A DNA stretch of 60,231 bases from Ignavibacteria bacterium RIFOXYB12_FULL_35_14. Lineage in GTDB: Bacteria > Bacteroidota > Ignavibacteria > Ignavibacteriales > Ignavibacteriaceae. Each line of letters starts with the position of its first letter. Positions within the stretch are counted from its first letter, which is position 1. Position numbers and translations under genes: made by a program. The notes under the pieces are model-generated. The model did no database searches. It was not told where the DNA came from and worked only from the letters and a program-made list of their open reading frames with translations. Shown here in pieces: positions 1-60,231 of this stretch. Location of the stretch: the NCBI GenBank assembly GCA_001803045.1, contig MHAR01000039.1, positions 33,001-93,231 on the forward strand. Reading direction: 5' to 3'.

Positions 1-155
1 GGTAAGTTTGAAGTTGAGATAGTTTTTTCAATGTTAACTCTCCCGGCAAAATTTCCTAATCCGCTCCCTAAAATTATAGCCAATTCGGGAGTGAATGGAG
101 ATTGTCTCTCAATCTCTTGTATAAGATTTTTGTACTTAAAGTTTAGGTCTATCAC
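1..155 (-). CDS. punA: Purine nucleoside phosphorylase, N-terminal part (cut by window edge)
   Basis: Only the first 51 codons lie in the window. Reading the minus strand from a GTG at 155 gives a short helix followed by PELAIILGSGLGNFAG, which matches the phosphate-binding glycine loop (ILGSGLG) at the start of trimeric purine nucleoside phosphorylases. The family cleaves purine (deoxy)nucleosides with phosphate to base and (deoxy)ribose-1-phosphate in the cytoplasm. The gene starts 14 bp after the nucleoside transporter stop codon and follows cdd and tdk on the same strand, which fits a salvage operon. The start is GTG with no clear ribosome binding site; no ATG is available between the upstream stop and the conserved loop. 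The rest of the protein is outside the window, so the trimeric versus other subtype rests on the N-terminal motif only. Confidence 0.8.
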   Translation of the reverse strand, partial: MIDLNFKYKNLIQEIERQSPFTPELAIILGSGLGNFAGRVNIEKTISTSNL

Positions 156-169
156 GTTTAATCTTAAAA

Positions 170-1519
170 TTAAACTAACAATCCTGCAAGGGTCGCAGTC
201 ATTAAAGTTGCAATCGTTCCGCCAAGAACAGCTTTTAATCCTAATGCTGAAATATCTTTCTTTCTTTCAGGCGCCATTGGACTAATTCCACCAATTTGTA
301 TTGCGATCGAGGCAAAGTTTGCGAATCCGCATAATGCATAAGTTGCCATCATAATTCCTTTTTCACTCATTGCTCCGCTTTTTACTAAAGCCGCTAAATC
401 TAAGTATGCAACAAATTCATTCAGCACTACTTTTGTTCCGATTAGGCTTCCAAAATGAAAAGAATCAGCCCAAGGAACTCCAATTCCATAGGCAAGATAT
501 TGCAGTATCAAACCAAAGATAAGCTGCATCGAAAGAGGTTTACCGAAAGTTGATTGGAGATAAGCATTTAAGTTTAGCAGATCACCAATTCCAGTCAATA
601 AGTAATTGACCAGTGCAATAAGCGCGATAAACGCAAGGAGCATTCCAGCAACATTTAATGCGAGCTGTAATCCATCCGATGCACCTGTTGCTGCGGCTTC
701 AATAACGTTAGAGGCATTTTTCTCCACTTTTAATTTCACACTTCCTTTAGTTATAGGTTCCTCAACTTCTGGAAATAAAATTTTTGAAATTACCAAAGCA
801 GCTGGGGCAGCCATTGCACTCGCAGCTAAAAGTTGAACAGCGAATTTTACTTGTGCTTCCGATATTCCAATTCCCTTGGCTTCAGCAAAAGATTGTCCGA
901 GCATTTGAATATAGCTTGCCATTACTCCACCAGCTATGGTTGCCATGCCGCCAACCATAATTGTCAGAATTTCAGAATTAGTCATCGTTTTAATGTAAGG
1001 TCTTATCAAAAGAGGAGCTTCAGTTTGTCCAACAAAAATATTTGCCGCATTTGAAAGTGATTCAGCACCGCTTGTTCCTAATAGTTTTGACATGACCCAC
1101 GCCATTCCTTTAACTACAAGCTGAAGTATTCCAAGGTAATAAAGAACTGAGGTTAGGCATGATACGAAAATTATTGTAGGCAAAACTTGAAATGCAAAGT
1201 AGAATCCGAGACTTTCAGGTCCGCTGTTTATTGCAAGCTTACCGAAAACGAATTGTGCGCCCTGTATTGTAAAGCCAAGCAAGCTAACGATTGCAGCCCC
1301 AAGCCAATTGATAATATCTTTTGGCCAGCCGAGCGGAAAAAACCATCCGCGCAAACTTTCACTATGAATAATAAAGATGGCGAAGATAATTTGCATTGTT
1401 ACCCCCGTTGCGACTAATCTCCAATTTACTCTTCGCTTATTATTGGAGAAGAGAAAAGCTATTCCTAATAAGATTAATAAACCAAGGACTCCTCTAAGTA
1501 ACGAGAATATGAATTCCAT
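170..1519 (-). CDS. nupC: Concentrative nucleoside transporter (CNT/NupC family)
   Basis: A 449-residue polytopic inner-membrane protein, expected to carry nucleosides inward with H+ or Na+. The N-terminus has a hydrophobic helix followed by a basic KRRVNWR stretch. The middle carries the CNT hallmarks FVGQTEAPLLIRPY (about residues 162-175) and a glycine-rich GGMATIAGGVMASY segment; the C-terminal half has NEFVAYLDL and the CGFANFASIAIQIGG segment of the second substrate-binding half. Length fits the family (about 400-450). It lies 9 bp downstream of tdk and 14 bp upstream of punA on the same strand, so the operon can import a nucleoside and then deaminate, phosphorylate or phosphorolyse it. 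The family is clear; substrate preference (pyrimidine or purine) cannot be read from the sequence. Confidence 0.93.
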   Translation of the reverse strand: MEFIFSLLRGVLGLLILLGIAFLFSNNKRRVNWRLVATGVTMQIIFAIFIIHSESLRGWFFPLGWPKDIINWLGAAIVSLLGFTIQGAQFVFGKLAINSGPESLGFYFAFQVLPTIIFVSCLTSVLYYLGILQLVVKGMAWVMSKLLGTSGAESLSNAANIFVGQTEAPLLIRPYIKTMTNSEILTIMVGGMATIAGGVMASYIQMLGQSFAEAKGIGISEAQVKFAVQLLAASAMAAPAALVISKILFPEVEEPITKGSVKLKVEKNASNVIEAAATGASDGLQLALNVAGMLLAFIALIALVNYLLTGIGDLLNLNAYLQSTFGKPLSMQLIFGLILQYLAYGIGVPWADSFHFGSLIGTKVVLNEFVAYLDLAALVKSGAMSEKGIMMATYALCGFANFASIAIQIGGISPMAPERKKDISALGLKAVLGGTIATLMTATLAGLLV

Positions 1520-1528
1520 TTATTGCCT

Positions 1529-2107
1529 TTAATTTTCTTTGGGAATATAATGACATTTTCTACAGCGGGCTTCATAAATATCTGCCGCTCCAACTACGAC
1601 ACGTTCAGCTGAGGTTGTTTTTCTTTGAGTTTTATCTGCAGGATTACCACAAGCAACACAAATTGCAAGAGTTTTTGTGATGTACTCAGCAATTGCAAGC
1701 AATTGTGGCATTGGTTCGAAAGGAATTCCCTGATAATCCTGATCTAATCCCGCAACAATGACTCTTTTACCATCGTTGGCAAGCTGATTGCAGATCGAAA
1801 CAAGTTCCTGTGAGAAAAATTGTGCTTCATCAATACCAACTACTTTTGCATCATTGGAGAGGGAAAGAATTTCTTTTGCATCTGTTACAAGCAATGATGG
1901 AAGCGATTGTTCGCTGTGAGAAACAATGGATGTGTGAGAAAAGCGTAAATCAATTTTTGGTTTAAATATTTTCACATTTTGTTTTGCAATTTGCGCGCGT
2001 CTTAAGCGGCGGATCAGCTCTTCCGTTTTACCGCTGAACATGCATCCGGCAATTACTTCTATCCAGCCGGTCTCTTTTGGCATTGAATGGGGTGTGAATT
2101 CGATCAT
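1529..2107 (-). CDS. tdk: Thymidine kinase (type II)
   Basis: A 192-residue cytoplasmic enzyme that phosphorylates thymidine (and deoxyuridine) with ATP. The P-loop [11 protein letters not shown] is at residues 21-31, the Walker B-like GIDEAQFF at 91-98, and a structural zinc site is formed by C150/C153 and C182/C185. The lasso region [22 protein letters not shown] precedes the second cysteine pair, as expected for the TK1-like family. Length is normal for bacterial Tdk. It lies 44 bp downstream of cdd and 9 bp upstream of the nucleoside transporter on the same strand, consistent with pyrimidine salvage. Confidence 0.96.
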
Positions 2108-2151
2108 GATTGCTTAAAAATTTTAATTAATAATTTGTCGATTGGTCAGAC

Positions 2152-2544
2152 TCATCTTAGATTTTCATCTCCGAAAGCAAAAGGAAGAAGGTCGGATAAT
2201 TTTAGTACCTTAATTTCCTTTTTATGATTTACCATAATCACATCTATGTTGCCGCAAAGATCGCTTATTACCTGCCTGCATGCACCGCAAGGTGGACAAA
2301 AATCGGGTGCATCGCTCGCAATTGCCATAGCTTTGAACTTTCTTTCACCTTCTAAATATGCGTTAAAGACGGCTGTACGTTCGGCGCAAATTGTTAAGCT
2401 GTACGAGCTGTTTTCGATATTTGCTCCTAAATACAATTTGTTATTTTCAGTTAGAAGTGCAGCTCCAACATGAAAGTTTGAATAAGGAGGATGTGCTTTT
2501 AATTTTGCTTTTATTGCTTCTTCAGCGAGTTGGGTGTAAACCAT
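2152..2544 (-). CDS. cdd: Cytidine deaminase
   Basis: A 130-residue enzyme of the small homotetrameric class that converts (deoxy)cytidine to (deoxy)uridine. The HVGAALL motif is at about residues 25-31. The zinc ligands and catalytic glutamate are visible: C53-A-E55 in TICAERTAVF, and C86 and C89 in PPCGACRQV. It is the first gene of the minus-strand cluster cdd-tdk-nupC-punA, with the upstream 100 bp free of genes, so the promoter probably lies between 2545 and about 2650. The product uridine/deoxyuridine would feed Tdk and related salvage steps. Confidence 0.96.
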   Translation of the reverse strand: MVYTQLAEEAIKAKLKAHPPYSNFHVGAALLTENNKLYLGANIENSSYSLTICAERTAVFNAYLEGERKFKAMAIASDAPDFCPPCGACRQVISDLCGNIDVIMVNHKKEIKVLKLSDLLPFAFGDENLR

Positions 2545-2655
2545 TTTATATATTTTTTATTCGGTGCTAAAAATATTGGTTTTGGTTTTGAAATCAAACG
2601 ATTTGGATTTAATAAACTTCTATCGTATCTAAATTAATCAAAAAAAAGCGTATCG

Positions 2656-3149
2656 TCCCCTCTTGAGAGGGGCGAAGGGTGTGTCATTTATTTGTTTTGC
2701 AACTAGCTTCATACTCATCAATCCATTTCTCAATTCTTTTTAACGTTCTGTCCAATTTATGAACAACTTCCAAGTCATCAAAGCGAAGAAATTGAACGCT
2801 AAGCTTTTCAATTTTCTTTTGCCGTCTCTCATCTTTCTTTTCGTTTCCGTAATGACTCTCGTCATCGATTTCTATAAAATGAGGTATAATTTGTTGCAGA
2901 AGAAATCTACTATGTAATTGTCAATTGGCTTTTGTCGATGGAAGTCGTAACCTTTCATTTGTTTACCTTTAAGATAATTCCATAATATTGTCTCTGTGAA
3001 GGTGCTGTTGTTACGCAGTTGCCTCGCTTTCTCCTTAGGCTCAGGATTGTACGGTATTAACTTTCTTTTCATTCTTTCGTTATCTGCAAAAGATTAGTGA
3101 TTCTTAAAATTACGAACACACCCCTTTCGTTCCCCTCTCAGAGAGGGGA
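2656..3149. mobile_element. Putative small mobile element: DUF559 gene bracketed by inverted palindromic repeats
   Basis: Two similar segments face each other. The left one (2656-2684) reads TCCCCTCTTGAGAGGGG then CGAAGGGTGTGT. The right one (3116-3149), read on the minus strand, gives TCCCCTCTCTGAGAGGGG, then AACGAAAGGGGTGTGT. Each has a self-complementary outer half and a GGGTGTGT inner half pointing at the gene. The stop codon of the enclosed DUF559 reading frame (2684-2686) touches the left repeat. The geometry is that of terminal inverted repeats around a one-gene cargo. No transposase is present, and no clear target-site duplication was found by eye. That this moves as a unit is inference; the inverted repeats themselves are seen directly. 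Confidence 0.55.
2684..3072 (-). pseudogene. DUF559 endonuclease-domain protein, frameshifted
   Basis: The first part (ATG at 3072) encodes a basic start and the DUF559 features KARQLRNNSTFTETILWNYL, then KGYDFHRQKPIDNYIVDFFC and NKLYLI, ending at a TAG near 2870. In the next frame the protein resumes with IEIDDESHYGNEKKDERR and runs to LKRIEKWIDEYEASCKTNK, ending at TGA 2684-2686. Joined, this gives about 128 residues, the usual size of DUF559 proteins, which resemble Vsr/restriction-type PD-(D/E)XK nucleases; the core acidic motif (VDFF..., EIDDESH) straddles the break. One extra or missing base in ATTTTATAGAAATC explains the shift, so the copy is probably inactive unless it is a sequencing error or programmed shift. 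It is bounded by inverted palindromic repeats. Confidence 0.8.
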
Positions 3150-3182
3150 TTAGCTGTGGTTCTTTGAATTAAATTAAATAAC

Positions 3183-5186
3183 CTAAAAATCCTCATCTAG
3201 CAGCCAGCCCTGTGCTAAATCTTTGTTCATCTCAGAAATAAATCGTGAGGGTTTAGAAAGAGTTGTTCCAGCTTCTCTGTCAAAAATGTTCATAGGATAA
3301 GTCACAAATAAATTTTGCTTTGCTCTTGTAGATGCAACATACATTAATCTTCTTTCCTCTTCTAAAGTATCCAAATTTTCTACCGATCGGCTTGATGGGA
3401 AAAATCCCTCAACGGCATGAATGATAAAAACCGAATGCCACTCCAAACCTTTTGCAGAATGAATTGTCGAAAGCGTAACATACTCTTCCTCTTTATCTGT
3501 AGCCTCAATATCTATTACAGAATCAATGATTGGTTCAATTGCCATGTCTGCGAGTAAGCTGTCAAGTGATTTATAATTCTCAGTGATGTTAAGGAAAATG
3601 TCCAAATCCTTTTTCCGTTTGTTAAAATCATCATATTTTTCATTGAAAATGGGGTAGTAATAATCAACAACCAACTGTGCTTTTTCCGATGGAAGCGCTT
3701 GCTTTGTGTGAAGCTGATACAAAAGCTGAAACAACTTCGCAATCGTATCGTTATATCTAAAAGATGTTTGAGAATCTGGATTTGCTTTGATGGTCAGTCG
3801 TGCAGTTGCAAGTTCATCTAAAATTTTTTGTGCGGTTTTGGGTCCTACTCCCTCAAGTAAGAGAAGCACTCTATACCAGCTAATAATATCTTTCGGGTTT
3901 GCAGCGATTCGTAAAAATGCCAAAACGTCTTTAATATGAGCAGTTTCTATAAACTTCATGCCGCCAAATTTTTGAAAAGGAATATTTGCTTTGTTAAGCT
4001 CAATCTCCAAATCAAAAGAAAAAAATGAAGAACGAAATAACACAGCTATATCTTTTAACGGAACTCCTTCTTCCCTCAGATCAAGAATTTTATCAACTAT
4101 AAATTTAGATTGAAGATTCTCAGTTGAAGCAGCAACAATGAAAGGTAAATCCCCGCCTGTTCTTCTTGTGTAAAGATGTTTCTCATACTTCTCAACCGCG
4201 CCTTCGATAATTTTATTTGTGAAATCAAGAACCGGCTGAACGCTTCGGTAATTCTCTTCGAGCTTAATAATTTTAGTATCAGGAAATAGAATTGGGAATT
4301 CGATGATATTCTTGAAATTGGCGCCGCGAAAGGAATAAATTGATTGAGAATCATCACCAACAACCATAATGTTTTTATTAAGCTGTGTAAGTCCCAATAC
4401 CACTTCTGCTTGAAGCTTGTTCGTATCCTGGTATTCATCAACCATTACAAATTTAATTGAAGAAAGGAGTGATTTAGCGGATGGACTCAAATCATGCAGA
4501 AAATTTTTTAGATAGACGAGAAGATCATCGTAATCCAGTAAATTATTTCTTCGTTTGTACTCAGAGTAGACTTTCCTAATGTCCATTATTTTATCTAGCT
4601 GATCGAGGAAGTGCGGATAGGATTCATCAATTATTTCTTCAACAGGTTTTCCTGTATTCACGCTTAAACTAAAAACTTTGTTAAGCGTCTGCTTATTTGG
4701 AAATCGTTTTTCCTTAGTTATAAATTCTACTTGTGATCGGATAAGATTAATAACATCCTCACTATCACCTTGATCTAAAATTGTGAATGAAGAATCAAGA
4801 TTTAGTGCTTTATAATATTTTCTTAGAGTAAGATTAGCAAAGGAATGAAATGTTCCTCCTAAAATTTTTGAGCATCGATTATCGAGCAAAACCGCTGCAC
4901 GATTCATCATCTCATTTGCAGCTTTTCGGGTAAAAGTTAAAAGTAAAATTGATTTTGGATCAAAGCCAAGTTCGACCAATCTTGCCACGCGATAAACTAG
5001 TGTTCTTGTTTTTCCGGTTCCTGCTCCGGCAATAATTAGGTAAGCCCCATCAACAGCAGATGCAGCTTCAAATTGTGCCGGGTTTAATGCATTCTGGTAG
5101 TTAATTGAAAATTTATTTTCATAAATTACTCTTTTCCCAACGATGTTATCATTAAGTCTTTTGAGAGTATATTTTTTTTGAATCAT
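3183..5186 (-). CDS. UvrD/Rep/PcrA-type ATP-dependent DNA helicase
   Basis: A 667-residue superfamily 1A 3'-5' helicase. Motifs occur in order: Q-motif-like LNPAQFEAA (34-42), Walker A GAGTGKTR (54-61), motif Ia LLLTFTRKAANEM, motif II VDEYQDTNKLQ (about 249), motif III VGDDSQSIYSFRGA, motif IV region LEENYRS, motif V TLSTIHSAKGLEW (about 566-578) and motif VI RRLMYVASTRAKQNL. The family unwinds DNA in repair and replication-fork processing. It is shorter than E. coli UvrD (about 720) and lacks an obvious C-terminal tudor extension, so I leave the symbol empty. It stands alone between the DUF559 remnant and the divergent clpC. Confidence 0.93.
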   Translation of the reverse strand: MIQKKYTLKRLNDNIVGKRVIYENKFSINYQNALNPAQFEAASAVDGAYLIIAGAGTGKTRTLVYRVARLVELGFDPKSILLLTFTRKAANEMMNRAAVLLDNRCSKILGGTFHSFANLTLRKYYKALNLDSSFTILDQGDSEDVINLIRSQVEFITKEKRFPNKQTLNKVFSLSVNTGKPVEEIIDESYPHFLDQLDKIMDIRKVYSEYKRRNNLLDYDDLLVYLKNFLHDLSPSAKSLLSSIKFVMVDEYQDTNKLQAEVVLGLTQLNKNIMVVGDDSQSIYSFRGANFKNIIEFPILFPDTKIIKLEENYRSVQPVLDFTNKIIEGAVEKYEKHLYTRRTGGDLPFIVAASTENLQSKFIVDKILDLREEGVPLKDIAVLFRSSFFSFDLEIELNKANIPFQKFGGMKFIETAHIKDVLAFLRIAANPKDIISWYRVLLLLEGVGPKTAQKILDELATARLTIKANPDSQTSFRYNDTIAKLFQLLYQLHTKQALPSEKAQLVVDYYYPIFNEKYDDFNKRKKDLDIFLNITENYKSLDSLLADMAIEPIIDSVIDIEATDKEEEYVTLSTIHSAKGLEWHSVFIIHAVEGFFPSSRSVENLDTLEEERRLMYVASTRAKQNLFVTYPMNIFDREAGTTLSKPSRFISEMNKDLAQGWLLDEDF

Positions 5187-5658
5187 TAAGAAAAATATTT
5201 AGTGTGGTCGAAAATAATTTTAACTGATCAAATATACCAAAAATGATTTTATTCAAGTTCATTACTCGATGTGCACTTGCTGCAAGTGTAGTTTTTTTTA
5301 TCTTACAAATGGATCATTATTTTTCTAAGATATGGGTGTACTTTTCTCAGACAAAAAATTAACTTAAAACAAAAGTAAAAAGGGTAACACATTTGCCGAA
5401 TAAACTGTATCAAAATAGTTTCAGAAAAGGATGATTTTCAAAACAAATGAAACTGATACTTCGTTTTAGTGGTATAATTGTTGCAATTTATATGTGGACA
5501 ATTTGGAAATCATGTTATAAGACAATTGTTACATTAAATTAAATGCATTTCGGGTATTCTTCATTAAATTGAGGTATTAGCTATTTATTTATATATTTAA
5601 GTGAAACATTTAAGCAAGAAAAAGCGTTTAGATAATTACAACAGAATTAAGGTAAAAA
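5187..5658. other. Intergenic gap between divergent helicase and clpC genes
   Basis: About 470 bp with no convincing reading frame on either strand. It must hold the divergent promoters for the helicase (leftward) and clpC (rightward). I see no CIRCE element or CtsR heptad repeat, the usual heat-shock operators of Gram-positive clp genes. The only structured feature is an orphan terminator-like hairpin at 5274-5299. Confidence 0.6.
5274..5299 (+). terminator. Orphan terminator-like hairpin upstream of clpC
   Basis: CACTTG (5274-5279), a three-base loop CTG and CAAGTG (5283-5288) form a perfect 6-bp stem followed closely by a run of eight T on the plus strand. No plus-strand gene lies immediately upstream, so it could end a short non-coding transcript or antisense transcription from the helicase region. 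The stem is short, so it could also be chance. Confidence 0.35.
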
Positions 5659-8163
5659 ATGGACGGAAATTTCTCGGATAGATTACAAGAGGTAATAAGA
5701 CTTAGCCGCGAAGAAGCTTTACGCTTAGGGCATGACTATATTGGAACTGAGCATCTTTTACTTGGAATTATTAGAGAAGGACAAGGTGTTGCAGTTAGAA
5801 TCCTAAGAAACCTTGATTGCGATCTTATTAAATTAAAAAAAGCTATCGAGGATACAGTTAGAACTGCCGGCGGAACTATGACTATCGGAAATATTCCTTT
5901 GACAAAGCAAGCTGAAAAAGTTTTAAAGATTACTCAAATTGAATCTAAAATTTATAAAGCTGATGTTATCGGAAGTGAGCATCTATTACTCTCATTATTA
6001 AGAGATGAAGATAATATTGCAACGCAGATTCTCCACCAGTTTAACGTGACTTATGAAAATTCACGTGCGGAACTCAATTCAATGTTAAGCAGTAAAAGTC
6101 CGAAAGATCCAGCGGGATCAATTCCAGTTCCTGATAAAAAAACTGACCGGACAAAAACTCCCGTACTAGATAATTTTGGACGCGACCTTACCAAACTTGC
6201 ACATGAAGATAAGCTCGATCCTGTTATCGGACGCGAAAAGGAAATTGAAAGAGTTGCACAAATTCTTAGCAGGAGAAAAAAGAATAATCCTGTGCTCATT
6301 GGAGAACCGGGAGTAGGAAAAACTGCAATCGCAGAAGGATTAGCTCTAAGGATCGTTCAGAAAAAAGTTCCAAGAATTCTTCAAGAAAAAAGAGTTGTAA
6401 CTCTAGATCTTGCTGGACTCGTAGCGGGTACAAAATACCGCGGCCAGTTCGAAGAAAGAATGAAAGCACTGATGAATGAATTAGAAAAAGCTAACGATGT
6501 TATTTTATTCATCGATGAATTGCACACAATTGTCGGTGCTGGTGGAGCTTCAGGATCATTGGATGCTTCCAACATGTTTAAGCCTGCCTTATCACGTGGT
6601 GATATTCAATGCATTGGAGCGACAACTTTAGATGAATATAGAAAATACATCGAAACTGATGGAGCTTTGGATCGTCGATTCCAAAAAGTTATGGTTGAAC
6701 CGCCAAGTTACGATGAAACAATTCAGATTTTAACAAACATTAAGTTTAAATATGAAGAACATCATCATGTAAAATATTCTGATGATGCAATTGAATCTGC
6801 TGTTAAGCTTAGCAACAGGTACATTACTGATCGGCATTTACCGGATAAAGCTATTGATGTTCTTGATGAAGCAGGTTCAAGAGTTCACATGGGCAATTTT
6901 GAAGTCTCCAAAGAAATTCTGGATCTTGAAGCTGAAATTGAAAAGGTAAGATCAGAAAAAACTTCTGTGGTAAAAAAACAAGATTATGAAGAGGCTGCTC
7001 GACTTCGTGATAAGGAAAGAAATCTTCAAAATGATCTTGAAATAGCTAAGCGAGATTGGGATACCAAAACGCGCGACATAGTTTATGATGTCACCGAAGA
7101 AGATATTGCCACCATTGTAGCGATGATGACGGGCATTCCTGTTAACAGAGTTGCTCAAACTGAATCCGAAAAATTATTGAATATGGCAGCAGCTCTTAGA
7201 GGATATATTGTTGGTCAAGAGGAAGCTGTAGAAAAATTATCAAAAGCTATTAGAAGAACCCGTGCCGGTTTGAAAAATCCAAGCAGACCAATTGGGAGTT
7301 TCATTTTCTTGGGTCCCACCGGAGTTGGAAAAACTGAATTATGTAAAGCTCTTGCAAAATATTTATTTGATTCTGAAGATGCTTTGATCCGAATTGATAT
7401 GAGCGAGTATATGGAAAAATTTTCGGTTTCAAGACTTGTTGGCGCACCTCCTGGATATGTCGGTTACGAGGAGGGCGGCCAATTAACTGAAAAAGTTAGG
7501 AGACGACCTTACTCAGTTGTGTTATTTGATGAAATTGAAAAAGCTCATCCGGATATTTTTAGTATTCTTCTCCAAGTTCTTGATGATGGAGTTCTTACTG
7601 ATAGTCTTGGAAGAAAGGTTGATTTCAAGAATACAATTATCATTATGACTTCAAACATTGGGACACGCGATATTAAAAATATTGGTTCTTATGGTTTTGG
7701 TGGTGAAAATGAAGCAGATAGATATTCTCATCTAAAAAGCACTGTTGAAGAAGCACTGAAAAAATTATTTAATCCGGAATTTCTCAACCGGTTAGATGAA
7801 ACAATCGTTTTCAGAAATTTGGAGAGAGAGGATATTCTGCAAATTATTGATATCGAGCTGAAAGATCTTTACAAAAATATGCACGATAATAAAATGGTGT
7901 TAACTCTCGATCAATCCGCTAAAGATTTCCTGGTTGATAAAGGATTTGATCAAAAGTACGGTGCAAGACCTTTGAAACGTGCCATTCAAAAATACGTTGA
8001 AGACCCGCTTGCGGAAGAGATTCTCCGGGGATCATTTAAAGACGGAGCCAAGTTAATTGCAAAACATTTTGAGAATACAGATCACATAATCTTTATTGAT
8101 GAGGATTCGCAAATTGATATTCCTGATAAAGCCCCGGAAAGTGCCGGCTCCGAGGAAAGTTAG
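5659..8163 (+). CDS. clpC: AAA+ unfoldase ClpC, ClpP partner
   Basis: An 834-residue Hsp100 ATPase. Residues 1-140 hold two Clp N-domain repeats (SREEALRLGHDYIGTEHLLLGI and KADVIGSEHLLLSLL). The first AAA module has Walker A GEPGVGKT (about 215-222) and DELHTIVGAG. The UVR-type coiled-coil KKQDYEEAARLRDKE (about 440-455) is the M-domain that separates ClpC from ClpA and ClpB. The second module has GPTGVGKTELC (about 551) and IDMSEYMEKFSVSRLVGAPPGYVGYEEGG. The protein unfolds substrates and feeds them to ClpP in the cytoplasm. The gene is monocistronic in appearance, ending in a strong intrinsic terminator. The start ATG follows TTAAGG about 8 bp upstream. Confidence 0.97.
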   Translation: MDGNFSDRLQEVIRLSREEALRLGHDYIGTEHLLLGIIREGQGVAVRILRNLDCDLIKLKKAIEDTVRTAGGTMTIGNIPLTKQAEKVLKITQIESKIYKADVIGSEHLLLSLLRDEDNIATQILHQFNVTYENSRAELNSMLSSKSPKDPAGSIPVPDKKTDRTKTPVLDNFGRDLTKLAHEDKLDPVIGREKEIERVAQILSRRKKNNPVLIGEPGVGKTAIAEGLALRIVQKKVPRILQEKRVVTLDLAGLVAGTKYRGQFEERMKALMNELEKANDVILFIDELHTIVGAGGASGSLDASNMFKPALSRGDIQCIGATTLDEYRKYIETDGALDRRFQKVMVEPPSYDETIQILTNIKFKYEEHHHVKYSDDAIESAVKLSNRYITDRHLPDKAIDVLDEAGSRVHMGNFEVSKEILDLEAEIEKVRSEKTSVVKKQDYEEAARLRDKERNLQNDLEIAKRDWDTKTRDIVYDVTEEDIATIVAMMTGIPVNRVAQTESEKLLNMAAALRGYIVGQEEAVEKLSKAIRRTRAGLKNPSRPIGSFIFLGPTGVGKTELCKALAKYLFDSEDALIRIDMSEYMEKFSVSRLVGAPPGYVGYEEGGQLTEKVRRRPYSVVLFDEIEKAHPDIFSILLQVLDDGVLTDSLGRKVDFKNTIIIMTSNIGTRDIKNIGSYGFGGENEADRYSHLKSTVEEALKKLFNPEFLNRLDETIVFRNLEREDILQIIDIELKDLYKNMHDNKMVLTLDQSAKDFLVDKGFDQKYGARPLKRAIQKYVEDPLAEEILRGSFKDGAKLIAKHFENTDHIIFIDEDSQIDIPDKAPESAGSEES

Positions 8164-8190
8164 AATTTCAAAATAATCGTTAAATTACAA

Positions 8191-8219
8191 AGCGTATTAA
8201 TTTTTAATACGCTTTTTTT
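8191..8219 (+). terminator. Rho-independent terminator of clpC
   Basis: AGCGTATTAA (8191-8200), loop TTT, and TTAATACGCT (8204-8213) make a perfect 10-bp stem followed by a T tract to 8219. It lies 28 bp after the clpC stop. Its T tract runs directly into the ATG at 8220 of the next reading frame, which bears on the choice of start for that gene. Confidence 0.85.
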
Positions 8220-8240
8220 ATGAAAAAGAAAGGAAATACT

Positions 8241-8522
8241 GTGTCATTATTAATTGAAAATGAAATTCACAAAAGACTAGAGAGTCTTAGTGACTGGATT
8301 TATTCTAAAAAACAAATAAGTAAAGAATTTAAGTTCGCGGATTTTAAGGGAGCGCTCGCATTCGTAAATAAAGTGGGAAATGCCGCTGAAGGTATGGATC
8401 ATCATCCGGATATTTTGATGCACAGTTGGAACAAAGTTAAAATTTCGATATCTACTCACAGTGAGGGTGGAGTAACAAACAAGGATTTTCAGTTAGCAGA
8501 AAAAATCGAATCACTAAATTGA
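8241..8522 (+). CDS. phhB: 4a-hydroxytetrahydrobiopterin dehydratase (PCD/DCoH family)
   Basis: A small enzyme that dehydrates the pterin carbinolamine left by aromatic amino acid hydroxylases; related proteins act in molybdopterin contexts. The family signature is clear: FKFADFKGALAFVNKVGNAAEGMDHHPDI, with the histidine pair and later HSWNKVKISISTHSEGGVTNKDFQLA. The longest frame starts at ATG 8220, but that codon directly follows the T tract of the clpC terminator and has no ribosome site. The in-frame GTG at 8241 is preceded by AAAGGA at suitable spacing and gives 93 residues, a normal family length, so I prefer it. No phenylalanine hydroxylase is nearby, so the physiological substrate is unknown. 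Confidence 0.88.
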   Translation: MSLLIENEIHKRLESLSDWIYSKKQISKEFKFADFKGALAFVNKVGNAAEGMDHHPDILMHSWNKVKISISTHSEGGVTNKDFQLAEKIESLN

Positions 8523-8550
8523 AAATTTGTAAATTTAACTTGAGATCATC

Positions 8551-9135
8551 ATGAGTTTAAACGAACAAGAATTGTTAAATATATTTCGCAAAACTGAGGC
8601 ATTACTGGAAGGGCATTTTCTGCTAACATCCGGAAGGCACAGTAACCAATACTTTCAATGTGCTAGGGTTTTACAATACACAAATTATAACACACAAATT
8701 TGTGAGAAGATTGTCGATCATTTTAAGAATTTAGAAATTGAAACCGTAATTGCTCCTGCACTTGGAGGAATTATTGTTGGGCAGGAGGTAGCCCGCCAGC
8801 TTAACAAAAAATTTATTTTTGCCGAGCGGGAACAAACAAAATTAACATTGCGCAGAGGTTTTTCATTAGCTGAAAGTGAAAAAGTCCTCGTATGTGAAGA
8901 TGTTGTTACAACAGGCGGTTCGGTTTTCGAAGTAATTGAGATCGTAAATTCTTTTGGGGCAAAGGTTGTTGGAGTTGGATTCATAGTTGACAGAAGCAAT
9001 GGCAAAGTAGAATTTGGTTATCCGCAGTTTAGTGCGTTAAAAGTTAATGCAATATCTTTTCCTCCGGATAAATGCGAACTTTGTAAGCAGGGAATACCAT
9101 TGGTTAAACCCGGCTCAAGAAAAGTTGCCAAGTAA
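8551..9135 (+). CDS. pyrE: Orotate phosphoribosyltransferase
   Basis: A 194-residue enzyme of de novo pyrimidine synthesis that joins orotate to PRPP to give OMP. The PRPP-binding motif VLVCEDVVTTGGSV starts at about residue 112, preceded by the FAEREQTKLTLRRGF loop carrying catalytic basic residues. The N-terminal HFLLTSGRHSNQYFQCARV is the orotate-binding segment. The C-terminal ...FPPDKCELCKQGIPLVKPGSRK is typical of the bacterial/archaeal subfamily with a cysteine pair. It follows the pterin dehydratase by 28 bp; whether the two are co-transcribed is not evident. No other pyr genes are in the window. Confidence 0.95.
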   Translation: MSLNEQELLNIFRKTEALLEGHFLLTSGRHSNQYFQCARVLQYTNYNTQICEKIVDHFKNLEIETVIAPALGGIIVGQEVARQLNKKFIFAEREQTKLTLRRGFSLAESEKVLVCEDVVTTGGSVFEVIEIVNSFGAKVVGVGFIVDRSNGKVEFGYPQFSALKVNAISFPPDKCELCKQGIPLVKPGSRKVAK

Positions 9136-9174
9136 AATTTTCATCACTAATCTTCAGTATACAGGAATTTCAAT

Positions 9175-10443
9175 ATGAAACTACTTTTATCAATTTTCTT
9201 TATAAACTCATTTCTTATCCCACAAATTAAATTTGAAGAATATTTTTTAGATAAAACCCTCCGAATAGATTACTTCCATACGGGAAATTTTGAAACGGAA
9301 TATTACTCCATAGACGAGCTAATCGAAGAACCGTTTTGGGGCGGATCTAAAATTAATCTCCTGGATAAGTTTAACTATGGAAAGTATAAGATAACCGTTT
9401 ACGATTCTGCCACCAACAATTTGATTTATTCGAGAACTTACTCAACACTATTCAGTGAGTGGCAAACAACACAAGAAGCTAAATCCACATCCCGCAGTTT
9501 TAATGAAACAATGACTATTCCTTTTCCAAGGCGTAAAGTAAGAGTTGAATTTTATAGTCGGAATAGAAAAAACGAGTTCATCAAAAATTTTGAATACAAC
9601 ATAGATCCCCAAAATTATTTTATCAAGAAAGAACGAACCAAAGAATATAATTCATTTCAGGTTCTGAACTCCGGTGAATCCTCAAACAAAGTTGACATCG
9701 TATTCCTTCCGGAAGGATACACACAAAGCGAAATAGATTTATTTAAAGAAGATTGTAAGAAATTCGTTGACTATTTTTTTAAGTCATCTCCCTTTATAGA
9801 GAATAAAGACAAATTTAATTTTTGGGGAGTTGAGGCACCGTCCAAAGAATCAGGTACCGATTTTCCTGGAAAGGGACTTTGGAATAGGACTTTGTTAAAC
9901 ACTCAATTTTATACTTTCAATACCGAACGATATTTAATGACAACAGATGATAAATCTGTAAGAGACGTAGCTTCGAACGCACCTTATGATCAAATTTATA
10001 TTCTTGTAAACACAAGCGAATACGGCGGTGGAGCAATTTATAATTATTATTCAGTCTGTATGAATAATAATCGTTTTGAAGAGCAGGTTTTTGTACATGA
10101 ATTTGGGCACGGATTCGCTTCTCTAGCTGATGAATATGTTACAGATGATGTGTCATATCAAAATTTTTATGAACTGGATATCGAACCCGTGGACCCAAAT
10201 CTTACAACTCTTGTGGATTTTAATTCCAAATGGAAAAATCTAGTTGATGGAGATACTCCAATTCCAACACCCGAAACAAAGGATTATAAAAACAAGGCGG
10301 GTGCGTTCGAGGGTGGTGGTTATGTTCAAAAAGGAATTTATCGTCCGATGCTCGAATGCACTATGAGGTCATCAATAGCAAACGAATTTTGTGTGGTATG
10401 TAAAAAAGCCATTCAAGACATGATTGATTTTTATACCGAATAA
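9175..10443 (+). CDS. Secreted M64-family (IgA peptidase-like) metallopeptidase
   Basis: A 422-residue protein with a short N-terminal hydrophobic signal (KLLLSIFFINSFLIP). Residues about 20-140 form a beta-rich N-domain as found in peptidase M64 proteins. The catalytic region contains NSGESSNKVDIVFLPEGYTQSE and the zinc motif HEFGHGFASLADEY at about 308-321 (HExGH form, where H, H and a later D/E are metal ligands). The family contains Clostridium IgA protease, but most members have unknown substrates. There is no T9SS C-terminal sorting domain, so it is probably periplasmic or exported by another path. It ends just before an RsbU-type phosphatase, 22 bp away. Confidence 0.88.
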   Translation: MKLLLSIFFINSFLIPQIKFEEYFLDKTLRIDYFHTGNFETEYYSIDELIEEPFWGGSKINLLDKFNYGKYKITVYDSATNNLIYSRTYSTLFSEWQTTQEAKSTSRSFNETMTIPFPRRKVRVEFYSRNRKNEFIKNFEYNIDPQNYFIKKERTKEYNSFQVLNSGESSNKVDIVFLPEGYTQSEIDLFKEDCKKFVDYFFKSSPFIENKDKFNFWGVEAPSKESGTDFPGKGLWNRTLLNTQFYTFNTERYLMTTDDKSVRDVASNAPYDQIYILVNTSEYGGGAIYNYYSVCMNNNRFEEQVFVHEFGHGFASLADEYVTDDVSYQNFYELDIEPVDPNLTTLVDFNSKWKNLVDGDTPIPTPETKDYKNKAGAFEGGGYVQKGIYRPMLECTMRSSIANEFCVVCKKAIQDMIDFYTE

Positions 10444-10465
10444 ACTATTAAACACTAAAAAAATT

Positions 10466-11698
10466 ATGGATCAAAAAAAATTATATAAAACAGTAGAGAC
10501 TATCGCCTCTCAAATTTTTAATTCTGAAAAAGATATGCTCATTGCAGTGCTTAAACAGATTGTCGGACAAAAAGAAACCAACATAATCGGCGGAAGAATT
10601 TGGCAATTGAATAATCAAAAAGAAGCATACAAGCTTTTGTATCAGACAGGTAAAATTGAAAGAATAAATCCCGGATTTGTTTTAACGCTAAAAGGTTATC
10701 CGGTTTTTGATCTAATTGCGAGAGAACGAACAATCCTGGGCAGTGAAACAAATGCAATACTAAGAAAGAAAGGTATTTTCAATTATTCTGCTTCCGGAGT
10801 TGGAGATAAAATAAAAATACATGATAAGTTTTATTATGAATATTTACTTGCTCTAAACAGCGATGAAATAGATGAAGAGCTTCGTTATACATTGAACATT
10901 ATTGCCACTGCTCTGACATCACAAATCAAGCAGCGTAAATATTCCGTACGTGCCAAAACATTTAAAGCCGATCTTGATAAGGCACGTGAGCTTCAAAAAA
11001 GTATTCTTCCCGAGCATGAGTATCGTTTTCATAACTACGAAATATTTGGAATAACAAGTCCGGCTGAAATTGTTGGCGGAGATTTTTTTGATTACCTGGA
11101 AGTCGGTGATGATAATCAGCGATTAGGGGTTGTTGTTGGAGACGCGGCAAGCAAAGGTGTCAGCGCTGCTGCTGAAGCAATGTACATTTCCGGTGCAATA
11201 AGAATGGCAAGCAGCTTTGAAATTAAAATTTCTCCTTTGATGAAAAGAATCAACCAGCTTGTTAATAAAATTTTTGCCGATGATAAATTTGCTTCGTTGT
11301 TTTATGGAGAACTTTCCGACGATAAGGGCGGACTTTTTCTTTATGCGAATGCCGGGCACAACCCTCCATTTTTTGTTAGGAGTAATTCTGATATTATAAA
11401 AAGGTTAGATCCAACGGGACCCGTTATTGGTCCAACTCCTCATGCAAAGTACAGTATTGAAAATATTAATTTTTTGAAGGGTGATATTCTCGTCATTTAC
11501 TCAGATGGTGTGATTGATTCAACCGATCAGGATTTCAATTACTATGGAGAAGAACGCTTCATAAGCAAATTGGAAACTTTGAAGAACAAAACTGTAAAAG
11601 AAATCGCATACACAGTCCTAGACGATGTAATCAAATTTAGTAAGAGAGGTAAATACAACGACGACAAGTCGCTCGTGATTATTAAGAGAATAAAGTAG
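10466..11698 (+). CDS. SpoIIE/RsbU-type PP2C serine phosphatase
   Basis: A 410-residue protein. The first ~170 residues form an uncharacterised, probably sensory region beginning MDQKKLYKTVETIASQIFNS. A linker coiled coil with LDKARELQKSILPE precedes the PP2C domain, which shows EIVGGDFFDYLEV, VVGDAASKGVSAA, FLYANAGHNPPF and DILVIYSDGVIDS with the metal-binding aspartates. Such phosphatases act on anti-sigma-factor antagonists in partner-switching pathways. No anti-sigma or STAS protein is adjacent, so its partner is unknown. The frame is open from 10424, inside the M64 gene, but the ATG at 10466 lies beyond its stop and begins a natural helix, so I choose it. Confidence 0.88.
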   Translation: MDQKKLYKTVETIASQIFNSEKDMLIAVLKQIVGQKETNIIGGRIWQLNNQKEAYKLLYQTGKIERINPGFVLTLKGYPVFDLIARERTILGSETNAILRKKGIFNYSASGVGDKIKIHDKFYYEYLLALNSDEIDEELRYTLNIIATALTSQIKQRKYSVRAKTFKADLDKARELQKSILPEHEYRFHNYEIFGITSPAEIVGGDFFDYLEVGDDNQRLGVVVGDAASKGVSAAAEAMYISGAIRMASSFEIKISPLMKRINQLVNKIFADDKFASLFYGELSDDKGGLFLYANAGHNPPFFVRSNSDIIKRLDPTGPVIGPTPHAKYSIENINFLKGDILVIYSDGVIDSTDQDFNYYGEERFISKLETLKNKTVKEIAYTVLDDVIKFSKRGKYNDDKSLVIIKRIK

Positions 11699-12182
11699 TT
11701 GCATTGGTGGGTGAAACGTCTCCGCCAAATTTATCAGCCTTTGGTTGCGGCGGATCAGCCTCCGGCTGAAAAGGTCAGACGTCAAACGTCAGATGTCAAA
11801 AGATTTCATATCTCAGTTTACAGGGTAGTCACAGCTTGTCCTACAGCTTGAAGCACATTCGGGAAACCATTTCGTGAGTGGGAGAAACTGTATGAACTAT
11901 TTCATGAAGGTAGTAAGTTTATCAGTGAGGTTTCGTGCTCGTGAAGTATATTCATAGAAAATTAGCTTATTTTTTTGAAAATGTAATAAGGTTGGTAATG
12001 TGGTAGTCCTTTTGGTTACTTACGTTTTAACTTTCATGACAGCAACATTACTTTGGCTAAATTTGTTCGGTCACGAAATGGTTCGTGACTGCCAACTACA
12101 ATACTTTCTTATCATCCATCGCCCTTAAGTAAAAAACAATTTTATTTATTAAGTTTTAGTAAACAATTCTTAGGTTATACTA
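11699..12182. other. Repeat-rich intergenic region without a gene
   Basis: No reading frame is convincing. The left third contains short palindromes (TCCGCC at 11721 with GGCGGA at 11749; CAGCC TCC GGCTG near 11756-11768) and three spaced copies of a TCAGACGTCAAACGTC-like word around 11774-11799. The remainder is the possible miniature element at 11824-12093. Such layered repeats suggest a landing site for small mobile repeats between phosphatase and dehydrogenase genes. Confidence 0.6.
11824..12093. repeat. Possible MITE-like element with inverted ends and internal inverted repeat
   Basis: The ends GGTAGTCAC (11824-11832) and GTGACTGCC (12085-12093) are inverted copies with one mismatch. 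Just inside them AACCATTTCGTGA (11865-11877) and TCACGAAATGGTT (12071-12083) are a perfect 13-bp inverted pair. The right end also folds on itself: GTCACGAA, loop ATGG, TTCGTGAC (12070-12089) is a perfect 8-bp stem. The ~270 bp between have no gene. This matches a non-autonomous miniature inverted-repeat element, although no target duplication or second copy is visible in the window. Confidence 0.5.
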
Positions 12183-13547
12183 ATGTTAGAATCAATTAAT
12201 CCTGCTAATGAGGAACTCATTCACCAATATGAGGAAATGAGTGATGCTATCGTCTCTGGAATTTTAGATAAAACAAATTCAGGTTACCATGAGTGGAAGC
12301 TAACTTCTTTTAATCATCGTTCAGGATTGATGAAAAATGCAGCCAAAATTCTTCATGAAAGAAAAGAGGAATTTGCAAAATTGATGACACTCGAAATGGG
12401 AAAACCAATTTTGCAATCTAAAGCCGAAGTTGAAAAGTGTGCATGGGTTTGCGATTACTATGCCGATAATGCAGAAAAATTTTTAGCGAACGAAATTATA
12501 AAAACAGAATTTTCTAAAAGTTACGTTTCCTTTCAACCGCTTGGAGTTGTTTTAGCAATAATGCCCTGGAACTTTCCTTTCTGGCAAGTTTTCCGCTTTG
12601 CTGCACCAACACTAATGGCTGGAAATGCTAGTGTTCTGAAACATGCCTCGAATGTAATGGGATGTGCAATTGCAATAGAAAAAATTTTTAACGATGCAGG
12701 ATTTCTCGAAAACTTATTCAGAACTCTTGTTATCTCATCAAAAAAAGTTGAAGCGGTCATTAGAAATAAAAATGTTCAAGCGGTTACATTAACAGGCAGC
12801 ACACCGGCTGGAAGCACTGTAGCTTCAGTTGCAGGAAGTGAAATTAAAAAAACTGTGCTGGAATTAGGTGGCAGCGATCCGTATATAATTTTAGAAGATG
12901 TTGATTTAGAATCCGCAGCAGAAATTTGTGTGAATGCGCGACTCATAAATAGCGGACAAAGCTGTATTGCAGCAAAACGATTCATTGTCGTTGAAGAAAT
13001 CTATAAAATGTTTGAGGAGCTGTTTGTTCAGAAAATGAAATCAAAAAAAATGGGTAATCCGCTTGATGAATCAAATCATTTAGGTCCCCAAGCAAGAACA
13101 GATTTGCGGAATGAATTACATGACCAGGTGAAAAGAAGCATAACCAAAGGAGCAAAACTTTTACTTGGTGGTGAAATTCCAAATGTTAAAGGAGCTTATT
13201 ATCCTCCGACAGTTTTATCAAATATATCTCCGGGAATGCCTGCTTATGACGATGAAATATTTGGGCCGGTAGCATCATTAATTAAAGTGAAGAATGAAAA
13301 AGAGGCAATAAAAGTTGCCAATGCCACAAGCTTTGGATTAGGAGCGGCGGTCTTTACAAAAGATAATGAGCGAGGTGAAAAAATTGCTGAAAAAGAATTG
13401 GTAGCCGGTTCATGTTTCGTGAACGACTCTGTAAGGTCTGATCCTCGATTACCTTTTGGTGGAGTTAAGGAATCAGGCTATGGACGTGAATTATCCGTTT
13501 TGGGAATCAGAGAATTCGTGAATATTAAAACCGTGTGTAGAAAGTAA
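12183..13547 (+). CDS. NAD(P)-dependent aldehyde dehydrogenase, succinate-semialdehyde type
   Basis: A 454-residue ALDH-superfamily enzyme oxidising an aldehyde to the acid. The substrate-channel and cofactor segments IMPWNFPFWQVFRFAAPTL and TLTGSTPAGSTVA are present; the general base is E227 in LELGGSDP and the nucleophile is C261 in NSGQSCIAAKRF. The C-terminal EIFGPVASLI and PFGGVKESGYGRELS segments are standard. The short N-terminus and the NSGQSCIAAKRF form match the succinate-semialdehyde dehydrogenase group (GabD/Sad), but substrate cannot be proved by sequence. It has no obvious GABA-shunt neighbours; truA follows 30 bp later. Confidence 0.9.
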   Translation: MLESINPANEELIHQYEEMSDAIVSGILDKTNSGYHEWKLTSFNHRSGLMKNAAKILHERKEEFAKLMTLEMGKPILQSKAEVEKCAWVCDYYADNAEKFLANEIIKTEFSKSYVSFQPLGVVLAIMPWNFPFWQVFRFAAPTLMAGNASVLKHASNVMGCAIAIEKIFNDAGFLENLFRTLVISSKKVEAVIRNKNVQAVTLTGSTPAGSTVASVAGSEIKKTVLELGGSDPYIILEDVDLESAAEICVNARLINSGQSCIAAKRFIVVEEIYKMFEELFVQKMKSKKMGNPLDESNHLGPQARTDLRNELHDQVKRSITKGAKLLLGGEIPNVKGAYYPPTVLSNISPGMPAYDDEIFGPVASLIKVKNEKEAIKVANATSFGLGAAVFTKDNERGEKIAEKELVAGSCFVNDSVRSDPRLPFGGVKESGYGRELSVLGIREFVNIKTVCRK

Positions 13548-13577
13548 GAATAAAATTAATCAGCAACCAAATCTCTA

Positions 13578-14315
13578 ATGAATCCGACTAACAATTATAA
13601 ATTAATAATTCAATACGATGGAACCGATTACGCTGGTTGGCAATACCAGGAGAATGCAGTTACAATTCAGCAAAAAATTGTTGAAGCGATAAAAACTCTA
13701 ATAAATGAAAACGTGAATTTGATTGGATCTGGAAGAACGGATGCAGGTGTGCATGCTCTCGGGCAAGTTGCCAACTTCAAATCTCAGCAAAAAATGGATT
13801 TATATAAGTTTAAGTATTCGCTTAATTCAATTCTTCCAAAAGATATTTCAATCATAGATATTGAAAAAGTTCAGCAAGAATTTCATTCAAGATATGATGC
13901 AAAGAAGCGTTCCTATCTGTATGTTATATCAAAAAACAAATCACCTTTTTATGATAGATTTTCTTATTTATATCATAGTACCCTAAACTGTGATATTTTG
14001 AATACTATTTCACGGAGTTTCATCGGTGAGCATGATTTTACTTCATTCTGTAAAAAGAATACTGGAACAGAAAATAAAGTCTGCAATATCTACGATGCTC
14101 ATTGGAAAGAAACTGGAGGATTGATATTTTTTCTTATTGAAGCCGATAGATTTCTACACGGTATGGTGAGGACAATTGTTGGGACAATTCTTTTTGCAGC
14201 AAAAAATAATTTTGATAATAAATTCGTGCATGAGATTCTTCGTGCAAAGGATAGGGAAGCAGCCGGTGAAAGCGTTCCTGCTAAAGGATTATTCTTGTAC
14301 AAAGTTAAGTACTAA
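13578..14315 (+). CDS. truA: tRNA pseudouridine(38-40) synthase TruA
   Basis: A 245-residue enzyme isomerising uridines 38-40 in the tRNA anticodon stem-loop. The N-terminal YKLIIQYDGTDYAGWQYQ and the catalytic GSGRTDAGVHALGQVANF, with the nucleophilic D55, are diagnostic. Later RSYLYVI, GEHDFTSFCK and DRFLHGMVRTIVGTIL segments are in the expected order. Length is normal. It sits between the aldehyde dehydrogenase and an SDR reductase with only 6 bp to the latter, so those two are probably co-transcribed. Confidence 0.96.
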   Translation: MNPTNNYKLIIQYDGTDYAGWQYQENAVTIQQKIVEAIKTLINENVNLIGSGRTDAGVHALGQVANFKSQQKMDLYKFKYSLNSILPKDISIIDIEKVQQEFHSRYDAKKRSYLYVISKNKSPFYDRFSYLYHSTLNCDILNTISRSFIGEHDFTSFCKKNTGTENKVCNIYDAHWKETGGLIFFLIEADRFLHGMVRTIVGTILFAAKNNFDNKFVHEILRAKDREAAGESVPAKGLFLYKVKY

Positions 14316-14321
14316 AGCAAT

Positions 14322-15077
14322 ATGATAAACTTATCTTCAAAATCAGTCTTAATCACAGGAGGATCGCGAGGCATTGGTGCAGCCTGTGTAAAATTATTTG
14401 CTGAAGCAGGGGCTACGGTTCATTTTACTTATAAATCCAATGTTGATGCTGCAAGCAAACTTGCTCTGCAATTTGGTAAGAAGAAAAAGGTTTTCTTTTA
14501 CAAATTAGATTTTAGTAATGAAGCTAATCTAGAGCTAAGAATTATTGAGTTAGTTTCAAAGATTAAAAAAATTGATGTACTTATTAACAATGCAGGTATT
14601 TGGGAGTACGGTGAAGCGGATAAAATGTCTTTGCGTGAATGGAATAGGACTATGCAGGCAAATCTCACAAGTATGTTCCTCATGACCAAAACCATCATTC
14701 CTTTGATGAAAAAAAATAAATTTGGAAGAATAATTAATATTTCTTCAACGGCAGGACAAAGAGGAGAACCTTTTCACTCGCATTATGCAGCTTCAAAAGG
14801 AGCTATGATATCTTATACAAAATCACTCGCTGCAGAATTGGGAAAGTATAATATTACAGTTAATAGTATTGCACCGGGTTGGGTTGATACTGAAATGTGC
14901 AAGGGAGTTTTTAGCAATAAGAAATACAAGGAAAAAGTTAGATTAGAAATCCCGGTACAGCGAATTGCTTCTGCTGAAGATATTGCCGGACCTGTATTAT
15001 TTCTTGCTTCTGATTTAGCAAGACATATTAATGGAGAAATCTTAAATGTGAATGGCGGTTCTGTTTTGTGCGGGTGA
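14322..15077 (+). CDS. Short-chain dehydrogenase/reductase, FabG-like
   Basis: A 251-residue Rossmann-fold oxidoreductase. The NAD(P) loop TGGSRGIGAA is at 12-21, NNAG at 89-92, serines around 141-142 and the catalytic YAASK with Y155 and K159. The C-terminal PGWVDTEMCKG and PVLFLASDLARHINGEILNVNGG match classical SDRs of the 3-oxoacyl-ACP reductase type. It begins 6 bp after truA. Without acyl carrier or other fatty-acid genes near it, substrate is undetermined, so no symbol is given. A short GATGTT...AACATC stem lies after the stop but has no T tract. Confidence 0.88.
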   Translation: MINLSSKSVLITGGSRGIGAACVKLFAEAGATVHFTYKSNVDAASKLALQFGKKKKVFFYKLDFSNEANLELRIIELVSKIKKIDVLINNAGIWEYGEADKMSLREWNRTMQANLTSMFLMTKTIIPLMKKNKFGRIINISSTAGQRGEPFHSHYAASKGAMISYTKSLAAELGKYNITVNSIAPGWVDTEMCKGVFSNKKYKEKVRLEIPVQRIASAEDIAGPVLFLASDLARHINGEILNVNGGSVLCG

Positions 15078-15199
15078 AAAATTTGGATGTTGTAAAAACA
15101 TCTATTGTCACAATTGTCAGGTTATAGTCACTATTAATAAAAATCAGTTTAAATTCAGTAATAGAAATATAAATCACTCATAATTTCAAGAGGTCTCAA

Positions 15200-15664
15200 A
15201 TGGAATTTTTCTCAGCATTTCATCCGAAAGTGATTCACTTTCCAATTGCTTTTCTTCTGGGGTATTTTTTATTTGAATTACTGGGAATAATCTTAAAGAA
15301 AGATTTTTTATCAAAAGCCGCTCACTTACTTTTATTTTTAGGAGTGCTCGGAGCTGTAGCTGCAGTGTTTACGGGACGTGAAGCAGAAGAAGCTTTTGAA
15401 TACTGGAATAAGAAAAGCGGGGAACTATTGGAAGAACATGAATTGTATGCAAACCTCACTTTATGGTATTTTGCGGCGCTGCTTGTATTACGTACTTTTA
15501 TTGCATTTAAGAAAAAATTTGTCGGTATAGTTCAATATGTAATTTTAGTTTTAGCAATGGTGGGAGTTTATTTTGTTTTTCAAACAGGCGAACATGGCGG
15601 AAAAATGGTTTATGAGCATGGAGTTGGAACTCAATATAAAATTAAACAAATGGAAGCAGAGTAA
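15200..15664 (+). CDS. DUF2231-type four-helix membrane protein
   Basis: A 154-residue protein with about four transmembrane helices. It opens with FHPKVIHFPIAFLLGYFLFELLG, whose H-P-x-x-x-H-F-P-I pattern is the hallmark of DUF2231, and later has TGREAEEAFEYW and a conserved EHELYANLTLWYF segment. Members occur in many bacteria, often near redox or cytochrome genes, and the conserved histidines suggest metal or heme binding, but function is unknown. A good AGAGG site lies 8 bp before the ATG. It is followed 6 bp later by another membrane protein. Confidence 0.8.
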   Translation: MEFFSAFHPKVIHFPIAFLLGYFLFELLGIILKKDFLSKAAHLLLFLGVLGAVAAVFTGREAEEAFEYWNKKSGELLEEHELYANLTLWYFAALLVLRTFIAFKKKFVGIVQYVILVLAMVGVYFVFQTGEHGGKMVYEHGVGTQYKIKQMEAE

Positions 15665-15670
15665 ATTGAG

Positions 15671-16474
15671 TTGGAATATAAAGTAAGCAGTGGTCGGTTG
15701 TTACTTGCGGTTATCCTAGTTAATGCAGTAGGTTACGCATTAAAATATTTTGAATTAGATACATTTATAATTTTACTTGGATTTCGTTTTCATCTTGGTG
15801 CGGTGCTTCCACTATTGGTGGTGATTAAGGCAGAACACTTATCTTTAATTAAGGAAGCATTTCTGCATCCACCTTTGATAAACTTTGGAAAAGTGATCCT
15901 GACTTTCTTTTTAACAGCTTTATTATTTCTATCAGTTTTATTCTTAATAAATAAAATTGAGATAGGTGATCCCGAATATTTTTATGAGTTTGGACTTTCA
16001 TCCATAGTTGATTATCCAATTTATCTTATCTGGAACTCTATTCAGTTTATCTTTCTCTTCTTTTTCTTTTCATTGGTTAACAAAAGCTTCAAAATTAGTT
16101 TCATCGTTATTTTAGTTTCATCAATCTTAATTTTTGCATATGAATTTATCCCGATCAAAAAAATGATATTTAACTTTGAGAGCATTGCGGCATTTCTACT
16201 GCTGTGCATTATTCTCACATTAACAATTAAATTTTTTAATAATATCTATTTATTTATTGTGCTGATTTTCTCAACACTATGGTTTAGTCTTCTTGCTTTC
16301 GGAACGTCTTCTTCAGTGCTTGTAAATTTATTCTTTGCGGCACGGTACACTGAATGGGAAGGATTTTTTGCAGCGGATATAAATATCTCAGGATTCTTAA
16401 TTCCGGCGAGTTACTTTCTGATACTATTGAGCTTGTTAGCACTATTATTAATTGGAAAAAGAAAGTCCGCCTGA
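15671..16474 (+). CDS. Polytopic membrane protein of unknown function
   Basis: A 267-residue protein with about seven or eight hydrophobic helices and few polar loops. It starts at a TTG six bases after the stop of the DUF2231 gene; the frame has no earlier start beyond that stop, so translational coupling is plausible. The sequence has HLGAVLPLLVV and an aromatic-rich C-terminal AARYTEWEGFFAADINISGF. I do not recognise a family; no catalytic motif stands out. Co-location with the DUF2231 protein suggests a shared membrane role. Confidence 0.7.
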   Translation: MEYKVSSGRLLLAVILVNAVGYALKYFELDTFIILLGFRFHLGAVLPLLVVIKAEHLSLIKEAFLHPPLINFGKVILTFFLTALLFLSVLFLINKIEIGDPEYFYEFGLSSIVDYPIYLIWNSIQFIFLFFFFSLVNKSFKISFIVILVSSILIFAYEFIPIKKMIFNFESIAAFLLLCIILTLTIKFFNNIYLFIVLIFSTLWFSLLAFGTSSSVLVNLFFAARYTEWEGFFAADINISGFLIPASYFLILLSLLALLLIGKRKSA

Positions 16475-16529
16475 TGGGTTAATAAAAATCCGAATTTTTG
16501 TTATTTTGAATCGTTAAAAATTATAACGC

Positions 16530-17117
16530 ATGAATAAGATACTCATCTCCCTATTTTTTCTTATAATATTTAATTTTAATCCATCGTTTAGTGCTGATAA
16601 AGCAAGAGGATTTTTTATTTCATTTGGTGTTGGTCCGCGTTTACCAATAAGCAATTTTGCAAGTTCGACTGATTTAGGTTACGGTTTTAATCTCGAGTTT
16701 TCGTACACAGATAATAATTTAATTCCATTGTTTTTATTTACAAAAATAGGATATGAACAGTATCCCGGATCGCAAGGATTTTATGAATCAACTGATTACT
16801 CAAATTTTTCAACGACGAATGTTCCTTTGAATGCCGGCATAAGATATTATTTTTCGCCGCTGCTAGAGAGCGCATTCCTTTTGATTCCGTTAATCGAAGT
16901 GTCAACATCATTCTCTTATCTGAAAGAGCTTCATCAATTTAAATTGACTGCCGATAAAAGTAATTTCTTTAATGAGAACTATAAATTCGGGTTCACTGCA
17001 GGGGTTGGGGTTTCTATGTTTTTAATGGAGATTCTCGCTTCATTTAATTATTTTGAAAGCAACCAGTTCATCTCGGCAGATTTAAAAATAAGATTACCAT
17101 TATTAGTAATATTTTAA
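16530..17117 (+). CDS. Outer-membrane beta-barrel protein, hypothetical
   Basis: A 195-residue protein with a cleavable-type signal peptide (KILISLFFLIIFNFNPSFSA) followed by alternating hydrophobic/polar strands typical of a small beta-barrel: GFFISFGVGPRLPIS, YGFNLEFSYTD, PLNAGIRYYFSP, YKFGFTAGVGVSMFL and a final strand ending in phenylalanine (LLVIF). The terminal aromatic residue is the usual outer-membrane assembly signal. It resembles the OmpW/OmpA-like barrel folds in general form only. It stands 55 bp after the membrane protein and 9 bp before the crotonase. Confidence 0.7.
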   Translation: MNKILISLFFLIIFNFNPSFSADKARGFFISFGVGPRLPISNFASSTDLGYGFNLEFSYTDNNLIPLFLFTKIGYEQYPGSQGFYESTDYSNFSTTNVPLNAGIRYYFSPLLESAFLLIPLIEVSTSFSYLKELHQFKLTADKSNFFNENYKFGFTAGVGVSMFLMEILASFNYFESNQFISADLKIRLPLLVIF

Positions 17118-17126
17118 GAGCAAAAA

Positions 17127-17909
17127 ATGAATTATCAAACTCTCCTCCTCGAAAAAAAAGAAAATGTTACCATAGTTAAAATTAATCGACCTGACAAGCT
17201 GAATGCACTTAATGCAGTGACTTTAGATGAACTAAAACAGGTTTTTATTTCCTTACGGAATGATGAATCGGTCAGCGTTATAATTCTTACCGGAAGCGGT
17301 GAAAAAGCTTTTGTTGCTGGTGCGGATATTTCCGAAATAAATAAGCTTGATATGATTTCTGCTAAAGCATTTGCTGAAAAAGGTCAGGAAATATTTTATT
17401 CAATTGAGAATATGAACAAGCCGGTTATCGCCGCAGTTAATGGATTTGCACTCGGAGGCGGATGCGAGCTTGCATTATCATGTCATATCAGATTGGCATC
17501 CGACAATGCTAAGTTTGGCCAGCCCGAGGTGAACCTTGGAATAATTCCCGGTTACGGCGGCACACAAAGATTAACACGGTTAATAAATTCCGGAAGATCT
17601 GCTGAATATATTTTTACCGGAGATATGATTGATGCAAACGAAGCATTGAGGATCGGACTTGTTAATCGTATTTATCCTCAGCAGGAGCTGTTGGACAAAA
17701 CAATTGAGTTGGCGAAAAAAATATCGTCAAAAGGGCAGCAGGCAATCAGATTAACATTGAAAGCAATAAATATGGTTGATCAAGTTTCCGATACTGAAGG
17801 TCAGAAATATGAAGCGAGCTTATTCGCGATTTGCTGCGGTACCGAGGACTTCAAAGAGGGCACAAGTGCATTTTTAGAGAAACGAAAACCTAATTTTAAG
17901 AATAGATGA
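17127..17909 (+). CDS. Enoyl-CoA hydratase/crotonase family protein
   Basis: A 260-residue crotonase-fold enzyme. The oxyanion-hole segments AGADISEI (around 64-71) and GFALGGGCELALSC (107-119) are present, and both catalytic glutamates of true hydratases are conserved: E114 in GGCELA and E134 in GQPEVNLGIIPGYGG. It should therefore hydrate trans-2-enoyl-CoA, most likely short-chain (crotonyl-CoA type) in fatty- or amino-acid oxidation. Length is standard. There are no neighbouring beta-oxidation genes; the preceding gene is a barrel protein and the next one a membrane-anchored unknown. Confidence 0.92.
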   Translation: MNYQTLLLEKKENVTIVKINRPDKLNALNAVTLDELKQVFISLRNDESVSVIILTGSGEKAFVAGADISEINKLDMISAKAFAEKGQEIFYSIENMNKPVIAAVNGFALGGGCELALSCHIRLASDNAKFGQPEVNLGIIPGYGGTQRLTRLINSGRSAEYIFTGDMIDANEALRIGLVNRIYPQQELLDKTIELAKKISSKGQQAIRLTLKAINMVDQVSDTEGQKYEASLFAICCGTEDFKEGTSAFLEKRKPNFKNR

Positions 17910-17933
17910 TTTATTTCGTCGTATTTATGCATA

Positions 17934-18941
17934 ATGACTTTAAAATTTAATTCTCAAAAATTATTAGTAATTCTTTTTTCAGCCTCGTTATTACTGTTGC
18001 TTACACATTTAGTGTTTTCGATTCTCTACCCTGAAGTCGATTCGCAAAATATTTCAGCGCTCAGTAATGAAGAGATAGACAAAAAATTTAAGGAGTCGCT
18101 TTACAGCTTTGCTATAAAAAATGAATGGATCAAAAGTATAAAGGACAATTCTTCCATCCCTTCGTACAGAATAAGTGTTCCTTCCGATCTTCCCATCCCT
18201 CAAATTATAGGTGAATTAATTAAACAGTATGATGGTTATAACTTGATCGTTGAAGCCGAAGAAAAGAAAATTCACGGTAGAACTTTGATGCAAGTATCAT
18301 CCGATAAGGAGATTAAATTAAAAGCTGACTTTAGATATATTAATGATATTCAGCGAACTTTCAGCCAATCAGCTTTATTTATTTATGGCAGAGAAAATAA
18401 AGAGGCTGAGTACGATTCATTAATGCTTACTACAACCCGCGATATGTCGGCTCTGCTGATTCCCTCAAAATCAAATGCCGCATATTCTACGTGGTTAAGG
18501 GGCAATGGCTTTGATTATGCCGTTATACTAAATAATGAAATCAATGATTTAGAATTCAGGTTGAGTAAAGATTATTCTGAAAAAAGACTGAAGCTGATTG
18601 TGCAAAACATTGTGGTATCTTTTCCCCATGCTTCATTTTTCGTGATCAATAAAAATTTTGATATCTATTCTTCACCGAATTATTTAATTATAAAAAAAGA
18701 ATTTGGCAAACGGAAGATTAGATTTTTTACAACCGATTCTTTAAAGTTTATTGATAAAAGTCATCCAAATATTTCTGAAAAGCTTAATTCTATTGTGACG
18801 AATGTAAAAGCGGGGGATATAACCAGAATAGCAATCTCTTTTGATGCTTATCAATCTCTGGCTGAAGATTTAAGAAAATTGATAAGAGTCGGGTATAAAT
18901 TTGTGAAGACTTCGGAGTTGGGAAGTAAGGAAAAGAAATAA
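17934..18941 (+). CDS. Membrane-anchored protein of unknown function
   Basis: A 335-residue protein with one N-terminal signal anchor (LLVILFSASLLLLLTHLVFSIL) and a soluble periplasmic domain. It has no motif I recognise with confidence. The C-terminal DITRIAISFDAYQSLAEDLRKLIRVGYKFVKTSEL is arranged like the end of the divergent polysaccharide deacetylase family (DUF610), where a short hydrophobic strand is followed by a helix and a VxxSEL strand, but the deacetylase metal motifs are not apparent, so this is a weak inference. It begins 24 bp after the crotonase stop and faces the convergent M16 peptidase pair. Confidence 0.65.
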   Translation: MTLKFNSQKLLVILFSASLLLLLTHLVFSILYPEVDSQNISALSNEEIDKKFKESLYSFAIKNEWIKSIKDNSSIPSYRISVPSDLPIPQIIGELIKQYDGYNLIVEAEEKKIHGRTLMQVSSDKEIKLKADFRYINDIQRTFSQSALFIYGRENKEAEYDSLMLTTTRDMSALLIPSKSNAAYSTWLRGNGFDYAVILNNEINDLEFRLSKDYSEKRLKLIVQNIVVSFPHASFFVINKNFDIYSSPNYLIIKKEFGKRKIRFFTTDSLKFIDKSHPNISEKLNSIVTNVKAGDITRIAISFDAYQSLAEDLRKLIRVGYKFVKTSELGSKEKK

Positions 18942-18979
18942 TCCTCGTTTAATGTGCGACTCACTTGTACTACCGGGTC

Positions 18980-20347
18980 TCATTGTACTATCTCACCTTT
19001 TTCGTTAATTATTTGCACATCACCAAACCTAGAAGAGGCGAAACTATTGAGCAATTTATTTTTATCACCCACAAGCACAATTGACATTTCATCCAATTTA
19101 ATATTTTTAACCGCGGCTTGATTGACTTCTTCTATCGAGACACTTTTAATGTTATCCAGGTATTTATCGTAATAATCATACGGCAGGTTTTGGATAGCAA
19201 GCAGGGATAAGTTCGAAGCAATCTGGTCATCGGATTCAAATTGAGAGGGAAACTTTCTTACCATAGATGAACGTGCAAAATCTAATTCGTCAGGTGTAAC
19301 TCCGGTTTTTATATTTTCTAACTCATTTAATATTTCAGTTACCGCTTCGAGTGTATTTTCTGTAGAAACAGAGGTTGATACACAAAACTCCCCGGAGTTT
19401 ATATAATATGAAAAGTTAGAAGTAGCGCCATAGGTAAAACCTTTAGCTTCGCGTAAATTCAAATTTATTCTGCTTGTAAACTGTCCGCCTAAAATTGAAT
19501 TCATCATGGTTTTGGAAAAATAATCCGGCGTATTCCTGCTCGATGATCTGTGTCCAACTCTGATTTCAGTTTGTACTGCGCCTTCTTTATTCAGAATTGA
19601 AATGGACTTTCGGTTTTTAGCAAACTCAAATTTTGGTTTAATTAAATCGGATTTAATCCTCCAATTACTCAAATAGTTTTCTAATGAAGCGGTCAGGTCT
19701 GCTTCCGAAATATTCCCGACTACAATTAAATACGAATTATCCGGGCTAAAATTTTTATTGTAGAATTTTATTATCTCATCAATGCTTAGCTTCTGAATGC
19801 TTTCCTCATAACCTAAGACCGGAAAAGCATAGGGATTATTTTTCCCATGCACGATGTGATTGAATGCAATGTATGCAAGCTCTTCAGGCTCATCTTTCTG
19901 CTGCAGAAGCTTTACTTCAACTTTTCTTCTTTCACGCTGAAAATCTTGATCATTAAAGTGTGGTTTCAAAATAATCGAACAGAATAATTCGAACGATCTT
20001 TCAAAATTTTCAGATAAAGTTCTTACCAAAAGAAAAATATTATCGTGGTTGCAGCTTGCATTGAAACTGCTTCCAAGAATATCAAACTCTTCGCTAAGCT
20101 CAAGCGCATTATAATCTCCGGCTCCTTCATCAATCATCATCGAAAATAAATTAGCCAAACCATTTTTAATTATCGGGTCAAAAATACTTCCGCAGCCGGT
20201 AATCAAATTCATTCTGATAATCGGCAGAAATTCCCTTTGAACAAATAGCACTTTTAAACCATTAGATAAAATAAAATTTTTTATTTCGGGAAGAGTGAAT
20301 TTAATTTCTTGAAATGGATGAGGAATTTTCGAACGGTCGATACTCAT
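18980..20347 (-). CDS. M16-family peptidase-like subunit without the zinc motif
   Basis: A 455-residue protein with the M16 fold: LKVLFVQREFLPIIRMNLITGCGSIFDP at the start, later NKEGAVQTEIRVGHRS and LNLREAKGFTYGATS with the Y/R region of the partner domain. The HXXEH zinc motif expected near residue 66 is replaced by N66-L-F-S69-M70, so it should not bind catalytic zinc. It overlaps the upstream active M16 gene by 4 bp. In two-subunit M16B peptidases one subunit carries zinc and the other carries substrate-anchoring residues; this gene fits the latter role. No signal peptide is seen, so the pair is likely cytoplasmic. Confidence 0.9.
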   Translation of the reverse strand: MSIDRSKIPHPFQEIKFTLPEIKNFILSNGLKVLFVQREFLPIIRMNLITGCGSIFDPIIKNGLANLFSMMIDEGAGDYNALELSEEFDILGSSFNASCNHDNIFLLVRTLSENFERSFELFCSIILKPHFNDQDFQRERRKVEVKLLQQKDEPEELAYIAFNHIVHGKNNPYAFPVLGYEESIQKLSIDEIIKFYNKNFSPDNSYLIVVGNISEADLTASLENYLSNWRIKSDLIKPKFEFAKNRKSISILNKEGAVQTEIRVGHRSSSRNTPDYFSKTMMNSILGGQFTSRINLNLREAKGFTYGATSNFSYYINSGEFCVSTSVSTENTLEAVTEILNELENIKTGVTPDELDFARSSMVRKFPSQFESDDQIASNLSLLAIQNLPYDYYDKYLDNIKSVSIEEVNQAAVKNIKLDEMSIVLVGDKNKLLNSFASSRFGDVQIINEKGEIVQ

Positions 20348-21618
20348 AATGATCCTTTACCTTGAGGAACGACAGTTAGTTGAACATTTGGTTTAGTAAA
20401 GTATCTTTTAGAAATGCTTTTAACTGAATCATTATTCACACCTTCATATCTTTCAAGATCTTTTATGAATGAGTTCGGCTCGCTGAAATAGAAATTATAA
20501 GCGTTAAGATGATCAGCTAAATTATCAATCTGCTGAAGGGAATAGATGAAGCTCGATTTAATTCCGTTTTTACATCTTACTAATTCTCTCGCAGTTACAC
20601 CATTTTCTTGAAGATTCTGAAGCTCATAAAAAATTTCCTTCTTCAATTCATCAATATCTTTACCCGGTTTTGCTGTAGCAATTATCATGAATATTCCGCT
20701 TAGTTCGCCTGAAATTTGCATTGCGGAAACATCCTGAGCAATCTCCTTTTCGTAGACTAATTTTTTGTAAAGCCGGGAATTTTTTGATCCGCATAAAATA
20801 TCGGAAATAATATCAAGACCGGCATCATCGTTTGTATATGCTTTGTCGGAATGCCATGCGATGTAAATTCTCTCAAGCTGTACATTATCTTCATACTTGA
20901 CTTGAATGGTTTTATCGAGTGAGGGAATTTCGAAGCTGTTTTTAGATGAATAACCATTTGAAGGAATTCCGCCAAAATATTTTTCTATCAGGTCTTTGCA
21001 TTGAACCGATTCGAAATCTCCGGCAACAACTAAACAGGCATTTGAAGGGGAATAATAATTTTTAAAGAAGCCGGTGACATCTTCTAAAGTATAACTTTTT
21101 ATATCATCTAAATACCCAATGGTTGGCCAGCTGTAAGGATGATTTTCGGGAAATAAACAACCGAGCAATTTTTCCCAGGCTAAACCGTACGGCTGGTTTT
21201 CGTACCTCTCAAGCCTTTCGTTTGCAACAACACCTTTTTGATTATCTAACTTTTCTAATGTTAAAGCGGGTAGTAAAAATCCCATTCTGTCAGATTCGAG
21301 CCAAAGAGCCAATTCTAAAAAATTAGCTGGTAATTTTTCATAATAATTTGTTCTATCGAAAGTCGTCGAACCATTCAGAGTTCCTCCAGCTTCTTGAATA
21401 AAACGGAAGTGCATTTCTTTCGCAGCATTTTCAGAACCTTGGAACATCATATGCTCAAACAAATGAGCAATTCCTGTTTTTCCTCTCTTTTCATAAGCAG
21501 AACCAACTTTGTACCAAATGTTTACCGCAACGAGAGGAAGGTTTTTATTCTGATGTAAAATTACTTCCAGGCCATTTGGGAGTTTGTATTTTTCATACTT
21601 GATGTTGAGTAAATTCAT
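20344..21618 (-). CDS. M16-family zinc peptidase, active subunit
   Basis: A 424-residue M16B peptidase. The inverted zinc motif is intact as H52-L-F-E55-H56 in TGIAHLFEHMMFQGS, and the downstream glutamate ligand is expected in GVVANERLERYENQ about 75 residues on. The N-terminal KYKLPNGLEVILHQNKNLPLVAVNIWYKVGS is classic for the family. No signal peptide is present. Its last bases overlap the start of the zinc-less M16 gene, implying coupled synthesis of a heterodimer. Likely role: degradation of peptides; the physiological substrate is unknown. Confidence 0.93.
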   Translation of the reverse strand: MNLLNIKYEKYKLPNGLEVILHQNKNLPLVAVNIWYKVGSAYEKRGKTGIAHLFEHMMFQGSENAAKEMHFRFIQEAGGTLNGSTTFDRTNYYEKLPANFLELALWLESDRMGFLLPALTLEKLDNQKGVVANERLERYENQPYGLAWEKLLGCLFPENHPYSWPTIGYLDDIKSYTLEDVTGFFKNYYSPSNACLVVAGDFESVQCKDLIEKYFGGIPSNGYSSKNSFEIPSLDKTIQVKYEDNVQLERIYIAWHSDKAYTNDDAGLDIISDILCGSKNSRLYKKLVYEKEIAQDVSAMQISGELSGIFMIIATAKPGKDIDELKKEIFYELQNLQENGVTARELVRCKNGIKSSFIYSLQQIDNLADHLNAYNFYFSEPNSFIKDLERYEGVNNDSVKSISKRYFTKPNVQLTVVPQGKGSL

Positions 21619-21922
21619 TTCAATTTTCTAATGGTTAATTTATTGATCAGCAATAAGGCAATAAGGTTTAAGAATAAGGTGCTAATCATGGTTACTAATG
21701 TTAATTGCTTTAATGAGATTTCTTTCTTATTTGATCCTAAATATTCTTGATATCTTTTTATAATAGAATTAACTTAAAAATCATGAGCAGTTTAAAAAAC
21801 TTATTTGCATTTTTCCAACCTTAGTGACACTGCATCCTGCTGACGAATAAGCTTATTACATTATTGAAGAGATACTTGTACCAAGATTCCATTCTAATGA
21901 GGCATAGGTTCTGTTATACAAA
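21619..21922. other. Intergenic region between lepB and the M16 pair
   Basis: About 300 AT-rich bases without a supported gene, palindrome or terminator. It should contain the promoter for the minus-strand M16 pair and the 3' end of the lepB transcript, but I cannot point to either. Confidence 0.5.
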
Positions 21923-22858
21923 TTAGTGAAGCAGCTTTAAAACTCTATCCGGGCGAATCGATCCAAGTAATCTGAATATATCGCTCATCGGAATATCTCT
22001 ATTCCAGGAGAAAAGGGTAATGAACGCTTCGCCGACAACCATATCTCTTGACACAAATCCCCAGAATCTGCTGTCAGCGCTGTCATCTCGATTATCGCCC
22101 ATCATGAAATAATAATCCTTTTTGAAAGTGTATGACCTAACCGGAACATCTTCAATCGTTACAACATTGCCGCTGATATTAACAACCCGTTTTCCATATT
22201 CTCTATCAATTATAGTTCTCCATTGCTCAACGTTTTCAATATTTAATCTAACAGTATAACCCTTTTTAGGCACAACCAATGGTCCATAGTTATCTTCATT
22301 CCACGGCATTCCTTTAGGAAAAATTCGCGGCTCAACATATTCTTTCGGCTTAACATATGGATTTAAATATTTAATGTGAGAAGGAATCCAAAATTCTTTA
22401 GAGTTAATAAAAACGACCTTATCGATAATCTGAATTGTGTCGCCGGGAGTTCCTATACATCTCTTTACATAGTTAACGCCTAGCTCATTTGGTCTTAGCT
22501 GATCTCTATCTCCTGGATATTCGAAAACGACAATGTCTTTCGCCTTTGGTTCTTTAAAAGCGGGGAGTTGAAAGTATGGTAACTCAATTTCTGTAAAAGG
22601 AATGTATCTTGGTGAAGAAGCTCCGTAAATAAATTTATTCACAAGTACGAAATCACCGACAAGAATTGTATCCTCCATTGAACCTGTGGGAATGCGGGTG
22701 TTTTGAATTATAAAAGTTATAATAACCAAAGCAGCGATTGCAGCAAAAAATAAAGATTCAATAAACTCTTTTACTTTTTCCCCAAATGTTTTTTTTCTAT
22801 GTAATTCTTCTTCTGTTTTTATTCCTAAGAATTTTCTAAGACCCTCTTTAAATGACAA
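21923..22858 (-). CDS. lepB: Signal peptidase I
   Basis: A 311-residue membrane protease that removes signal peptides from exported proteins. A cytoplasmic basic stretch precedes one transmembrane helix (ESLFFAAIAALVIITFIIQ). The catalytic serine is S60 in RIPTGSMEDTILVGDF and the general base is K132 in NYVKRCIGTPGD; the conserved GDNRDDSADSRFWGFV box follows near the C-terminus. An insertion of roughly 60 residues with KEYVEPRIFPKGMPWNEDNYG lies between the base and the GDNRDDS box, as is common in Bacteroidota enzymes. The secreted M16, M64 and T9SS proteins in this window would be among its substrates. Confidence 0.96.
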   Translation of the reverse strand: MSFKEGLRKFLGIKTEEELHRKKTFGEKVKEFIESLFFAAIAALVIITFIIQNTRIPTGSMEDTILVGDFVLVNKFIYGASSPRYIPFTEIELPYFQLPAFKEPKAKDIVVFEYPGDRDQLRPNELGVNYVKRCIGTPGDTIQIIDKVVFINSKEFWIPSHIKYLNPYVKPKEYVEPRIFPKGMPWNEDNYGPLVVPKKGYTVRLNIENVEQWRTIIDREYGKRVVNISGNVVTIEDVPVRSYTFKKDYYFMMGDNRDDSADSRFWGFVSRDMVVGEAFITLFSWNRDIPMSDIFRLLGSIRPDRVLKLLH

Positions 22859-22999
22859 TTTATACTCCGTTTAATTTTTAGTTCTATTTTTTCTTGTTTT
22901 CAATTTGCTTGTATAAATTAAAAATGGCTAAAGCCTCTTAGTTTATAGGAAGCTCACATTGAGGGTGAGCCAAAATAATTTTCTTGGTACTTCTTAGAG

Positions 23000-23036
23000 T
23001 CCGTCGATTGACGGATTGTGTCCGTCAGATGACGGA
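23000..23036. repeat. Two tandem TCCGTC/GACGGA palindromes
   Basis: TCCGTC GATT GACGGA (23000-23015) is followed five bases later by TCCGTCA GA TGACGGA (23021-23036). Both are near-perfect palindromes with the same six-base arms but different centres, so each could form its own hairpin and the pair could form a longer alternative fold. They lie in the ~320-bp gap between gatB and lepB, both minus strand, and may be a small dispersed repeat or a transcript-end structure for gatB's upstream neighbour. Confidence 0.6.
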
Positions 23037-23082
23037 TAGTGGCAAATAAAAAACTTTTTTTCAAAGAAATTAATACATTAGC

Positions 23083-23115
23083 CACAAAGTCGCCAAGACA
23101 CAAAGTTGCACAAAG
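23083..23115. repeat. Short irregular repeat of CACAAAG
   Basis: CACAAAG occurs at 23083, 23099 and 23109 in a stretch reading CCACAAAGTCGCCAAGACAC and onward. Similar 'cacaaag' words are a known low-complexity pattern in intergenic DNA of many bacteria. No reading frame spans it. It lies just before the gatB 3' end. Confidence 0.45.
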
Positions 23116-23179
23116 AACATTTTAGTCAGCCTCTTATGTCCGAACAAACCAAACTTTAATGGTTTTAACTCATTCTATT

Positions 23180-24640
23180 TTAATGAAGTGAACTTTTTTC
23201 TTTTAATTGATTTAATTTCTTCTTCAGTATTTCATTAACCGATTTTGGATTTGCTTTTCCTTGAGTCAGCTTCATTACTTGTCCAACTAAGAATCCGAAG
23301 ACTTTCTCTTTTCCATCAAAATACTGTCCAAGCTCGGAAGAATTATTAACAATAATTTCGTCAATAATTTTTTCCAGTTCACCCTCATCTTTTATCTGAA
23401 AAAGATTTTTCGCCTTAATAATTTCAAGCGGTTGCTTTTTCTCATCATGCATTATTGGAAAAATATCCTTTGCAATCTTTCCGCTGATGGTTCCATCATT
23501 AATTAGATTTATCAACAAACCTATACTGTTTGGATCAACCGGAAAATTTTTAATGTCCATTTTACTTTCATTTAGAATTTTTAGCACATCCACCATAATC
23601 CAGTTGCTGGCGGATTTATAATCATCCGTAACTTTCACAACCGATTCATAATAATCTGCAAGATATTTAGATTGAGTGAGAATCTCCGCATCATACTGTG
23701 GAATCTTGTAATTCTGTATGAATCTTTCTTTTCTTTTATCCGGTAATTCTGGAAGTAAAGTGGATAGCTCTTTTTTCCATTCAGAATTCATAACAACAGG
23801 AAATAAATCCGGTTCAGGAAAATAGCGATAATCGTGCGCTTCTTCTTTGGATCGCATCGGAATTGCTTCATTCAAATCGGCATTCCACAATAATGTTTGC
23901 TGAACTATCTTTTCACCATCTTCAGCCAACTCAATTTGTCTTTCAATTTCAAAGTTGATTGCTCTCTCAACATTTTTGAAAGAATTCATATTCTTGACTT
24001 CTGTTTTGGTTCCCAGTTCCTTAGAACCTTTCGGACGAATTGAAATATTTGCATCACATCTGAGAGAACCTTCCTCCATGTTTCCATCACAAATTTCTAA
24101 ATACTTTACAAGCTGATGAATCTTTGCAAGATATGCCGATGCTTCTTCACCGCTGCTTAAATCAGGGTCACTAACAATTTCAATTAATGGAACGCCGCAG
24201 CGATTCAAATCTATACAAGTTTCATATCCTCTATCATGCAAAGATTTGCCTGCATCTTCCTCCATGTGAATTCGTTTTATTCTTATTCGCTTAGATGTTC
24301 CATCCTTCAAATCGATATTTACAAAACCATGTTCGCAAATTGGTTCTTCATATTGAGATATTTGATAACCTTTAGGCAAATCAGGATAAAAATAATTTTT
24401 TCTTGCAAAGATCGAGCGCTCGTTAATTTTACAATCCGTTGCTAAGCCCATCAGAACAGTAAATTCAACCATTTTTTTATTAAGAATCGGCAGAACTCCC
24501 GGATGTCCTAAACAAATTGGACATACATTTGTGTTCGGAGCATTTCCAAATTTTGTAGAGCAGCCGCAAAACGCTTTAGATTGGGTTAATAGCTGCGCAT
24601 GAACCTCAAGTCCAATTACAGCTTCGTATTTAATATTCAT
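23180..24640 (-). CDS. gatB: Asp-tRNA(Asn)/Glu-tRNA(Gln) amidotransferase subunit B
   Basis: A 486-residue subunit that, in the GatCAB complex, phosphorylates and amidates misacylated Glu-tRNA(Gln) or Asp-tRNA(Asn). The start YEAVIGLEVHAQLLTQSKAFCGC, then CPICLGHPGVLP, ARKNYFYPDLPKGYQISQYEEPI and LHDRGYETCIDLNRCGVPLIEIVS are all classic; the C-terminal YqeY-like tail LVGQVMKLTQGKANPKSVNEILKKKL ends the protein. The frame is open to a TTG at 24667, but the ATG at 24640 starts exactly at the conserved N-terminus (MNIKYEAVIGLEVHAQL), so I prefer it. gatA and gatC are not adjacent. Confidence 0.95.
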   Translation of the reverse strand: MNIKYEAVIGLEVHAQLLTQSKAFCGCSTKFGNAPNTNVCPICLGHPGVLPILNKKMVEFTVLMGLATDCKINERSIFARKNYFYPDLPKGYQISQYEEPICEHGFVNIDLKDGTSKRIRIKRIHMEEDAGKSLHDRGYETCIDLNRCGVPLIEIVSDPDLSSGEEASAYLAKIHQLVKYLEICDGNMEEGSLRCDANISIRPKGSKELGTKTEVKNMNSFKNVERAINFEIERQIELAEDGEKIVQQTLLWNADLNEAIPMRSKEEAHDYRYFPEPDLFPVVMNSEWKKELSTLLPELPDKRKERFIQNYKIPQYDAEILTQSKYLADYYESVVKVTDDYKSASNWIMVDVLKILNESKMDIKNFPVDPNSIGLLINLINDGTISGKIAKDIFPIMHDEKKQPLEIIKAKNLFQIKDEGELEKIIDEIIVNNSSELGQYFDGKEKVFGFLVGQVMKLTQGKANPKSVNEILKKKLNQLKEKSSLH

Positions 24641-24724
24641 TCCTTGTATTACGATTTCGAGAGGCAAATATATAAAACTTGAGCTTTATTGAGAAAGTAA
24701 TTTATCACTCACCTTATGCAAAAG

Positions 24725-24804
24725 TGAAGAATACAAACCCAGTTCCTAACGTATGGTCTTAAAACCAAAGGAACTGGGTTTGTTTGCTAATTTTTATAAT
24801 TATC
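24725..24804. repeat. Hairpin repeat, copy 1 (intact 15-bp stem)
   Basis: ACAAACCCAGTTCCT (24733-24747) and AGGAACTGGGTTTGT (24769-24783) are perfect inverted arms separated by 21 bases. The surrounding ~80 bp aligns with 40995-41074, including the flanking TGAAGAATAC on the left and the AATTTTTAT word on the right. It lies between gatB and the divergent M16 peptidase, so it could serve as a bidirectional structure, but the second copy in an unrelated gap argues for a dispersed repeat. Confidence 0.7.
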
Positions 24805-24950
24805 TTTCTTAACGGGAGTTATTAGTCATAATCTCTGTGATAAAAGCATGGTAAGAAGTGTAAAATGAAACATCACCAAATGACCAAGTCGCTTTATATC
24901 CATTTGAACAATAAGTAAATTAGCATCAAAAAAAACAGGAAAGTGTACTC

Positions 24951-27764
24951 ATGAATTCAGTAAAGATAATTTTACTTTTTCTATCTCTGATTTTTATTAC
25001 AAATCTTAATGCCCAAAAAAGCTTTTCATTGGAAGATAAAATTCCGATCGATTCCAAGGTTACGATTGGAAAGCTTGAGAATGGATTAACCTACTATCTG
25101 CGTTACAATAAGAAACCTGAGAAACGAGTATTCCTTCGTTTAGTTTTAAATGCAGGTTCTATTCTTGAAGAAGAAAATCAGAAAGGATTAGCTCACTTTG
25201 TTGAGCATATGGCATTCAACGGCACAAAAAACTTTGCGAAGAATGAAATCATAAATTATTTGGAATCGATTGGGATGAGATTCGGTGCTGATGTAAATGC
25301 CTACACAAGCTTTGACGAAACGGTTTATATGATTGAAGTTCCAACCGATAGCCTAGAAATGGTAGTGAAGGGAATTCAAATTCTTAAAGAGTGGGCGTCA
25401 AATGTAAGCTTTGATTCAACTGAAATTGAAAAGGAAAGGGGAGTTATAATTGAAGAATGGCGTTTGGGCAGAGGAGCTAATGCCAGAATTTTTGATAAGC
25501 AAGCTCCGGTTCTGTTTAGAAATTCAAAATATGCGGAAAGACTGCCGATAGGTGAAATAGAAATAATAGAAAATTTTGATCATGAATCACTTAAAAAATT
25601 TTACAAGGATTGGTATCGTCCCGATTTGATGGCTGTAGTTGCTGTTAGCGATATTGATCAAGACTGGTTAGAAGAAAAAATAAAAGGTGTTTTTTCTGAA
25701 ATACTAAAATCAAAAGAAGAGAAGGAAAGAATCATCTACCCGCTTCCGGATACTGACGAAGTTTTATTTTCTATTAACTCGGATGTAGAGCTACCTCAGA
25801 CTTCAATTAGTTTATATTACAAATTTCCTGTTTCGAAAATTGAAACTGTAAATGGCTACAGAGAAGAATTAATAGAAAATTTATACAATGGAATGCTCAA
25901 CAGCCGACTTGCAGAATTAACACAGAGTGCTGAACCACCATTTCTGTATGCTTACTCCGGCAAAGGTAATTTTATTAGAAGCAAAAACTTTTACGTTCTC
26001 GGTGCAATTCCTAAGGAAGATTCGATATTGGTTGCATTAAAATCATTATTAACAGAAGCAGAACGGGTTCGGCAAACAGGATTTACCCAGGCAGAATTAA
26101 AAAGACAAAAATCTGAAATGCTTAGAGGAATGGAGAAGAGATTTAATGAAAGAGCAAATACAAATTCCAATGTATTCATGAATCAATACACAAGGCATTT
26201 TCTTGCTGCTAATCCCATTGCCGGTATTGAATATGAAAATGAGCTTGCTAAATCAATTGTTCCTGATATATCTATCCAGGAAGTAAACGAGATTATTGGT
26301 TCATTAATCTCCGATAAAAATTATGTCGTTCTTGTTTCAGCCTCGGAAAAAGAGAATTTAAAGCTACTGGGTGAGGAAGCTCTGAGACAAACAATAAATG
26401 AAGTCAAAAAAAATCAGCTTTCTGCTTACAAGGAAGAGCTGCAAGATGCTCCGTTAGTTGAATCGAAATTGGCAATGGTAAAAATTGTTGATGAAAATAA
26501 AATAATAGAAGAATTAGAAATTACAGAGCTTGAGTTTGCGAATGGTGTTAAAGTAATTCTTAAACCTACCGACTTTAAGAAAGATGAAATATTGTTTAGA
26601 GCTTTCAGCGATGGCGGCAGTTCATTGGTTGATGACAAAGATTATATTCCTGCAGCAACTGCGGTATCAGTTGTCACTCAAAGCGGCATAGGTAAAATGA
26701 GTTTGGTTGAACTACAAAAAATGTTGAAAGGTAAAATAGTTAATGTTTCTCCTTACATTGCTGAATTAGCCGAAGGATTAACAGGCTCGGCGTCCCCTAA
26801 AGATATGGAGACAATGTTCCAGCTAATCTATCTAAATTTTATTTCACCAAGATTAGACAGCATCTCTTATCTTTCCTATAAAACTAAGCTGGAAAACTAT
26901 CTTAAAAATAGAGACAAAGATCCGCAATCTGCTTTTCAGGATACGATAACATCTGTCATCTCACAATATCATCCGAGAAGAATGCCCTGGACAATGGAGA
27001 CCCTCAATAAATTAAATGCTGATAAGTCATTTCAAATTTATAAGGATCGTTTTGCAGATGCCTCTGATTTCACTTTTATTTTTGTCGGAAATTTTGATGT
27101 GGATTCAATTAAACCTTTCATTCAAACTTATCTTGGTAACTTGCCTTCAATAAACAGAAACGAATCATGGAAAGATTTGAAAATAGTTCCGCCAGCAGGA
27201 ATTATTCGCAGAGAAGTCTTAAAGGGCATTGAAAATAAAAGCTTAGTAAATCTCTTTTTCTCAGGCGATTTTGAATGGAGTCCGTGGGAAGTTCACAAAT
27301 TTTCAGCTATGATTGAAGCGATGAAGATAAAATTAAGAGAAATAATAAGAGAAGAAATGAGCGGCACATACGGTGTTAGTGTAAATCAGATGCTTCAAAA
27401 AAATCCCATCGAAAAATATATGGCCTCTATCTCGTTTGGATGTGATCCCAGCAGAGTTGATGAACTTGTGAAAAGTATCTTCGATCAAATTGACAGCTTA
27501 AAAACATTCCCAATAGATGAATCTTACCTCATTAAAGTTAAAGAAACCCAGCGCCGGGAGTGGGAAGTGAATCTTAAGGAAAATAATTTTTGGGTGAACA
27601 GGTTATGGACGTTTTATCTATACGATTACGACCTTGAAGATTTTTATCAGTATGCTGAAAGAATTGATCGATTGAACCCGGAAATCATTCAAGAATCTGT
27701 TAATAAATATTTTAATAAAGAGAATTATATTGAGGTTGTACTAAAACCCGAGCAAAAGAATTGA
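24951..27764 (+). CDS. Secreted M16 zinc peptidase with duplicated domains (pitrilysin/PqqL-like)
   Basis: A 937-residue exported peptidase. The signal peptide KIILLFLSLIFITNLNAQ is followed by VTIGKLENGLTYYLRYNKKPEKRV and the zinc motif H82-F-V-E85-H86 in GLAHFVEHMAFNGTKNF; EIEKERGVIIEEWRLGRGANAR supplies the third ligand region. The second half (from about residue 510, ELEFANGVKVILKPTDFKKDEI) is the zinc-less M16 repeat, so both halves that are separate subunits at 18980-21618 are fused here. Bacteroidota homologues act in the periplasm on peptides. It is monocistronic in appearance, divergent from gatB. Confidence 0.93.
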   Translation: MNSVKIILLFLSLIFITNLNAQKSFSLEDKIPIDSKVTIGKLENGLTYYLRYNKKPEKRVFLRLVLNAGSILEEENQKGLAHFVEHMAFNGTKNFAKNEIINYLESIGMRFGADVNAYTSFDETVYMIEVPTDSLEMVVKGIQILKEWASNVSFDSTEIEKERGVIIEEWRLGRGANARIFDKQAPVLFRNSKYAERLPIGEIEIIENFDHESLKKFYKDWYRPDLMAVVAVSDIDQDWLEEKIKGVFSEILKSKEEKERIIYPLPDTDEVLFSINSDVELPQTSISLYYKFPVSKIETVNGYREELIENLYNGMLNSRLAELTQSAEPPFLYAYSGKGNFIRSKNFYVLGAIPKEDSILVALKSLLTEAERVRQTGFTQAELKRQKSEMLRGMEKRFNERANTNSNVFMNQYTRHFLAANPIAGIEYENELAKSIVPDISIQEVNEIIGSLISDKNYVVLVSASEKENLKLLGEEALRQTINEVKKNQLSAYKEELQDAPLVESKLAMVKIVDENKIIEELEITELEFANGVKVILKPTDFKKDEILFRAFSDGGSSLVDDKDYIPAATAVSVVTQSGIGKMSLVELQKMLKGKIVNVSPYIAELAEGLTGSASPKDMETMFQLIYLNFISPRLDSISYLSYKTKLENYLKNRDKDPQSAFQDTITSVISQYHPRRMPWTMETLNKLNADKSFQIYKDRFADASDFTFIFVGNFDVDSIKPFIQTYLGNLPSINRNESWKDLKIVPPAGIIRREVLKGIENKSLVNLFFSGDFEWSPWEVHKFSAMIEAMKIKLREIIREEMSGTYGVSVNQMLQKNPIEKYMASISFGCDPSRVDELVKSIFDQIDSLKTFPIDESYLIKVKETQRREWEVNLKENNFWVNRLWTFYLYDYDLEDFYQYAERIDRLNPEIIQESVNKYFNKENYIEVVLKPEQKN

Positions 27765-27809
27765 TTAGGAAAAATTTAATCATCTTAAAGAAAATTTAAA
27801 GTTTTAGGC

Positions 27810-29315
27810 ATGTCATTCTTTCAAAAAATTGGATTTATCTTTGGACTCTTAATCTTCATCTTAATCTTAATCTTCGCTGACCTGGATCCCGCTAATCCCA
27901 ATCTTACAAAAATGGCAGCCGTTGCAGCGCTTATGGCTGTTTGGTGGATAACTGAAGCAATTCCTCTTGCAGCAACATCATTGATTCCAATCATAATTTT
28001 CCCATTGCTTGGAATTCTTGATGGTGAAAAAACTGCGGGATCGTATATCAATTCAGTAATATTCTTATTCCTCGGAGGATTTCTTTTAGCATTAGCTATG
28101 GAAAATTGGGGGCTTCATAAAAGAATTGCATTGAAGATCATAACACTCTTCGGAGGAAGCCCCAACTCAATTGTGCGTGGATTTATGGCTGCATCGGCGT
28201 TTATGTCAATGTGGATTTCAAATACCGCAACTGCCATAATGATGCTTCCAATTGCACTAGCGATTATAAGCAAAATGGAAAATGAATTCGGAAAAGAAAA
28301 AACACATAATTTTTCTTTGACGATTATGATTGCAATAGCATATGCATGTTCACTTGGCGGCATTTGCACTTTGATTGGAACTCCGACAAACCTTGCCTTT
28401 GTGAGAATACTTAAAATTATTTTTCCCTCTGCACCGCAAATCGGATTTGGCACCTGGATGCTGCTCGGTGTTCCTATTGCAATCATTATGATTTTATTTG
28501 CCGCATTTCTTCTAACAAAAATATTTTTTAAGTATGATAAAAATTTAAGCATAGATAAAAATTTTATAAAAGAGGAATACAGATCATTAGGAAAAATATC
28601 ATATGAAGAATTGACAATTGCCATAGTATTCTTTACAACAGCAATGCTATGGATTTTTAGAATTGATATGAATCTCGGATTTGTGGTTATTCCCGGATGG
28701 GAAAGGCTTTTCTCCTTCTCTAAATATTTAAATGACGGGACAGTTGCCATAGCTATGGCATTGCTTCTATTTATAATACCTTCAAAAAACAGTGATGTTC
28801 AAAGAAGAACTATTTTGGATACAACTGTATTTAACAAAGTACCTTGGGGAATTATCCTGTTATTCGGTGGTGGTTTTGCACTTGCGGAAGGATTCACATC
28901 AACAGGGCTTTCTAAATTCATCGGATTAAAACTTCAAACTGTTACTGATTTTTCGCCGATTATAATTGTCGGATCTGTTGCACTTGTCATTACATTCTTA
29001 ACTGAGCTTACTTCAAACACGGCCTCAGCACAGATGATTCTACCAATTATGGCCTCAGTTTCTGTTGCTGCCCAGGTAAATCCATTATTATTAATGATAA
29101 CAGCCGCACTTTCAGCTTCGATGGCATTCATGCTGCCTGTTGCAACACCTCCAAATACAATAATCTTTGCAAGTGAAAGAATAAGAATTATTGACATGGC
29201 AAAAGTTGGATTTGTAATGAATTTGTTCGGCGTAATTGTCATTAGTCTTCTTGTTTATCTGATAGGGACTGTATTATTCGGATTGAATGAATTTCCCGCA
29301 TGGGCAATTCCTTAG
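27810..29315 (+). CDS. DASS/SLC13-family sodium-coupled anion (dicarboxylate) symporter
   Basis: A 501-residue protein with about 11-12 helices. The family features are KMAAVAALMAVWWITEAIPLAATSLIPI at the N-terminus, FLGGFLLALAMENWGLHKRIAL, the first SNT motif MWISNTATAIMMLPIALAI, the second half GVALITFLTELTSNTASAQ-like segment (AVALVITFLTELTSNTASAQMILP in this protein is read as VALVITFLTELTSNTASAQ) and VATPPNTIIFAS. Members import di- and tricarboxylates or sulfate with Na+. The paired SNTAT/SNTASA motifs support a functional transporter, but the exact substrate is not readable. It starts 46 bp after the M16 peptidase. Confidence 0.9.
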   Translation: MSFFQKIGFIFGLLIFILILIFADLDPANPNLTKMAAVAALMAVWWITEAIPLAATSLIPIIIFPLLGILDGEKTAGSYINSVIFLFLGGFLLALAMENWGLHKRIALKIITLFGGSPNSIVRGFMAASAFMSMWISNTATAIMMLPIALAIISKMENEFGKEKTHNFSLTIMIAIAYACSLGGICTLIGTPTNLAFVRILKIIFPSAPQIGFGTWMLLGVPIAIIMILFAAFLLTKIFFKYDKNLSIDKNFIKEEYRSLGKISYEELTIAIVFFTTAMLWIFRIDMNLGFVVIPGWERLFSFSKYLNDGTVAIAMALLLFIIPSKNSDVQRRTILDTTVFNKVPWGIILLFGGGFALAEGFTSTGLSKFIGLKLQTVTDFSPIIIVGSVALVITFLTELTSNTASAQMILPIMASVSVAAQVNPLLLMITAALSASMAFMLPVATPPNTIIFASERIRIIDMAKVGFVMNLFGVIVISLLVYLIGTVLFGLNEFPAWAIP

Positions 29316-29385
29316 TGAGAATTTATTTGTGGTATTAGAATTTTCACGTTGACACAATCGCTTTCCTTTTTTAGATTAAGAATAG

Positions 29386-29817
29386 ATGAAAAAAGAAAAC
29401 CATAAATATTTTGCAGTAATAATTTTTATTCTCGCAGCAATTGTATTTTATTCCTGCCGTGAGGAGGTCATATCTCCAAAGAATAATTCCGGAAATGTAA
29501 ATGAACCTTACAGGTCTAATTTCCGAAACTCTTATACTTTTATATTGAATGCCGAAAATCTATCACAAAATGTAATTGATTATCCCAGCATCAGTTACTC
29601 AAACAGCCGGATATTTGTATCGGTTCTAGATCACACTGCCGGCTCAGTTGAAGTCATTATCCTAACAAAATCGAGGCAGGTTCTTTACAGAAATAAATTT
29701 GTCGAAGACAATAATGGTTCATACGGAATTGTTGAAGGAATCAAGCCCGAGATTATTGAAATCAACCTGAATCAATTCACCGGCAAGCTTAAGTTTCAGC
29801 TTACTGGAGTTTTGTAA
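29386..29817 (+). CDS. Small lipoprotein of unknown function
   Basis: A 143-residue protein with a lipoprotein signal peptide: basic start, hydrophobic stretch FAVIIFILAAIVFYS and a cysteine at 24 preceded by FYS. The mature part is beta-rich (YTFILNAENLSQN, SRIFVSVLDHTAGSVEVIIL) and could form an immunoglobulin-like sandwich, but no family is recognised. The residues after Cys24 are REEV, without an Asp at +2. It lies between the DASS transporter and corA, with 130 bp to the latter. Confidence 0.7.
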   Translation: MKKENHKYFAVIIFILAAIVFYSCREEVISPKNNSGNVNEPYRSNFRNSYTFILNAENLSQNVIDYPSISYSNSRIFVSVLDHTAGSVEVIILTKSRQVLYRNKFVEDNNGSYGIVEGIKPEIIEINLNQFTGKLKFQLTGVL

Positions 29818-29947
29818 CCAACCTCGTTTTCATCTGAAAAAATTCGAAATAATTTTTTAAATTAAGTAAGTTCATTGGGGTTTTTGTTTATTTTTATACC
29901 GCTAAACTTTAAATGAATGTCTGATCTACAAAAATTAAAATTGAGCT

Positions 29948-31027
29948 ATGGCAGCGAAAAAATATAGAAGCAGGAAAAAAGATTTGTCTCCCGGCAGTTC
30001 AATATTCACGGGTGATAAAAAAGTGGATAAAATTGCAATCACCATTTTTAATTACGATGAGCATCAATTTGAAGAAAAGAAAATTGAAAGCATTGATGAA
30101 TTAAAACATCTCAAAGAAAGAGCGAAAACTTTATGGGTGAACTTTGCCGGAATTCATGATGCAAGTCTGATCGAAAAAGTTTGTGAGATTTTCGGAGTTC
30201 ATTCTTTAGTTATTGAAGATATTCTGAATGTTAACCACAGCCCCAAAATTGAAGAGCATGATAATTTTCTCTTCCTCATTTTGAAGATGATTGATTTTGA
30301 TAAATCCAAACGAGACCTGAATATTGAGCAGATAAGCATTATTCTTGAGAAAAATTATGTAATTACTTTTCAAGAAAACATTGGCGATGTGTTTGATGTG
30401 ATAAGAGAAAGAATCAGAACTGCAAAAGGAAGAATAAGAAAAGTTGGTGCAGATTATTTGATGTACCGATTATTGGATTCTATTGTTGATAATTACTTTA
30501 TTACTCTCGAGTATGTTGACGATAAAATAGAATTTGTCGAAGAAAAATTATTAGATAGTTCCGACGAGTCATTCTTAAAAGAAATTCATAATCTTCGAAA
30601 AGATATTCTTAAGCTAAGGCGTGCTGTTTATCCTATGCGTGATATAACATATTATCTACAAAGGGGAGAGAATCCGCTCATTCAAAAAGCTACTTTGCTT
30701 TTCACGCGAGATTTGAATGATCATATTGCGAACAATATCGAGACAATAGAAAATTACCGTGAAATAATTAATGGTGTGCTTGAGGTTCATTTAACTAATG
30801 CAAGTCATAGAATGAATCGGGTAATAAAATTGCTTACAATTATTTCCACTATTTTTATTCCCCTTACATTTATAGTTGGAATTTATGGAATGAATTTCAA
30901 CACTCAAGTTAGTATTTTCAACATGCCGGAATTGAATTGGAAGTACGGCTATCTGTTCATAATGTTTATAATGTTAGCAATTGCAATAAGTCTTGTAGTA
31001 ATCTTTAAAAGAAAAAAATGGTTTTGA
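29948..31027 (+). CDS. corA: CorA-family magnesium/cobalt channel
   Basis: A 359-residue homopentameric divalent cation channel. The cytoplasmic alpha/beta domain (residues ~30-290) includes WVNFAGIHDASLIEKVCEIFGVHSLVIEDILN and a long helix, followed by two C-terminal transmembrane helices. The selectivity motif GMN occurs in IVGIYGMNFN at about residue 312, and the tail is basic (IFKRKKWF). Length and topology match Thermotoga-type CorA. The T9SS protein gene begins 23 bp after the stop. Confidence 0.94.
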   Translation: MAAKKYRSRKKDLSPGSSIFTGDKKVDKIAITIFNYDEHQFEEKKIESIDELKHLKERAKTLWVNFAGIHDASLIEKVCEIFGVHSLVIEDILNVNHSPKIEEHDNFLFLILKMIDFDKSKRDLNIEQISIILEKNYVITFQENIGDVFDVIRERIRTAKGRIRKVGADYLMYRLLDSIVDNYFITLEYVDDKIEFVEEKLLDSSDESFLKEIHNLRKDILKLRRAVYPMRDITYYLQRGENPLIQKATLLFTRDLNDHIANNIETIENYREIINGVLEVHLTNASHRMNRVIKLLTIISTIFIPLTFIVGIYGMNFNTQVSIFNMPELNWKYGYLFIMFIMLAIAISLVVIFKRKKWF

Positions 31028-31050
31028 AATTGCGTCATAAAATAATCGTT

Positions 31051-32178
31051 ATGAAATCTCTTATAATTTTCTTTTTGATTCTCCTTTGTACACAGAATTC
31101 ATTTTCGCAGTCAGCTCAGTCTTATTTTCCTTCACAGACAGGTTTTAAATGGACTTACCGGGTAACTCCATTGGACAGCGTGAATAATCCTATCAGCTCG
31201 CTTACTTATTATCAAGTTGATTCTTTTGCGGTCATACAGAATTATCAGGGAAAAACAGCAAATTACATCGTTTCCAAATCTGGTAGTGAGTTCACACTTC
31301 CATTCCAGCCATACCTTGATACTTCTTATCTGTCTTTTCTGAACAATGATGCCTTTAAATACTATCGGCTTTTCAATTTTGACTCTCTTTTAGGCGGAAT
31401 TGGAAATCGAAATGTTAGATCGACACAGCCATTCGAACCTGATAATATCGAAGCATTTGAAGGTTGGTTTGCTTATTACAGGTTTGCACAGACTGTAAAC
31501 ATTAATTATCAGATCTTCTCAAAAGATACATCAATAACTTTTGACACACTTAATTTTCCGGTCCGTTATGAACTAAAAGGAAAACGGCTCGCTGATCAAA
31601 CAGTAACAACGCCGCTTGGGACCTTCAACTGTAAAAAGTTTTTATTAACAACCGTCTTGAATTATCTGCCGTTTCCTTTTTTACCAATTCCTCTTTACAC
31701 AACGTTAGACACAACATGGATTGCCCAAGGCTATTGGGTTGTCAAGCAAATAATGCCTTCTTCCGTGGTGAATCTTTCTGCGATAGGATTTCCAACATTT
31801 ACAATTCCTGGAAGTATGAAAGAAATAATTCCTGCGCTAGTTACGGAAGTTGAAGAAGAGCAAATATCTCCGAAAGATTTTTATTTATCTCAGAATTATC
31901 CTAATCCATTTAATCCTTCTACTACGATAAGGTACGCTATTCCTTCTGCGAATAGCCCCCTCCTTGGAGGGGCGGGGGGTGGGTATGTTACCTTAAAAGT
32001 TTATGATGCGTTGGGAAATGAAGTGGCAACTTTGGTTGATGAATATAAAACTGCTGGAAGTTATGAAGTTGAATTCCAATCTTCAATGGACAATAGACAG
32101 TTGGCAAGTGGGGTTTATTATTACCAATTAAGATTAGGCAACTTTACTGAAAATAAAAAAATGGTTTTAATCAAGTAA
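31051..32178 (+). CDS. Secreted protein with T9SS type A sorting domain
   Basis: A 375-residue exported protein. The start chosen (31051) gives a clean signal peptide KSLIIFFLILLCTQNSFSQS; the frame is open from 31018 inside corA, but that adds a basic tail before the signal. The middle ~260 residues (TGFKWTYRVTPLDSV...) have no family I recognise. The C-terminal ~85 residues are a type IX sorting domain: FYLSQNYPNPFNPSTTIRYAIP, LKVYDALGNEVATLVDEYKTAGSYEVEF and YYQLRLGNFTENKKMVLIK. A palindromic repeat is inserted in frame within this domain (31956-31984). The protein should be exported across the outer membrane and attached or released. Confidence 0.85.
   Translation: MKSLIIFFLILLCTQNSFSQSAQSYFPSQTGFKWTYRVTPLDSVNNPISSLTYYQVDSFAVIQNYQGKTANYIVSKSGSEFTLPFQPYLDTSYLSFLNNDAFKYYRLFNFDSLLGGIGNRNVRSTQPFEPDNIEAFEGWFAYYRFAQTVNINYQIFSKDTSITFDTLNFPVRYELKGKRLADQTVTTPLGTFNCKKFLLTTVLNYLPFPFLPIPLYTTLDTTWIAQGYWVVKQIMPSSVVNLSAIGFPTFTIPGSMKEIIPALVTEVEEEQISPKDFYLSQNYPNPFNPSTTIRYAIPSANSPLLGGAGGGYVTLKVYDALGNEVATLVDEYKTAGSYEVEFQSSMDNRQLASGVYYYQLRLGNFTENKKMVLIK
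31956..31984 (+). repeat. Palindromic repeat inserted in frame within a T9SS sorting domain
   Basis: The stretch reads CCCCCTCCTTGGAGGGG followed by CGGGGGGTGGGT. Its palindrome-plus-G/T-rich-tail layout matches the terminal repeats of the DUF559 element at 2656 and 3116. It encodes SPLLGGAGGG, interrupting the sorting domain between YAIPSAN and YVTLKVYDALGN; the neighbouring T9SS gene has only a short stretch at this position. GC content is far above that of the surrounding gene. Confidence 0.75.
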
Positions 32179-32255
32179 GTCTTATTTGATTTTAACAGTT
32201 TTATTTCTTCCGTCTGAAGTAAGTTTATTTTATGATTTTTCTTTAAGGGGCTTTT

Positions 32256-33755
32256 ATGAAAAAGTTAGTTTTATTTATTGCAATACTTTTTACATTGTCA
32301 ACAACAAATGCCCAATGGTATCAAATAGGAGAAAATCCTGTTGGAGTATTCTTAATTGTAAAATTTGCTGATGAAAATATCGGTTGGGGAGCAAGAAACG
32401 ATCCTATGAAAATTTTTAAAACTACAGATGGAGGTGCTACATGGTCAGTTAATTTTGAACCCTGGGCTCCGATTACTTCAATATTTTTTTTAGATGCAAA
32501 CCATGGATGGTTTTCTCATGTATCGGGTAACTTACTCTATACTTCAAATGGAGGTGAAAGCTGGACTGTGCGATATCCAGTGCAATATTGGCACATGGAA
32601 GATATTTTTTTCTTTGATACATTAAATGGTATTGCTTGCGGTGTGGGATTCGCGGGTGGAGAAATATTTAAAACAACTAACGGAGGAGCTTACTGGGAAT
32701 TAGTTTATACTCCCAGTGTTCCCGTTCTTGCTTTATCTTTTTTAAATGATTCTATAGGTTGGTGCGGAGGAGATTCTTTATATAAAACCACAGACGCTGG
32801 ACAGAATTGGACTCTACTGTCAGGAAGTGTTGATGGTCCGATACTAAAAATAAAATTTCTCAATGAATCTGTTGGGTGGCTTAGTACTTTTGGTGGTAAT
32901 AACCTTTACTTCACATCTGATGGCGGTAATTCGTGGAACTTGAAATTATCTTCTGTAATAGATTTTTGGTTTACCGATGTTAATAATGGCTGGTACAATA
33001 CAAACAGCAAAATATTTCATACAACGAATAATGGGATAAGCTGGGAAGAACAGTATTCCGATACGAACAATAACGTATACAGCCTTTATCTTATGAATTC
33101 TGAATTCGGATGGGCTGTGAAATCTAATGGGATAGTACTACACACAATTAACGGCGGCACCCCAGTTGAACTCATCTCATTCTCAGGAGATGTAAATTTG
33201 AATGATGTAACTTTAAATTGGATTACGGCTTCCGAAATAAATAACTCAGGGTTTGAGATTCATAGAAAACAAGTACTCAGCCATCAATCTTCAGTTGGCA
33301 ACACAGAATGGGAAATTTTAGGTTTTATTAATGGCAATGGAACAACAACAGAACCACAAGCATATTCATTTGTTGATGAAAACCTTTCTGCAGGAAAATA
33401 TCAATACAGATTGAAGCAAATAGATTTTGATGGAACGTTTGAATACTCGAATATAATTGAAATTGCTATCAATTCACCGACAAAGTTTTCATTAGCACAG
33501 AATTACCCAAACCCATTTAACCCGAGCACAAAAATCAAATGGCAGTCACCGGTCAGTGGCTGGCAAACTTTGAAAGTTTATGATGTATTAGGAAATGAAG
33601 TTGCCACTCTTATAAATGAGTATAGACCTGCGGGAAGTTATGAGGTTAAGTTTGACGCTTCATCTGGTATCAGGAATCCGGTATCGGGAATCTACTTCTA
33701 CCAATTGAAAGCTGGGAATTATTCAGACACAAAAAAAATGCTTCTCTTAAAGTAA
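32256..33755 (+). CDS. YCF48-like beta-propeller secreted protein with T9SS sorting domain
   Basis: A 499-residue exported protein with signal peptide KKLVLFIAILFTLSTTNAQ. Residues ~25-300 consist of repeated units of the form GWxxx..(I/L)(F/Y)KTT(D/N)GGxxW (for example IFKTTDGGATW, LYTSNGGESW, IFKTTNGGAYW, LYKTTDAGQNW, LYFTSDGGNSW, IFHTTNNGISW), the pattern of YCF48/BNR-type propellers. A fibronectin-like segment (PVELISFSGDVNLNDVTLNWITASEINNSGFEIHRK) follows, and the last ~80 residues are a type A sorting domain (LAQNYPNPFNPSTKIKW, LKVYDVLGNEVATL). A good AAGGGG site precedes the ATG. Ligand is unknown. Confidence 0.88.
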   Translation: MKKLVLFIAILFTLSTTNAQWYQIGENPVGVFLIVKFADENIGWGARNDPMKIFKTTDGGATWSVNFEPWAPITSIFFLDANHGWFSHVSGNLLYTSNGGESWTVRYPVQYWHMEDIFFFDTLNGIACGVGFAGGEIFKTTNGGAYWELVYTPSVPVLALSFLNDSIGWCGGDSLYKTTDAGQNWTLLSGSVDGPILKIKFLNESVGWLSTFGGNNLYFTSDGGNSWNLKLSSVIDFWFTDVNNGWYNTNSKIFHTTNNGISWEEQYSDTNNNVYSLYLMNSEFGWAVKSNGIVLHTINGGTPVELISFSGDVNLNDVTLNWITASEINNSGFEIHRKQVLSHQSSVGNTEWEILGFINGNGTTTEPQAYSFVDENLSAGKYQYRLKQIDFDGTFEYSNIIEIAINSPTKFSLAQNYPNPFNPSTKIKWQSPVSGWQTLKVYDVLGNEVATLINEYRPAGSYEVKFDASSGIRNPVSGIYFYQLKAGNYSDTKKMLLLK

Positions 33756-33796
33756 ATTCACAATGACAAATATAATTTCAGATATATAAGATAACT

Positions 33797-35674
33797 ATGC
33801 TCTTTCCATCAGATATTAATAAAAAATTTTTCTCGCAAGTTGCTTCTTCGTCTATTCCTACTCGAGAAGAAATAGAACAAAAGTATAAATGGGATGTTTC
33901 GCACATTTACTTAACTGACTCTGCTTGGGAAGAGGATTTCAAATGGGTTGAAAACCAAATTCCCGGTTATGCAAAGTTCCAAGGTGCTTTAGCAAATAGT
34001 TCCGATGATTTTTTGAATTGCTTGAAATTTAATGAAGCGGTTGGAATTAAACTTGACCGTCTTTCACTTTATGCAATGTTATCAAAAGACAGTGATATGA
34101 AAAATCAAAATTCGCAGGCAATGTATGATAGAATACAATCCCTTTCCGCAAAAGCTTCGAGTATGAGTTCATTCATCAATCCAGAAATATTGGAAATTCC
34201 GGAAGTAAAATTACGGTTGATGCTTTCTTCAAACAGTGAATTGAAAGTTTATAGTCACTATGTAGATAATCTGATTAGAGTTAAATCTCACACATTGTCA
34301 AAAGAGGAAGAAAAAATTCTTGCTTTAGCTGAAAATGTTACATCTACTCCGTACGATGCCTACTCAATCTTTACAAATGCAGATATAAAATTTCCAATAA
34401 TAATAGATGACAGCGATAGTGAAGTTGAGGTATCGCATGCTCGTTTTTATTCAGCTATGCACTCAAAAGATAGGGAATACAGACAAAGAGCTTTTTTCAA
34501 TCACTTGCAGCCTTATAAGCATTACATAAATACATTTACAACTCTGTTTAATGGAAATCTTAAATCGAAAATATTTATTGCTAAAGCCCGTGGTTATAAA
34601 TCTACAAGGGAAGCATCTTTAAGCCGAAATAATATCCCGTTGTCGGTATATGATAATCTCATCGAAAACACAAATAGGAATTTACTGCCTTTACACCGAT
34701 GGACAGCAATCAAAAAGAAAATGCTTGGTGTTACCGAGCTTCATCCATATGATGTTTATGTGAGCTTATTTAGAAGTGATGAAGAAAAAAAATACACCTT
34801 TGATGAAGCAGCACAACTAGTTAATTCAGCCCTGAAACCGCTTGGAGAAAACTATCTTAGCGTTCTCAACACTGCTTTTAATAATCGTTGGATTGATGTG
34901 TATGAAAGCACAGCCAAGCGAAGCGGAGCTTATTCATCGGGAACTACATTTGGTGTTCATCCTTATGTTTTACTTAATTGGACAAATTTGTTGAATGATG
35001 TCTTCACACTTGCACATGAGATGGGTCATAACATGCATTCATTCTTTACGGGACAATATCAACCCTATCCTTATGCTAACTACTCTATTTTTCTTGCCGA
35101 GGTTGCCTCTACTTTTAATGAATCATTACTGCTAGAATATCTAATTAAAAACTCAAGCTCCGATAGAGAGAAACTTTACTTAATTGAAATTTATTTGAAC
35201 AGTATTACCACGACATTTTATCGGCAGGTTATGTTCGCTGAGTTTGAAAAAATTGTATATGAAAAATTGGAAAATGGAAATGCATTAACACCTAATTTTC
35301 TAAAAGAGCTTTATAAAGATATTTACCAAAAATATTGGGGACCTGAAATGGTTATTGATGTTGAAGAACAATATACATGGGCTCGCATTCCGCATTTCTA
35401 TTATAATTTTTATGTATTTCAATATGCAACGGGTTTTTCCGCGTCCGAAATTTTATCACAGAAAATATTAGAAAATGGAAAAGATGCTGTTGATAAATAT
35501 TTAAACTATCTCAAATCCGGAAGTTCGGACTATCCGATAAATATTTTAAGAAAAGCCGGTGTAGATATGAGTTCGCCGGATCCGATTCTTGCTGTAACAA
35601 AAAAAATGGATACCTTGTTGAATGAGATGGAATTTCTTATTAACAAACTTGAATTAGCACGAGACACTAAATGA
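33797..35674 (+). CDS. pepF: Oligoendopeptidase F (M3B metallopeptidase)
   Basis: A 625-residue cytoplasmic peptidase that cleaves medium-length peptides. The zinc motif HEMGH is in LAHEMGHNMHSFFTG near residue 405, with the third ligand in ANYSIFLAEVASTFNE about 25 residues later. The N-terminal EEIEQKYKWDVSHIY is typical for PepF, and the C-terminal RIPHFYYNFYVFQYATG segment contains the substrate tyrosines. No signal peptide is present, unlike the neighbouring T9SS genes. It starts 42 bp after the propeller gene. Confidence 0.95.
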   Translation: MLFPSDINKKFFSQVASSSIPTREEIEQKYKWDVSHIYLTDSAWEEDFKWVENQIPGYAKFQGALANSSDDFLNCLKFNEAVGIKLDRLSLYAMLSKDSDMKNQNSQAMYDRIQSLSAKASSMSSFINPEILEIPEVKLRLMLSSNSELKVYSHYVDNLIRVKSHTLSKEEEKILALAENVTSTPYDAYSIFTNADIKFPIIIDDSDSEVEVSHARFYSAMHSKDREYRQRAFFNHLQPYKHYINTFTTLFNGNLKSKIFIAKARGYKSTREASLSRNNIPLSVYDNLIENTNRNLLPLHRWTAIKKKMLGVTELHPYDVYVSLFRSDEEKKYTFDEAAQLVNSALKPLGENYLSVLNTAFNNRWIDVYESTAKRSGAYSSGTTFGVHPYVLLNWTNLLNDVFTLAHEMGHNMHSFFTGQYQPYPYANYSIFLAEVASTFNESLLLEYLIKNSSSDREKLYLIEIYLNSITTTFYRQVMFAEFEKIVYEKLENGNALTPNFLKELYKDIYQKYWGPEMVIDVEEQYTWARIPHFYYNFYVFQYATGFSASEILSQKILENGKDAVDKYLNYLKSGSSDYPINILRKAGVDMSSPDPILAVTKKMDTLLNEMEFLINKLELARDTK

Positions 35675-35719
35675 TTACTGAGAAAGAATAACCAAAATAA
35701 TTTTTAAAGAAAGAGTAAA

Positions 35720-36736
35720 ATGAAAGTCTACACAAAAAAAGAATTAAACGATTATTTTCTATCCCTTACTTATGACGACATAAGCTTAATTCCAACTGAA
35801 GTTTCACAAATTAAATCAAGAACCGATACTTCCACCACTTGCAGTTTTTTGGGATTGAATCTTTCACTTCCCATAATTTCAAGTCCAATGGACAGCGTAA
35901 CCGGAATTGAAATGGCAAAAACTCTTTCATCGTTAGGATGTTTAGGAATATTAAACCGGTTTGATTCATCGCTTGATGAAGTGGTATCAAACCCGGAAAA
36001 CGAAAATTCCATAAAAATTGTTTCCTTAGCATTAAACTCTTCCAACGAAGTGCTAAAGAAAATTGCAGAACATGGATTTATCGTTTGTATTGATACGGCA
36101 AATGCCAACAATCAAGAAGTATTAAATAAAACTAAAGAGATAAAGAAGAATTTTGGACTGAAAGTAGTGGTCGGAAATATTGCGCATGGAGCCAGCTTAC
36201 AAAAATTAGAAGAAGCCGGCGCTGATGCGGTGAGAGTCGGAATCGGAAGCGGAAGTGTTTGCACGACTTCAATTCAGACCGGAATTGGAATAGGACAAGT
36301 TTCTTCACTTCTTAATGTTTTATTTGCAAGAGATAAGCACAATCTTAAAATTCGGATAATAGCAGATGGGGGAATTAAAAGTTCCGGTGATGTCAGCAAA
36401 GCATTAGCTTTAGGTGCCGATGCTGTTATGCTCGGAAGAATGCTTGCCGGCACAAGAGAAACTCCCGGTGAAGTAATAAAGTACAGCGGTCAGCTATGGA
36501 AAAAGTATCGCGGCTCAGCATCGTTTGGAGTAAAAATGAGAAACGAATTCATTGAGGGTGAAGAAACAATGATCGGATACAAAGGAACAGTTAAGAATGT
36601 AATAGACAGCATTTCAGATGGATTGCGAAGCTCGATGAGCTATATGAATTGTAAAAGCTTGACGGAATTTCAGAAGACGGAAACATTTGCAGTCTTGAGC
36701 AATAGTTCTTATTTGGAGAGATTACCGAAAATATAA
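35720..36736 (+). CDS. IMP dehydrogenase/GMP reductase family protein without CBS domains
   Basis: A 338-residue (beta/alpha)8 enzyme. The N-terminal [24 protein letters not shown] and [17 protein letters not shown] are shared by both families; the catalytic loop is [20 protein letters not shown] with the nucleophile at C181, and [37 protein letters not shown] follows. True IMPDHs usually carry a ~120-residue CBS pair between the second and third strands; here it is missing, which gives a length like GMP reductase. The protein could be a GMP reductase or a CBS-less IMPDH; with no guaA nearby I leave the symbol empty. Confidence 0.88.
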
Positions 36737-37135
36737 ACTCATTTGTCAGTGCTTTTCAAATAAGTACCTACAATATAAAGCCGATTTGGAATTTTGATAT
36801 TGGCTTTCATTTGCTGCTTTTTTTCATATAATAAAAGATAGGACCTCAAATTTTCAAATAAGCTGAGAAGGTTAAGATTCTATTTTTATTCTATGTTACT
36901 AAGGTTTGAAAAAAAACTAAAAAAATAGCCTGCATTGGTCATAATTTGCTCTTAAGAATATGATTGCAGTAATGAATTCAAAGATTTTAGATTAAGATAA
37001 AACCTTAGTAAAAAAAGCACTAACTAAATACTTTATCACCTTATTCTGAAGTAATCAATGAGACATAAAAGCTAATGATGCCGAAATACTTCAAGTCGAC
37101 TCACATCTGCAATAACGCAATGGTTAATTATCTAT
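36737..37135. other. Intergenic region between convergent genes
   Basis: About 400 AT-rich bases with no supported gene. A terminator-like hairpin lies near the IMPDH/GMPR gene. The rest holds the 3' end of the minus-strand cupin/copA transcript, but no clear second terminator is seen. Confidence 0.5.
36778..36824 (+). terminator. Candidate terminator after the IMPDH/GMPR gene
   Basis: AAAGCCGA (36778-36785) can pair with TTGGCTTT (36800-36807) with one G-U pair over a 14-base loop. A run of T (36817-36824) follows after nine bases, farther than ideal. Its position 42 bp after the stop codon supports a terminator, but the fold is modest. Confidence 0.35.
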
Positions 37136-37501
37136 TTATTCACTCTCCCGATTCACTTTTACAAATGTAAAAGCCGGCATACAAACCGAGATGTACTCGC
37201 ACGGCTCATCAAATGGATTTGAATATCTTACTCTCGTTCCTCTTTTTATAAATATCGATTGGTCCTTTTCTAAAATGATTTCTTCGCCATTCACTTCAAT
37301 CTTTTTTCTGCCTGAGAAAACATAAGTAACTTCATCAAAGCCGGGAGTTTGAAATGGCTCGGACCATTTTGGCGGAGCAACCATGTGCGCCAAGCTAAAT
37401 TCACCGGCATCAATACTAGCTTTGCCAAAATGCTCTTCAATTAATTTATTATCGGTTGCAGGAATAACGAATGGCTTTGTCTGAAGGAAAAGTTTTTTCA
37501 T
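37136..37501 (-). CDS. Cupin-domain protein
   Basis: A 121-residue single-domain cupin. The core motif region has DEVTYVFSGRKKIEVNGEEIILEKDQSIFIKRGTRVRYSNPFDEPCEYISV, matching the two conserved cupin boxes, although the first box's usual His-x-His pair is absent from this part (HMVAPPKWSEPF supplies one histidine upstream). Metal binding and activity are therefore uncertain. It starts only one base after the stop codon of copA on the same strand, so it is almost certainly co-transcribed, but a copper role is not established. Confidence 0.78.
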   Translation of the reverse strand: MKKLFLQTKPFVIPATDNKLIEEHFGKASIDAGEFSLAHMVAPPKWSEPFQTPGFDEVTYVFSGRKKIEVNGEEIILEKDQSIFIKRGTRVRYSNPFDEPCEYISVCMPAFTFVKVNRESE

Positions 37502-37502
37502 T

Positions 37503-39761
37503 CTAAATCTCGGGTTTGAAATTCTTAATTCTTAACGAATTACTTACAACCGAAACTGAGCTTAACGACATTGCTAAAGCGGCAAACATCGGATTGAGTA
37601 ATCCTAATGCGGCTAACGGGATGCAAATTACATTATAGAAAAAAGCCCAGAACAAATTCTGCTTGATAGTTTTAATTGTTTTTTTAGAAAGCTGTAATGC
37701 TGAGACAAGTGCATTGAGATTATTTCTTATTATGATTATGGAACTGCTTTCGATTGCTATATCCGTTCCGGTTCCCAAAGCAATTCCAATATCACTTTGT
37801 GCTAAAGCGGGTGAATCATTTATACCATCACCAACCATTGCAACAATTTCATTTTCCTTCTGAAATTTCTTGACAACATTTGCCTTCTCATCAGGAAGAA
37901 TCTCCGCCTCAAAAAAGTCGATGCCCGCTTTTTCTGCAATATGTTTTGCATTCTGCCGATTATCACCTGTAAGCATTACGACTTTTAGACCAATGTTCTT
38001 CAATTTCTTCACTGCCTCTTTAGAATCAATTCGAATTACATCTTCTAGTTTTAATAGCCCCTTAATCTTTTTGTCAATAGCCACGAAGATAATTGTTCCG
38101 CTTTTGGCTAATTTTTTTTCAGCTTCATTAACCCATGATTCTATACTAATTGATTGCTCCTTCATAAATGGAATATTTCCAGCAGCAACTTCAGAACCAT
38201 TTACTTTGCCAAGAATTCCTCTGCCAATTGTATTCGTTAGAAGTTCGCTTTCAAACAATGGGAGATTTCCCTTTTGTGCAGCTTCAACAATGCTTTCGCC
38301 AAAAGGGTGTTCTGATTTTTTTTCTAATGAGGCAGCATACTGTAAAAGCTTTTCTTCAGTTATGTCGTTTGTTCTTATTTGAGTTAGAATCGGTTTGCCT
38401 TCAGTAAGTGTTCCGGTCTTGTCGAAAATAATTGTAGAAATTTTATGCGCGGTTTCTAAACTTTCTCCATCTTTTATTAAGATGCCAAGCTGAGCGGCTT
38501 TACCTGTTCCCACGATTATTGCTGTTGGTGTTGCTAATCCTAATGCACAAGGACAGGCAATAATCAATACCGCTACAAAGTTTATTAATGCTGTATTAAA
38601 TGAACTTCCTGATATAATCCAAACAATAAAAGTAATAATTGAAATTACGATCACTACCGGGACAAAAACTGAAGCAACCTTATCTGCTAAATTTTGAATA
38701 GGTGCTTTCGATCCTTGAGCTTCCGCAACCATTCTAATTATTTGACCGAGTAATGAGTTATCACCGGTTGCAGTTACTTCAAACTCAAGAAAACCATTCT
38801 TATTTATAGTTCCACCAATTACTTTTTCTCCAACTGATTTTTCAACAGGAATGCTTTCACCTGTAATCATTGATTCGTCTACAACTGAAGTTCCTGATAA
38901 AACCATTCCATCAGCAGGAATTTTTCCGCCTGGTTTGATCAGAACTATATCTCCGGTTTTAATCTCGTCGACCGATACTCTTGCTTCAATCCCATTTTTT
39001 TTGATCAGCGCAAATTCAGGCTTCAGATTAAGCAGTTTTTTAATTGTCGAGCCGGTTTTAGTTTTTGCTTTTGCTTCTAGCCACTTTCCCATTAAAATGA
39101 GGGTGATAATCACTGCAGTAGTATCAAAGTAAACATGCGGAGTCTGGTTTGAAGAGAGAAAATAATTTGGAAATAAAGTCACTGCGGTGCTGTACAGATA
39201 GGCTGATCCTGTACCGACTGCAACTAACGTGTTCATATCTGCGGAAAAATGTGTGAGATTCGAAAAAAATATTTTGAAAAATCTTTTTCCGGAAATAAAA
39301 ATAACCGGTGTGGTTAACAATAATAAAATTTTGTTGATATCATCTAAAGTCATTGAAAATAAGTTTTCAAAATCAGCCCACATAGTACCCATATTTAGGA
39401 TAAGGATTGGAATACTCAACACTAACGCTAAAATGAAATCGTTTTTTAACTTTTTATTTGTGTCAAGGAGTTTATCGGTTGCTTCATTCTCTTTGCGGCT
39501 TACTTTTTTGGATTGTGAACTGAAATCAATTTTATAACCCGCAGCTTCAACGGTTTCGGCAATCTTATCAAGATTTACTTTCCCCGTTTCTAACTCGATC
39601 ATTGCCTTCTCTGTTGCAAGGTTTACTGAAACGTTTTTCACCCCTTCAACTTTAAGGATGGATTTCTCTACACGGGCAACGCAGCTTGCACAGGTCATTC
39701 CCTCAACCGGAGCAATAATTCTTTCTACATTACTGGTTTTTTCAATCATATTTCTATGCAT
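37503..39761 (-). CDS. copA: Copper-exporting P1B-type ATPase
   Basis: A 752-residue P-type ATPase that exports Cu+ from the cytoplasm. One N-terminal heavy-metal domain has GMTCASC (C24, C27). The membrane metal site CPCALGLATP is near residue 404, phosphorylation motif DKTGTLTEGKP near 446 and hinge GDGINDSPAL near 644; the TGESIPVEK actuator loop and the HP dipeptide (KSEHPFGESI) are present. CPC marks the Cu+/Ag+ class. The frame starts with MHRNMIEK; the inner ATG at 39749 is an equally possible start. It is in line with copZ (219 bp upstream) and the cupin (1 bp downstream). Confidence 0.95.
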   Translation of the reverse strand: MHRNMIEKTSNVERIIAPVEGMTCASCVARVEKSILKVEGVKNVSVNLATEKAMIELETGKVNLDKIAETVEAAGYKIDFSSQSKKVSRKENEATDKLLDTNKKLKNDFILALVLSIPILILNMGTMWADFENLFSMTLDDINKILLLLTTPVIFISGKRFFKIFFSNLTHFSADMNTLVAVGTGSAYLYSTAVTLFPNYFLSSNQTPHVYFDTTAVIITLILMGKWLEAKAKTKTGSTIKKLLNLKPEFALIKKNGIEARVSVDEIKTGDIVLIKPGGKIPADGMVLSGTSVVDESMITGESIPVEKSVGEKVIGGTINKNGFLEFEVTATGDNSLLGQIIRMVAEAQGSKAPIQNLADKVASVFVPVVIVISIITFIVWIISGSSFNTALINFVAVLIIACPCALGLATPTAIIVGTGKAAQLGILIKDGESLETAHKISTIIFDKTGTLTEGKPILTQIRTNDITEEKLLQYAASLEKKSEHPFGESIVEAAQKGNLPLFESELLTNTIGRGILGKVNGSEVAAGNIPFMKEQSISIESWVNEAEKKLAKSGTIIFVAIDKKIKGLLKLEDVIRIDSKEAVKKLKNIGLKVVMLTGDNRQNAKHIAEKAGIDFFEAEILPDEKANVVKKFQKENEIVAMVGDGINDSPALAQSDIGIALGTGTDIAIESSSIIIIRNNLNALVSALQLSKKTIKTIKQNLFWAFFYNVICIPLAALGLLNPMFAALAMSLSSVSVVSNSLRIKNFKPEI

Positions 39762-39799
39762 TTATTTATGTAAGTGATTAAGAAAATAATTCGCAAGCT

Positions 39800-39862
39800 A
39801 AATTTCAAATGACAAATTACAAATCTCAAATAATTATCAATAAGCAAATTGCAAATTACAAG
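39800..39862. repeat. Imperfect low-complexity CAAATTACAA-type repeat
   Basis: In the gap between copZ and copA the plus strand reads as irregular repeats of CAAAT(T/G)ACAA (TCAAATGACAAATTACAAAT, ...GCAAATTGCAAATTACAAG). The unit length drifts, so it is not a tidy microsatellite. It may separate or modulate copZ-copA read-through, but no operator such as a CueR dyad could be identified with confidence. Confidence 0.5.
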
Positions 39863-39980
39863 TTTTGGTTTAACCAAGTTTTAACTAATGAATTTTGGAG
39901 CTTTTTGTTTTTTGTTAATTGGAATTTTACCGAATTACTGAAATTACAAACGGAAGTTGAGCTAGATTAAAAAACATCAT

Positions 39981-40181
39981 TTATTTCTTCATAGAAAATC
40001 CGGCTTCTCTAACTGCTTCTTCAAGCTGAGCCTGAGAAATCTTTTCATCATCATAATCAACCTCTGCCAAACCGATCTGTACGTCTTTTATCTTAATATC
40101 TAGTTTAGCTAATTGTTTTGTTAGTTCCATGACACAATGTTGACAGGACATACCATCGATTAATAATGTTGTAGTTTTCAT
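39981..40181 (-). CDS. copZ: Copper chaperone, heavy-metal-associated domain
   Basis: A 66-residue single HMA domain (beta-alpha-beta-beta-alpha-beta) with the metal-binding loop IDGMSCQHCVMEL, cysteines C13 and C16. Free-standing proteins of this type carry Cu+ to CopA-like ATPases. It lies 219 bp upstream of copA on the same strand, which fits that partner. The second half QIGLAEVDYDDEKISQAQLEEAVREAGFSMKK matches the family, including the terminal lysines. Confidence 0.92.
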   Translation of the reverse strand: MKTTTLLIDGMSCQHCVMELTKQLAKLDIKIKDVQIGLAEVDYDDEKISQAQLEEAVREAGFSMKK

Positions 40182-40456
40182 TTACTTCCTTTCAAAAACG
40201 AATCTGCAGTTAGCTGTTAAATGCAAATAAAATTTACAAACTAATTTAATGCGAAAATTTGTCTATCAAAATTCATTTATTGGTGGTTGTGATGTATAGT
40301 TAGGAATGCAAGGCAATGAATGCTTCTAATCTGTTGGCAGGCGTGATAGAGCAGTTATCTATATGTTTATATTGATTTGATGGAAGTGTTTTTCACTCAA
40401 ATTGGTGAACAAAAATTCGTTTGATCTAAAATTTCTTTTTCCAATTGACACGCCTC

Positions 40457-40810
40457 TTAATCAAAATTCTTGTACCAATTTAATCTATTGTATAAATAAA
40501 AATTAGGATTGCTGTCTGGATTGTATACAGCATAAATCTTCATTCTTTTACTTCTCTCGAAACTTTTCGAATCTCTGCTGTTAGATGATAACGTTTTATT
40601 ATCTAAATGTACATCAGATTTATGATCGATGATAGTTGAATTCCTCTCGGACATGATAATTTTTCCCTCCCTTGAGTTTGAGAAATTGAACATTCCTTTT
40701 TTGTTTCTTCTGGATTTTATTTTAATGGATACAAAAGAAAAAATTATAACAATCAAAACAAAAGATGAAAAAATTTGTAATGTTCTTGTGATAATAGTCA
40801 GAAGCTCCAA
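40457..40810 (-). CDS. Small membrane-anchored protein, hypothetical
   Basis: A 117-residue frame with one N-terminal transmembrane helix (IFSSFVLIVIIFSFVSI) followed by a strongly basic stop-transfer segment KIKSRRNKKG and a hydrophilic tail ending in AVYNPDSNPNFYLYNRLNWYKNFD. The membrane helix plus positive cluster and the aromatic ending look like a real protein rather than a shadow; no longer overlapping gene competes. No family is recognised. It is on the same strand as copZ, 275 bp upstream, but probably separate from it. Confidence 0.5.
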   Translation of the reverse strand: MELLTIITRTLQIFSSFVLIVIIFSFVSIKIKSRRNKKGMFNFSNSREGKIIMSERNSTIIDHKSDVHLDNKTLSSNSRDSKSFERSKRMKIYAVYNPDSNPNFYLYNRLNWYKNFD

Positions 40811-41202
40811 TTTATGTCCTCTTTGTTATCTTCTGTGATAACATAAAAAATCAAGTATCATACCATTGCAATATTCTCACACAATTGTCTTTTATATATT
40901 GATCAAACATGTTAATTGAGAATTTTATTCAGATTGATACAATAATATTTTAATGACGTGAAATAAATAGTTGGTAACGCAGGTTAGGTATAAATGAAGA
41001 ATACAAATCCAGTTCCTAATGCATATTCCTAAAAATCAAAGGTGCTGGGATTGTTGCAAATTTTTATCATTACGTTGCGTAAAGTGAATTAGTAAAACAA
41101 ACTTGATGATCTTGCCGTAAATTGTTTTTATAGAACTATTTTAATATTTTTAACTCCTTAAAAAATAAAGAGTTATAAAAATTCAATTTCTGAGGTAAAT
41201 AA
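40811..41202. other. Intergenic region upstream of the HU gene
   Basis: About 390 bp without a gene. It contains the second copy of the hairpin repeat (40995-41074) and should contain the promoter for the HU/TPR/COX24-like run of genes. The HU start is preceded by GAGG at good spacing. Confidence 0.5.
40995..41074. repeat. Hairpin repeat, copy 2 (degenerate stem)
   Basis: This segment aligns over about 80 bp with 24725-24804, sharing TGAAGAATACAAA, CCAGTTCCTAA, TCAAAGG/CCAAAGG and AATTTTTAT blocks. Its arms ACAAATCCAGTTCCT (41003-41017) and AGGTGCTGGGATTGT (41040-41054) still pair but with four mismatches, whereas copy 1 is perfect. The degeneracy suggests an old repeat rather than a conserved terminator. 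Confidence 0.65.
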
Positions 41203-41502
41203 ATGACTAAAGCGGACATTGTAGATAAAGTTGCATTAGGTACGGGATTAACTAAGCTGGAAACTGAGGCGATTGTTGAAGGATTTTTCAAAACCGTTAT
41301 TGACTCTCTTAGGGACGGAAAAGGTATAGAGATTCGGGGTTTTGGAACTTATAAAGTTAAAAAGAAAAGAGCCAGGCAAGCAAGAAATCCTAAAACCGGT
41401 GAGCAAGTTTTTGTTCCTGAACATTTTGTTCCTACTTTTAAATTTTCTAAAGACTTTAAAGAGCTGGTTGATAAAGGAATGAAAGCAAATAAAAATGCTT
41501 AG
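41203..41502 (+). CDS. hup: HU/IHF-family DNA-binding protein
   Basis: A 99-residue histone-like protein forming dimers that bend DNA. It begins MTKADIVDKVALGTGLTKLETEAIVEGFF and carries the DNA-arm signature GIEIRGFGTYKVKKKRARQARNPKTGEQVFVPEHFVPTFKFSKDFK. Length is slightly above the usual 90 because of the tail KELVDKGMKANKNA. A GAGG ribosome site precedes the ATG by 8 bp. The stop overlaps the start of the zinc-ribbon/TPR gene by 8 bp, so the two are translationally coupled. Confidence 0.94.
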   Translation: MTKADIVDKVALGTGLTKLETEAIVEGFFKTVIDSLRDGKGIEIRGFGTYKVKKKRARQARNPKTGEQVFVPEHFVPTFKFSKDFKELVDKGMKANKNA

Positions 41503-42403
41503 TTTCTGTACCGAGTGTGGTGCTAAAGTTGAACAAAACTTTAAGTTTTGTCCGATCTGCGGGTCCGAGATAAATTTTTCTTCATCCGCTCAAAAAGTTT
41601 CTGATGAATCAGGTTCAACAAATACACAAGTTATCGTTTGTTCCAATTGCGGCGAAGAAAATTCTCTCGAAAGTAATGTGTGCAATTCCTGCGGTGTTAA
41701 ATTAAATAGAACAAAGAAAGCAACAACTAACTTATTAAATAATATTAAAGCAAATACGCAAATAAGAGTTGAGAAGCCCAAATCAAAAAAGCAAAATAAA
41801 CCTCAGAATAAAAATAAAAATGAATCAACTGTAACAGTTGGGAAGAAGCTGGACAGTAAAAAGATTTTAGCATTCATTGGAATTAGCATAGTATTGGTTT
41901 TGATAATTTTGATTACATCAGGGGTTATAGACTTGTCCGGTACTAAAACAACTCCTACAGAACTGACTCCGCAAAATCAAGGTTCAGGAATTGATTTAAG
42001 CTCGATCTCAAAAATTAATGAGTTGAAAAATATTGTTGATAAAAATCCCAACAACGCATCTGCAATTCTTGATCTTGCTAATCTTCGTTTCGATTCCGGT
42101 TTCTTTGAAGAGGCAGTAAAAAATTATGATCAGTATTTAAAGTTAGAACCAAAGAATGCAAATGCCCGGATCGATATGGCCGTTTGCTTTTATAATTTGC
42201 AGCAGTTTGATAAAGCAGAATCCGAAATACTGACGGCACTTAAATATTCACCAAACCATCAAACCGGATTTTTGAATTTGGGAGTTATCAATCTAGCAAA
42301 ACAAAATTTGGAAAAAGCAAAAGAATGTTTCAACAAAGCTGTTGAAATAGACCCCAACTCGGAAGTTGGAAAAAGAGCAAAGTCATTATTACAATCACAC
42401 TAA
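41495..42403 (+). CDS. Double zinc-ribbon, membrane-anchored TPR protein
   Basis: A 302-residue protein. Two rubredoxin-like zinc knuckles come first: C5/C8 with C19/C22 (CTECG...CPICG) and C49/C52 with C63/C66 (CSNCG...CNSCG). A basic linker (KPKSKKQNKPQNKNKN) leads to one transmembrane helix (about 124-146), and residues ~175-300 form three TPR units (NASAILDLANLRFDSGFFEEAVKNYDQYL, NANARIDMAVCFYNLQQFDKAESEIL, HQTGFLNLGVINLAKQNLEKAKECFNKAVEI). The zinc ribbons would lie in the cytoplasm and the TPRs outside. Function is unknown; coupling to HU is notable. Confidence 0.85.
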   Translation: MLSFCTECGAKVEQNFKFCPICGSEINFSSSAQKVSDESGSTNTQVIVCSNCGEENSLESNVCNSCGVKLNRTKKATTNLLNNIKANTQIRVEKPKSKKQNKPQNKNKNESTVTVGKKLDSKKILAFIGISIVLVLIILITSGVIDLSGTKTTPTELTPQNQGSGIDLSSISKINELKNIVDKNPNNASAILDLANLRFDSGFFEEAVKNYDQYLKLEPKNANARIDMAVCFYNLQQFDKAESEILTALKYSPNHQTGFLNLGVINLAKQNLEKAKECFNKAVEIDPNSEVGKRAKSLLQSH

Positions 42404-42420
42404 ATTATTGGAGGTAGAGA

Positions 42421-42516
42421 ATGCCATGCGGCAAAAAACGTAAACGTCATAAAATGTCTACACATAAGAGAAAAAAAAGATTGCGAAAGAATCGTCATAA
42501 AAAGAAATTGAGATAG
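42421..42516 (+). CDS. 31-residue COX24/AURKAIP1-domain basic protein
   Basis: The frame reads MPCGKKRKRHKMSTHKRKKR then LRKNRHKKKLR and stops at TAG. This is the short KKRKRHKM..THKRKKRLRKNRHKKK signature of the COX24/AURKAIP1 domain, also seen in mitochondrial ribosomal protein mS38 and a small mycobacterial ribosomal protein, so a ribosome-associated role is a fair inference. More than half of the residues are Lys, Arg or His. A strong GGAGG lies at 42410-42414, 6 bp before the ATG, and the gene begins 17 bp after the TPR gene. At 31 codons it would be missed by usual length cut-offs. Confidence 0.88.
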   Translation: MPCGKKRKRHKMSTHKRKKRLRKNRHKKKLR

Positions 42517-42571
42517 TTTTTAAATTGAATGGATGAATTATTGAATGGTTGATTGATTATTTGATTGTTCT

Positions 42572-42591
42572 CCATTCATTCATTCATTCAC
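42572..42591. repeat. Short (ATTC)n tandem repeat
   Basis: CCATTCATTCATTCATTCAC holds four ATTC units. Just upstream, GAATGGATGAATTATTGAATGG is partly complementary, so the two can fold into an imperfect hairpin after the COX24-like gene and before the tRNA. It may be a slippage-prone microsatellite or a weak terminator. Confidence 0.5.
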
Positions 42592-42615
42592 TAATTCGTT
42601 CACGTACATGCTTTA

Positions 42616-42688
42616 GCCAACTTAGCTCAGCTGGTAGAGCAGCTCATTCGTAATGAGCAGGTCGCCGGTTCGACTCCGGCAGTTGGCT
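42616..42688 (+). tRNA. tRNA-Thr (anticodon CGT)
   Basis: A 73-nt cloverleaf. The acceptor arms are GCCAACT (42616-42622) and AGTTGGC (42681-42687). The D-arm is GCTCAGCTGGTAGAGC, the anticodon stem GCTCA/TGAGC encloses loop TTCGTAA with anticodon CGT, and the T-arm is CCGG TTCGACT CCGG. The 3' CCA is not encoded. A damaged second copy lies ~820 bp downstream, with a toxin-antitoxin pair in between. Confidence 0.95.
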
Positions 42689-42835
42689 CGAAAAATAAAG
42701 TTTATACCTTTCGCTTTTTCTAACTCTTCCATTTTACACTAAATTGTTTTAATATTAGTAAAGAAAACATAAACGGAAGTTTTTTATTTAGCCAGAAGCG
42801 ATTTTATCTTTATATATTCATAATATACAAATAGA

Positions 42836-43165
42836 ATGAAAAATATATTTGATAAGTGTGAGGGTTTTCAATGGGACGAAGGCAATTCTCAAAAGAATTG
42901 GGAAAAGCATAAAGTTATTAGAATGGAATGCGAACAAGTATTTTTTAATAAACCATATATTATATCTGATGATAAAAAACATTCTGATAAAGAAAAACGA
43001 TGGTTTGCTTTGGGCAGAACAGATTCAGGCAGAACTTTATTTTTGGTTTTTACAATTCGAAATAATCTAGTTAGAATAATATCTGCTAGAAATATGAATA
43101 AAAAAGAAAGAGAGATTTACAATGAAGAAATTAAAAAATATACCAAGCTTCAAGAACGAATATGA
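42836..43165 (+). CDS. brnT: BrnT-family toxin
   Basis: A 109-residue RelE-fold ribonuclease toxin. Family marks are FQWDEGNSQKNWEKHKVI at the start, EQVFFNKPYIISDDKKHSDKEKRWFALGRTDSGRTLFLVFTIRNNLVRIISARNMNKKEREIY through the rest, including the conserved R-W-x-x-x-G and RIISAR-x-x-x-x-x-E elements. BrnT slows growth by cutting RNA and is neutralised by BrnA. The antitoxin gene overlaps its 3' end by 44 bp, the usual toxin-first order. The pair lies between an intact and a broken tRNA-Thr, suggesting acquisition. Confidence 0.92.
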   Translation: MKNIFDKCEGFQWDEGNSQKNWEKHKVIRMECEQVFFNKPYIISDDKKHSDKEKRWFALGRTDSGRTLFLVFTIRNNLVRIISARNMNKKEREIYNEEIKKYTKLQERI

Positions 43166-43400
43166 CGAAAGAGAATTTTGGGCAAAAGCCGATTCCTCTG
43201 AGTATGTGAATTGGCAGAAATCTAAAAGGGTTGCATTCCCAAATTTAAAGCCGTCAACAAAAACAATTTCATTACGTTTACCGGAATCAATGATTGAAGA
43301 GATAAAAGCATTAGCAAATAAGCGAGATGTTCCTTATCAATCTCTAATAAAAATTATTTTAAAAGAAAGAATAGATACAGAATATGGAGCCAGATTTTAG
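43122..43400 (+). CDS. brnA: BrnA-type (CopG-like) antitoxin
   Basis: A 92-residue partner of BrnT. The N-terminus holds the toxin-binding segment FKNEYDEREFWAKADSSEYVNW; the C-terminal KTISLRLPESMIEEIKALANKRDVPYQSLIKIILKERI is a ribbon-helix-helix DNA-binding domain, which would repress the operon. It begins inside brnT (44-bp overlap), so the two are produced together. No distinct operator palindrome could be picked out before brnT. Confidence 0.9.
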   Translation: MKKLKNIPSFKNEYDEREFWAKADSSEYVNWQKSKRVAFPNLKPSTKTISLRLPESMIEEIKALANKRDVPYQSLIKIILKERIDTEYGARF

Positions 43401-43437
43401 GAATTTTACCTAGACCTCCCACAAGCAAAATCCTTGA

Positions 43438-43553
43438 TTTAACTTAGCTCAGCTGGTCGAGCAGGCCATTCGTAATGAGCAGGTCGCGGTTCTCCCAAAG
43501 AGACTCTGCCGAAGGCATTCCTTCGGAACGTGGGAGGATTCCGGCAGTTGGCT
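43438..43553 (+). pseudogene. Broken tRNA-Thr copy interrupted in the T-arm
   Basis: ACTTAGCTCAGCTGGT, CATTCGTAATGAGCAGGTCG and TTCCGGCAGTTGGCTCG repeat the intact tRNA-Thr at 42616 almost base for base. The 5' acceptor half is changed (TTTAACT instead of GCCAACT), the anticodon stem is mispaired (GGCCA against TGAGC), and 44 extra bases (43493-43536) interrupt the T-arm after GGTTC. It cannot fold as a tRNA and must be inactive. It marks the far edge of the BrnT/BrnA islet. Confidence 0.85.
43492..43536. repeat. Palindromic insertion in the tRNA remnant
   Basis: The inserted segment has outer arms CTCCCA (43492-43497) and TGGGAG (43531-43536) and an inner perfect hairpin CCGAAGG, CATT, CCTTCGG (43509-43526). 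Its GC content is well above the surroundings. This nested fold resembles a small mobile palindrome (REP/BIME-like). Confidence 0.7.
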
Positions 43554-43785
43554 CGTTATTTTTTTCATCATCTTCCATTTCATTTGTCTCCACGATTTAT
43601 ATTGTACTATTGCGATGAATAATTTTAAATTCCTCACACACCCTCTTCGTTAATTGTAGTTTACTACAAATTTTTCTCAACAAAACTTAAACTAAAAGAT
43701 ACTTTTGGCGACGTTCACGGATTACTTACTCAACTGCCCTAATTACATGTAAGATCTAAAAGTGGTAAAAAAAATAAAAAAAAGC

Positions 43786-43815
43786 TTGACTTTACGATGA
43801 AAATTCCATTATTTT
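43786..43815 (+). promoter_or_regulatory. Candidate promoter of the dcw operon
   Basis: TTGACT (43786-43791) and TATTTT (43810-43815) are separated by 18 bp, a sigma70-like arrangement. The -10 side, TATTTTGG, also resembles the TAnnTTTG element of Bacteroidota promoters. It lies ~50 bp before the mraZ start and runs straight into the MraZ boxes. Confidence 0.5.
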
Positions 43816-43841
43816 GGGACACGGTGGGGAAAAGTGGTGGA
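43815..43841 (+). promoter_or_regulatory. MraZ operator: three boxes at 10-bp spacing
   Basis: TGGG at 43815, TGGG at 43825 and TGGT at 43835 repeat at exactly 10 bp (TTGGGACACGG, TGGGGAAAAG, TGGTGG). MraZ of other bacteria binds direct repeats of TGGG-type boxes with one helical turn between them just upstream of mraZ, so this fits an autorepression site for the operon. It overlaps the promoter's downstream edge. Confidence 0.7.
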
Positions 43842-43865
43842 AATTTCCAAATTAGGATTTTGAAT

Positions 43866-44306
43866 ATGTTCAAAGGACAATTTTTATACTCGATTGATTC
43901 TAAAAGCAGAATTAGTATTCCTGCAAAACTTAGAAAAAATTTGCTTCCCGAAGCTAAGGATTCATTTGTACTTACGCAAGGAATTGGTAAGTGTATAGAT
44001 GTTTATCCGGCCGACTATTGGGACACAATAGAAAAAAGACTGAATCAGTTAAACCAGTACGATCCAAATGAAATGAAATTTATTAGAATGTTTCTGCAGC
44101 ATGCTACAGATGCTGAAATGGATACTCAATCCAGAATAATTCTTCCTCCATATCTTTTGGAGTTTGCGGGAATTGAAAAAGAAGTTTTGATTCTCGGTGC
44201 GTTACAAAAAATTGAAATATGGAATCCTCAAATATTTAAAGACCATTCAACCGGTTCGCCGGAATCTTATGATCAGCTTGCCGCAAAGGTTATGATGGGT
44301 AGATGA
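43866..44306 (+). CDS. mraZ: Transcriptional regulator MraZ
   Basis: A 146-residue AbrB-like DNA-binding protein that controls the dcw cluster. Two repeats of the fold are visible, one with MFKGQFLYSIDSKSRISIPAKLRKNL and one with ATDAEMDTQSRIILPPYLLEFAGIEKEVLILG, both holding the D-x-K/Q-x-R-I-x-(I/L)-P pattern. The frame is open from an ATG at 43797, but that would place the promoter and operator inside the gene, and the family begins at MFKG, so I use 43866. It overlaps rsmH by 4 bp. Confidence 0.95.
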   Translation: MFKGQFLYSIDSKSRISIPAKLRKNLLPEAKDSFVLTQGIGKCIDVYPADYWDTIEKRLNQLNQYDPNEMKFIRMFLQHATDAEMDTQSRIILPPYLLEFAGIEKEVLILGALQKIEIWNPQIFKDHSTGSPESYDQLAAKVMMGR

Positions 44307-45226
44307 GTAAACACCACACACCCGTTTTGTTAGCGGAAAGCTTGGATTACTTGATTGGAAGTAAAACCGGTGTTTACTTTGACGGCACACTTGGATTTGG
44401 AGGTCACTCCGAGGGAATTCTCAATTTACTTGACGAAGATGCTAAATTAATTTCAACTGATGTTGATGCAAGTGCATTTGAGCATTCGAAAAAAAAATTT
44501 TCAAATGATTCCCGCATGAAAATTTACAATTTCAATTTTCAAAAGATTGACGTAATTGCAAAAATAGAATCAGTAAATGTTTTTGACGGAATCTTTGCAG
44601 ATCTTGGAGTTTCATCATATCAGATTGATTCTCCGTCAGCCGGTTTCACCTACAGACAAGATGCTAAACTGGATTTGCGAATGGATAAAAGTATTGTGGT
44701 AAACGCATCGGACATAATTAATTCCTACAGTGAAGAAGATATTGCAAATCTCATTTATAAATACGGAGAAGAGAAAAATTCGAGAAAGATTGCTTCAAGA
44801 ATCTGTGAGGTAAGAACACACAAAAAAATTGAAACAACATCTGAATTATCCAATCTAATTTCTGAGATTACTTCTCAGAGATATTTGATAAAAACTTTAT
44901 CACGTGTATTTCAGGCATTAAGAATTTATGTGAACGATGAACTCGATATTTTAAAAAGTTTCATTCACAAAGCGGTTGATCTTTTAAAAATGGGCGGGAG
45001 GATAGTCATACTATCATATCATTCTCTTGAAGATCGCATAATTAAAGATGCATTTAGGTTTGAAGCACTTGATTGTGTTTGCCCGAAAGAGTATCCGGTT
45101 TGTAGATGCGAAAAAGAATCGCGGGTAAAAATATTGACACGGAAACCGATTCTTCCATCGCAGGACGAAGTAATGAGAAATCCTCGTGCACGCAGTGCAA
45201 AATTAAGGGCCGCAGAACGAATATGA
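44303..45226 (+). CDS. rsmH: 16S rRNA (cytosine-1402-N4)-methyltransferase
   Basis: A 307-residue SAM-dependent enzyme that methylates C1402 in the ribosomal P site. The start HHTPVLLAESLDYL, the SAM loop FDGTLGFGGHSEGIL and the FADLGVSSYQIDSPSAGFTYRQDAKLDLRMD block are diagnostic; the end has ILSYHSLEDRIIKDAFR and the RKPILPSQDEVMRNPRARSAKLRAAERI tail. It is the standard second gene of dcw clusters. The ATGA junction with mraZ and the 4-bp overlap with ftsL imply coupling. Confidence 0.97.
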   Translation: MSKHHTPVLLAESLDYLIGSKTGVYFDGTLGFGGHSEGILNLLDEDAKLISTDVDASAFEHSKKKFSNDSRMKIYNFNFQKIDVIAKIESVNVFDGIFADLGVSSYQIDSPSAGFTYRQDAKLDLRMDKSIVVNASDIINSYSEEDIANLIYKYGEEKNSRKIASRICEVRTHKKIETTSELSNLISEITSQRYLIKTLSRVFQALRIYVNDELDILKSFIHKAVDLLKMGGRIVILSYHSLEDRIIKDAFRFEALDCVCPKEYPVCRCEKESRVKILTRKPILPSQDEVMRNPRARSAKLRAAERI

Positions 45227-45555
45227 AAAAAGGTTCGAAGCTCAAAAGAATTGCAGGCTTATTCATTGTACTTTTTACTGTTGGAGCTATAGTAGTTGCT
45301 CATGTCGCTCTTAAAAAAAAGTGTGATGATCTGATTAAACATAAAGTTGATGCAAAAGAGGAATTGCAAAATCAAAATACGAAAAAAAATAATTTGTTAG
45401 CAAAGTATCAAAGTTTAACTTCGGAAGATAGAGTTGTGGCCATTGCTTTATTTGAATTAGGAATGACCATCGCAGATCCGCCTGTTTCGGTAGTTACAAT
45501 TGATTCGGAAAAAATATCGGATTTACAGATACTCTTACAGGAGCAATATGATTAA
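45223..45555 (+). CDS. ftsL: FtsL-like divisome protein
   Basis: A 110-residue bitopic protein: basic cytoplasmic start (KKGSKLKRIAG), one transmembrane helix (LFIVLFTVGAIVVAHVAL), then a coiled-coil segment with KCDDLIKHKVDAKEELQNQNTKKNNLLAKYQ. FtsL is poorly conserved, so the name rests on topology and on its place between rsmH and ftsI. The frame is open from 45106 inside rsmH; the ATG at 45223, overlapping the rsmH stop, gives the expected start. The last 8 bases overlap ftsI. Confidence 0.8.
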   Translation: MKKGSKLKRIAGLFIVLFTVGAIVVAHVALKKKCDDLIKHKVDAKEELQNQNTKKNNLLAKYQSLTSEDRVVAIALFELGMTIADPPVSVVTIDSEKISDLQILLQEQYD

Positions 45556-47545
45556 CTCGAGAGTGTTCTGGGTCTTAATGGGAGTATCCATCTTCTTTGT
45601 CCTATTGATTGTAAAATTATTCGATCTGCAGGTACTTAAAAACGAAGAATCAGTCTTTTATGCAAAGCGTCAGCAAAACAAAACTGAATATGTTAAAGCC
45701 GAAAGAGGATTGATCTATGATCGCAATAATATTCTGCTGGTATATAATCGTAATGACATTTCATTTTTCTTAGACAATAACTTCATAGAGGCCAAAGATC
45801 GTCCAGTTGTCGCAAAAAAACTTTCATCTTTATTTAAGAATAAACCCTCGCATTATCTTAGGATGATGAGAGTAAAATCCAGCACAATTTGTGTTGAGAA
45901 AAAAGTTTCAAACGAGAAAGGCTTACTTGTAAAAAATCTTAAACTGCCTGCATTATATTTTAGGGAAGATCCAACACGAATCTATTATTACAATAGTATG
46001 GCTTCTCATATTATCGGATATGTCGATGATAAACTAAATGGAGTCGATGGTATCGAAAGTTCCTTTAACAGCACTCTTAAAGGTGAAGATGGAATTCGTC
46101 TTATTGAGAGAAGTGCCGGCGGAAGAATGATCACAGTTAGAGAGAAAGATACAAAACCTTCAATTCCTGGATTAAATGTTCAGCTCACTATTGATAAAAA
46201 GCTGCAAACAATTCTTGAAGAAGAATTAATAAATGGCGTTAAGAATTACAATGCAAGTTCGGCAACTGGTATTTTGATGGATCCCAATAACGGAGAGATA
46301 TTAGCTCTTGCAAATGTAAGTGATTATGATCCTAATAATTATTCTGAATATGATGACTTCCGAAGAAAAAATCGCTGTATTACAGACATGTATGAACCCG
46401 CGTCCACTATGAAGGCAATTACGCTAGCAGCATTGCTCGATCAAAATCTATGTTCGGAAAATGAAATAGTGAACGTTGAGAACGGATCATACAGGTTCAG
46501 AGATAAAACAATTAGGGATACTCATAAAAATAAAATGCTTTCTGTTCGGGGAGTTCTAGAACAATCCAGCAACATCGGAATGGTGAAATTAATTCAGAGA
46601 ATGGATGATGAAATGCTTTACAAATATTTGCGCGGATTTGGTTTTGGAACAACTACGGCAATTGAGCTTCCCGGTGAAGTCAAAGGAACATTAACAAAAC
46701 CTTCAGAGTGGTCATTAGTCAGCAAGGCATTTCTGTCATTCGGATATGAAATGTCTGTAACTCCAATACAATTGGTTACAGCTTTCAGTGCTTTGGTTAA
46801 TGGTGGAGTTATTTATCAGCCGCAAATTGTAAAAAGACTGTTAAATTCATCTGGTGGGACCAAATTGGAATATCAACGTAGAGAAGTGAGAAGAATTATT
46901 TCGCAAAAAACATCTGATAGAATGAGAGATTTATTAGCATCAGTTGTTAAAAATGGAACGGGTCAGAATGCTAAATTGGATTTTGTAACAGTTGGTGGTA
47001 AAACAGGAACATCTAAAATTCTGGAAAACGGTAAGTATTCTGCATCGAATTACAATTCATCATTCGTTGGTTTTTTTCCGGTAGATAATCCTCAGTTTGT
47101 TTGCTTAATTCTTTTAAACTCCCCTAAAGTAGGAGGTTATGGCGGATTAGTTGCGGCACCTATTTTTAAAGAAGTTACTAAAAGAATTTTGATCTCCTTG
47201 CAAGAATCGTATCAACGCGATTCTCAAAAGATAAAAGAGGAAAGTGATAATGTTCAGTTTATAAAAGCAAAAAGTGTTGAAGAGGTTAAACCTGCAACTA
47301 TAAAAAATGTTATTGAGTATCATTCTGTAAAACAAAATATTACTGCTAACAATGTGATGCCTGATCTGAAAAATTACTCACTCCGTGAAGCATTAGTAAT
47401 TTTAACCAAACTAAGGTTGAAATATAAAATTATCGGATCAGGGAAGATATCCTCGCAAAGCATAGTCCCAGGAACCCAAATTAAAAAAGGTAGTGTCTGT
47501 AAAATCACTTGTACTGAAACGAAAAACAATGTGCTCATAAATTAA
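45548..47545 (+). CDS. ftsI: Septal transpeptidase FtsI/PBP3 with C-terminal PASTA domain
   Basis: A 665-residue class B penicillin-binding protein that crosslinks septal peptidoglycan in the periplasm. One N-terminal anchor helix (FWVLMGVSIFFVLLIVKLF), a dimerisation domain with AERGLIYDRNNILLVYN, then the transpeptidase: S286-T-M-K289, SSNIG near 340 and KTGT near 484. The last ~65 residues (NVMPDLKNYSLREALVILTKLRLKYKIIGSGKISSQSIVPGTQIKKGS) form a PASTA domain. The frame is open from 45500, but ATG 45548 matches the family. It overlaps ftsL by 8 bp and shares one base with murE. Confidence 0.95.
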   Translation: MINSRVFWVLMGVSIFFVLLIVKLFDLQVLKNEESVFYAKRQQNKTEYVKAERGLIYDRNNILLVYNRNDISFFLDNNFIEAKDRPVVAKKLSSLFKNKPSHYLRMMRVKSSTICVEKKVSNEKGLLVKNLKLPALYFREDPTRIYYYNSMASHIIGYVDDKLNGVDGIESSFNSTLKGEDGIRLIERSAGGRMITVREKDTKPSIPGLNVQLTIDKKLQTILEEELINGVKNYNASSATGILMDPNNGEILALANVSDYDPNNYSEYDDFRRKNRCITDMYEPASTMKAITLAALLDQNLCSENEIVNVENGSYRFRDKTIRDTHKNKMLSVRGVLEQSSNIGMVKLIQRMDDEMLYKYLRGFGFGTTTAIELPGEVKGTLTKPSEWSLVSKAFLSFGYEMSVTPIQLVTAFSALVNGGVIYQPQIVKRLLNSSGGTKLEYQRREVRRIISQKTSDRMRDLLASVVKNGTGQNAKLDFVTVGGKTGTSKILENGKYSASNYNSSFVGFFPVDNPQFVCLILLNSPKVGGYGGLVAAPIFKEVTKRILISLQESYQRDSQKIKEESDNVQFIKAKSVEEVKPATIKNVIEYHSVKQNITANNVMPDLKNYSLREALVILTKLRLKYKIIGSGKISSQSIVPGTQIKKGSVCKITCTETKNNVLIN

Positions 47546-49014
47546 TGGAATTAACCAGCTTATTAAATAATGTAAAAGTCATTCAGGTTGTGGGTGAAAT
47601 CTCACGTGAAAGAATTACAGGTATTCATTATGATTCCCGCAAGGTTACGAAAAATTCAATTTTTGTAGCAGCAAAAGGATTTAAAACAGATGGGCACAAA
47701 TTCATTTCCGATGCTATTAATAATGGTGCATTAGCCATCGTTCTAGAGGATGATAAAGCTTTTTCCGATGATGCCATCACCCGACAAAATGCAGCAAAGA
47801 TTTTAGTTAAAGATAGCAGAGAAGCTTTAGCTGAACTATCCATTTCATTTTATAACGAGCCATCAAAAAGAATTAAATTAATCGGCGTAACCGGGACAAA
47901 CGGTAAAACGACCACAACATATTTTATAAAGTCCATTTTTGAAACTGCCGGACACAAAACAGGATTGGTTGGTACTATTTCAAATTTTATAGGCGATAAG
48001 GAAATTACCGCATCCCTTACAACTCCTGAATCAAATGAATTGAACATGCTATTCCATGACATGTATTCTCAAGGTTGTAAATATGCCGTAATGGAAGTTT
48101 CCTCGCATTCCCTTGTGCTTAAGCGAGTACATAAACTTTACTTTTCAGCCGGAGTTTTTACCAACCTTTCACAAGATCATCTAGATTTTCATCATAACTT
48201 TGAAGAGTATCTTGGTGCAAAGAAAATTTTGTTTGATAAACTCGATAGTTCTGCATCAGCTATCTATAATATTGATGATCTGAGTGCCAGCAAGATTATT
48301 GCCGATTCAAAAGCTAAAATATTTTCATACGGTAGTTCTGAATCTTCGGATTTTAAATTGACGAACATTCAATTTGATTTAAATGGAACGAACTTTACAA
48401 TAAAGTATAATGATCATGAGTATAAGGCATCGACATCTCTCGTAGGCGAATTCAATGCTTACAATGCTTGTGCGGCATTCTCATCAGCAATGATCTCGGG
48501 AATTGATTCAGAATCAATTCTTCAGGGAATAAAAAATACCAAACCCGTTCCGGGAAGATTTGAAGTTATTGGTTCCGGGAAGAAAAAAGTAATAGTCGAT
48601 TATTCACATACCCCGGATAGTCTTGAAAAAGCTTTGCTGGCAATCAGAAAAATTGTGAGAAATGCTAAACCTGTTTATGCTGTTTTCGGTTGCGGCGGAA
48701 ATAGAGATAGAACTAAACGACCAATGATGGGAAAAATCGCAACCGAATTAGCCGAAAAAGTAATTATCACATCGGATAACCCGCGGTTTGAAGAGCCAAT
48801 GGCAATTATTGAAGAGATAAAATCGGGAATATCAAAAAAAAATTATACAGTAATTGAAAACAGAGAAGAAGCAATTAAAGATGTTATCCAAACATCGGAT
48901 GATGATGCTGTCATTTTGATAGCAGGAAAAGGACACGAAACTTATCAGGAGATAAAAGGGATTCAAAACCATTTCTCTGATAAGGAAATTGCAGAAAAAT
49001 ATTTGTTTAAATGA
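47545..49014 (+). CDS. murE: UDP-MurNAc-tripeptide synthetase MurE, meso-diaminopimelate type
   Basis: A 489-residue cytoplasmic Mur ligase that adds the third amino acid to UDP-MurNAc-Ala-Glu. The N-terminal HYDSRKVTKNSIFVAAKGFKTDGHKFI, ATP loop GVTGTNGKTTTTY near 113-125 and FTNLSQDHLDFHHNFEEYL are typical. The specificity box SDNPRFEEP near 411 has the DNPR form of enzymes that add meso-diaminopimelate rather than lysine. Start and stop junctions overlap neighbours by 1 and 4 bp. Confidence 0.96.
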   Translation: MELTSLLNNVKVIQVVGEISRERITGIHYDSRKVTKNSIFVAAKGFKTDGHKFISDAINNGALAIVLEDDKAFSDDAITRQNAAKILVKDSREALAELSISFYNEPSKRIKLIGVTGTNGKTTTTYFIKSIFETAGHKTGLVGTISNFIGDKEITASLTTPESNELNMLFHDMYSQGCKYAVMEVSSHSLVLKRVHKLYFSAGVFTNLSQDHLDFHHNFEEYLGAKKILFDKLDSSASAIYNIDDLSASKIIADSKAKIFSYGSSESSDFKLTNIQFDLNGTNFTIKYNDHEYKASTSLVGEFNAYNACAAFSSAMISGIDSESILQGIKNTKPVPGRFEVIGSGKKKVIVDYSHTPDSLEKALLAIRKIVRNAKPVYAVFGCGGNRDRTKRPMMGKIATELAEKVIITSDNPRFEEPMAIIEEIKSGISKKNYTVIENREEAIKDVIQTSDDDAVILIAGKGHETYQEIKGIQNHFSDKEIAEKYLFK

Positions 49015-50399
49015 AAAAATTATGCTTAACTATTAAGGATTTTTTTCAACTTAAGGGTGCGGTGCTTTATGATGCTGAAAGAATTAGACCTGTTACAAAA
49101 GTTTCAATCGATTCGCGAAATGTTTCTCCTGGTTCGCTGTTCATAGCAATTAAAGGCGATAAGTTTGATGGACATAATTTTGTAATTGATGCTGTAAAAA
49201 AAGGTGCAGCAGCTGTTTTAATAAATAGTGATAAGCTTAGCTCATGCGAAAATATTGATGTACCGATTATTACGGTAAGCGATACAACTTTGGCTCTTGG
49301 TGAGCTTGCAGCAATTTGGAGAAAAAAATTAAAAACAAAAATTATCGGGATTACTGGAAGCACCGGTAAAACAACAACTAAAGAGATATTATCTACCTTG
49401 CTGAGTGGAAAATATAAAGTGAATAAAACATTAGGAAATAATAATAATCATATTGGCGTTCCTCTTACTCTATTTAGCACAGCTAATCGCCATGATTATC
49501 TCGTTTTAGAACTTGGCACCAATCACTTTGGCGAAATAAAATACACTGCAGAAATTGCTCAACCTGATTATGCTATCATCACCAATATTGGAAATTCTCA
49601 CTTAGAGTTTCTGAAAAATCGCAAAGGTGTGTTTGAAGAAAAAGCCGAATTATTTAATGTAGCTGAATCTAATAAAGGAACATTATTTATAAATAATGAT
49701 GATTTGATTTTGTTTAATGCAAATAAAAAATATAAGAAGAGAATCACTTTTGGTTTTGAAAAGCAATCAGATGTTGAGGGAGAAATTATCGGCTACATGG
49801 AAGATGGTAAACCAATTGTTAGAATAAATTATGTAGGGAACAGTTCAATTTATGAAGTTCCTCTTTACGGGGAACAGAGCGCCAAAAACTTTTTAGCTGC
49901 AGCAACAGTCGCATTTGAAATTGGATTGCGAACTGAAGAGATAAAAAGAAGACTAAGAAAAACTCAAGCTATTGATAAAAGATTAAACGTTCAAAGATTT
50001 CACAATTTTATTTTGGTCAACGATACTTATAATGCAAATCCGGAATCAATGGGGATGTCATTACGATTACTTTCTCAGATAAAAGAATATAACTATCGAG
50101 TTGCAATACTGGGCGATATGTTTGAGCTAGGAAAAGAGAGCAAAAGGTTGCATGGAAAATTAGCAAACATATTGCTTAAGAATAAAATTGATGCCGTTTA
50201 TACGATCGGCAAATTTATGAAGCACTTACATCTAAAATTAAAATCCAAAAATATTGAAGCTGTTCATTTCAATAACAGAGAATCGCTTAAGAAATTTTTG
50301 ACAAAAAAATCATTTGCCAACTCAGTTGTGTTGGTTAAAGGTTCTCGCGGGATGCAAATGGAAGAGTATGCCGAAACAATTAAATTAAATAATAAATAA
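49011..50399 (+). CDS. murF: UDP-MurNAc-pentapeptide synthetase MurF
   Basis: A 462-residue Mur ligase that adds D-Ala-D-Ala to the tripeptide precursor. The ATP loop GITGSTGKTTTKEIL (near 114-128), NKTLGNNNNHIGVPLTL and LELGTNHFGEI, and the C-terminal VNDTYNANPESMGMSLRLL and ILGDMFELGKESKRLHG are all MurF-specific. It overlaps murE by 4 bp and shares one base with mraY. The ligase making D-Ala-D-Ala (ddl) is not in this cluster. Confidence 0.96.
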   Translation: MKKLCLTIKDFFQLKGAVLYDAERIRPVTKVSIDSRNVSPGSLFIAIKGDKFDGHNFVIDAVKKGAAAVLINSDKLSSCENIDVPIITVSDTTLALGELAAIWRKKLKTKIIGITGSTGKTTTKEILSTLLSGKYKVNKTLGNNNNHIGVPLTLFSTANRHDYLVLELGTNHFGEIKYTAEIAQPDYAIITNIGNSHLEFLKNRKGVFEEKAELFNVAESNKGTLFINNDDLILFNANKKYKKRITFGFEKQSDVEGEIIGYMEDGKPIVRINYVGNSSIYEVPLYGEQSAKNFLAAATVAFEIGLRTEEIKRRLRKTQAIDKRLNVQRFHNFILVNDTYNANPESMGMSLRLLSQIKEYNYRVAILGDMFELGKESKRLHGKLANILLKNKIDAVYTIGKFMKHLHLKLKSKNIEAVHFNNRESLKKFLTKKSFANSVVLVKGSRGMQMEEYAETIKLNNK

Positions 50400-51508
50400 T
50401 GCTTTACTATTTATTTGAATATATAAATAAGGTTTTTGATCCGCCGGGTTTTGATATTTTTAGATTCTTAACCTTTAGATCTGCACTGGCAGCAATAACA
50501 GGTTTAATCTTAGCATTATTCTTATCACCTAAAATAATTAGCGTGCTCAAACGCAAGCAAATTGGTGAAGCTAAAAAAATTGATGGACCAAAATCGCACT
50601 GGTCAAAAGCAGGAACACCAACTATGGGCGGAATAATTGTAGTGATATCAGTGGTTGTTCCCGTTCTCTTGTGGGGCGATGTTAAAAGTCTGTACATAAT
50701 TTTAATTGTATTTGGCACTTTGGTTTTAAGTGCGGTTGGATTTTTGGATGATTACCTAAAGGTTATAAAAAAATATCCGAATGGATTAATTGCACGGTAC
50801 AAACTTTTAGGACAAGTGCTGGTAGGTTTGGCAATCGGTTCTGTAATTTATTTTTCACCACAGTTTGTTGGAATAAATTCAATAACGACGGTACCGTTTT
50901 TAAAGGATATTAATTTTGATTTCTCGTTTTTCTATATACCAGTTGTAGTGCTTATTATCACAGCGACATCAAATGCGGTTAATTTAACAGATGGGTTAGA
51001 TGGATTGGCGATTGGTGTGATAGCAATTGTAATGATAGCTCTTGCCATTATTAGTTATGTAAGTGGCAATGCAATCTATTCGGATTATTTGAATATAATT
51101 TACTTGCCCGGTTCAGGAGAGTTGACAGTTTATGTCGCTGCTTTAGTTGGTGCATCATTGGGATTTCTGTGGTACAACTCCTATCCGGCTCAGGTTTTTA
51201 TGGGTGATACAGGCTCCCTTGCTCTTGGCGGCGCATTTGGAATTTTAGCGGTACTAATTAAAAAAGAACTTTTGATTCCAATACTCGGAGGAATATTTTT
51301 TCTCGAAACTATCTCAGTGATTATTCAGAGATTGTATTTCAAATACACAAAGAATAAATATGGAGAAGGACGAAGAATTTTTAAGATGGCTCCAATTCAT
51401 CATCATTTTGAAATGCTCGGTTGGCCCGAACCGAAAATCGTAATGCGTTTTTATATCATCGCAATTATTCTAGCAATAATTAGCTTAACATCATTTAAAA
51501 TACGGTAA
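50399..51508 (+). CDS. mraY: Phospho-MurNAc-pentapeptide transferase MraY
   Basis: A 369-residue membrane enzyme that makes lipid I from UDP-MurNAc-pentapeptide and undecaprenyl phosphate. About ten helices; the active-site segments GTPTMGGIIVV, FLDDYLKV, NAVNLTDGLDGLAIG (around 197-211), FMGDTGSLALGG and MAPIHHHFEMLGW are in order. It is fused to murF and murD by single-base stop/start overlaps. Length is slightly above E. coli MraY (360). Confidence 0.97.
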   Translation: MLYYLFEYINKVFDPPGFDIFRFLTFRSALAAITGLILALFLSPKIISVLKRKQIGEAKKIDGPKSHWSKAGTPTMGGIIVVISVVVPVLLWGDVKSLYIILIVFGTLVLSAVGFLDDYLKVIKKYPNGLIARYKLLGQVLVGLAIGSVIYFSPQFVGINSITTVPFLKDINFDFSFFYIPVVVLIITATSNAVNLTDGLDGLAIGVIAIVMIALAIISYVSGNAIYSDYLNIIYLPGSGELTVYVAALVGASLGFLWYNSYPAQVFMGDTGSLALGGAFGILAVLIKKELLIPILGGIFFLETISVIIQRLYFKYTKNKYGEGRRIFKMAPIHHHFEMLGWPEPKIVMRFYIIAIILAIISLTSFKIR

Positions 51509-52854
51509 TGAATTACTCTGGAAAAAAAATATCGATAATAGGAGCGGTTAGAAGCGGCATTGGAGCAGCTAAGTTGGTTAAGAGGCTTAACGGAATTCCT
51601 TTTGTAAGCGATGCTTTTGATAATGAGAAAATTAAAAAATCAATAGAGATTTTAAACAGTTTAGATATTCTATATGAAATTGGTGGTCACACATCTCGAG
51701 TTTTTGAGTGTGAATTGATGATTGTAAGCCCTGGAGTGCCGCTGGATTCAGAAATAATTAAAACTGCCAGAGATAAAAAAATTAAAATGATAAGCGAGCT
51801 TGACCTTGCATCCTCAGTCTGTAAGGGAAATATTATAGCAATAACTGGAACCAATGGTAAAACCACGACTACAAGTTTGTGCGGTCATGTTTTTAATGTA
51901 TGCGGAGCAAAAACTTATACTGCAGGAAATATCGGTTTAGCATTTTCGGAAATAGCTTATGACGTAAAAGAAAATGAGTATGTTGTAGTGGAAGCGTCCA
52001 GCTTTCAGCTTGACCTGATTGATAAATTCAAACCGAAAGTTGCAGCAATACTAAATATTACTCCAGATCATTTAAATCGTTACCATAATAATTATCAAAG
52101 CTACATCAATTCAAAGATGAAAATATTCCAAAACCAGGATGAAAAAGATTACCTGATAATTAATCGAGACAATGAAGTTCTTATAAATTCATTAACAACG
52201 CACAGAAGTACTGATTATTATTTTTCATTAAGTGAAAAAAGTAAGAACGGGTGTTTTCTTACAGGAGATCAGATTGTATTTATAAAAAATGACAAGGAAG
52301 AATTTCGCTGCTCACTATCGGATATTAATCTTTGCGGTGAGCATAATCATGCCAATGCAATGGCAGTAATTATTGCAGCTAAAATACTTGGATTCGATAA
52401 TAAAAAAATAATTGAGGGTCTAAAGTCCTTTCAAGGAGTGGAACATCGTCTAGAATTTGTTAGAGAAATTAACGGAGTTAAGTATATCAACGATTCAAAA
52501 GCAACAAATGTAGATTCAGTTTGGTATGCATTGCGAAGTTTTGATCAGCCAATCTATTTGATTCTTGGGGGGCAAGACAAAGGTAATGATTACAATCAAA
52601 TTAAAGATTTGGTTCTTAGTAAAGTAATAAAGATTTATGCAATTGGTTCATCGGCAGACAAAGTTTTTAATTTTTTTCATCAAGATGTTAAAGTAGAGAT
52701 TAAACAGACTATTGACGATGTCATTACGGCAGTTAATAGCGAAGCAAGAGAAAACGAAATTGTTCTTTTGTCGCCGGCTTGTGCTAGTTTTGATATGTTC
52801 AATGACTATGAGCATCGTGGAAAAGTTTTTAAAGAAGCCGTGAATAATTTATAA
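51508..52854 (+). CDS. murD: UDP-MurNAc-L-alanine:D-glutamate ligase MurD
   Basis: A 448-residue Mur ligase adding D-glutamate. The N-terminal Rossmann start KKISIIGAVRSGIGAAKLV, the ATP loop AITGTNGKTTTTSLCGHVF near 113-126, EASSFQLDLIDKFKPKVAAILNITPDHLNRY and the late YINDSKATNVDSVWYALRSF and LILGGQDKGNDY are diagnostic. It shares one base with mraY and its stop is followed directly by the ftsW ATG. Confidence 0.96.
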   Translation: MNYSGKKISIIGAVRSGIGAAKLVKRLNGIPFVSDAFDNEKIKKSIEILNSLDILYEIGGHTSRVFECELMIVSPGVPLDSEIIKTARDKKIKMISELDLASSVCKGNIIAITGTNGKTTTTSLCGHVFNVCGAKTYTAGNIGLAFSEIAYDVKENEYVVVEASSFQLDLIDKFKPKVAAILNITPDHLNRYHNNYQSYINSKMKIFQNQDEKDYLIINRDNEVLINSLTTHRSTDYYFSLSEKSKNGCFLTGDQIVFIKNDKEEFRCSLSDINLCGEHNHANAMAVIIAAKILGFDNKKIIEGLKSFQGVEHRLEFVREINGVKYINDSKATNVDSVWYALRSFDQPIYLILGGQDKGNDYNQIKDLVLSKVIKIYAIGSSADKVFNFFHQDVKVEIKQTIDDVITAVNSEARENEIVLLSPACASFDMFNDYEHRGKVFKEAVNNL

Positions 52855-53988
52855 ATGAAAAAATCAGCTTATATAATAATTCTTGTGAGCGTATCACTTT
52901 GTGTGCTTGGCTTGGCATTTGTGATGAGTGCAAGCAGCACGTACAGTAACATAAAGTTTGAAAACTTATTTCATTTATTTAATTCTCACATCTTTCGTGT
53001 TGCATTAGGTCTATTCTTTTTAATTGTTTTTGCCATTATTCCGTATGATACTTATAAGCACATCAGCAAAGGGTTGATATTCTTCATCACTGTTGTTTTA
53101 ATTTATACGCTATTCTACGCACCACCGATAAAAGGTTCAGGCAGATGGATAAATCTTGGATTAATGAGTTTCCAACCCGCTGACTTAGGAAAATTATTTT
53201 TAATTATTCATTTAGCAGTTTTGATTGAACGAAAAGGCGATTCGATACAAAATCTAAAAGTATTAATTCTCCATTTATTCTTTTGGGTAATCATAATTTC
53301 TGGGTTGATATTCTTTCAGCCGAACATAAGCAATGGATTAATATTAATTTTCATTTCACTGTCAATGTTTTTTGTCGGTGGAGCAAAGCTAAAACATATT
53401 CTTGCAACTTTACTAGGCAGTGTGCTGGGAGCCATTTCAATAGCTATGATTTTTGAGCATTCGAGAAATCGAATGCTAACTTTTGTGAAGAGCATTCTTT
53501 ATGGTGGAGGAATAAACGATCAAGTTAATCAAGCATTATTGGCGCTTGGAAGTGGTGGTTTATTCGGGCAGGGAATAGGCAATAGCAAACAGAGCAACCT
53601 ATTCCTTCCGGAATCTTATGGTGATTTCATATTTGCAATAATTGGCGAAGAACTTGGTTTCATTGGTTCGGTATCTATTATCGTCGGGTATTTTACAATT
53701 TTTATTGCCGGAATACTGGTGGCTAAAAAAGCAAGAGACACTTTTGGACAGCTTTTAGCATTTGGAATTTCCTTCTCAATAATTCTGAATGCATTTATAA
53801 CTATAGCAGTAACAACGGGAATATTTCCGACAACAGGTGTGCCTTTACCTTTTATAAGTTATGGCGGAACTTCGATCATTATAACTTGTGTATCGGTGGG
53901 AATTCTTGTGAATATTGCAATATTAAATGCCAAATACATTTTACCTATTCAAAAAATTAATTATGGTCATGCAGAAGAACCGGTTTAA
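52855..53988 (+). CDS. ftsW: Lipid II-linked septal glycosyltransferase FtsW
   Basis: A 377-residue SEDS protein with about ten transmembrane helices that polymerises septal glycan together with FtsI. Signature segments are VMSASSTYSNI, GSGRWINLGLMSFQPADLGKL, HSRNRMLTF, QALLALGSGGLFGQGIGNSKQ and the FAIIGEELGFIG loop, with VPLPFISYGGTSII at the end. It abuts murD with no gap and overlaps murG by about 26 bp. Confidence 0.96.
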   Translation: MKKSAYIIILVSVSLCVLGLAFVMSASSTYSNIKFENLFHLFNSHIFRVALGLFFLIVFAIIPYDTYKHISKGLIFFITVVLIYTLFYAPPIKGSGRWINLGLMSFQPADLGKLFLIIHLAVLIERKGDSIQNLKVLILHLFFWVIIISGLIFFQPNISNGLILIFISLSMFFVGGAKLKHILATLLGSVLGAISIAMIFEHSRNRMLTFVKSILYGGGINDQVNQALLALGSGGLFGQGIGNSKQSNLFLPESYGDFIFAIIGEELGFIGSVSIIVGYFTIFIAGILVAKKARDTFGQLLAFGISFSIILNAFITIAVTTGIFPTTGVPLPFISYGGTSIIITCVSVGILVNIAILNAKYILPIQKINYGHAEEPV

Positions 53989-55075
53989 ATTTTTATTTGC
54001 CGGCGGCGGAACCGGAGGACATTTATTTCCTGCCGTTGCTGTTGCAGAAAAGATAAAAGCGATTTTACCCGAAGCCGATATTTTATTTGTTGGTGCAAAA
54101 ACAAGAATTGAAGGAAGGTTTGTTCCCAAATTAGGATTTAAGTTCAAACCAATTTGGATAAAAGGATTTTCAAGAAGAATCTCAATGGATAATTTATTAT
54201 TTCCTTTAAAGCTTATAGTTTCTTTAGTTCAATCTGTTATTATCAATTTAAAATTTCGTCCAAGTGTTGCAATTGGAACAGGCGGCTATGTTGCAGGCCC
54301 TGCAATATGGGGTTCTTCATTGGTCGGAGCAAAAATAATTTTAATTGAGCAAAATAGTTATCCCGGGGTAACAACTAAACTTTTACAAAAATATGCAGAT
54401 GAAATACATCTGAGCTATGAGGATTCAAAAAAATATTTTAGAAATGAACACAAGCTTCACATGACAGGAAATCCGGTAAGAGAAAATTTGGTAAGAACAA
54501 AAAAATCTGACGCATTACAAAAATTCGAATTTAATCCGCAAAGGAAAACGCTTTTAATTTTGGGTGGAAGCTTAGGTGCTTCATCAATTAATTCAGTTGT
54601 TGCATCAAATTTAAAAAGTTTAACTGAGTTAGAAATCCAGGTGATCTGGCAGACTGGTATAGCATATTATGAAAAGCATAAAAATTTGTCATCGGAAAAA
54701 GTGTGGATTTCGGCATTCATTGAAAACATGAATGATGCTTACTCGGCTTGCGATTTAGTCTTAGCACGTGCAGGAGCAACATCAATTGCGGAAATATTAT
54801 TTCTTGGTGTTCCGGCTATTTTGGTTCCATCGCCGAATGTAGCTGAGAATCACCAGTTCTTTAATGCCAAATCACTTGCAGATAAAGGTGCGGCTTTAAT
54901 GTTAGAGGATAAAGATTTAAATGAAAAATTTGTAAGTGAAATTAAATCCAGCTTATTCGATGATTCAAGATTATCACAGATGAGTCAAATTGCTAAACAA
55001 TTAAGTAAACCGGAAGCAACATCTGTAATAGCCCAAAACGCCATTAGATATGCAAAACAGCAGACGATTAATTAA
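53963..55075 (+). CDS. murG: Undecaprenyl-PP-MurNAc-pentapeptide N-acetylglucosaminyltransferase
   Basis: A 370-residue peripheral membrane enzyme that makes lipid II from lipid I and UDP-GlcNAc. The N-terminal FAGGGTGGHLFPAVAVAEKI is the first G-loop; later come GTGGYVAGPAIW, EQNSYPGVTTKLLQ, TGNPVRENL, LGGSLGASSIN and the UDP-GlcNAc-binding ARAGATSIAEILFLGVPAILVP. The frame is open far into ftsW; ATG 53963 or 53969 gives the normal N-terminus, so the overlap with ftsW is 26 or 20 bp. One base separates its stop from the next gene. Confidence 0.96.
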   Translation: MVMQKNRFKFLFAGGGTGGHLFPAVAVAEKIKAILPEADILFVGAKTRIEGRFVPKLGFKFKPIWIKGFSRRISMDNLLFPLKLIVSLVQSVIINLKFRPSVAIGTGGYVAGPAIWGSSLVGAKIILIEQNSYPGVTTKLLQKYADEIHLSYEDSKKYFRNEHKLHMTGNPVRENLVRTKKSDALQKFEFNPQRKTLLILGGSLGASSINSVVASNLKSLTELEIQVIWQTGIAYYEKHKNLSSEKVWISAFIENMNDAYSACDLVLARAGATSIAEILFLGVPAILVPSPNVAENHQFFNAKSLADKGAALMLEDKDLNEKFVSEIKSSLFDDSRLSQMSQIAKQLSKPEATSVIAQNAIRYAKQQTIN

Positions 55076-55076
55076 A

Positions 55077-55544
55077 ATGAACGATAAAAATAATTTCAAA
55101 TACAACATGTCATTCTATTATCAATCAACGATAATCTATTTTGTTGTATTTGTCATTTATTTAGTAATTCGCGGGCAGTTTATCGAGGATTCATACACGC
55201 TGGTTACTAAAGATCCAATCATCTACTTTTTTGGAATAATTGTTTTGGTATCGCTATTAAGTCTCCTATTCAATCTTTACAAAAACAAACACGTACAAAT
55301 TGGCGACGATGGAATTCATTTTATTGACCGTTTCAAAAAGAGAAATTTCCTCTTTAACGAAATGGATAGTATAAAGATCTCAAAGTTTAAGTCTTCAAGA
55401 ATAAGTAATAAGGCATTTAGGTTAATCAGAATAAAATTGAATAATCGACGAAGACCATTGATAATCAGACCCTATGATTATGAAAACCAAATTGAATTAT
55501 TAAATCGATTTCAGGAAATAAAACAAAGATTAGAAAGCCGCTAA
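55077..55544 (+). CDS. Uncharacterised membrane protein in the dcw cluster
   Basis: A 155-residue protein with two transmembrane helices (IIYFVVFVIYLVIRGQF and IIYFFGIIVLVSLLSLLFNLY), then a ~90-residue basic cytoplasmic domain: VQIGDDGIHFIDRFKKRNFLFNEMDSIKISKFKSSRISNKAFRLIRIKLNNRRRPLIIRPYDYENQIELLNRFQEIK. The strand-rich domain ending in a helix resembles bacterial PH-like domains in layout, but this is inference. It lies between murG and murC with a 1-bp gap before and a 1-bp overlap after, so it is an integral member of the operon. I do not know a standard dcw gene of this type. The start is set by the murG stop. Confidence 0.8.
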   Translation: MNDKNNFKYNMSFYYQSTIIYFVVFVIYLVIRGQFIEDSYTLVTKDPIIYFFGIIVLVSLLSLLFNLYKNKHVQIGDDGIHFIDRFKKRNFLFNEMDSIKISKFKSSRISNKAFRLIRIKLNNRRRPLIIRPYDYENQIELLNRFQEIKQRLESR

Positions 55545-56917
55545 TGTTTAAGAATATTAAAAAGGTTCATTTTGTGGGAATCGGCGGAATTGGAATGAGC
55601 GGAATAGCCGAGATACTTCTAAACCAAGGTTTTGAAGTTTCCGGATCGGACCAAAATCTTTCTGAAATTACAAGACGGTTAAGTGATCTAGGAATGAAAA
55701 TATATGAAGGACATTCAGCAGAAAATTTAAAAGATGCTGATGTATTGGTCTATTCCTCTGCAGTCACAGTGGATAATCCCGAAGTTGAGGCAGCCGTAAA
55801 AAGAAAAATTCCGATTATCAAGCGCTCTGAAATGCTTGCAGAATGTATGCGAATGCAATATGGAATTGGAATTGCCGGAACCCATGGAAAAACCACCACG
55901 ACATCAATGGTTGGCTTAACCTTAACGGAAGGAAAACTCGATCCGACAATAATTGTGGGTGGCAAATTAAGCGGCTTAGGCGGAACTAATGCGCGTTTAG
56001 GCAATGGTGAATTTATTGTTGTTGAAGCAGATGAGTTTGATAGAACTTTTCTAAAATTAACTCCAACTATTGCAGTAATTACTACTTTAGAAAGCGAACA
56101 TCTTGATACTTATAAGGATTTGGAAGACATCAAATCAGCATTCATAGAATTTGCGAATAAAGTTCCTTTCTATGGTTTTGTAGTTTTATGTTTGGATGAA
56201 CCCGCTTTGCAGGATATCATTCCTCAGATAAATAAAAAGGTTATCACCTACGGTTTAACTGTTCAGGCTGATCTTCGCGCAACAGATATTGAATTTAAGA
56301 ATTTTACATCTTCATTCAATGTAAAATATTATGGAGAAGAGCTTGGAAGATTGACACTTAAAATTCCTGGTATTCATAATGTAAAGAATTCGCTTGTTGC
56401 GGTAAGCATTGCAAAAGAATTGGGAGTTTCATTCAGCACAATTAAAAAAGCCCTTGAATCGTTTGCCGGTGTTTATAGGAGATTTGAAGTTAAGTATAAC
56501 AAGGAAATTATGGTGGTTGATGATTATGCACATCACCCTACCGAAACATCTGCATCACTTGCAGGAATACGTTCTGGTTGGGATCGTCGTCTTGTTGCTG
56601 TATTCCAGCCGCATTTATTTTCACGTACAAGAGATTTCTATCAGGAATTTGGCAGATCCTTTCTTAACTCTGATATTTTTGTTTGTACAGATATTTATCC
56701 GGCAAGAGAGGAACCCATTGAGGGAGTTACAGGGAAATTAATTACCGATGCGGCACAAAGCTTTGGACATAAAAATGTTCTGTACGTTGAAAACAAAAAT
56801 GATATTGTTAAAACTTTGAATAATTTAAAAAAAGATGGTGACATAATAGTAACTATGGGTGCGGGCGATATCTGGAAGTTTGGAGAAAAATTTGTTGAAG
56901 GACTTAACAAGAAGTAA
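55544..56917 (+). CDS. murC: UDP-MurNAc:L-alanine ligase MurC
   Basis: A 457-residue Mur ligase adding L-alanine to UDP-MurNAc. Diagnostic segments are VHFVGIGGIGMSGIAEILLNQG at the start, IGIAGTHGKTTTTSMVGL near 106-123, VVEADEFDRTFLKLTP, MVVDDYAHHPTETSASLAG near 325 and AVFQPHLFSRTRDFYQEF. It begins on the last base of the preceding gene and is followed 3 bp later by ftsQ. In many dcw clusters murB and ddl follow murC; here they do not. Confidence 0.97.
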   Translation: MFKNIKKVHFVGIGGIGMSGIAEILLNQGFEVSGSDQNLSEITRRLSDLGMKIYEGHSAENLKDADVLVYSSAVTVDNPEVEAAVKRKIPIIKRSEMLAECMRMQYGIGIAGTHGKTTTTSMVGLTLTEGKLDPTIIVGGKLSGLGGTNARLGNGEFIVVEADEFDRTFLKLTPTIAVITTLESEHLDTYKDLEDIKSAFIEFANKVPFYGFVVLCLDEPALQDIIPQINKKVITYGLTVQADLRATDIEFKNFTSSFNVKYYGEELGRLTLKIPGIHNVKNSLVAVSIAKELGVSFSTIKKALESFAGVYRRFEVKYNKEIMVVDDYAHHPTETSASLAGIRSGWDRRLVAVFQPHLFSRTRDFYQEFGRSFLNSDIFVCTDIYPAREEPIEGVTGKLITDAAQSFGHKNVLYVENKNDIVKTLNNLKKDGDIIVTMGAGDIWKFGEKFVEGLNKK

Positions 56918-56920
56918 ATC

Positions 56921-57685
56921 ATGAGTCAAACAAAAAGCAAAATAATCGGTTTGATAATTTTCTTGATAATCATATCGACACTATTCTTTGTTGCAGTAAT
57001 GCCGGTGAAGCAAAAAGTAGGCAAGCATGTTAAGTCAATTAATTTATCAGGTAATCATTTGCTTCCGCAGGGAAGCTATTTGAGTTTTGCTAAGTTGAAC
57101 GATACACAAAATTCAATCGAGATTACATTACCAATTTTAAAAGACAGATTGGAAAAACATCCATTTGTTTCTTCGGCTGAAGTTGAGATTTCCGAATATA
57201 ATGATGCTAAAGTCTATGTATTCGAAAAAAGCCTTACAGCAATTGTGATATGTGATGATCAAACTTTCTTGCTTTCAGATGAATTACAGCTACTGCCGCT
57301 TTTCTCAAACATGAAATTTATCGATCTGCCAATTATTAATAATCCAAAGCAAGGCAGACAATATAAAGCATTAGAATATTTACAGAGCGAAGAGATAATA
57401 GAGGCTTATAATATTTTGTACGCAATTAAATATTCAAATGAGGAGATGTTTAAGAAATTATCAGAAATAAATCTTAATAGAGGTGATGATATCACATTAA
57501 CATTTTCGGAAGTGCGTCCGATTGTAAAATTTGGAAGAGGTAATGTTCCGAGAAAAGTTTTAAGCTTAAATTCAATCTGGGTTGAAATAAAAGATGCGGG
57601 TAATGATCTAAGTCAGAGTGAGTATGTTGATTTACGATTTACGAATCAAATTTATATTGGAAAAGGCGAAGAATCAGAAATATGA
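56921..57685 (+). CDS. ftsQ: FtsQ/DivIB-type divisome protein
   Basis: A 254-residue bitopic protein. A short cytoplasmic start leads into one transmembrane helix (IIGLIIFLIIISTLFFVAVMP), followed by a POTRA-like domain (VKSINLSGNHLLPQGSYLSF, then LKDRLEKHPFVSSAEVEISEYNDAKVYVFEKSLTAIVICDDQTFLLSDE) and a beta-rich C-terminal domain. The HPFVSSAEV and EKSLTAIV segments are the family's most conserved features. FtsQ links early and late divisome proteins. It overlaps ftsA by 4 bp. Sequence conservation is modest, so position supports the name. Confidence 0.88.
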   Translation: MSQTKSKIIGLIIFLIIISTLFFVAVMPVKQKVGKHVKSINLSGNHLLPQGSYLSFAKLNDTQNSIEITLPILKDRLEKHPFVSSAEVEISEYNDAKVYVFEKSLTAIVICDDQTFLLSDELQLLPLFSNMKFIDLPIINNPKQGRQYKALEYLQSEEIIEAYNILYAIKYSNEEMFKKLSEINLNRGDDITLTFSEVRPIVKFGRGNVPRKVLSLNSIWVEIKDAGNDLSQSEYVDLRFTNQIYIGKGEESEI

Positions 57686-58929
57686 AAAAAAATATTGTTG
57701 CCGGACTCGATTTAGGTACAACTAAAGTTTGTGCTGTAATTGCTGAACAATTAGACGATGAACATTTTGAAATACTCGGAAGTGATTCATCTCCCTCTGA
57801 AGGATTGCACAAAGGTCTGGTAGCGAACATATCCAAAACAGCAGATGGTATTAAAGAAGCTGTTTCCAAAGCATCAAATAAAGCTGGTGTGAGCATTAGC
57901 TCGGTTAATGTTGGTGTTGCCGGGGAACACATTACAAGTATGCGGCATCGCAATTATGTGACTATTAGCAGAGAAGATAAGGAAATTACTAAAGAAGATT
58001 TGAATAGACTCGAAGCTGATGTACGTACGATTCGTATTCCTTCCGATAGAGAAATTCTTCACATAATATTTGAAGAATTCTCTATTGATTATCAGGGAGG
58101 AATCGAAAATCCTATTGGAATGTCAGGTTCAAGATTGGAAGCTACAAATCATATTGTGCTTGCTTCGAGCGCGGCAATTCAAAACATTAAAAAATCGGTT
58201 GAACGTGCCGGTTTACATGTAAATGAATATGTACTTCAGCCAATTGCCTCAAGCACATCTGTTCTTGATGATAGTGAAAAAGATTTAGGTGTGGCCTTGA
58301 TTGATATCGGTGGAGGGACAACAGATATAGCGGTTTTTCAGAACAAAAGCATAAAGCATACTAAAGTAATTGGAGTTGCTGGCAACCAGGTAACTAATGA
58401 TATCCGTGAATCGTTGGGTATAGTTTCCGATGAAGCCGAGAAATTAAAAAAGGAATATGGATATGCGATTGAGACTGCAATCATTAAAGATGAGGATATT
58501 TTAATTCGCGGAGTAGGTGCAAGAGGAAACACAAAAATTCCAATAAGTCTTTTAACTCAGATAATCAGTTTAAGAATGAGAGAATTATTCATTCTTGTTG
58601 ATAATGAAATTAGAAGTGCCGGATTTAAAAATAAAATAAAGGCAGGAATTGTGTTGACAGGCGGGGGATCATTATTAAGAGGGTGTACAGAATTAGCAGA
58701 AGATGTTTTTGGTTTACCGGCACGAATTGGTGTTCCTCAAGAAATGGGAGGTAAACTACCAACTGAAATTGAAAGTCCTGAGTTTGCTACTGTGATGGGA
58801 TTACTGCGAGGAGTTCCTGGCAGTAAAACAAAGGATTACCAGAAATATATCAAAGTTAGAGGTGATAAAAGAAAAAATAAGGTCTCCGTATTCTTTAAAA
58901 AAGTACAACAGTTTTTTGATGAAATATAA
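57682..58929 (+). CDS. ftsA: Cell-division actin homologue FtsA
   Basis: A 415-residue actin-fold protein that tethers FtsZ to the membrane. The phosphate-1 loop AGLDLGTTKVCAVIAE opens the protein, the 1C subdomain has VGVAGEHITSMRHRNYVTIS, phosphate-2 LIDIGGGTTDIAVF lies near 213 and LTGGGSLLRGCTEL forms the adenosine loop. The tail VSVFFKKVQQFFDEI is the amphipathic membrane-targeting helix. It overlaps ftsQ by 4 bp and precedes ftsZ by 22 bp. Confidence 0.97.
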   Translation: MKKNIVAGLDLGTTKVCAVIAEQLDDEHFEILGSDSSPSEGLHKGLVANISKTADGIKEAVSKASNKAGVSISSVNVGVAGEHITSMRHRNYVTISREDKEITKEDLNRLEADVRTIRIPSDREILHIIFEEFSIDYQGGIENPIGMSGSRLEATNHIVLASSAAIQNIKKSVERAGLHVNEYVLQPIASSTSVLDDSEKDLGVALIDIGGGTTDIAVFQNKSIKHTKVIGVAGNQVTNDIRESLGIVSDEAEKLKKEYGYAIETAIIKDEDILIRGVGARGNTKIPISLLTQIISLRMRELFILVDNEIRSAGFKNKIKAGIVLTGGGSLLRGCTELAEDVFGLPARIGVPQEMGGKLPTEIESPEFATVMGLLRGVPGSKTKDYQKYIKVRGDKRKNKVSVFFKKVQQFFDEI

Positions 58930-58951
58930 ATTATCTAACAAGGAGGTTACA

Positions 58952-60231
58952 ATGTCGCATTTCGCAACGATAGACAGAGGTAAGTCCATGTCTGCAGTAC
59001 TGAAAGTAGTGGGAGTTGGTGGCGGAGGTTGCAATGCCATCGAAAGCATGATAAAACGAGGATTACAGGGTGTTGAGTATGTCTCAATTAATACAGATGC
59101 ACAGGTATTAAGAAGCAGTAATGCTGCTCATAAGATTCAGGTTGGCGCAAACATTACCAGAGGACTTGGTGCCGGCGCTGATCCTCATGTTGGCAAAAAA
59201 TCTATTGAAGAGGATCGGGAAAAGATTGCAGAAGTACTTGCCGGAAGCGACATGGTTTTTGTTACTGCTGGTATGGGCGGAGGGACGGGTACAGGTGGTG
59301 CACCAATCATAGCCTCAATTGCAAAAAGTATTGGCTCACTAGTAGTAGGAATTGTTACTAAGCCATTCAAATGGGAAGGTAAAAAAAGAATGCTGAATGC
59401 AGAGCAAGGCATTCAAGAACTTAAGCAATATGTGGATAGTTTAATTGTCATTCCTAATGAACGCCTCTTGAGTATACTTGACAAATCTACAAATGCATTT
59501 GCGGCATTTGATAAACCGAACGAAGTTCTTTATGAGGCAACAAGAGGTATTGCAGATATAATTACAGTTGAAGGGTTGATTAACGTTGATTTTGCCGATG
59601 TAAGAGCGGTGATGAATCAAAGCGGTGAAGCATTGATGGGATGCGGTATTGCTAGCGGTGAAAATCGTGCAATTGAAGCAGCACAAAAAGCAATTTCAAG
59701 TCCTTTACTAGAAGGAATAAATATTAAAGGTGCCAAAAGTGTTCTGCTTAATGTTACAGGGTCAAGCAGCTTAACTATTCAAGAAGTGAATGAAGGCAAC
59801 AATGTGATTTTTGAAGCCGCAGGCGAAGAAGCCAATGTAATTTTTGGTTGTGTTCAGAAAGAAGAAATGAACGATTATGTTTCTTACACTGTTATTGCTA
59901 CAGGGTTTGATGGCTCAACTAAAACTTTCCTTTCAAGAAGCTCAAAAAGCATCAGGCAGAAGCATAAGGAGCCTGATGTGTTTGCAGGTAAATTTAATTT
60001 TGGTAGTGAAACTGCCGAGATAGATTCTACTGACCTCGAAGTTCCGACAATCTATAGGGTAAAAAAGCCGCAATCTCAGTTGGACCTGGATAATGAAGAA
60101 GAAAACATTAACGGTGGATTTATTTTCAACTCGAACAAATTGAATTGGGCATCGGATAAACCACAAAAAGATGCACAACAGCAGAAAGCAAATGAAGAGG
60201 AAAACAGCTCGTCCTTTCTTCGAATGATTAT
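58952..60231 (+). CDS. ftsZ: Cell-division tubulin homologue FtsZ (3' end cut off)
   Basis: The frame is open to the window edge (426 codons). FtsZ polymerises with GTP into the division ring. The N-terminal VVGVGGGGCNAIESM, SINTDAQVL, the tubulin signature GMGGGTGTGGAPIIASIAK and the T7 loop INVDFADVRAVM are present. A variable acidic linker with IYRVKKPQSQLDLDNEEENINGG is followed by SSFLRMI at the edge, the conserved C-terminal peptide that contacts FtsA, so only a few codons are missing. An AGGAGG site at 58941-58946 sits 5 bp before the ATG, the strongest in the operon. Confidence 0.97.
   Translation, partial: MSHFATIDRGKSMSAVLKVVGVGGGGCNAIESMIKRGLQGVEYVSINTDAQVLRSSNAAHKIQVGANITRGLGAGADPHVGKKSIEEDREKIAEVLAGSDMVFVTAGMGGGTGTGGAPIIASIAKSIGSLVVGIVTKPFKWEGKKRMLNAEQGIQELKQYVDSLIVIPNERLLSILDKSTNAFAAFDKPNEVLYEATRGIADIITVEGLINVDFADVRAVMNQSGEALMGCGIASGENRAIEAAQKAISSPLLEGINIKGAKSVLLNVTGSSSLTIQEVNEGNNVIFEAAGEEANVIFGCVQKEEMNDYVSYTVIATGFDGSTKTFLSRSSKSIRQKHKEPDVFAGKFNFGSETAEIDSTDLEVPTIYRVKKPQSQLDLDNEEENINGGFIFNSNKLNWASDKPQKDAQQQKANEEENSSSFLRMI

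Follow-up and report, generated by a model that had tools for sequence, protein, structure and literature searches.

A frameshifted DUF559 nuclease gene between palindromic repeats: a probable decayed copy of a one-gene, homing-like mobile element with REP-like ends

The closest described counterparts of the arrangement reported here are the REP and REPIN repeats with their RAYT enzymes (REPtrons, GTAG REPs), in which the gene of a DNA-cutting enzyme likewise stands between palindromic units, copies of which are scattered elsewhere as single units or inverted pairs. According to Di Nocera (2013; PMC3733652), REPs may lie inside genes, and some large families of short bacterial G/C palindromes have no known mover. 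A second point of comparison is offered by the EDxHD homing endonuclease genes (treated in PMC3943268), represented by I-Bth0305I. Their catalytic domain is related by sequence and fold to DUF559 and, like the in-frame DUF559 copies in LeuRS and MetH described below, they occupy a single site of a conserved gene in some relatives and not in others, a likeness drawn from those copies and not from the clade of the locus studied here. Inteins with a homing endonuclease also place a nuclease in frame in essential genes, and the Rickettsia palindromic elements and CGTC REPs are palindromes able to lie in frame in genes. YcjD has already been linked to Vsr by Feder and Bujnicki (PMC1189080), and PMC9403480, in its treatment of inteins, assigns a DUF559 gene to the EDxHD homing family. 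We found no description of a palindrome-bounded DUF559 arrangement in the open-access literature searched, and this kind of element is apparently undescribed so far.

The window, by which we mean the whole stretch of 60,231 nucleotides analysed from Ignavibacteria bacterium RIFOXYB12_FULL_35_14, carries a 0.5-kb element between a cdd-like and a UvrD-like gene (Table 1). As the preliminary description had it, a DUF559 gene is enclosed by two inverted hairpin repeats (2657-2684 on the plus strand and 3116-3148 on the minus strand), which are not identical. Both ends have one C arm and two G runs: the hairpin CCCCTC..GAGGGG is followed, after a spacer, by another G run with TGTGT. The two differ in this spacer, which is short in the unit 3′ of the gene and long in the one 5′ of it, and the right-hand hairpin has an 8-bp stem. 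As single-stranded DNA, both units fold better than shuffled sequences (z of -3.15 and -3.96). The stop codon, a TGA, does touch a repeat, sharing one base with the left unit. The frameshift given in that description was also confirmed: PF04480 matches its two halves in two different frames (E=1.2e-16 for the N-half), and the copy is therefore probably dead. Apart from DUF559, no ORF of at least 60 codons lies between the two units, and hence no transposase.

Table 1. Features of the DUF559 element and its neighbours (positions in the window)
Feature	Position	Strand	Details
Left terminal unit	2656..2684	+	T, hairpin CCCCTC-TTGA-GAGGGG (2657-2672), spacer CGA, tail AGGGTGTGT directed into gene
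DUF559 (PF04480) nuclease gene, frameshifted	2684..3072	-	N-half frame 2872-3072, C-half frame 2687-2920, stop 2684-2686
Right terminal unit	3116..3149	-	Tail GGGGTGTGT (ACACACCCC on +), long spacer, hairpin CCCCTCTCAGAGAGGGG, outer T on minus strand
Cytidine-deaminase-like (cdd-like) gene, neighbour outside element	2152..2544	-	PF00383 match
UvrD-like helicase gene, neighbour outside element	3183..5186	-	PF00580, PF13361 matches

Lacking a transposase between its units, the element differs from an insertion sequence or MITE of a DDE or HUH transposase. It differs from a REPtron in that the enzyme is a DUF559 nuclease related to I-Bth0305I rather than a Y1/HUH tyrosine transposase, in that the second G run forms the tail of the unit, and in that the outer side of the stem bears no GTAG tag; a T is constant there, directly preceding the hairpin in all 74 units that could be compared at the named loci considered below, where the outer bases -4 to -1 lean A-A-T-T (outer side tallied). 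Unlike the EDxHD homing genes, it has palindromic repeats at its ends, which also occur dispersed on their own, and it does not lie in an intron or intein. With the Rickettsia palindromic elements and CGTC REPs a nuclease gene is not reported; the stems of the DUF559 units start with CCCC and not with the A-T pairs of a CGTC REP, and the CGT before the left hairpin of the window is happenstance. A link between CGTC-type repeats and DUF559 was looked for and not found, the surroundings of DUF559 showing no enrichment of a CGTC-like motif (one of 80 loci as against one of 132 control windows).

The repeat pattern exceeds chance in the source genome, because CCCCTCN{3,8}GAGGGGN{2,14}GGTGTGT occurs nine times in its 4.1 Mb and never when read backwards. 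Judged by coordinates, seven of the nine matches adjoin four DUF559 genes and two are solo. PF04480 matches this genome ten times, the window gene accounting for two of these matches with its two halves, and three other DUF559 genes (L001, L004 and L005) have, by eye, variant repeats of a hairpin plus a G run on one or both sides. One solo unit (L014, contig C21) lies in frame within a gene bearing a type IX secretion sorting tail, the Pfam match of that tail being slightly below the gathering score (26.5 as against 27 bits).

Similar flanks accompany DUF559 genes in other phyla. We took the best 80 named loci of a longer list found with a small DUF559 alignment; from their record titles they belong to Bacteroidota, Ignavibacteria, Planctomycetota, Desulfobacterota, Nitrospirota, Neomarinimicrobiota, Paceibacterota and other groups. 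When the five with short flanks were left out, a unit with its tail facing the gene was present on both sides in 39 of 75 loci, on one side in 26 and on neither in 10, while the corresponding figures for 265 control windows from the same loci were 0, 4 and 261. The motif had been composed after inspection of the flanks, and we therefore repeated the test with a motif-free search for hairpins (G/C stem of at least 7; four of the 80 loci left out for short flanks), which gave hairpins on both sides in 42 of 76 loci and on at least one side in 70, versus 0 and 14 of 269 controls. The hairpin signal was weaker in 16 more DUF559 loci drawn from plasmid and phage collections, some of whose plasmid records are chromosome-sized, and which cover cyanobacteria, alpha-, beta- and gammaproteobacteria, Deinococcus and one phage: hairpins occur on at least one side in 12 of 16 loci versus 19 of 62 control windows, and an inverted-repeat score of at least 34 was reached by 7 of 16 versus 4 of 62. 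The DUF559 gene of Deinococcus psychrotolerans is located between paaD and paaZ, and a Sphingomonas gene between sufB and sufC. The tails point inward in free-standing loci of the Bacteroidota type and, by eye, outward in the LeuRS, MetH and Deinococcus copies. The window element is thus one copy of a large, widespread class, and DUF559 genes with such flanks, which the preliminary description had considered worth looking for, exist both in the source genome and beyond its phylum. In a plasmid of Synechocystis sp. B12 (L133), an annotated DUF559 gene without visible hairpins stands amid frames adjoining a BREX PglX gene.

Nuclease and repeat appear to belong together, the type of unit following the clade of the nuclease. 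Tail type was scored on 67 rows of a tree of 127 DUF559 domains, leaving out L095 (which has a stop codon) and the 12 of the 80 loci that lack a single tail type, and it required six changes, while 200 shuffles averaged 20.1 and never went below 16. Tails could be typed on both sides in 45 loci and were the same in 37, different in five and cut short in three. Both results speak against the view, which we consider rather unlikely, that another enzyme moves the palindromic units as REP-like elements in their own right, with DUF559 homing into them or hitch-hiking between them; so do the lack of any other ORF between the window units and the LeuRS copies described below, which bring their own ends to a site at which 15 of 18 parsed loci have no element. 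What favours such independence is partly the number of units, up to 74 in a single genome (G339), and partly a genome (G107) with a unit and no DUF559 match; in addition, the hairpins of the repeats at L003 (1360-1430) and in the flanks of L053 and L078 seem by eye to hold further inserted sequences.

The units are indeed widely dispersed. In 28 genomes selected because they carry DUF559 loci, 24 contained units, with 413 copies in all (summed rows) and none of the reversed pattern, and four were without the unit pattern. Some dispersed units form tail-out pairs like REPINs, as seen in seven examples hand-picked from the list of one genome. Across 198 genomes of the phylum the exact unit was found in 20, and 19 of these hold DUF559, as against 109 of the 198 overall (Fisher p=7e-5). 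Part of this co-occurrence signal is shared ancestry, since by genus the figures are only 10 of 11 versus 66 of 103, and seven of the 20 unit-bearing genomes come from one genus. Units fall within open frames in seven of 47 cases, five of the seven representing one orthologous site. A solo unit on contig C16 of G204 (L204) lies in frame in an N6-methylase (HsdM-like) gene, to which it adds the peptide KSPLERGFRGVL; its orthologous locus was not found in the seven other genomes of the genus. A separate palindrome family of the form CTCCGTCAGGGTTTTAAACCCTGACGGAGTT was observed at L203, L241 and L249, in the same intergenic region of several species.

Relatives without the element were found, as the preliminary description had anticipated for a mobile unit. 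In G001, the only other genome of the same genus in our draw, some 60 bp separate the cdd-like and uvrD-like matches, where the window has about 600, and the element is absent, the flanking genes matching the window neighbours at 81-83% identity; in-frame copies are likewise missing from most parsed relatives. The unoccupied sites derive from other species and not from strains, and the occupied and unoccupied sites compared are only ~65-83% identical, too diverged for a target duplication to be read. At the solo site L203, a unit is present in G204, altered in G092, decayed in G106 and absent in G147, in a stretch that is otherwise rearranged. Two Picosynechococcus plasmids differ, by eye, by an apparent extra pair of units beside the DUF559 gene, and in Azospirillum plasmids all seven records with long matches span the DUF559 gene, so that no empty site was seen there. 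The interval between sapF and fabI in E. coli was considered as a clean empty site and rejected, as both of the ycjD-less genomes compared have an RND efflux operon in place of the gene, an exchange also mentioned in PMC12817139. Of 5426 genomes, 5375 matched the ycjD region, 3333 of these with a query coverage of 80% or more, and a unit of a hairpin plus a G run lies 3′ of ycjD in E. coli (L127).

In other DUF559 genes the nuclease lies in frame inside a host gene. The phylum survey returned at least 150 DUF559 matches, and 24 of the 150 listed are contained in open frames of at least 600 codons. We examined 40 regions, a non-random sample chosen mostly for long open frames, and in 24 of them at least 100 codons flank DUF559 on both sides. 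In 13 fused proteins scanned for known families, DUF559 lay inside or between host domains in 11 and at the C-terminal end in two (PurQ and HutG). The 11 internal hosts are LeuRS (four proteins, two sites), MetH, RecG, HsdR, HsdM, a UvrD-like helicase, a type ISP enzyme and a PglX-like enzyme; in this last case the host match falls below the curated cut-off. The frame of these in-frame elements, many of which fall in one DUF559 clade, is open through both ends, and their end repeats are translated, for example as PLPPSPQKGE and ALPFGEGRGG in MetH. Ten in-frame proteins scanned against Pfam (E up to 1e-5 and 1e-4) gave no match to a Hint or intein splicing family. Unlike inteins, the in-frame copies apparently persist in essential genes as unspliced insertions, the host protein apparently keeping the insert; we infer the absence of splicing from the family scans.

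Most in-frame copies form a 34-row part of the DUF559 tree (support 99) apart from the free-standing genes. A 16-row group (support 97) unites the LeuRS, RecG, MetH, UvrD and PurQ insertions, and of the five DUF559 domains from LeuRS three cluster together with support, while two HsdR in-frame copies (L273 and L278) group with the free-standing side. The in-frame group and the free-standing group to which the window belongs are different parts of the tree. Among the LeuRS loci of one family, three of the 18 parsed are filled (two of the 20, L305 and L317, were not parsed by the script), and in another family, of 15 MetH loci, three are filled, 11 are plain and one keeps the repeats without the nuclease. 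This last, the MetH gene of G052 (L326), has repeat remnants at the insertion site and is perhaps the trace of a lost element.

On a host tree of 20 LeuRS rows the five filled genes are scattered and need five changes, no fewer than chance would give (mean of 4.6 after shuffling); two of the five pair with unfilled genes as well-supported sisters. Such occupancy would fit homing, or else an old insertion with many losses. We saw no sign of recent transfer of the LeuRS elements, whose divergence equals or exceeds that of the host genes, and recent homing in LeuRS is unsupported because the element divergence is not below the host divergence. This observation, together with the frameshift of the window copy and, it appears, of the copy at L006, favours the alternative in which the in-frame copies were inserted long ago, passed on vertically and lost on many occasions, the elements having ceased to move. 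We nevertheless regard that alternative as quite improbable, in view of the random-like scatter and the sister relationships of filled and unfilled LeuRS genes, of the solo site L203, which differs between sister species, and of the nuclease itself, in which pN was less than half of pS in 11 of 11 DUF559 pairs, with pS near saturation in most.

The residues D56, E67, D69, H73 and D80 (numbering of L003) are kept in all 127 DUF559 rows and, since pN is also below half of pS, the nuclease appears to be under selection. When the DUF559 profile was searched against the PDB (hmmsearch), it matched 3hrl, a Neisseria protein (1.8e-32), and I-Bth0305I, a homing endonuclease (1e-5), and the predicted DUF559 fold (pLDDT 90) also matches both, with a Foldseek E of 8.6e-4 for I-Bth0305I and a lower match to Vsr (E 0.14). 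DUF559 is thus predicted to have an EDxHD/Vsr-type fold related to that of I-Bth0305I. That it is a host or defence gene, a mismatch-repair or restriction helper with terminators or regulatory elements for flanks, agrees with the hairpins around it and with PMC12907096, in which the Caulobacter DUF559 protein VsrA is a predicted mismatch-repair endonuclease, but is highly improbable given units dispersed away from DUF559 and in open frames and DUF559 domains within LeuRS, MetH and RecG, where a terminator is senseless. Terminators were indeed rejected because some units occur in open frames and because the tail is a conserved G run and not a T run.

We therefore read the window, with a probability of roughly 70%, as holding a decayed copy of a one-gene, nuclease-driven, homing-like mobile element with REP-like palindromic ends. 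Such an element would encode a DUF559 nuclease of EDxHD/Vsr-type fold between two inverted G/C-rich palindromic units, each made of a hairpin, a second G run and a short tail. The nuclease would most likely recognise its own type of unit, or a similar target, and then cut or nick the DNA; host repair could then copy the element, or its ends alone, into the break. Solo units and tail-out pairs would remain as by-products, as REPs and REPINs do with RAYTs, but through an unrelated nuclease. The architecture, the association of gene and units, the match of unit type to nuclease clade, the dispersal, the occupied and unoccupied sites and the conserved residues are features of the sequences themselves, and we infer from them that the nuclease is the mover, driving its own movement by a cut-and-copy route. 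The preliminary description had proposed a non-autonomous or nuclease-driven mobile unit. Mobility is supported by the flanks and empty sites, while non-autonomous is a term better suited to the solo and paired units than to the gene-bearing copy.

Beyond the window, we lean slightly towards the view that DUF559 genes represent an undescribed, pan-bacterial kind of mobile element, which would combine a Vsr/EDxHD-type nuclease with palindromic REP-like ends, move through homing-like break repair, seed solo and paired palindromes and, in some lineages, enter essential genes in frame as an intein without splicing. If this is true, a large set of bacterial palindromic repeats that are now orphans would have their mover in the DUF559 element, and DUF559, present in more than half of the phylum genomes sampled, would shift from a domain of unknown function to a mobile element. 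As the nuclease clade predicts the type of the adjoining repeat, the question of what moves orphan palindromes becomes directly testable. The seeming persistence of a nuclease in LeuRS, MetH and RecG without a splicing domain also bears on how selfish genes survive and on how well proteins tolerate large inserts.

A last observation concerns the loop of the LeuRS editing domain (L306, L314, L318 and L322), which holds a DUF559 element in some Flavobacteriaceae-like genomes and other in-frame palindromes in relatives. Some of these palindromes resemble CGTC REPs (GTCATTCCGAGCGAAGCGAAGGAATC), and the loop looks like a tolerant hotspot.
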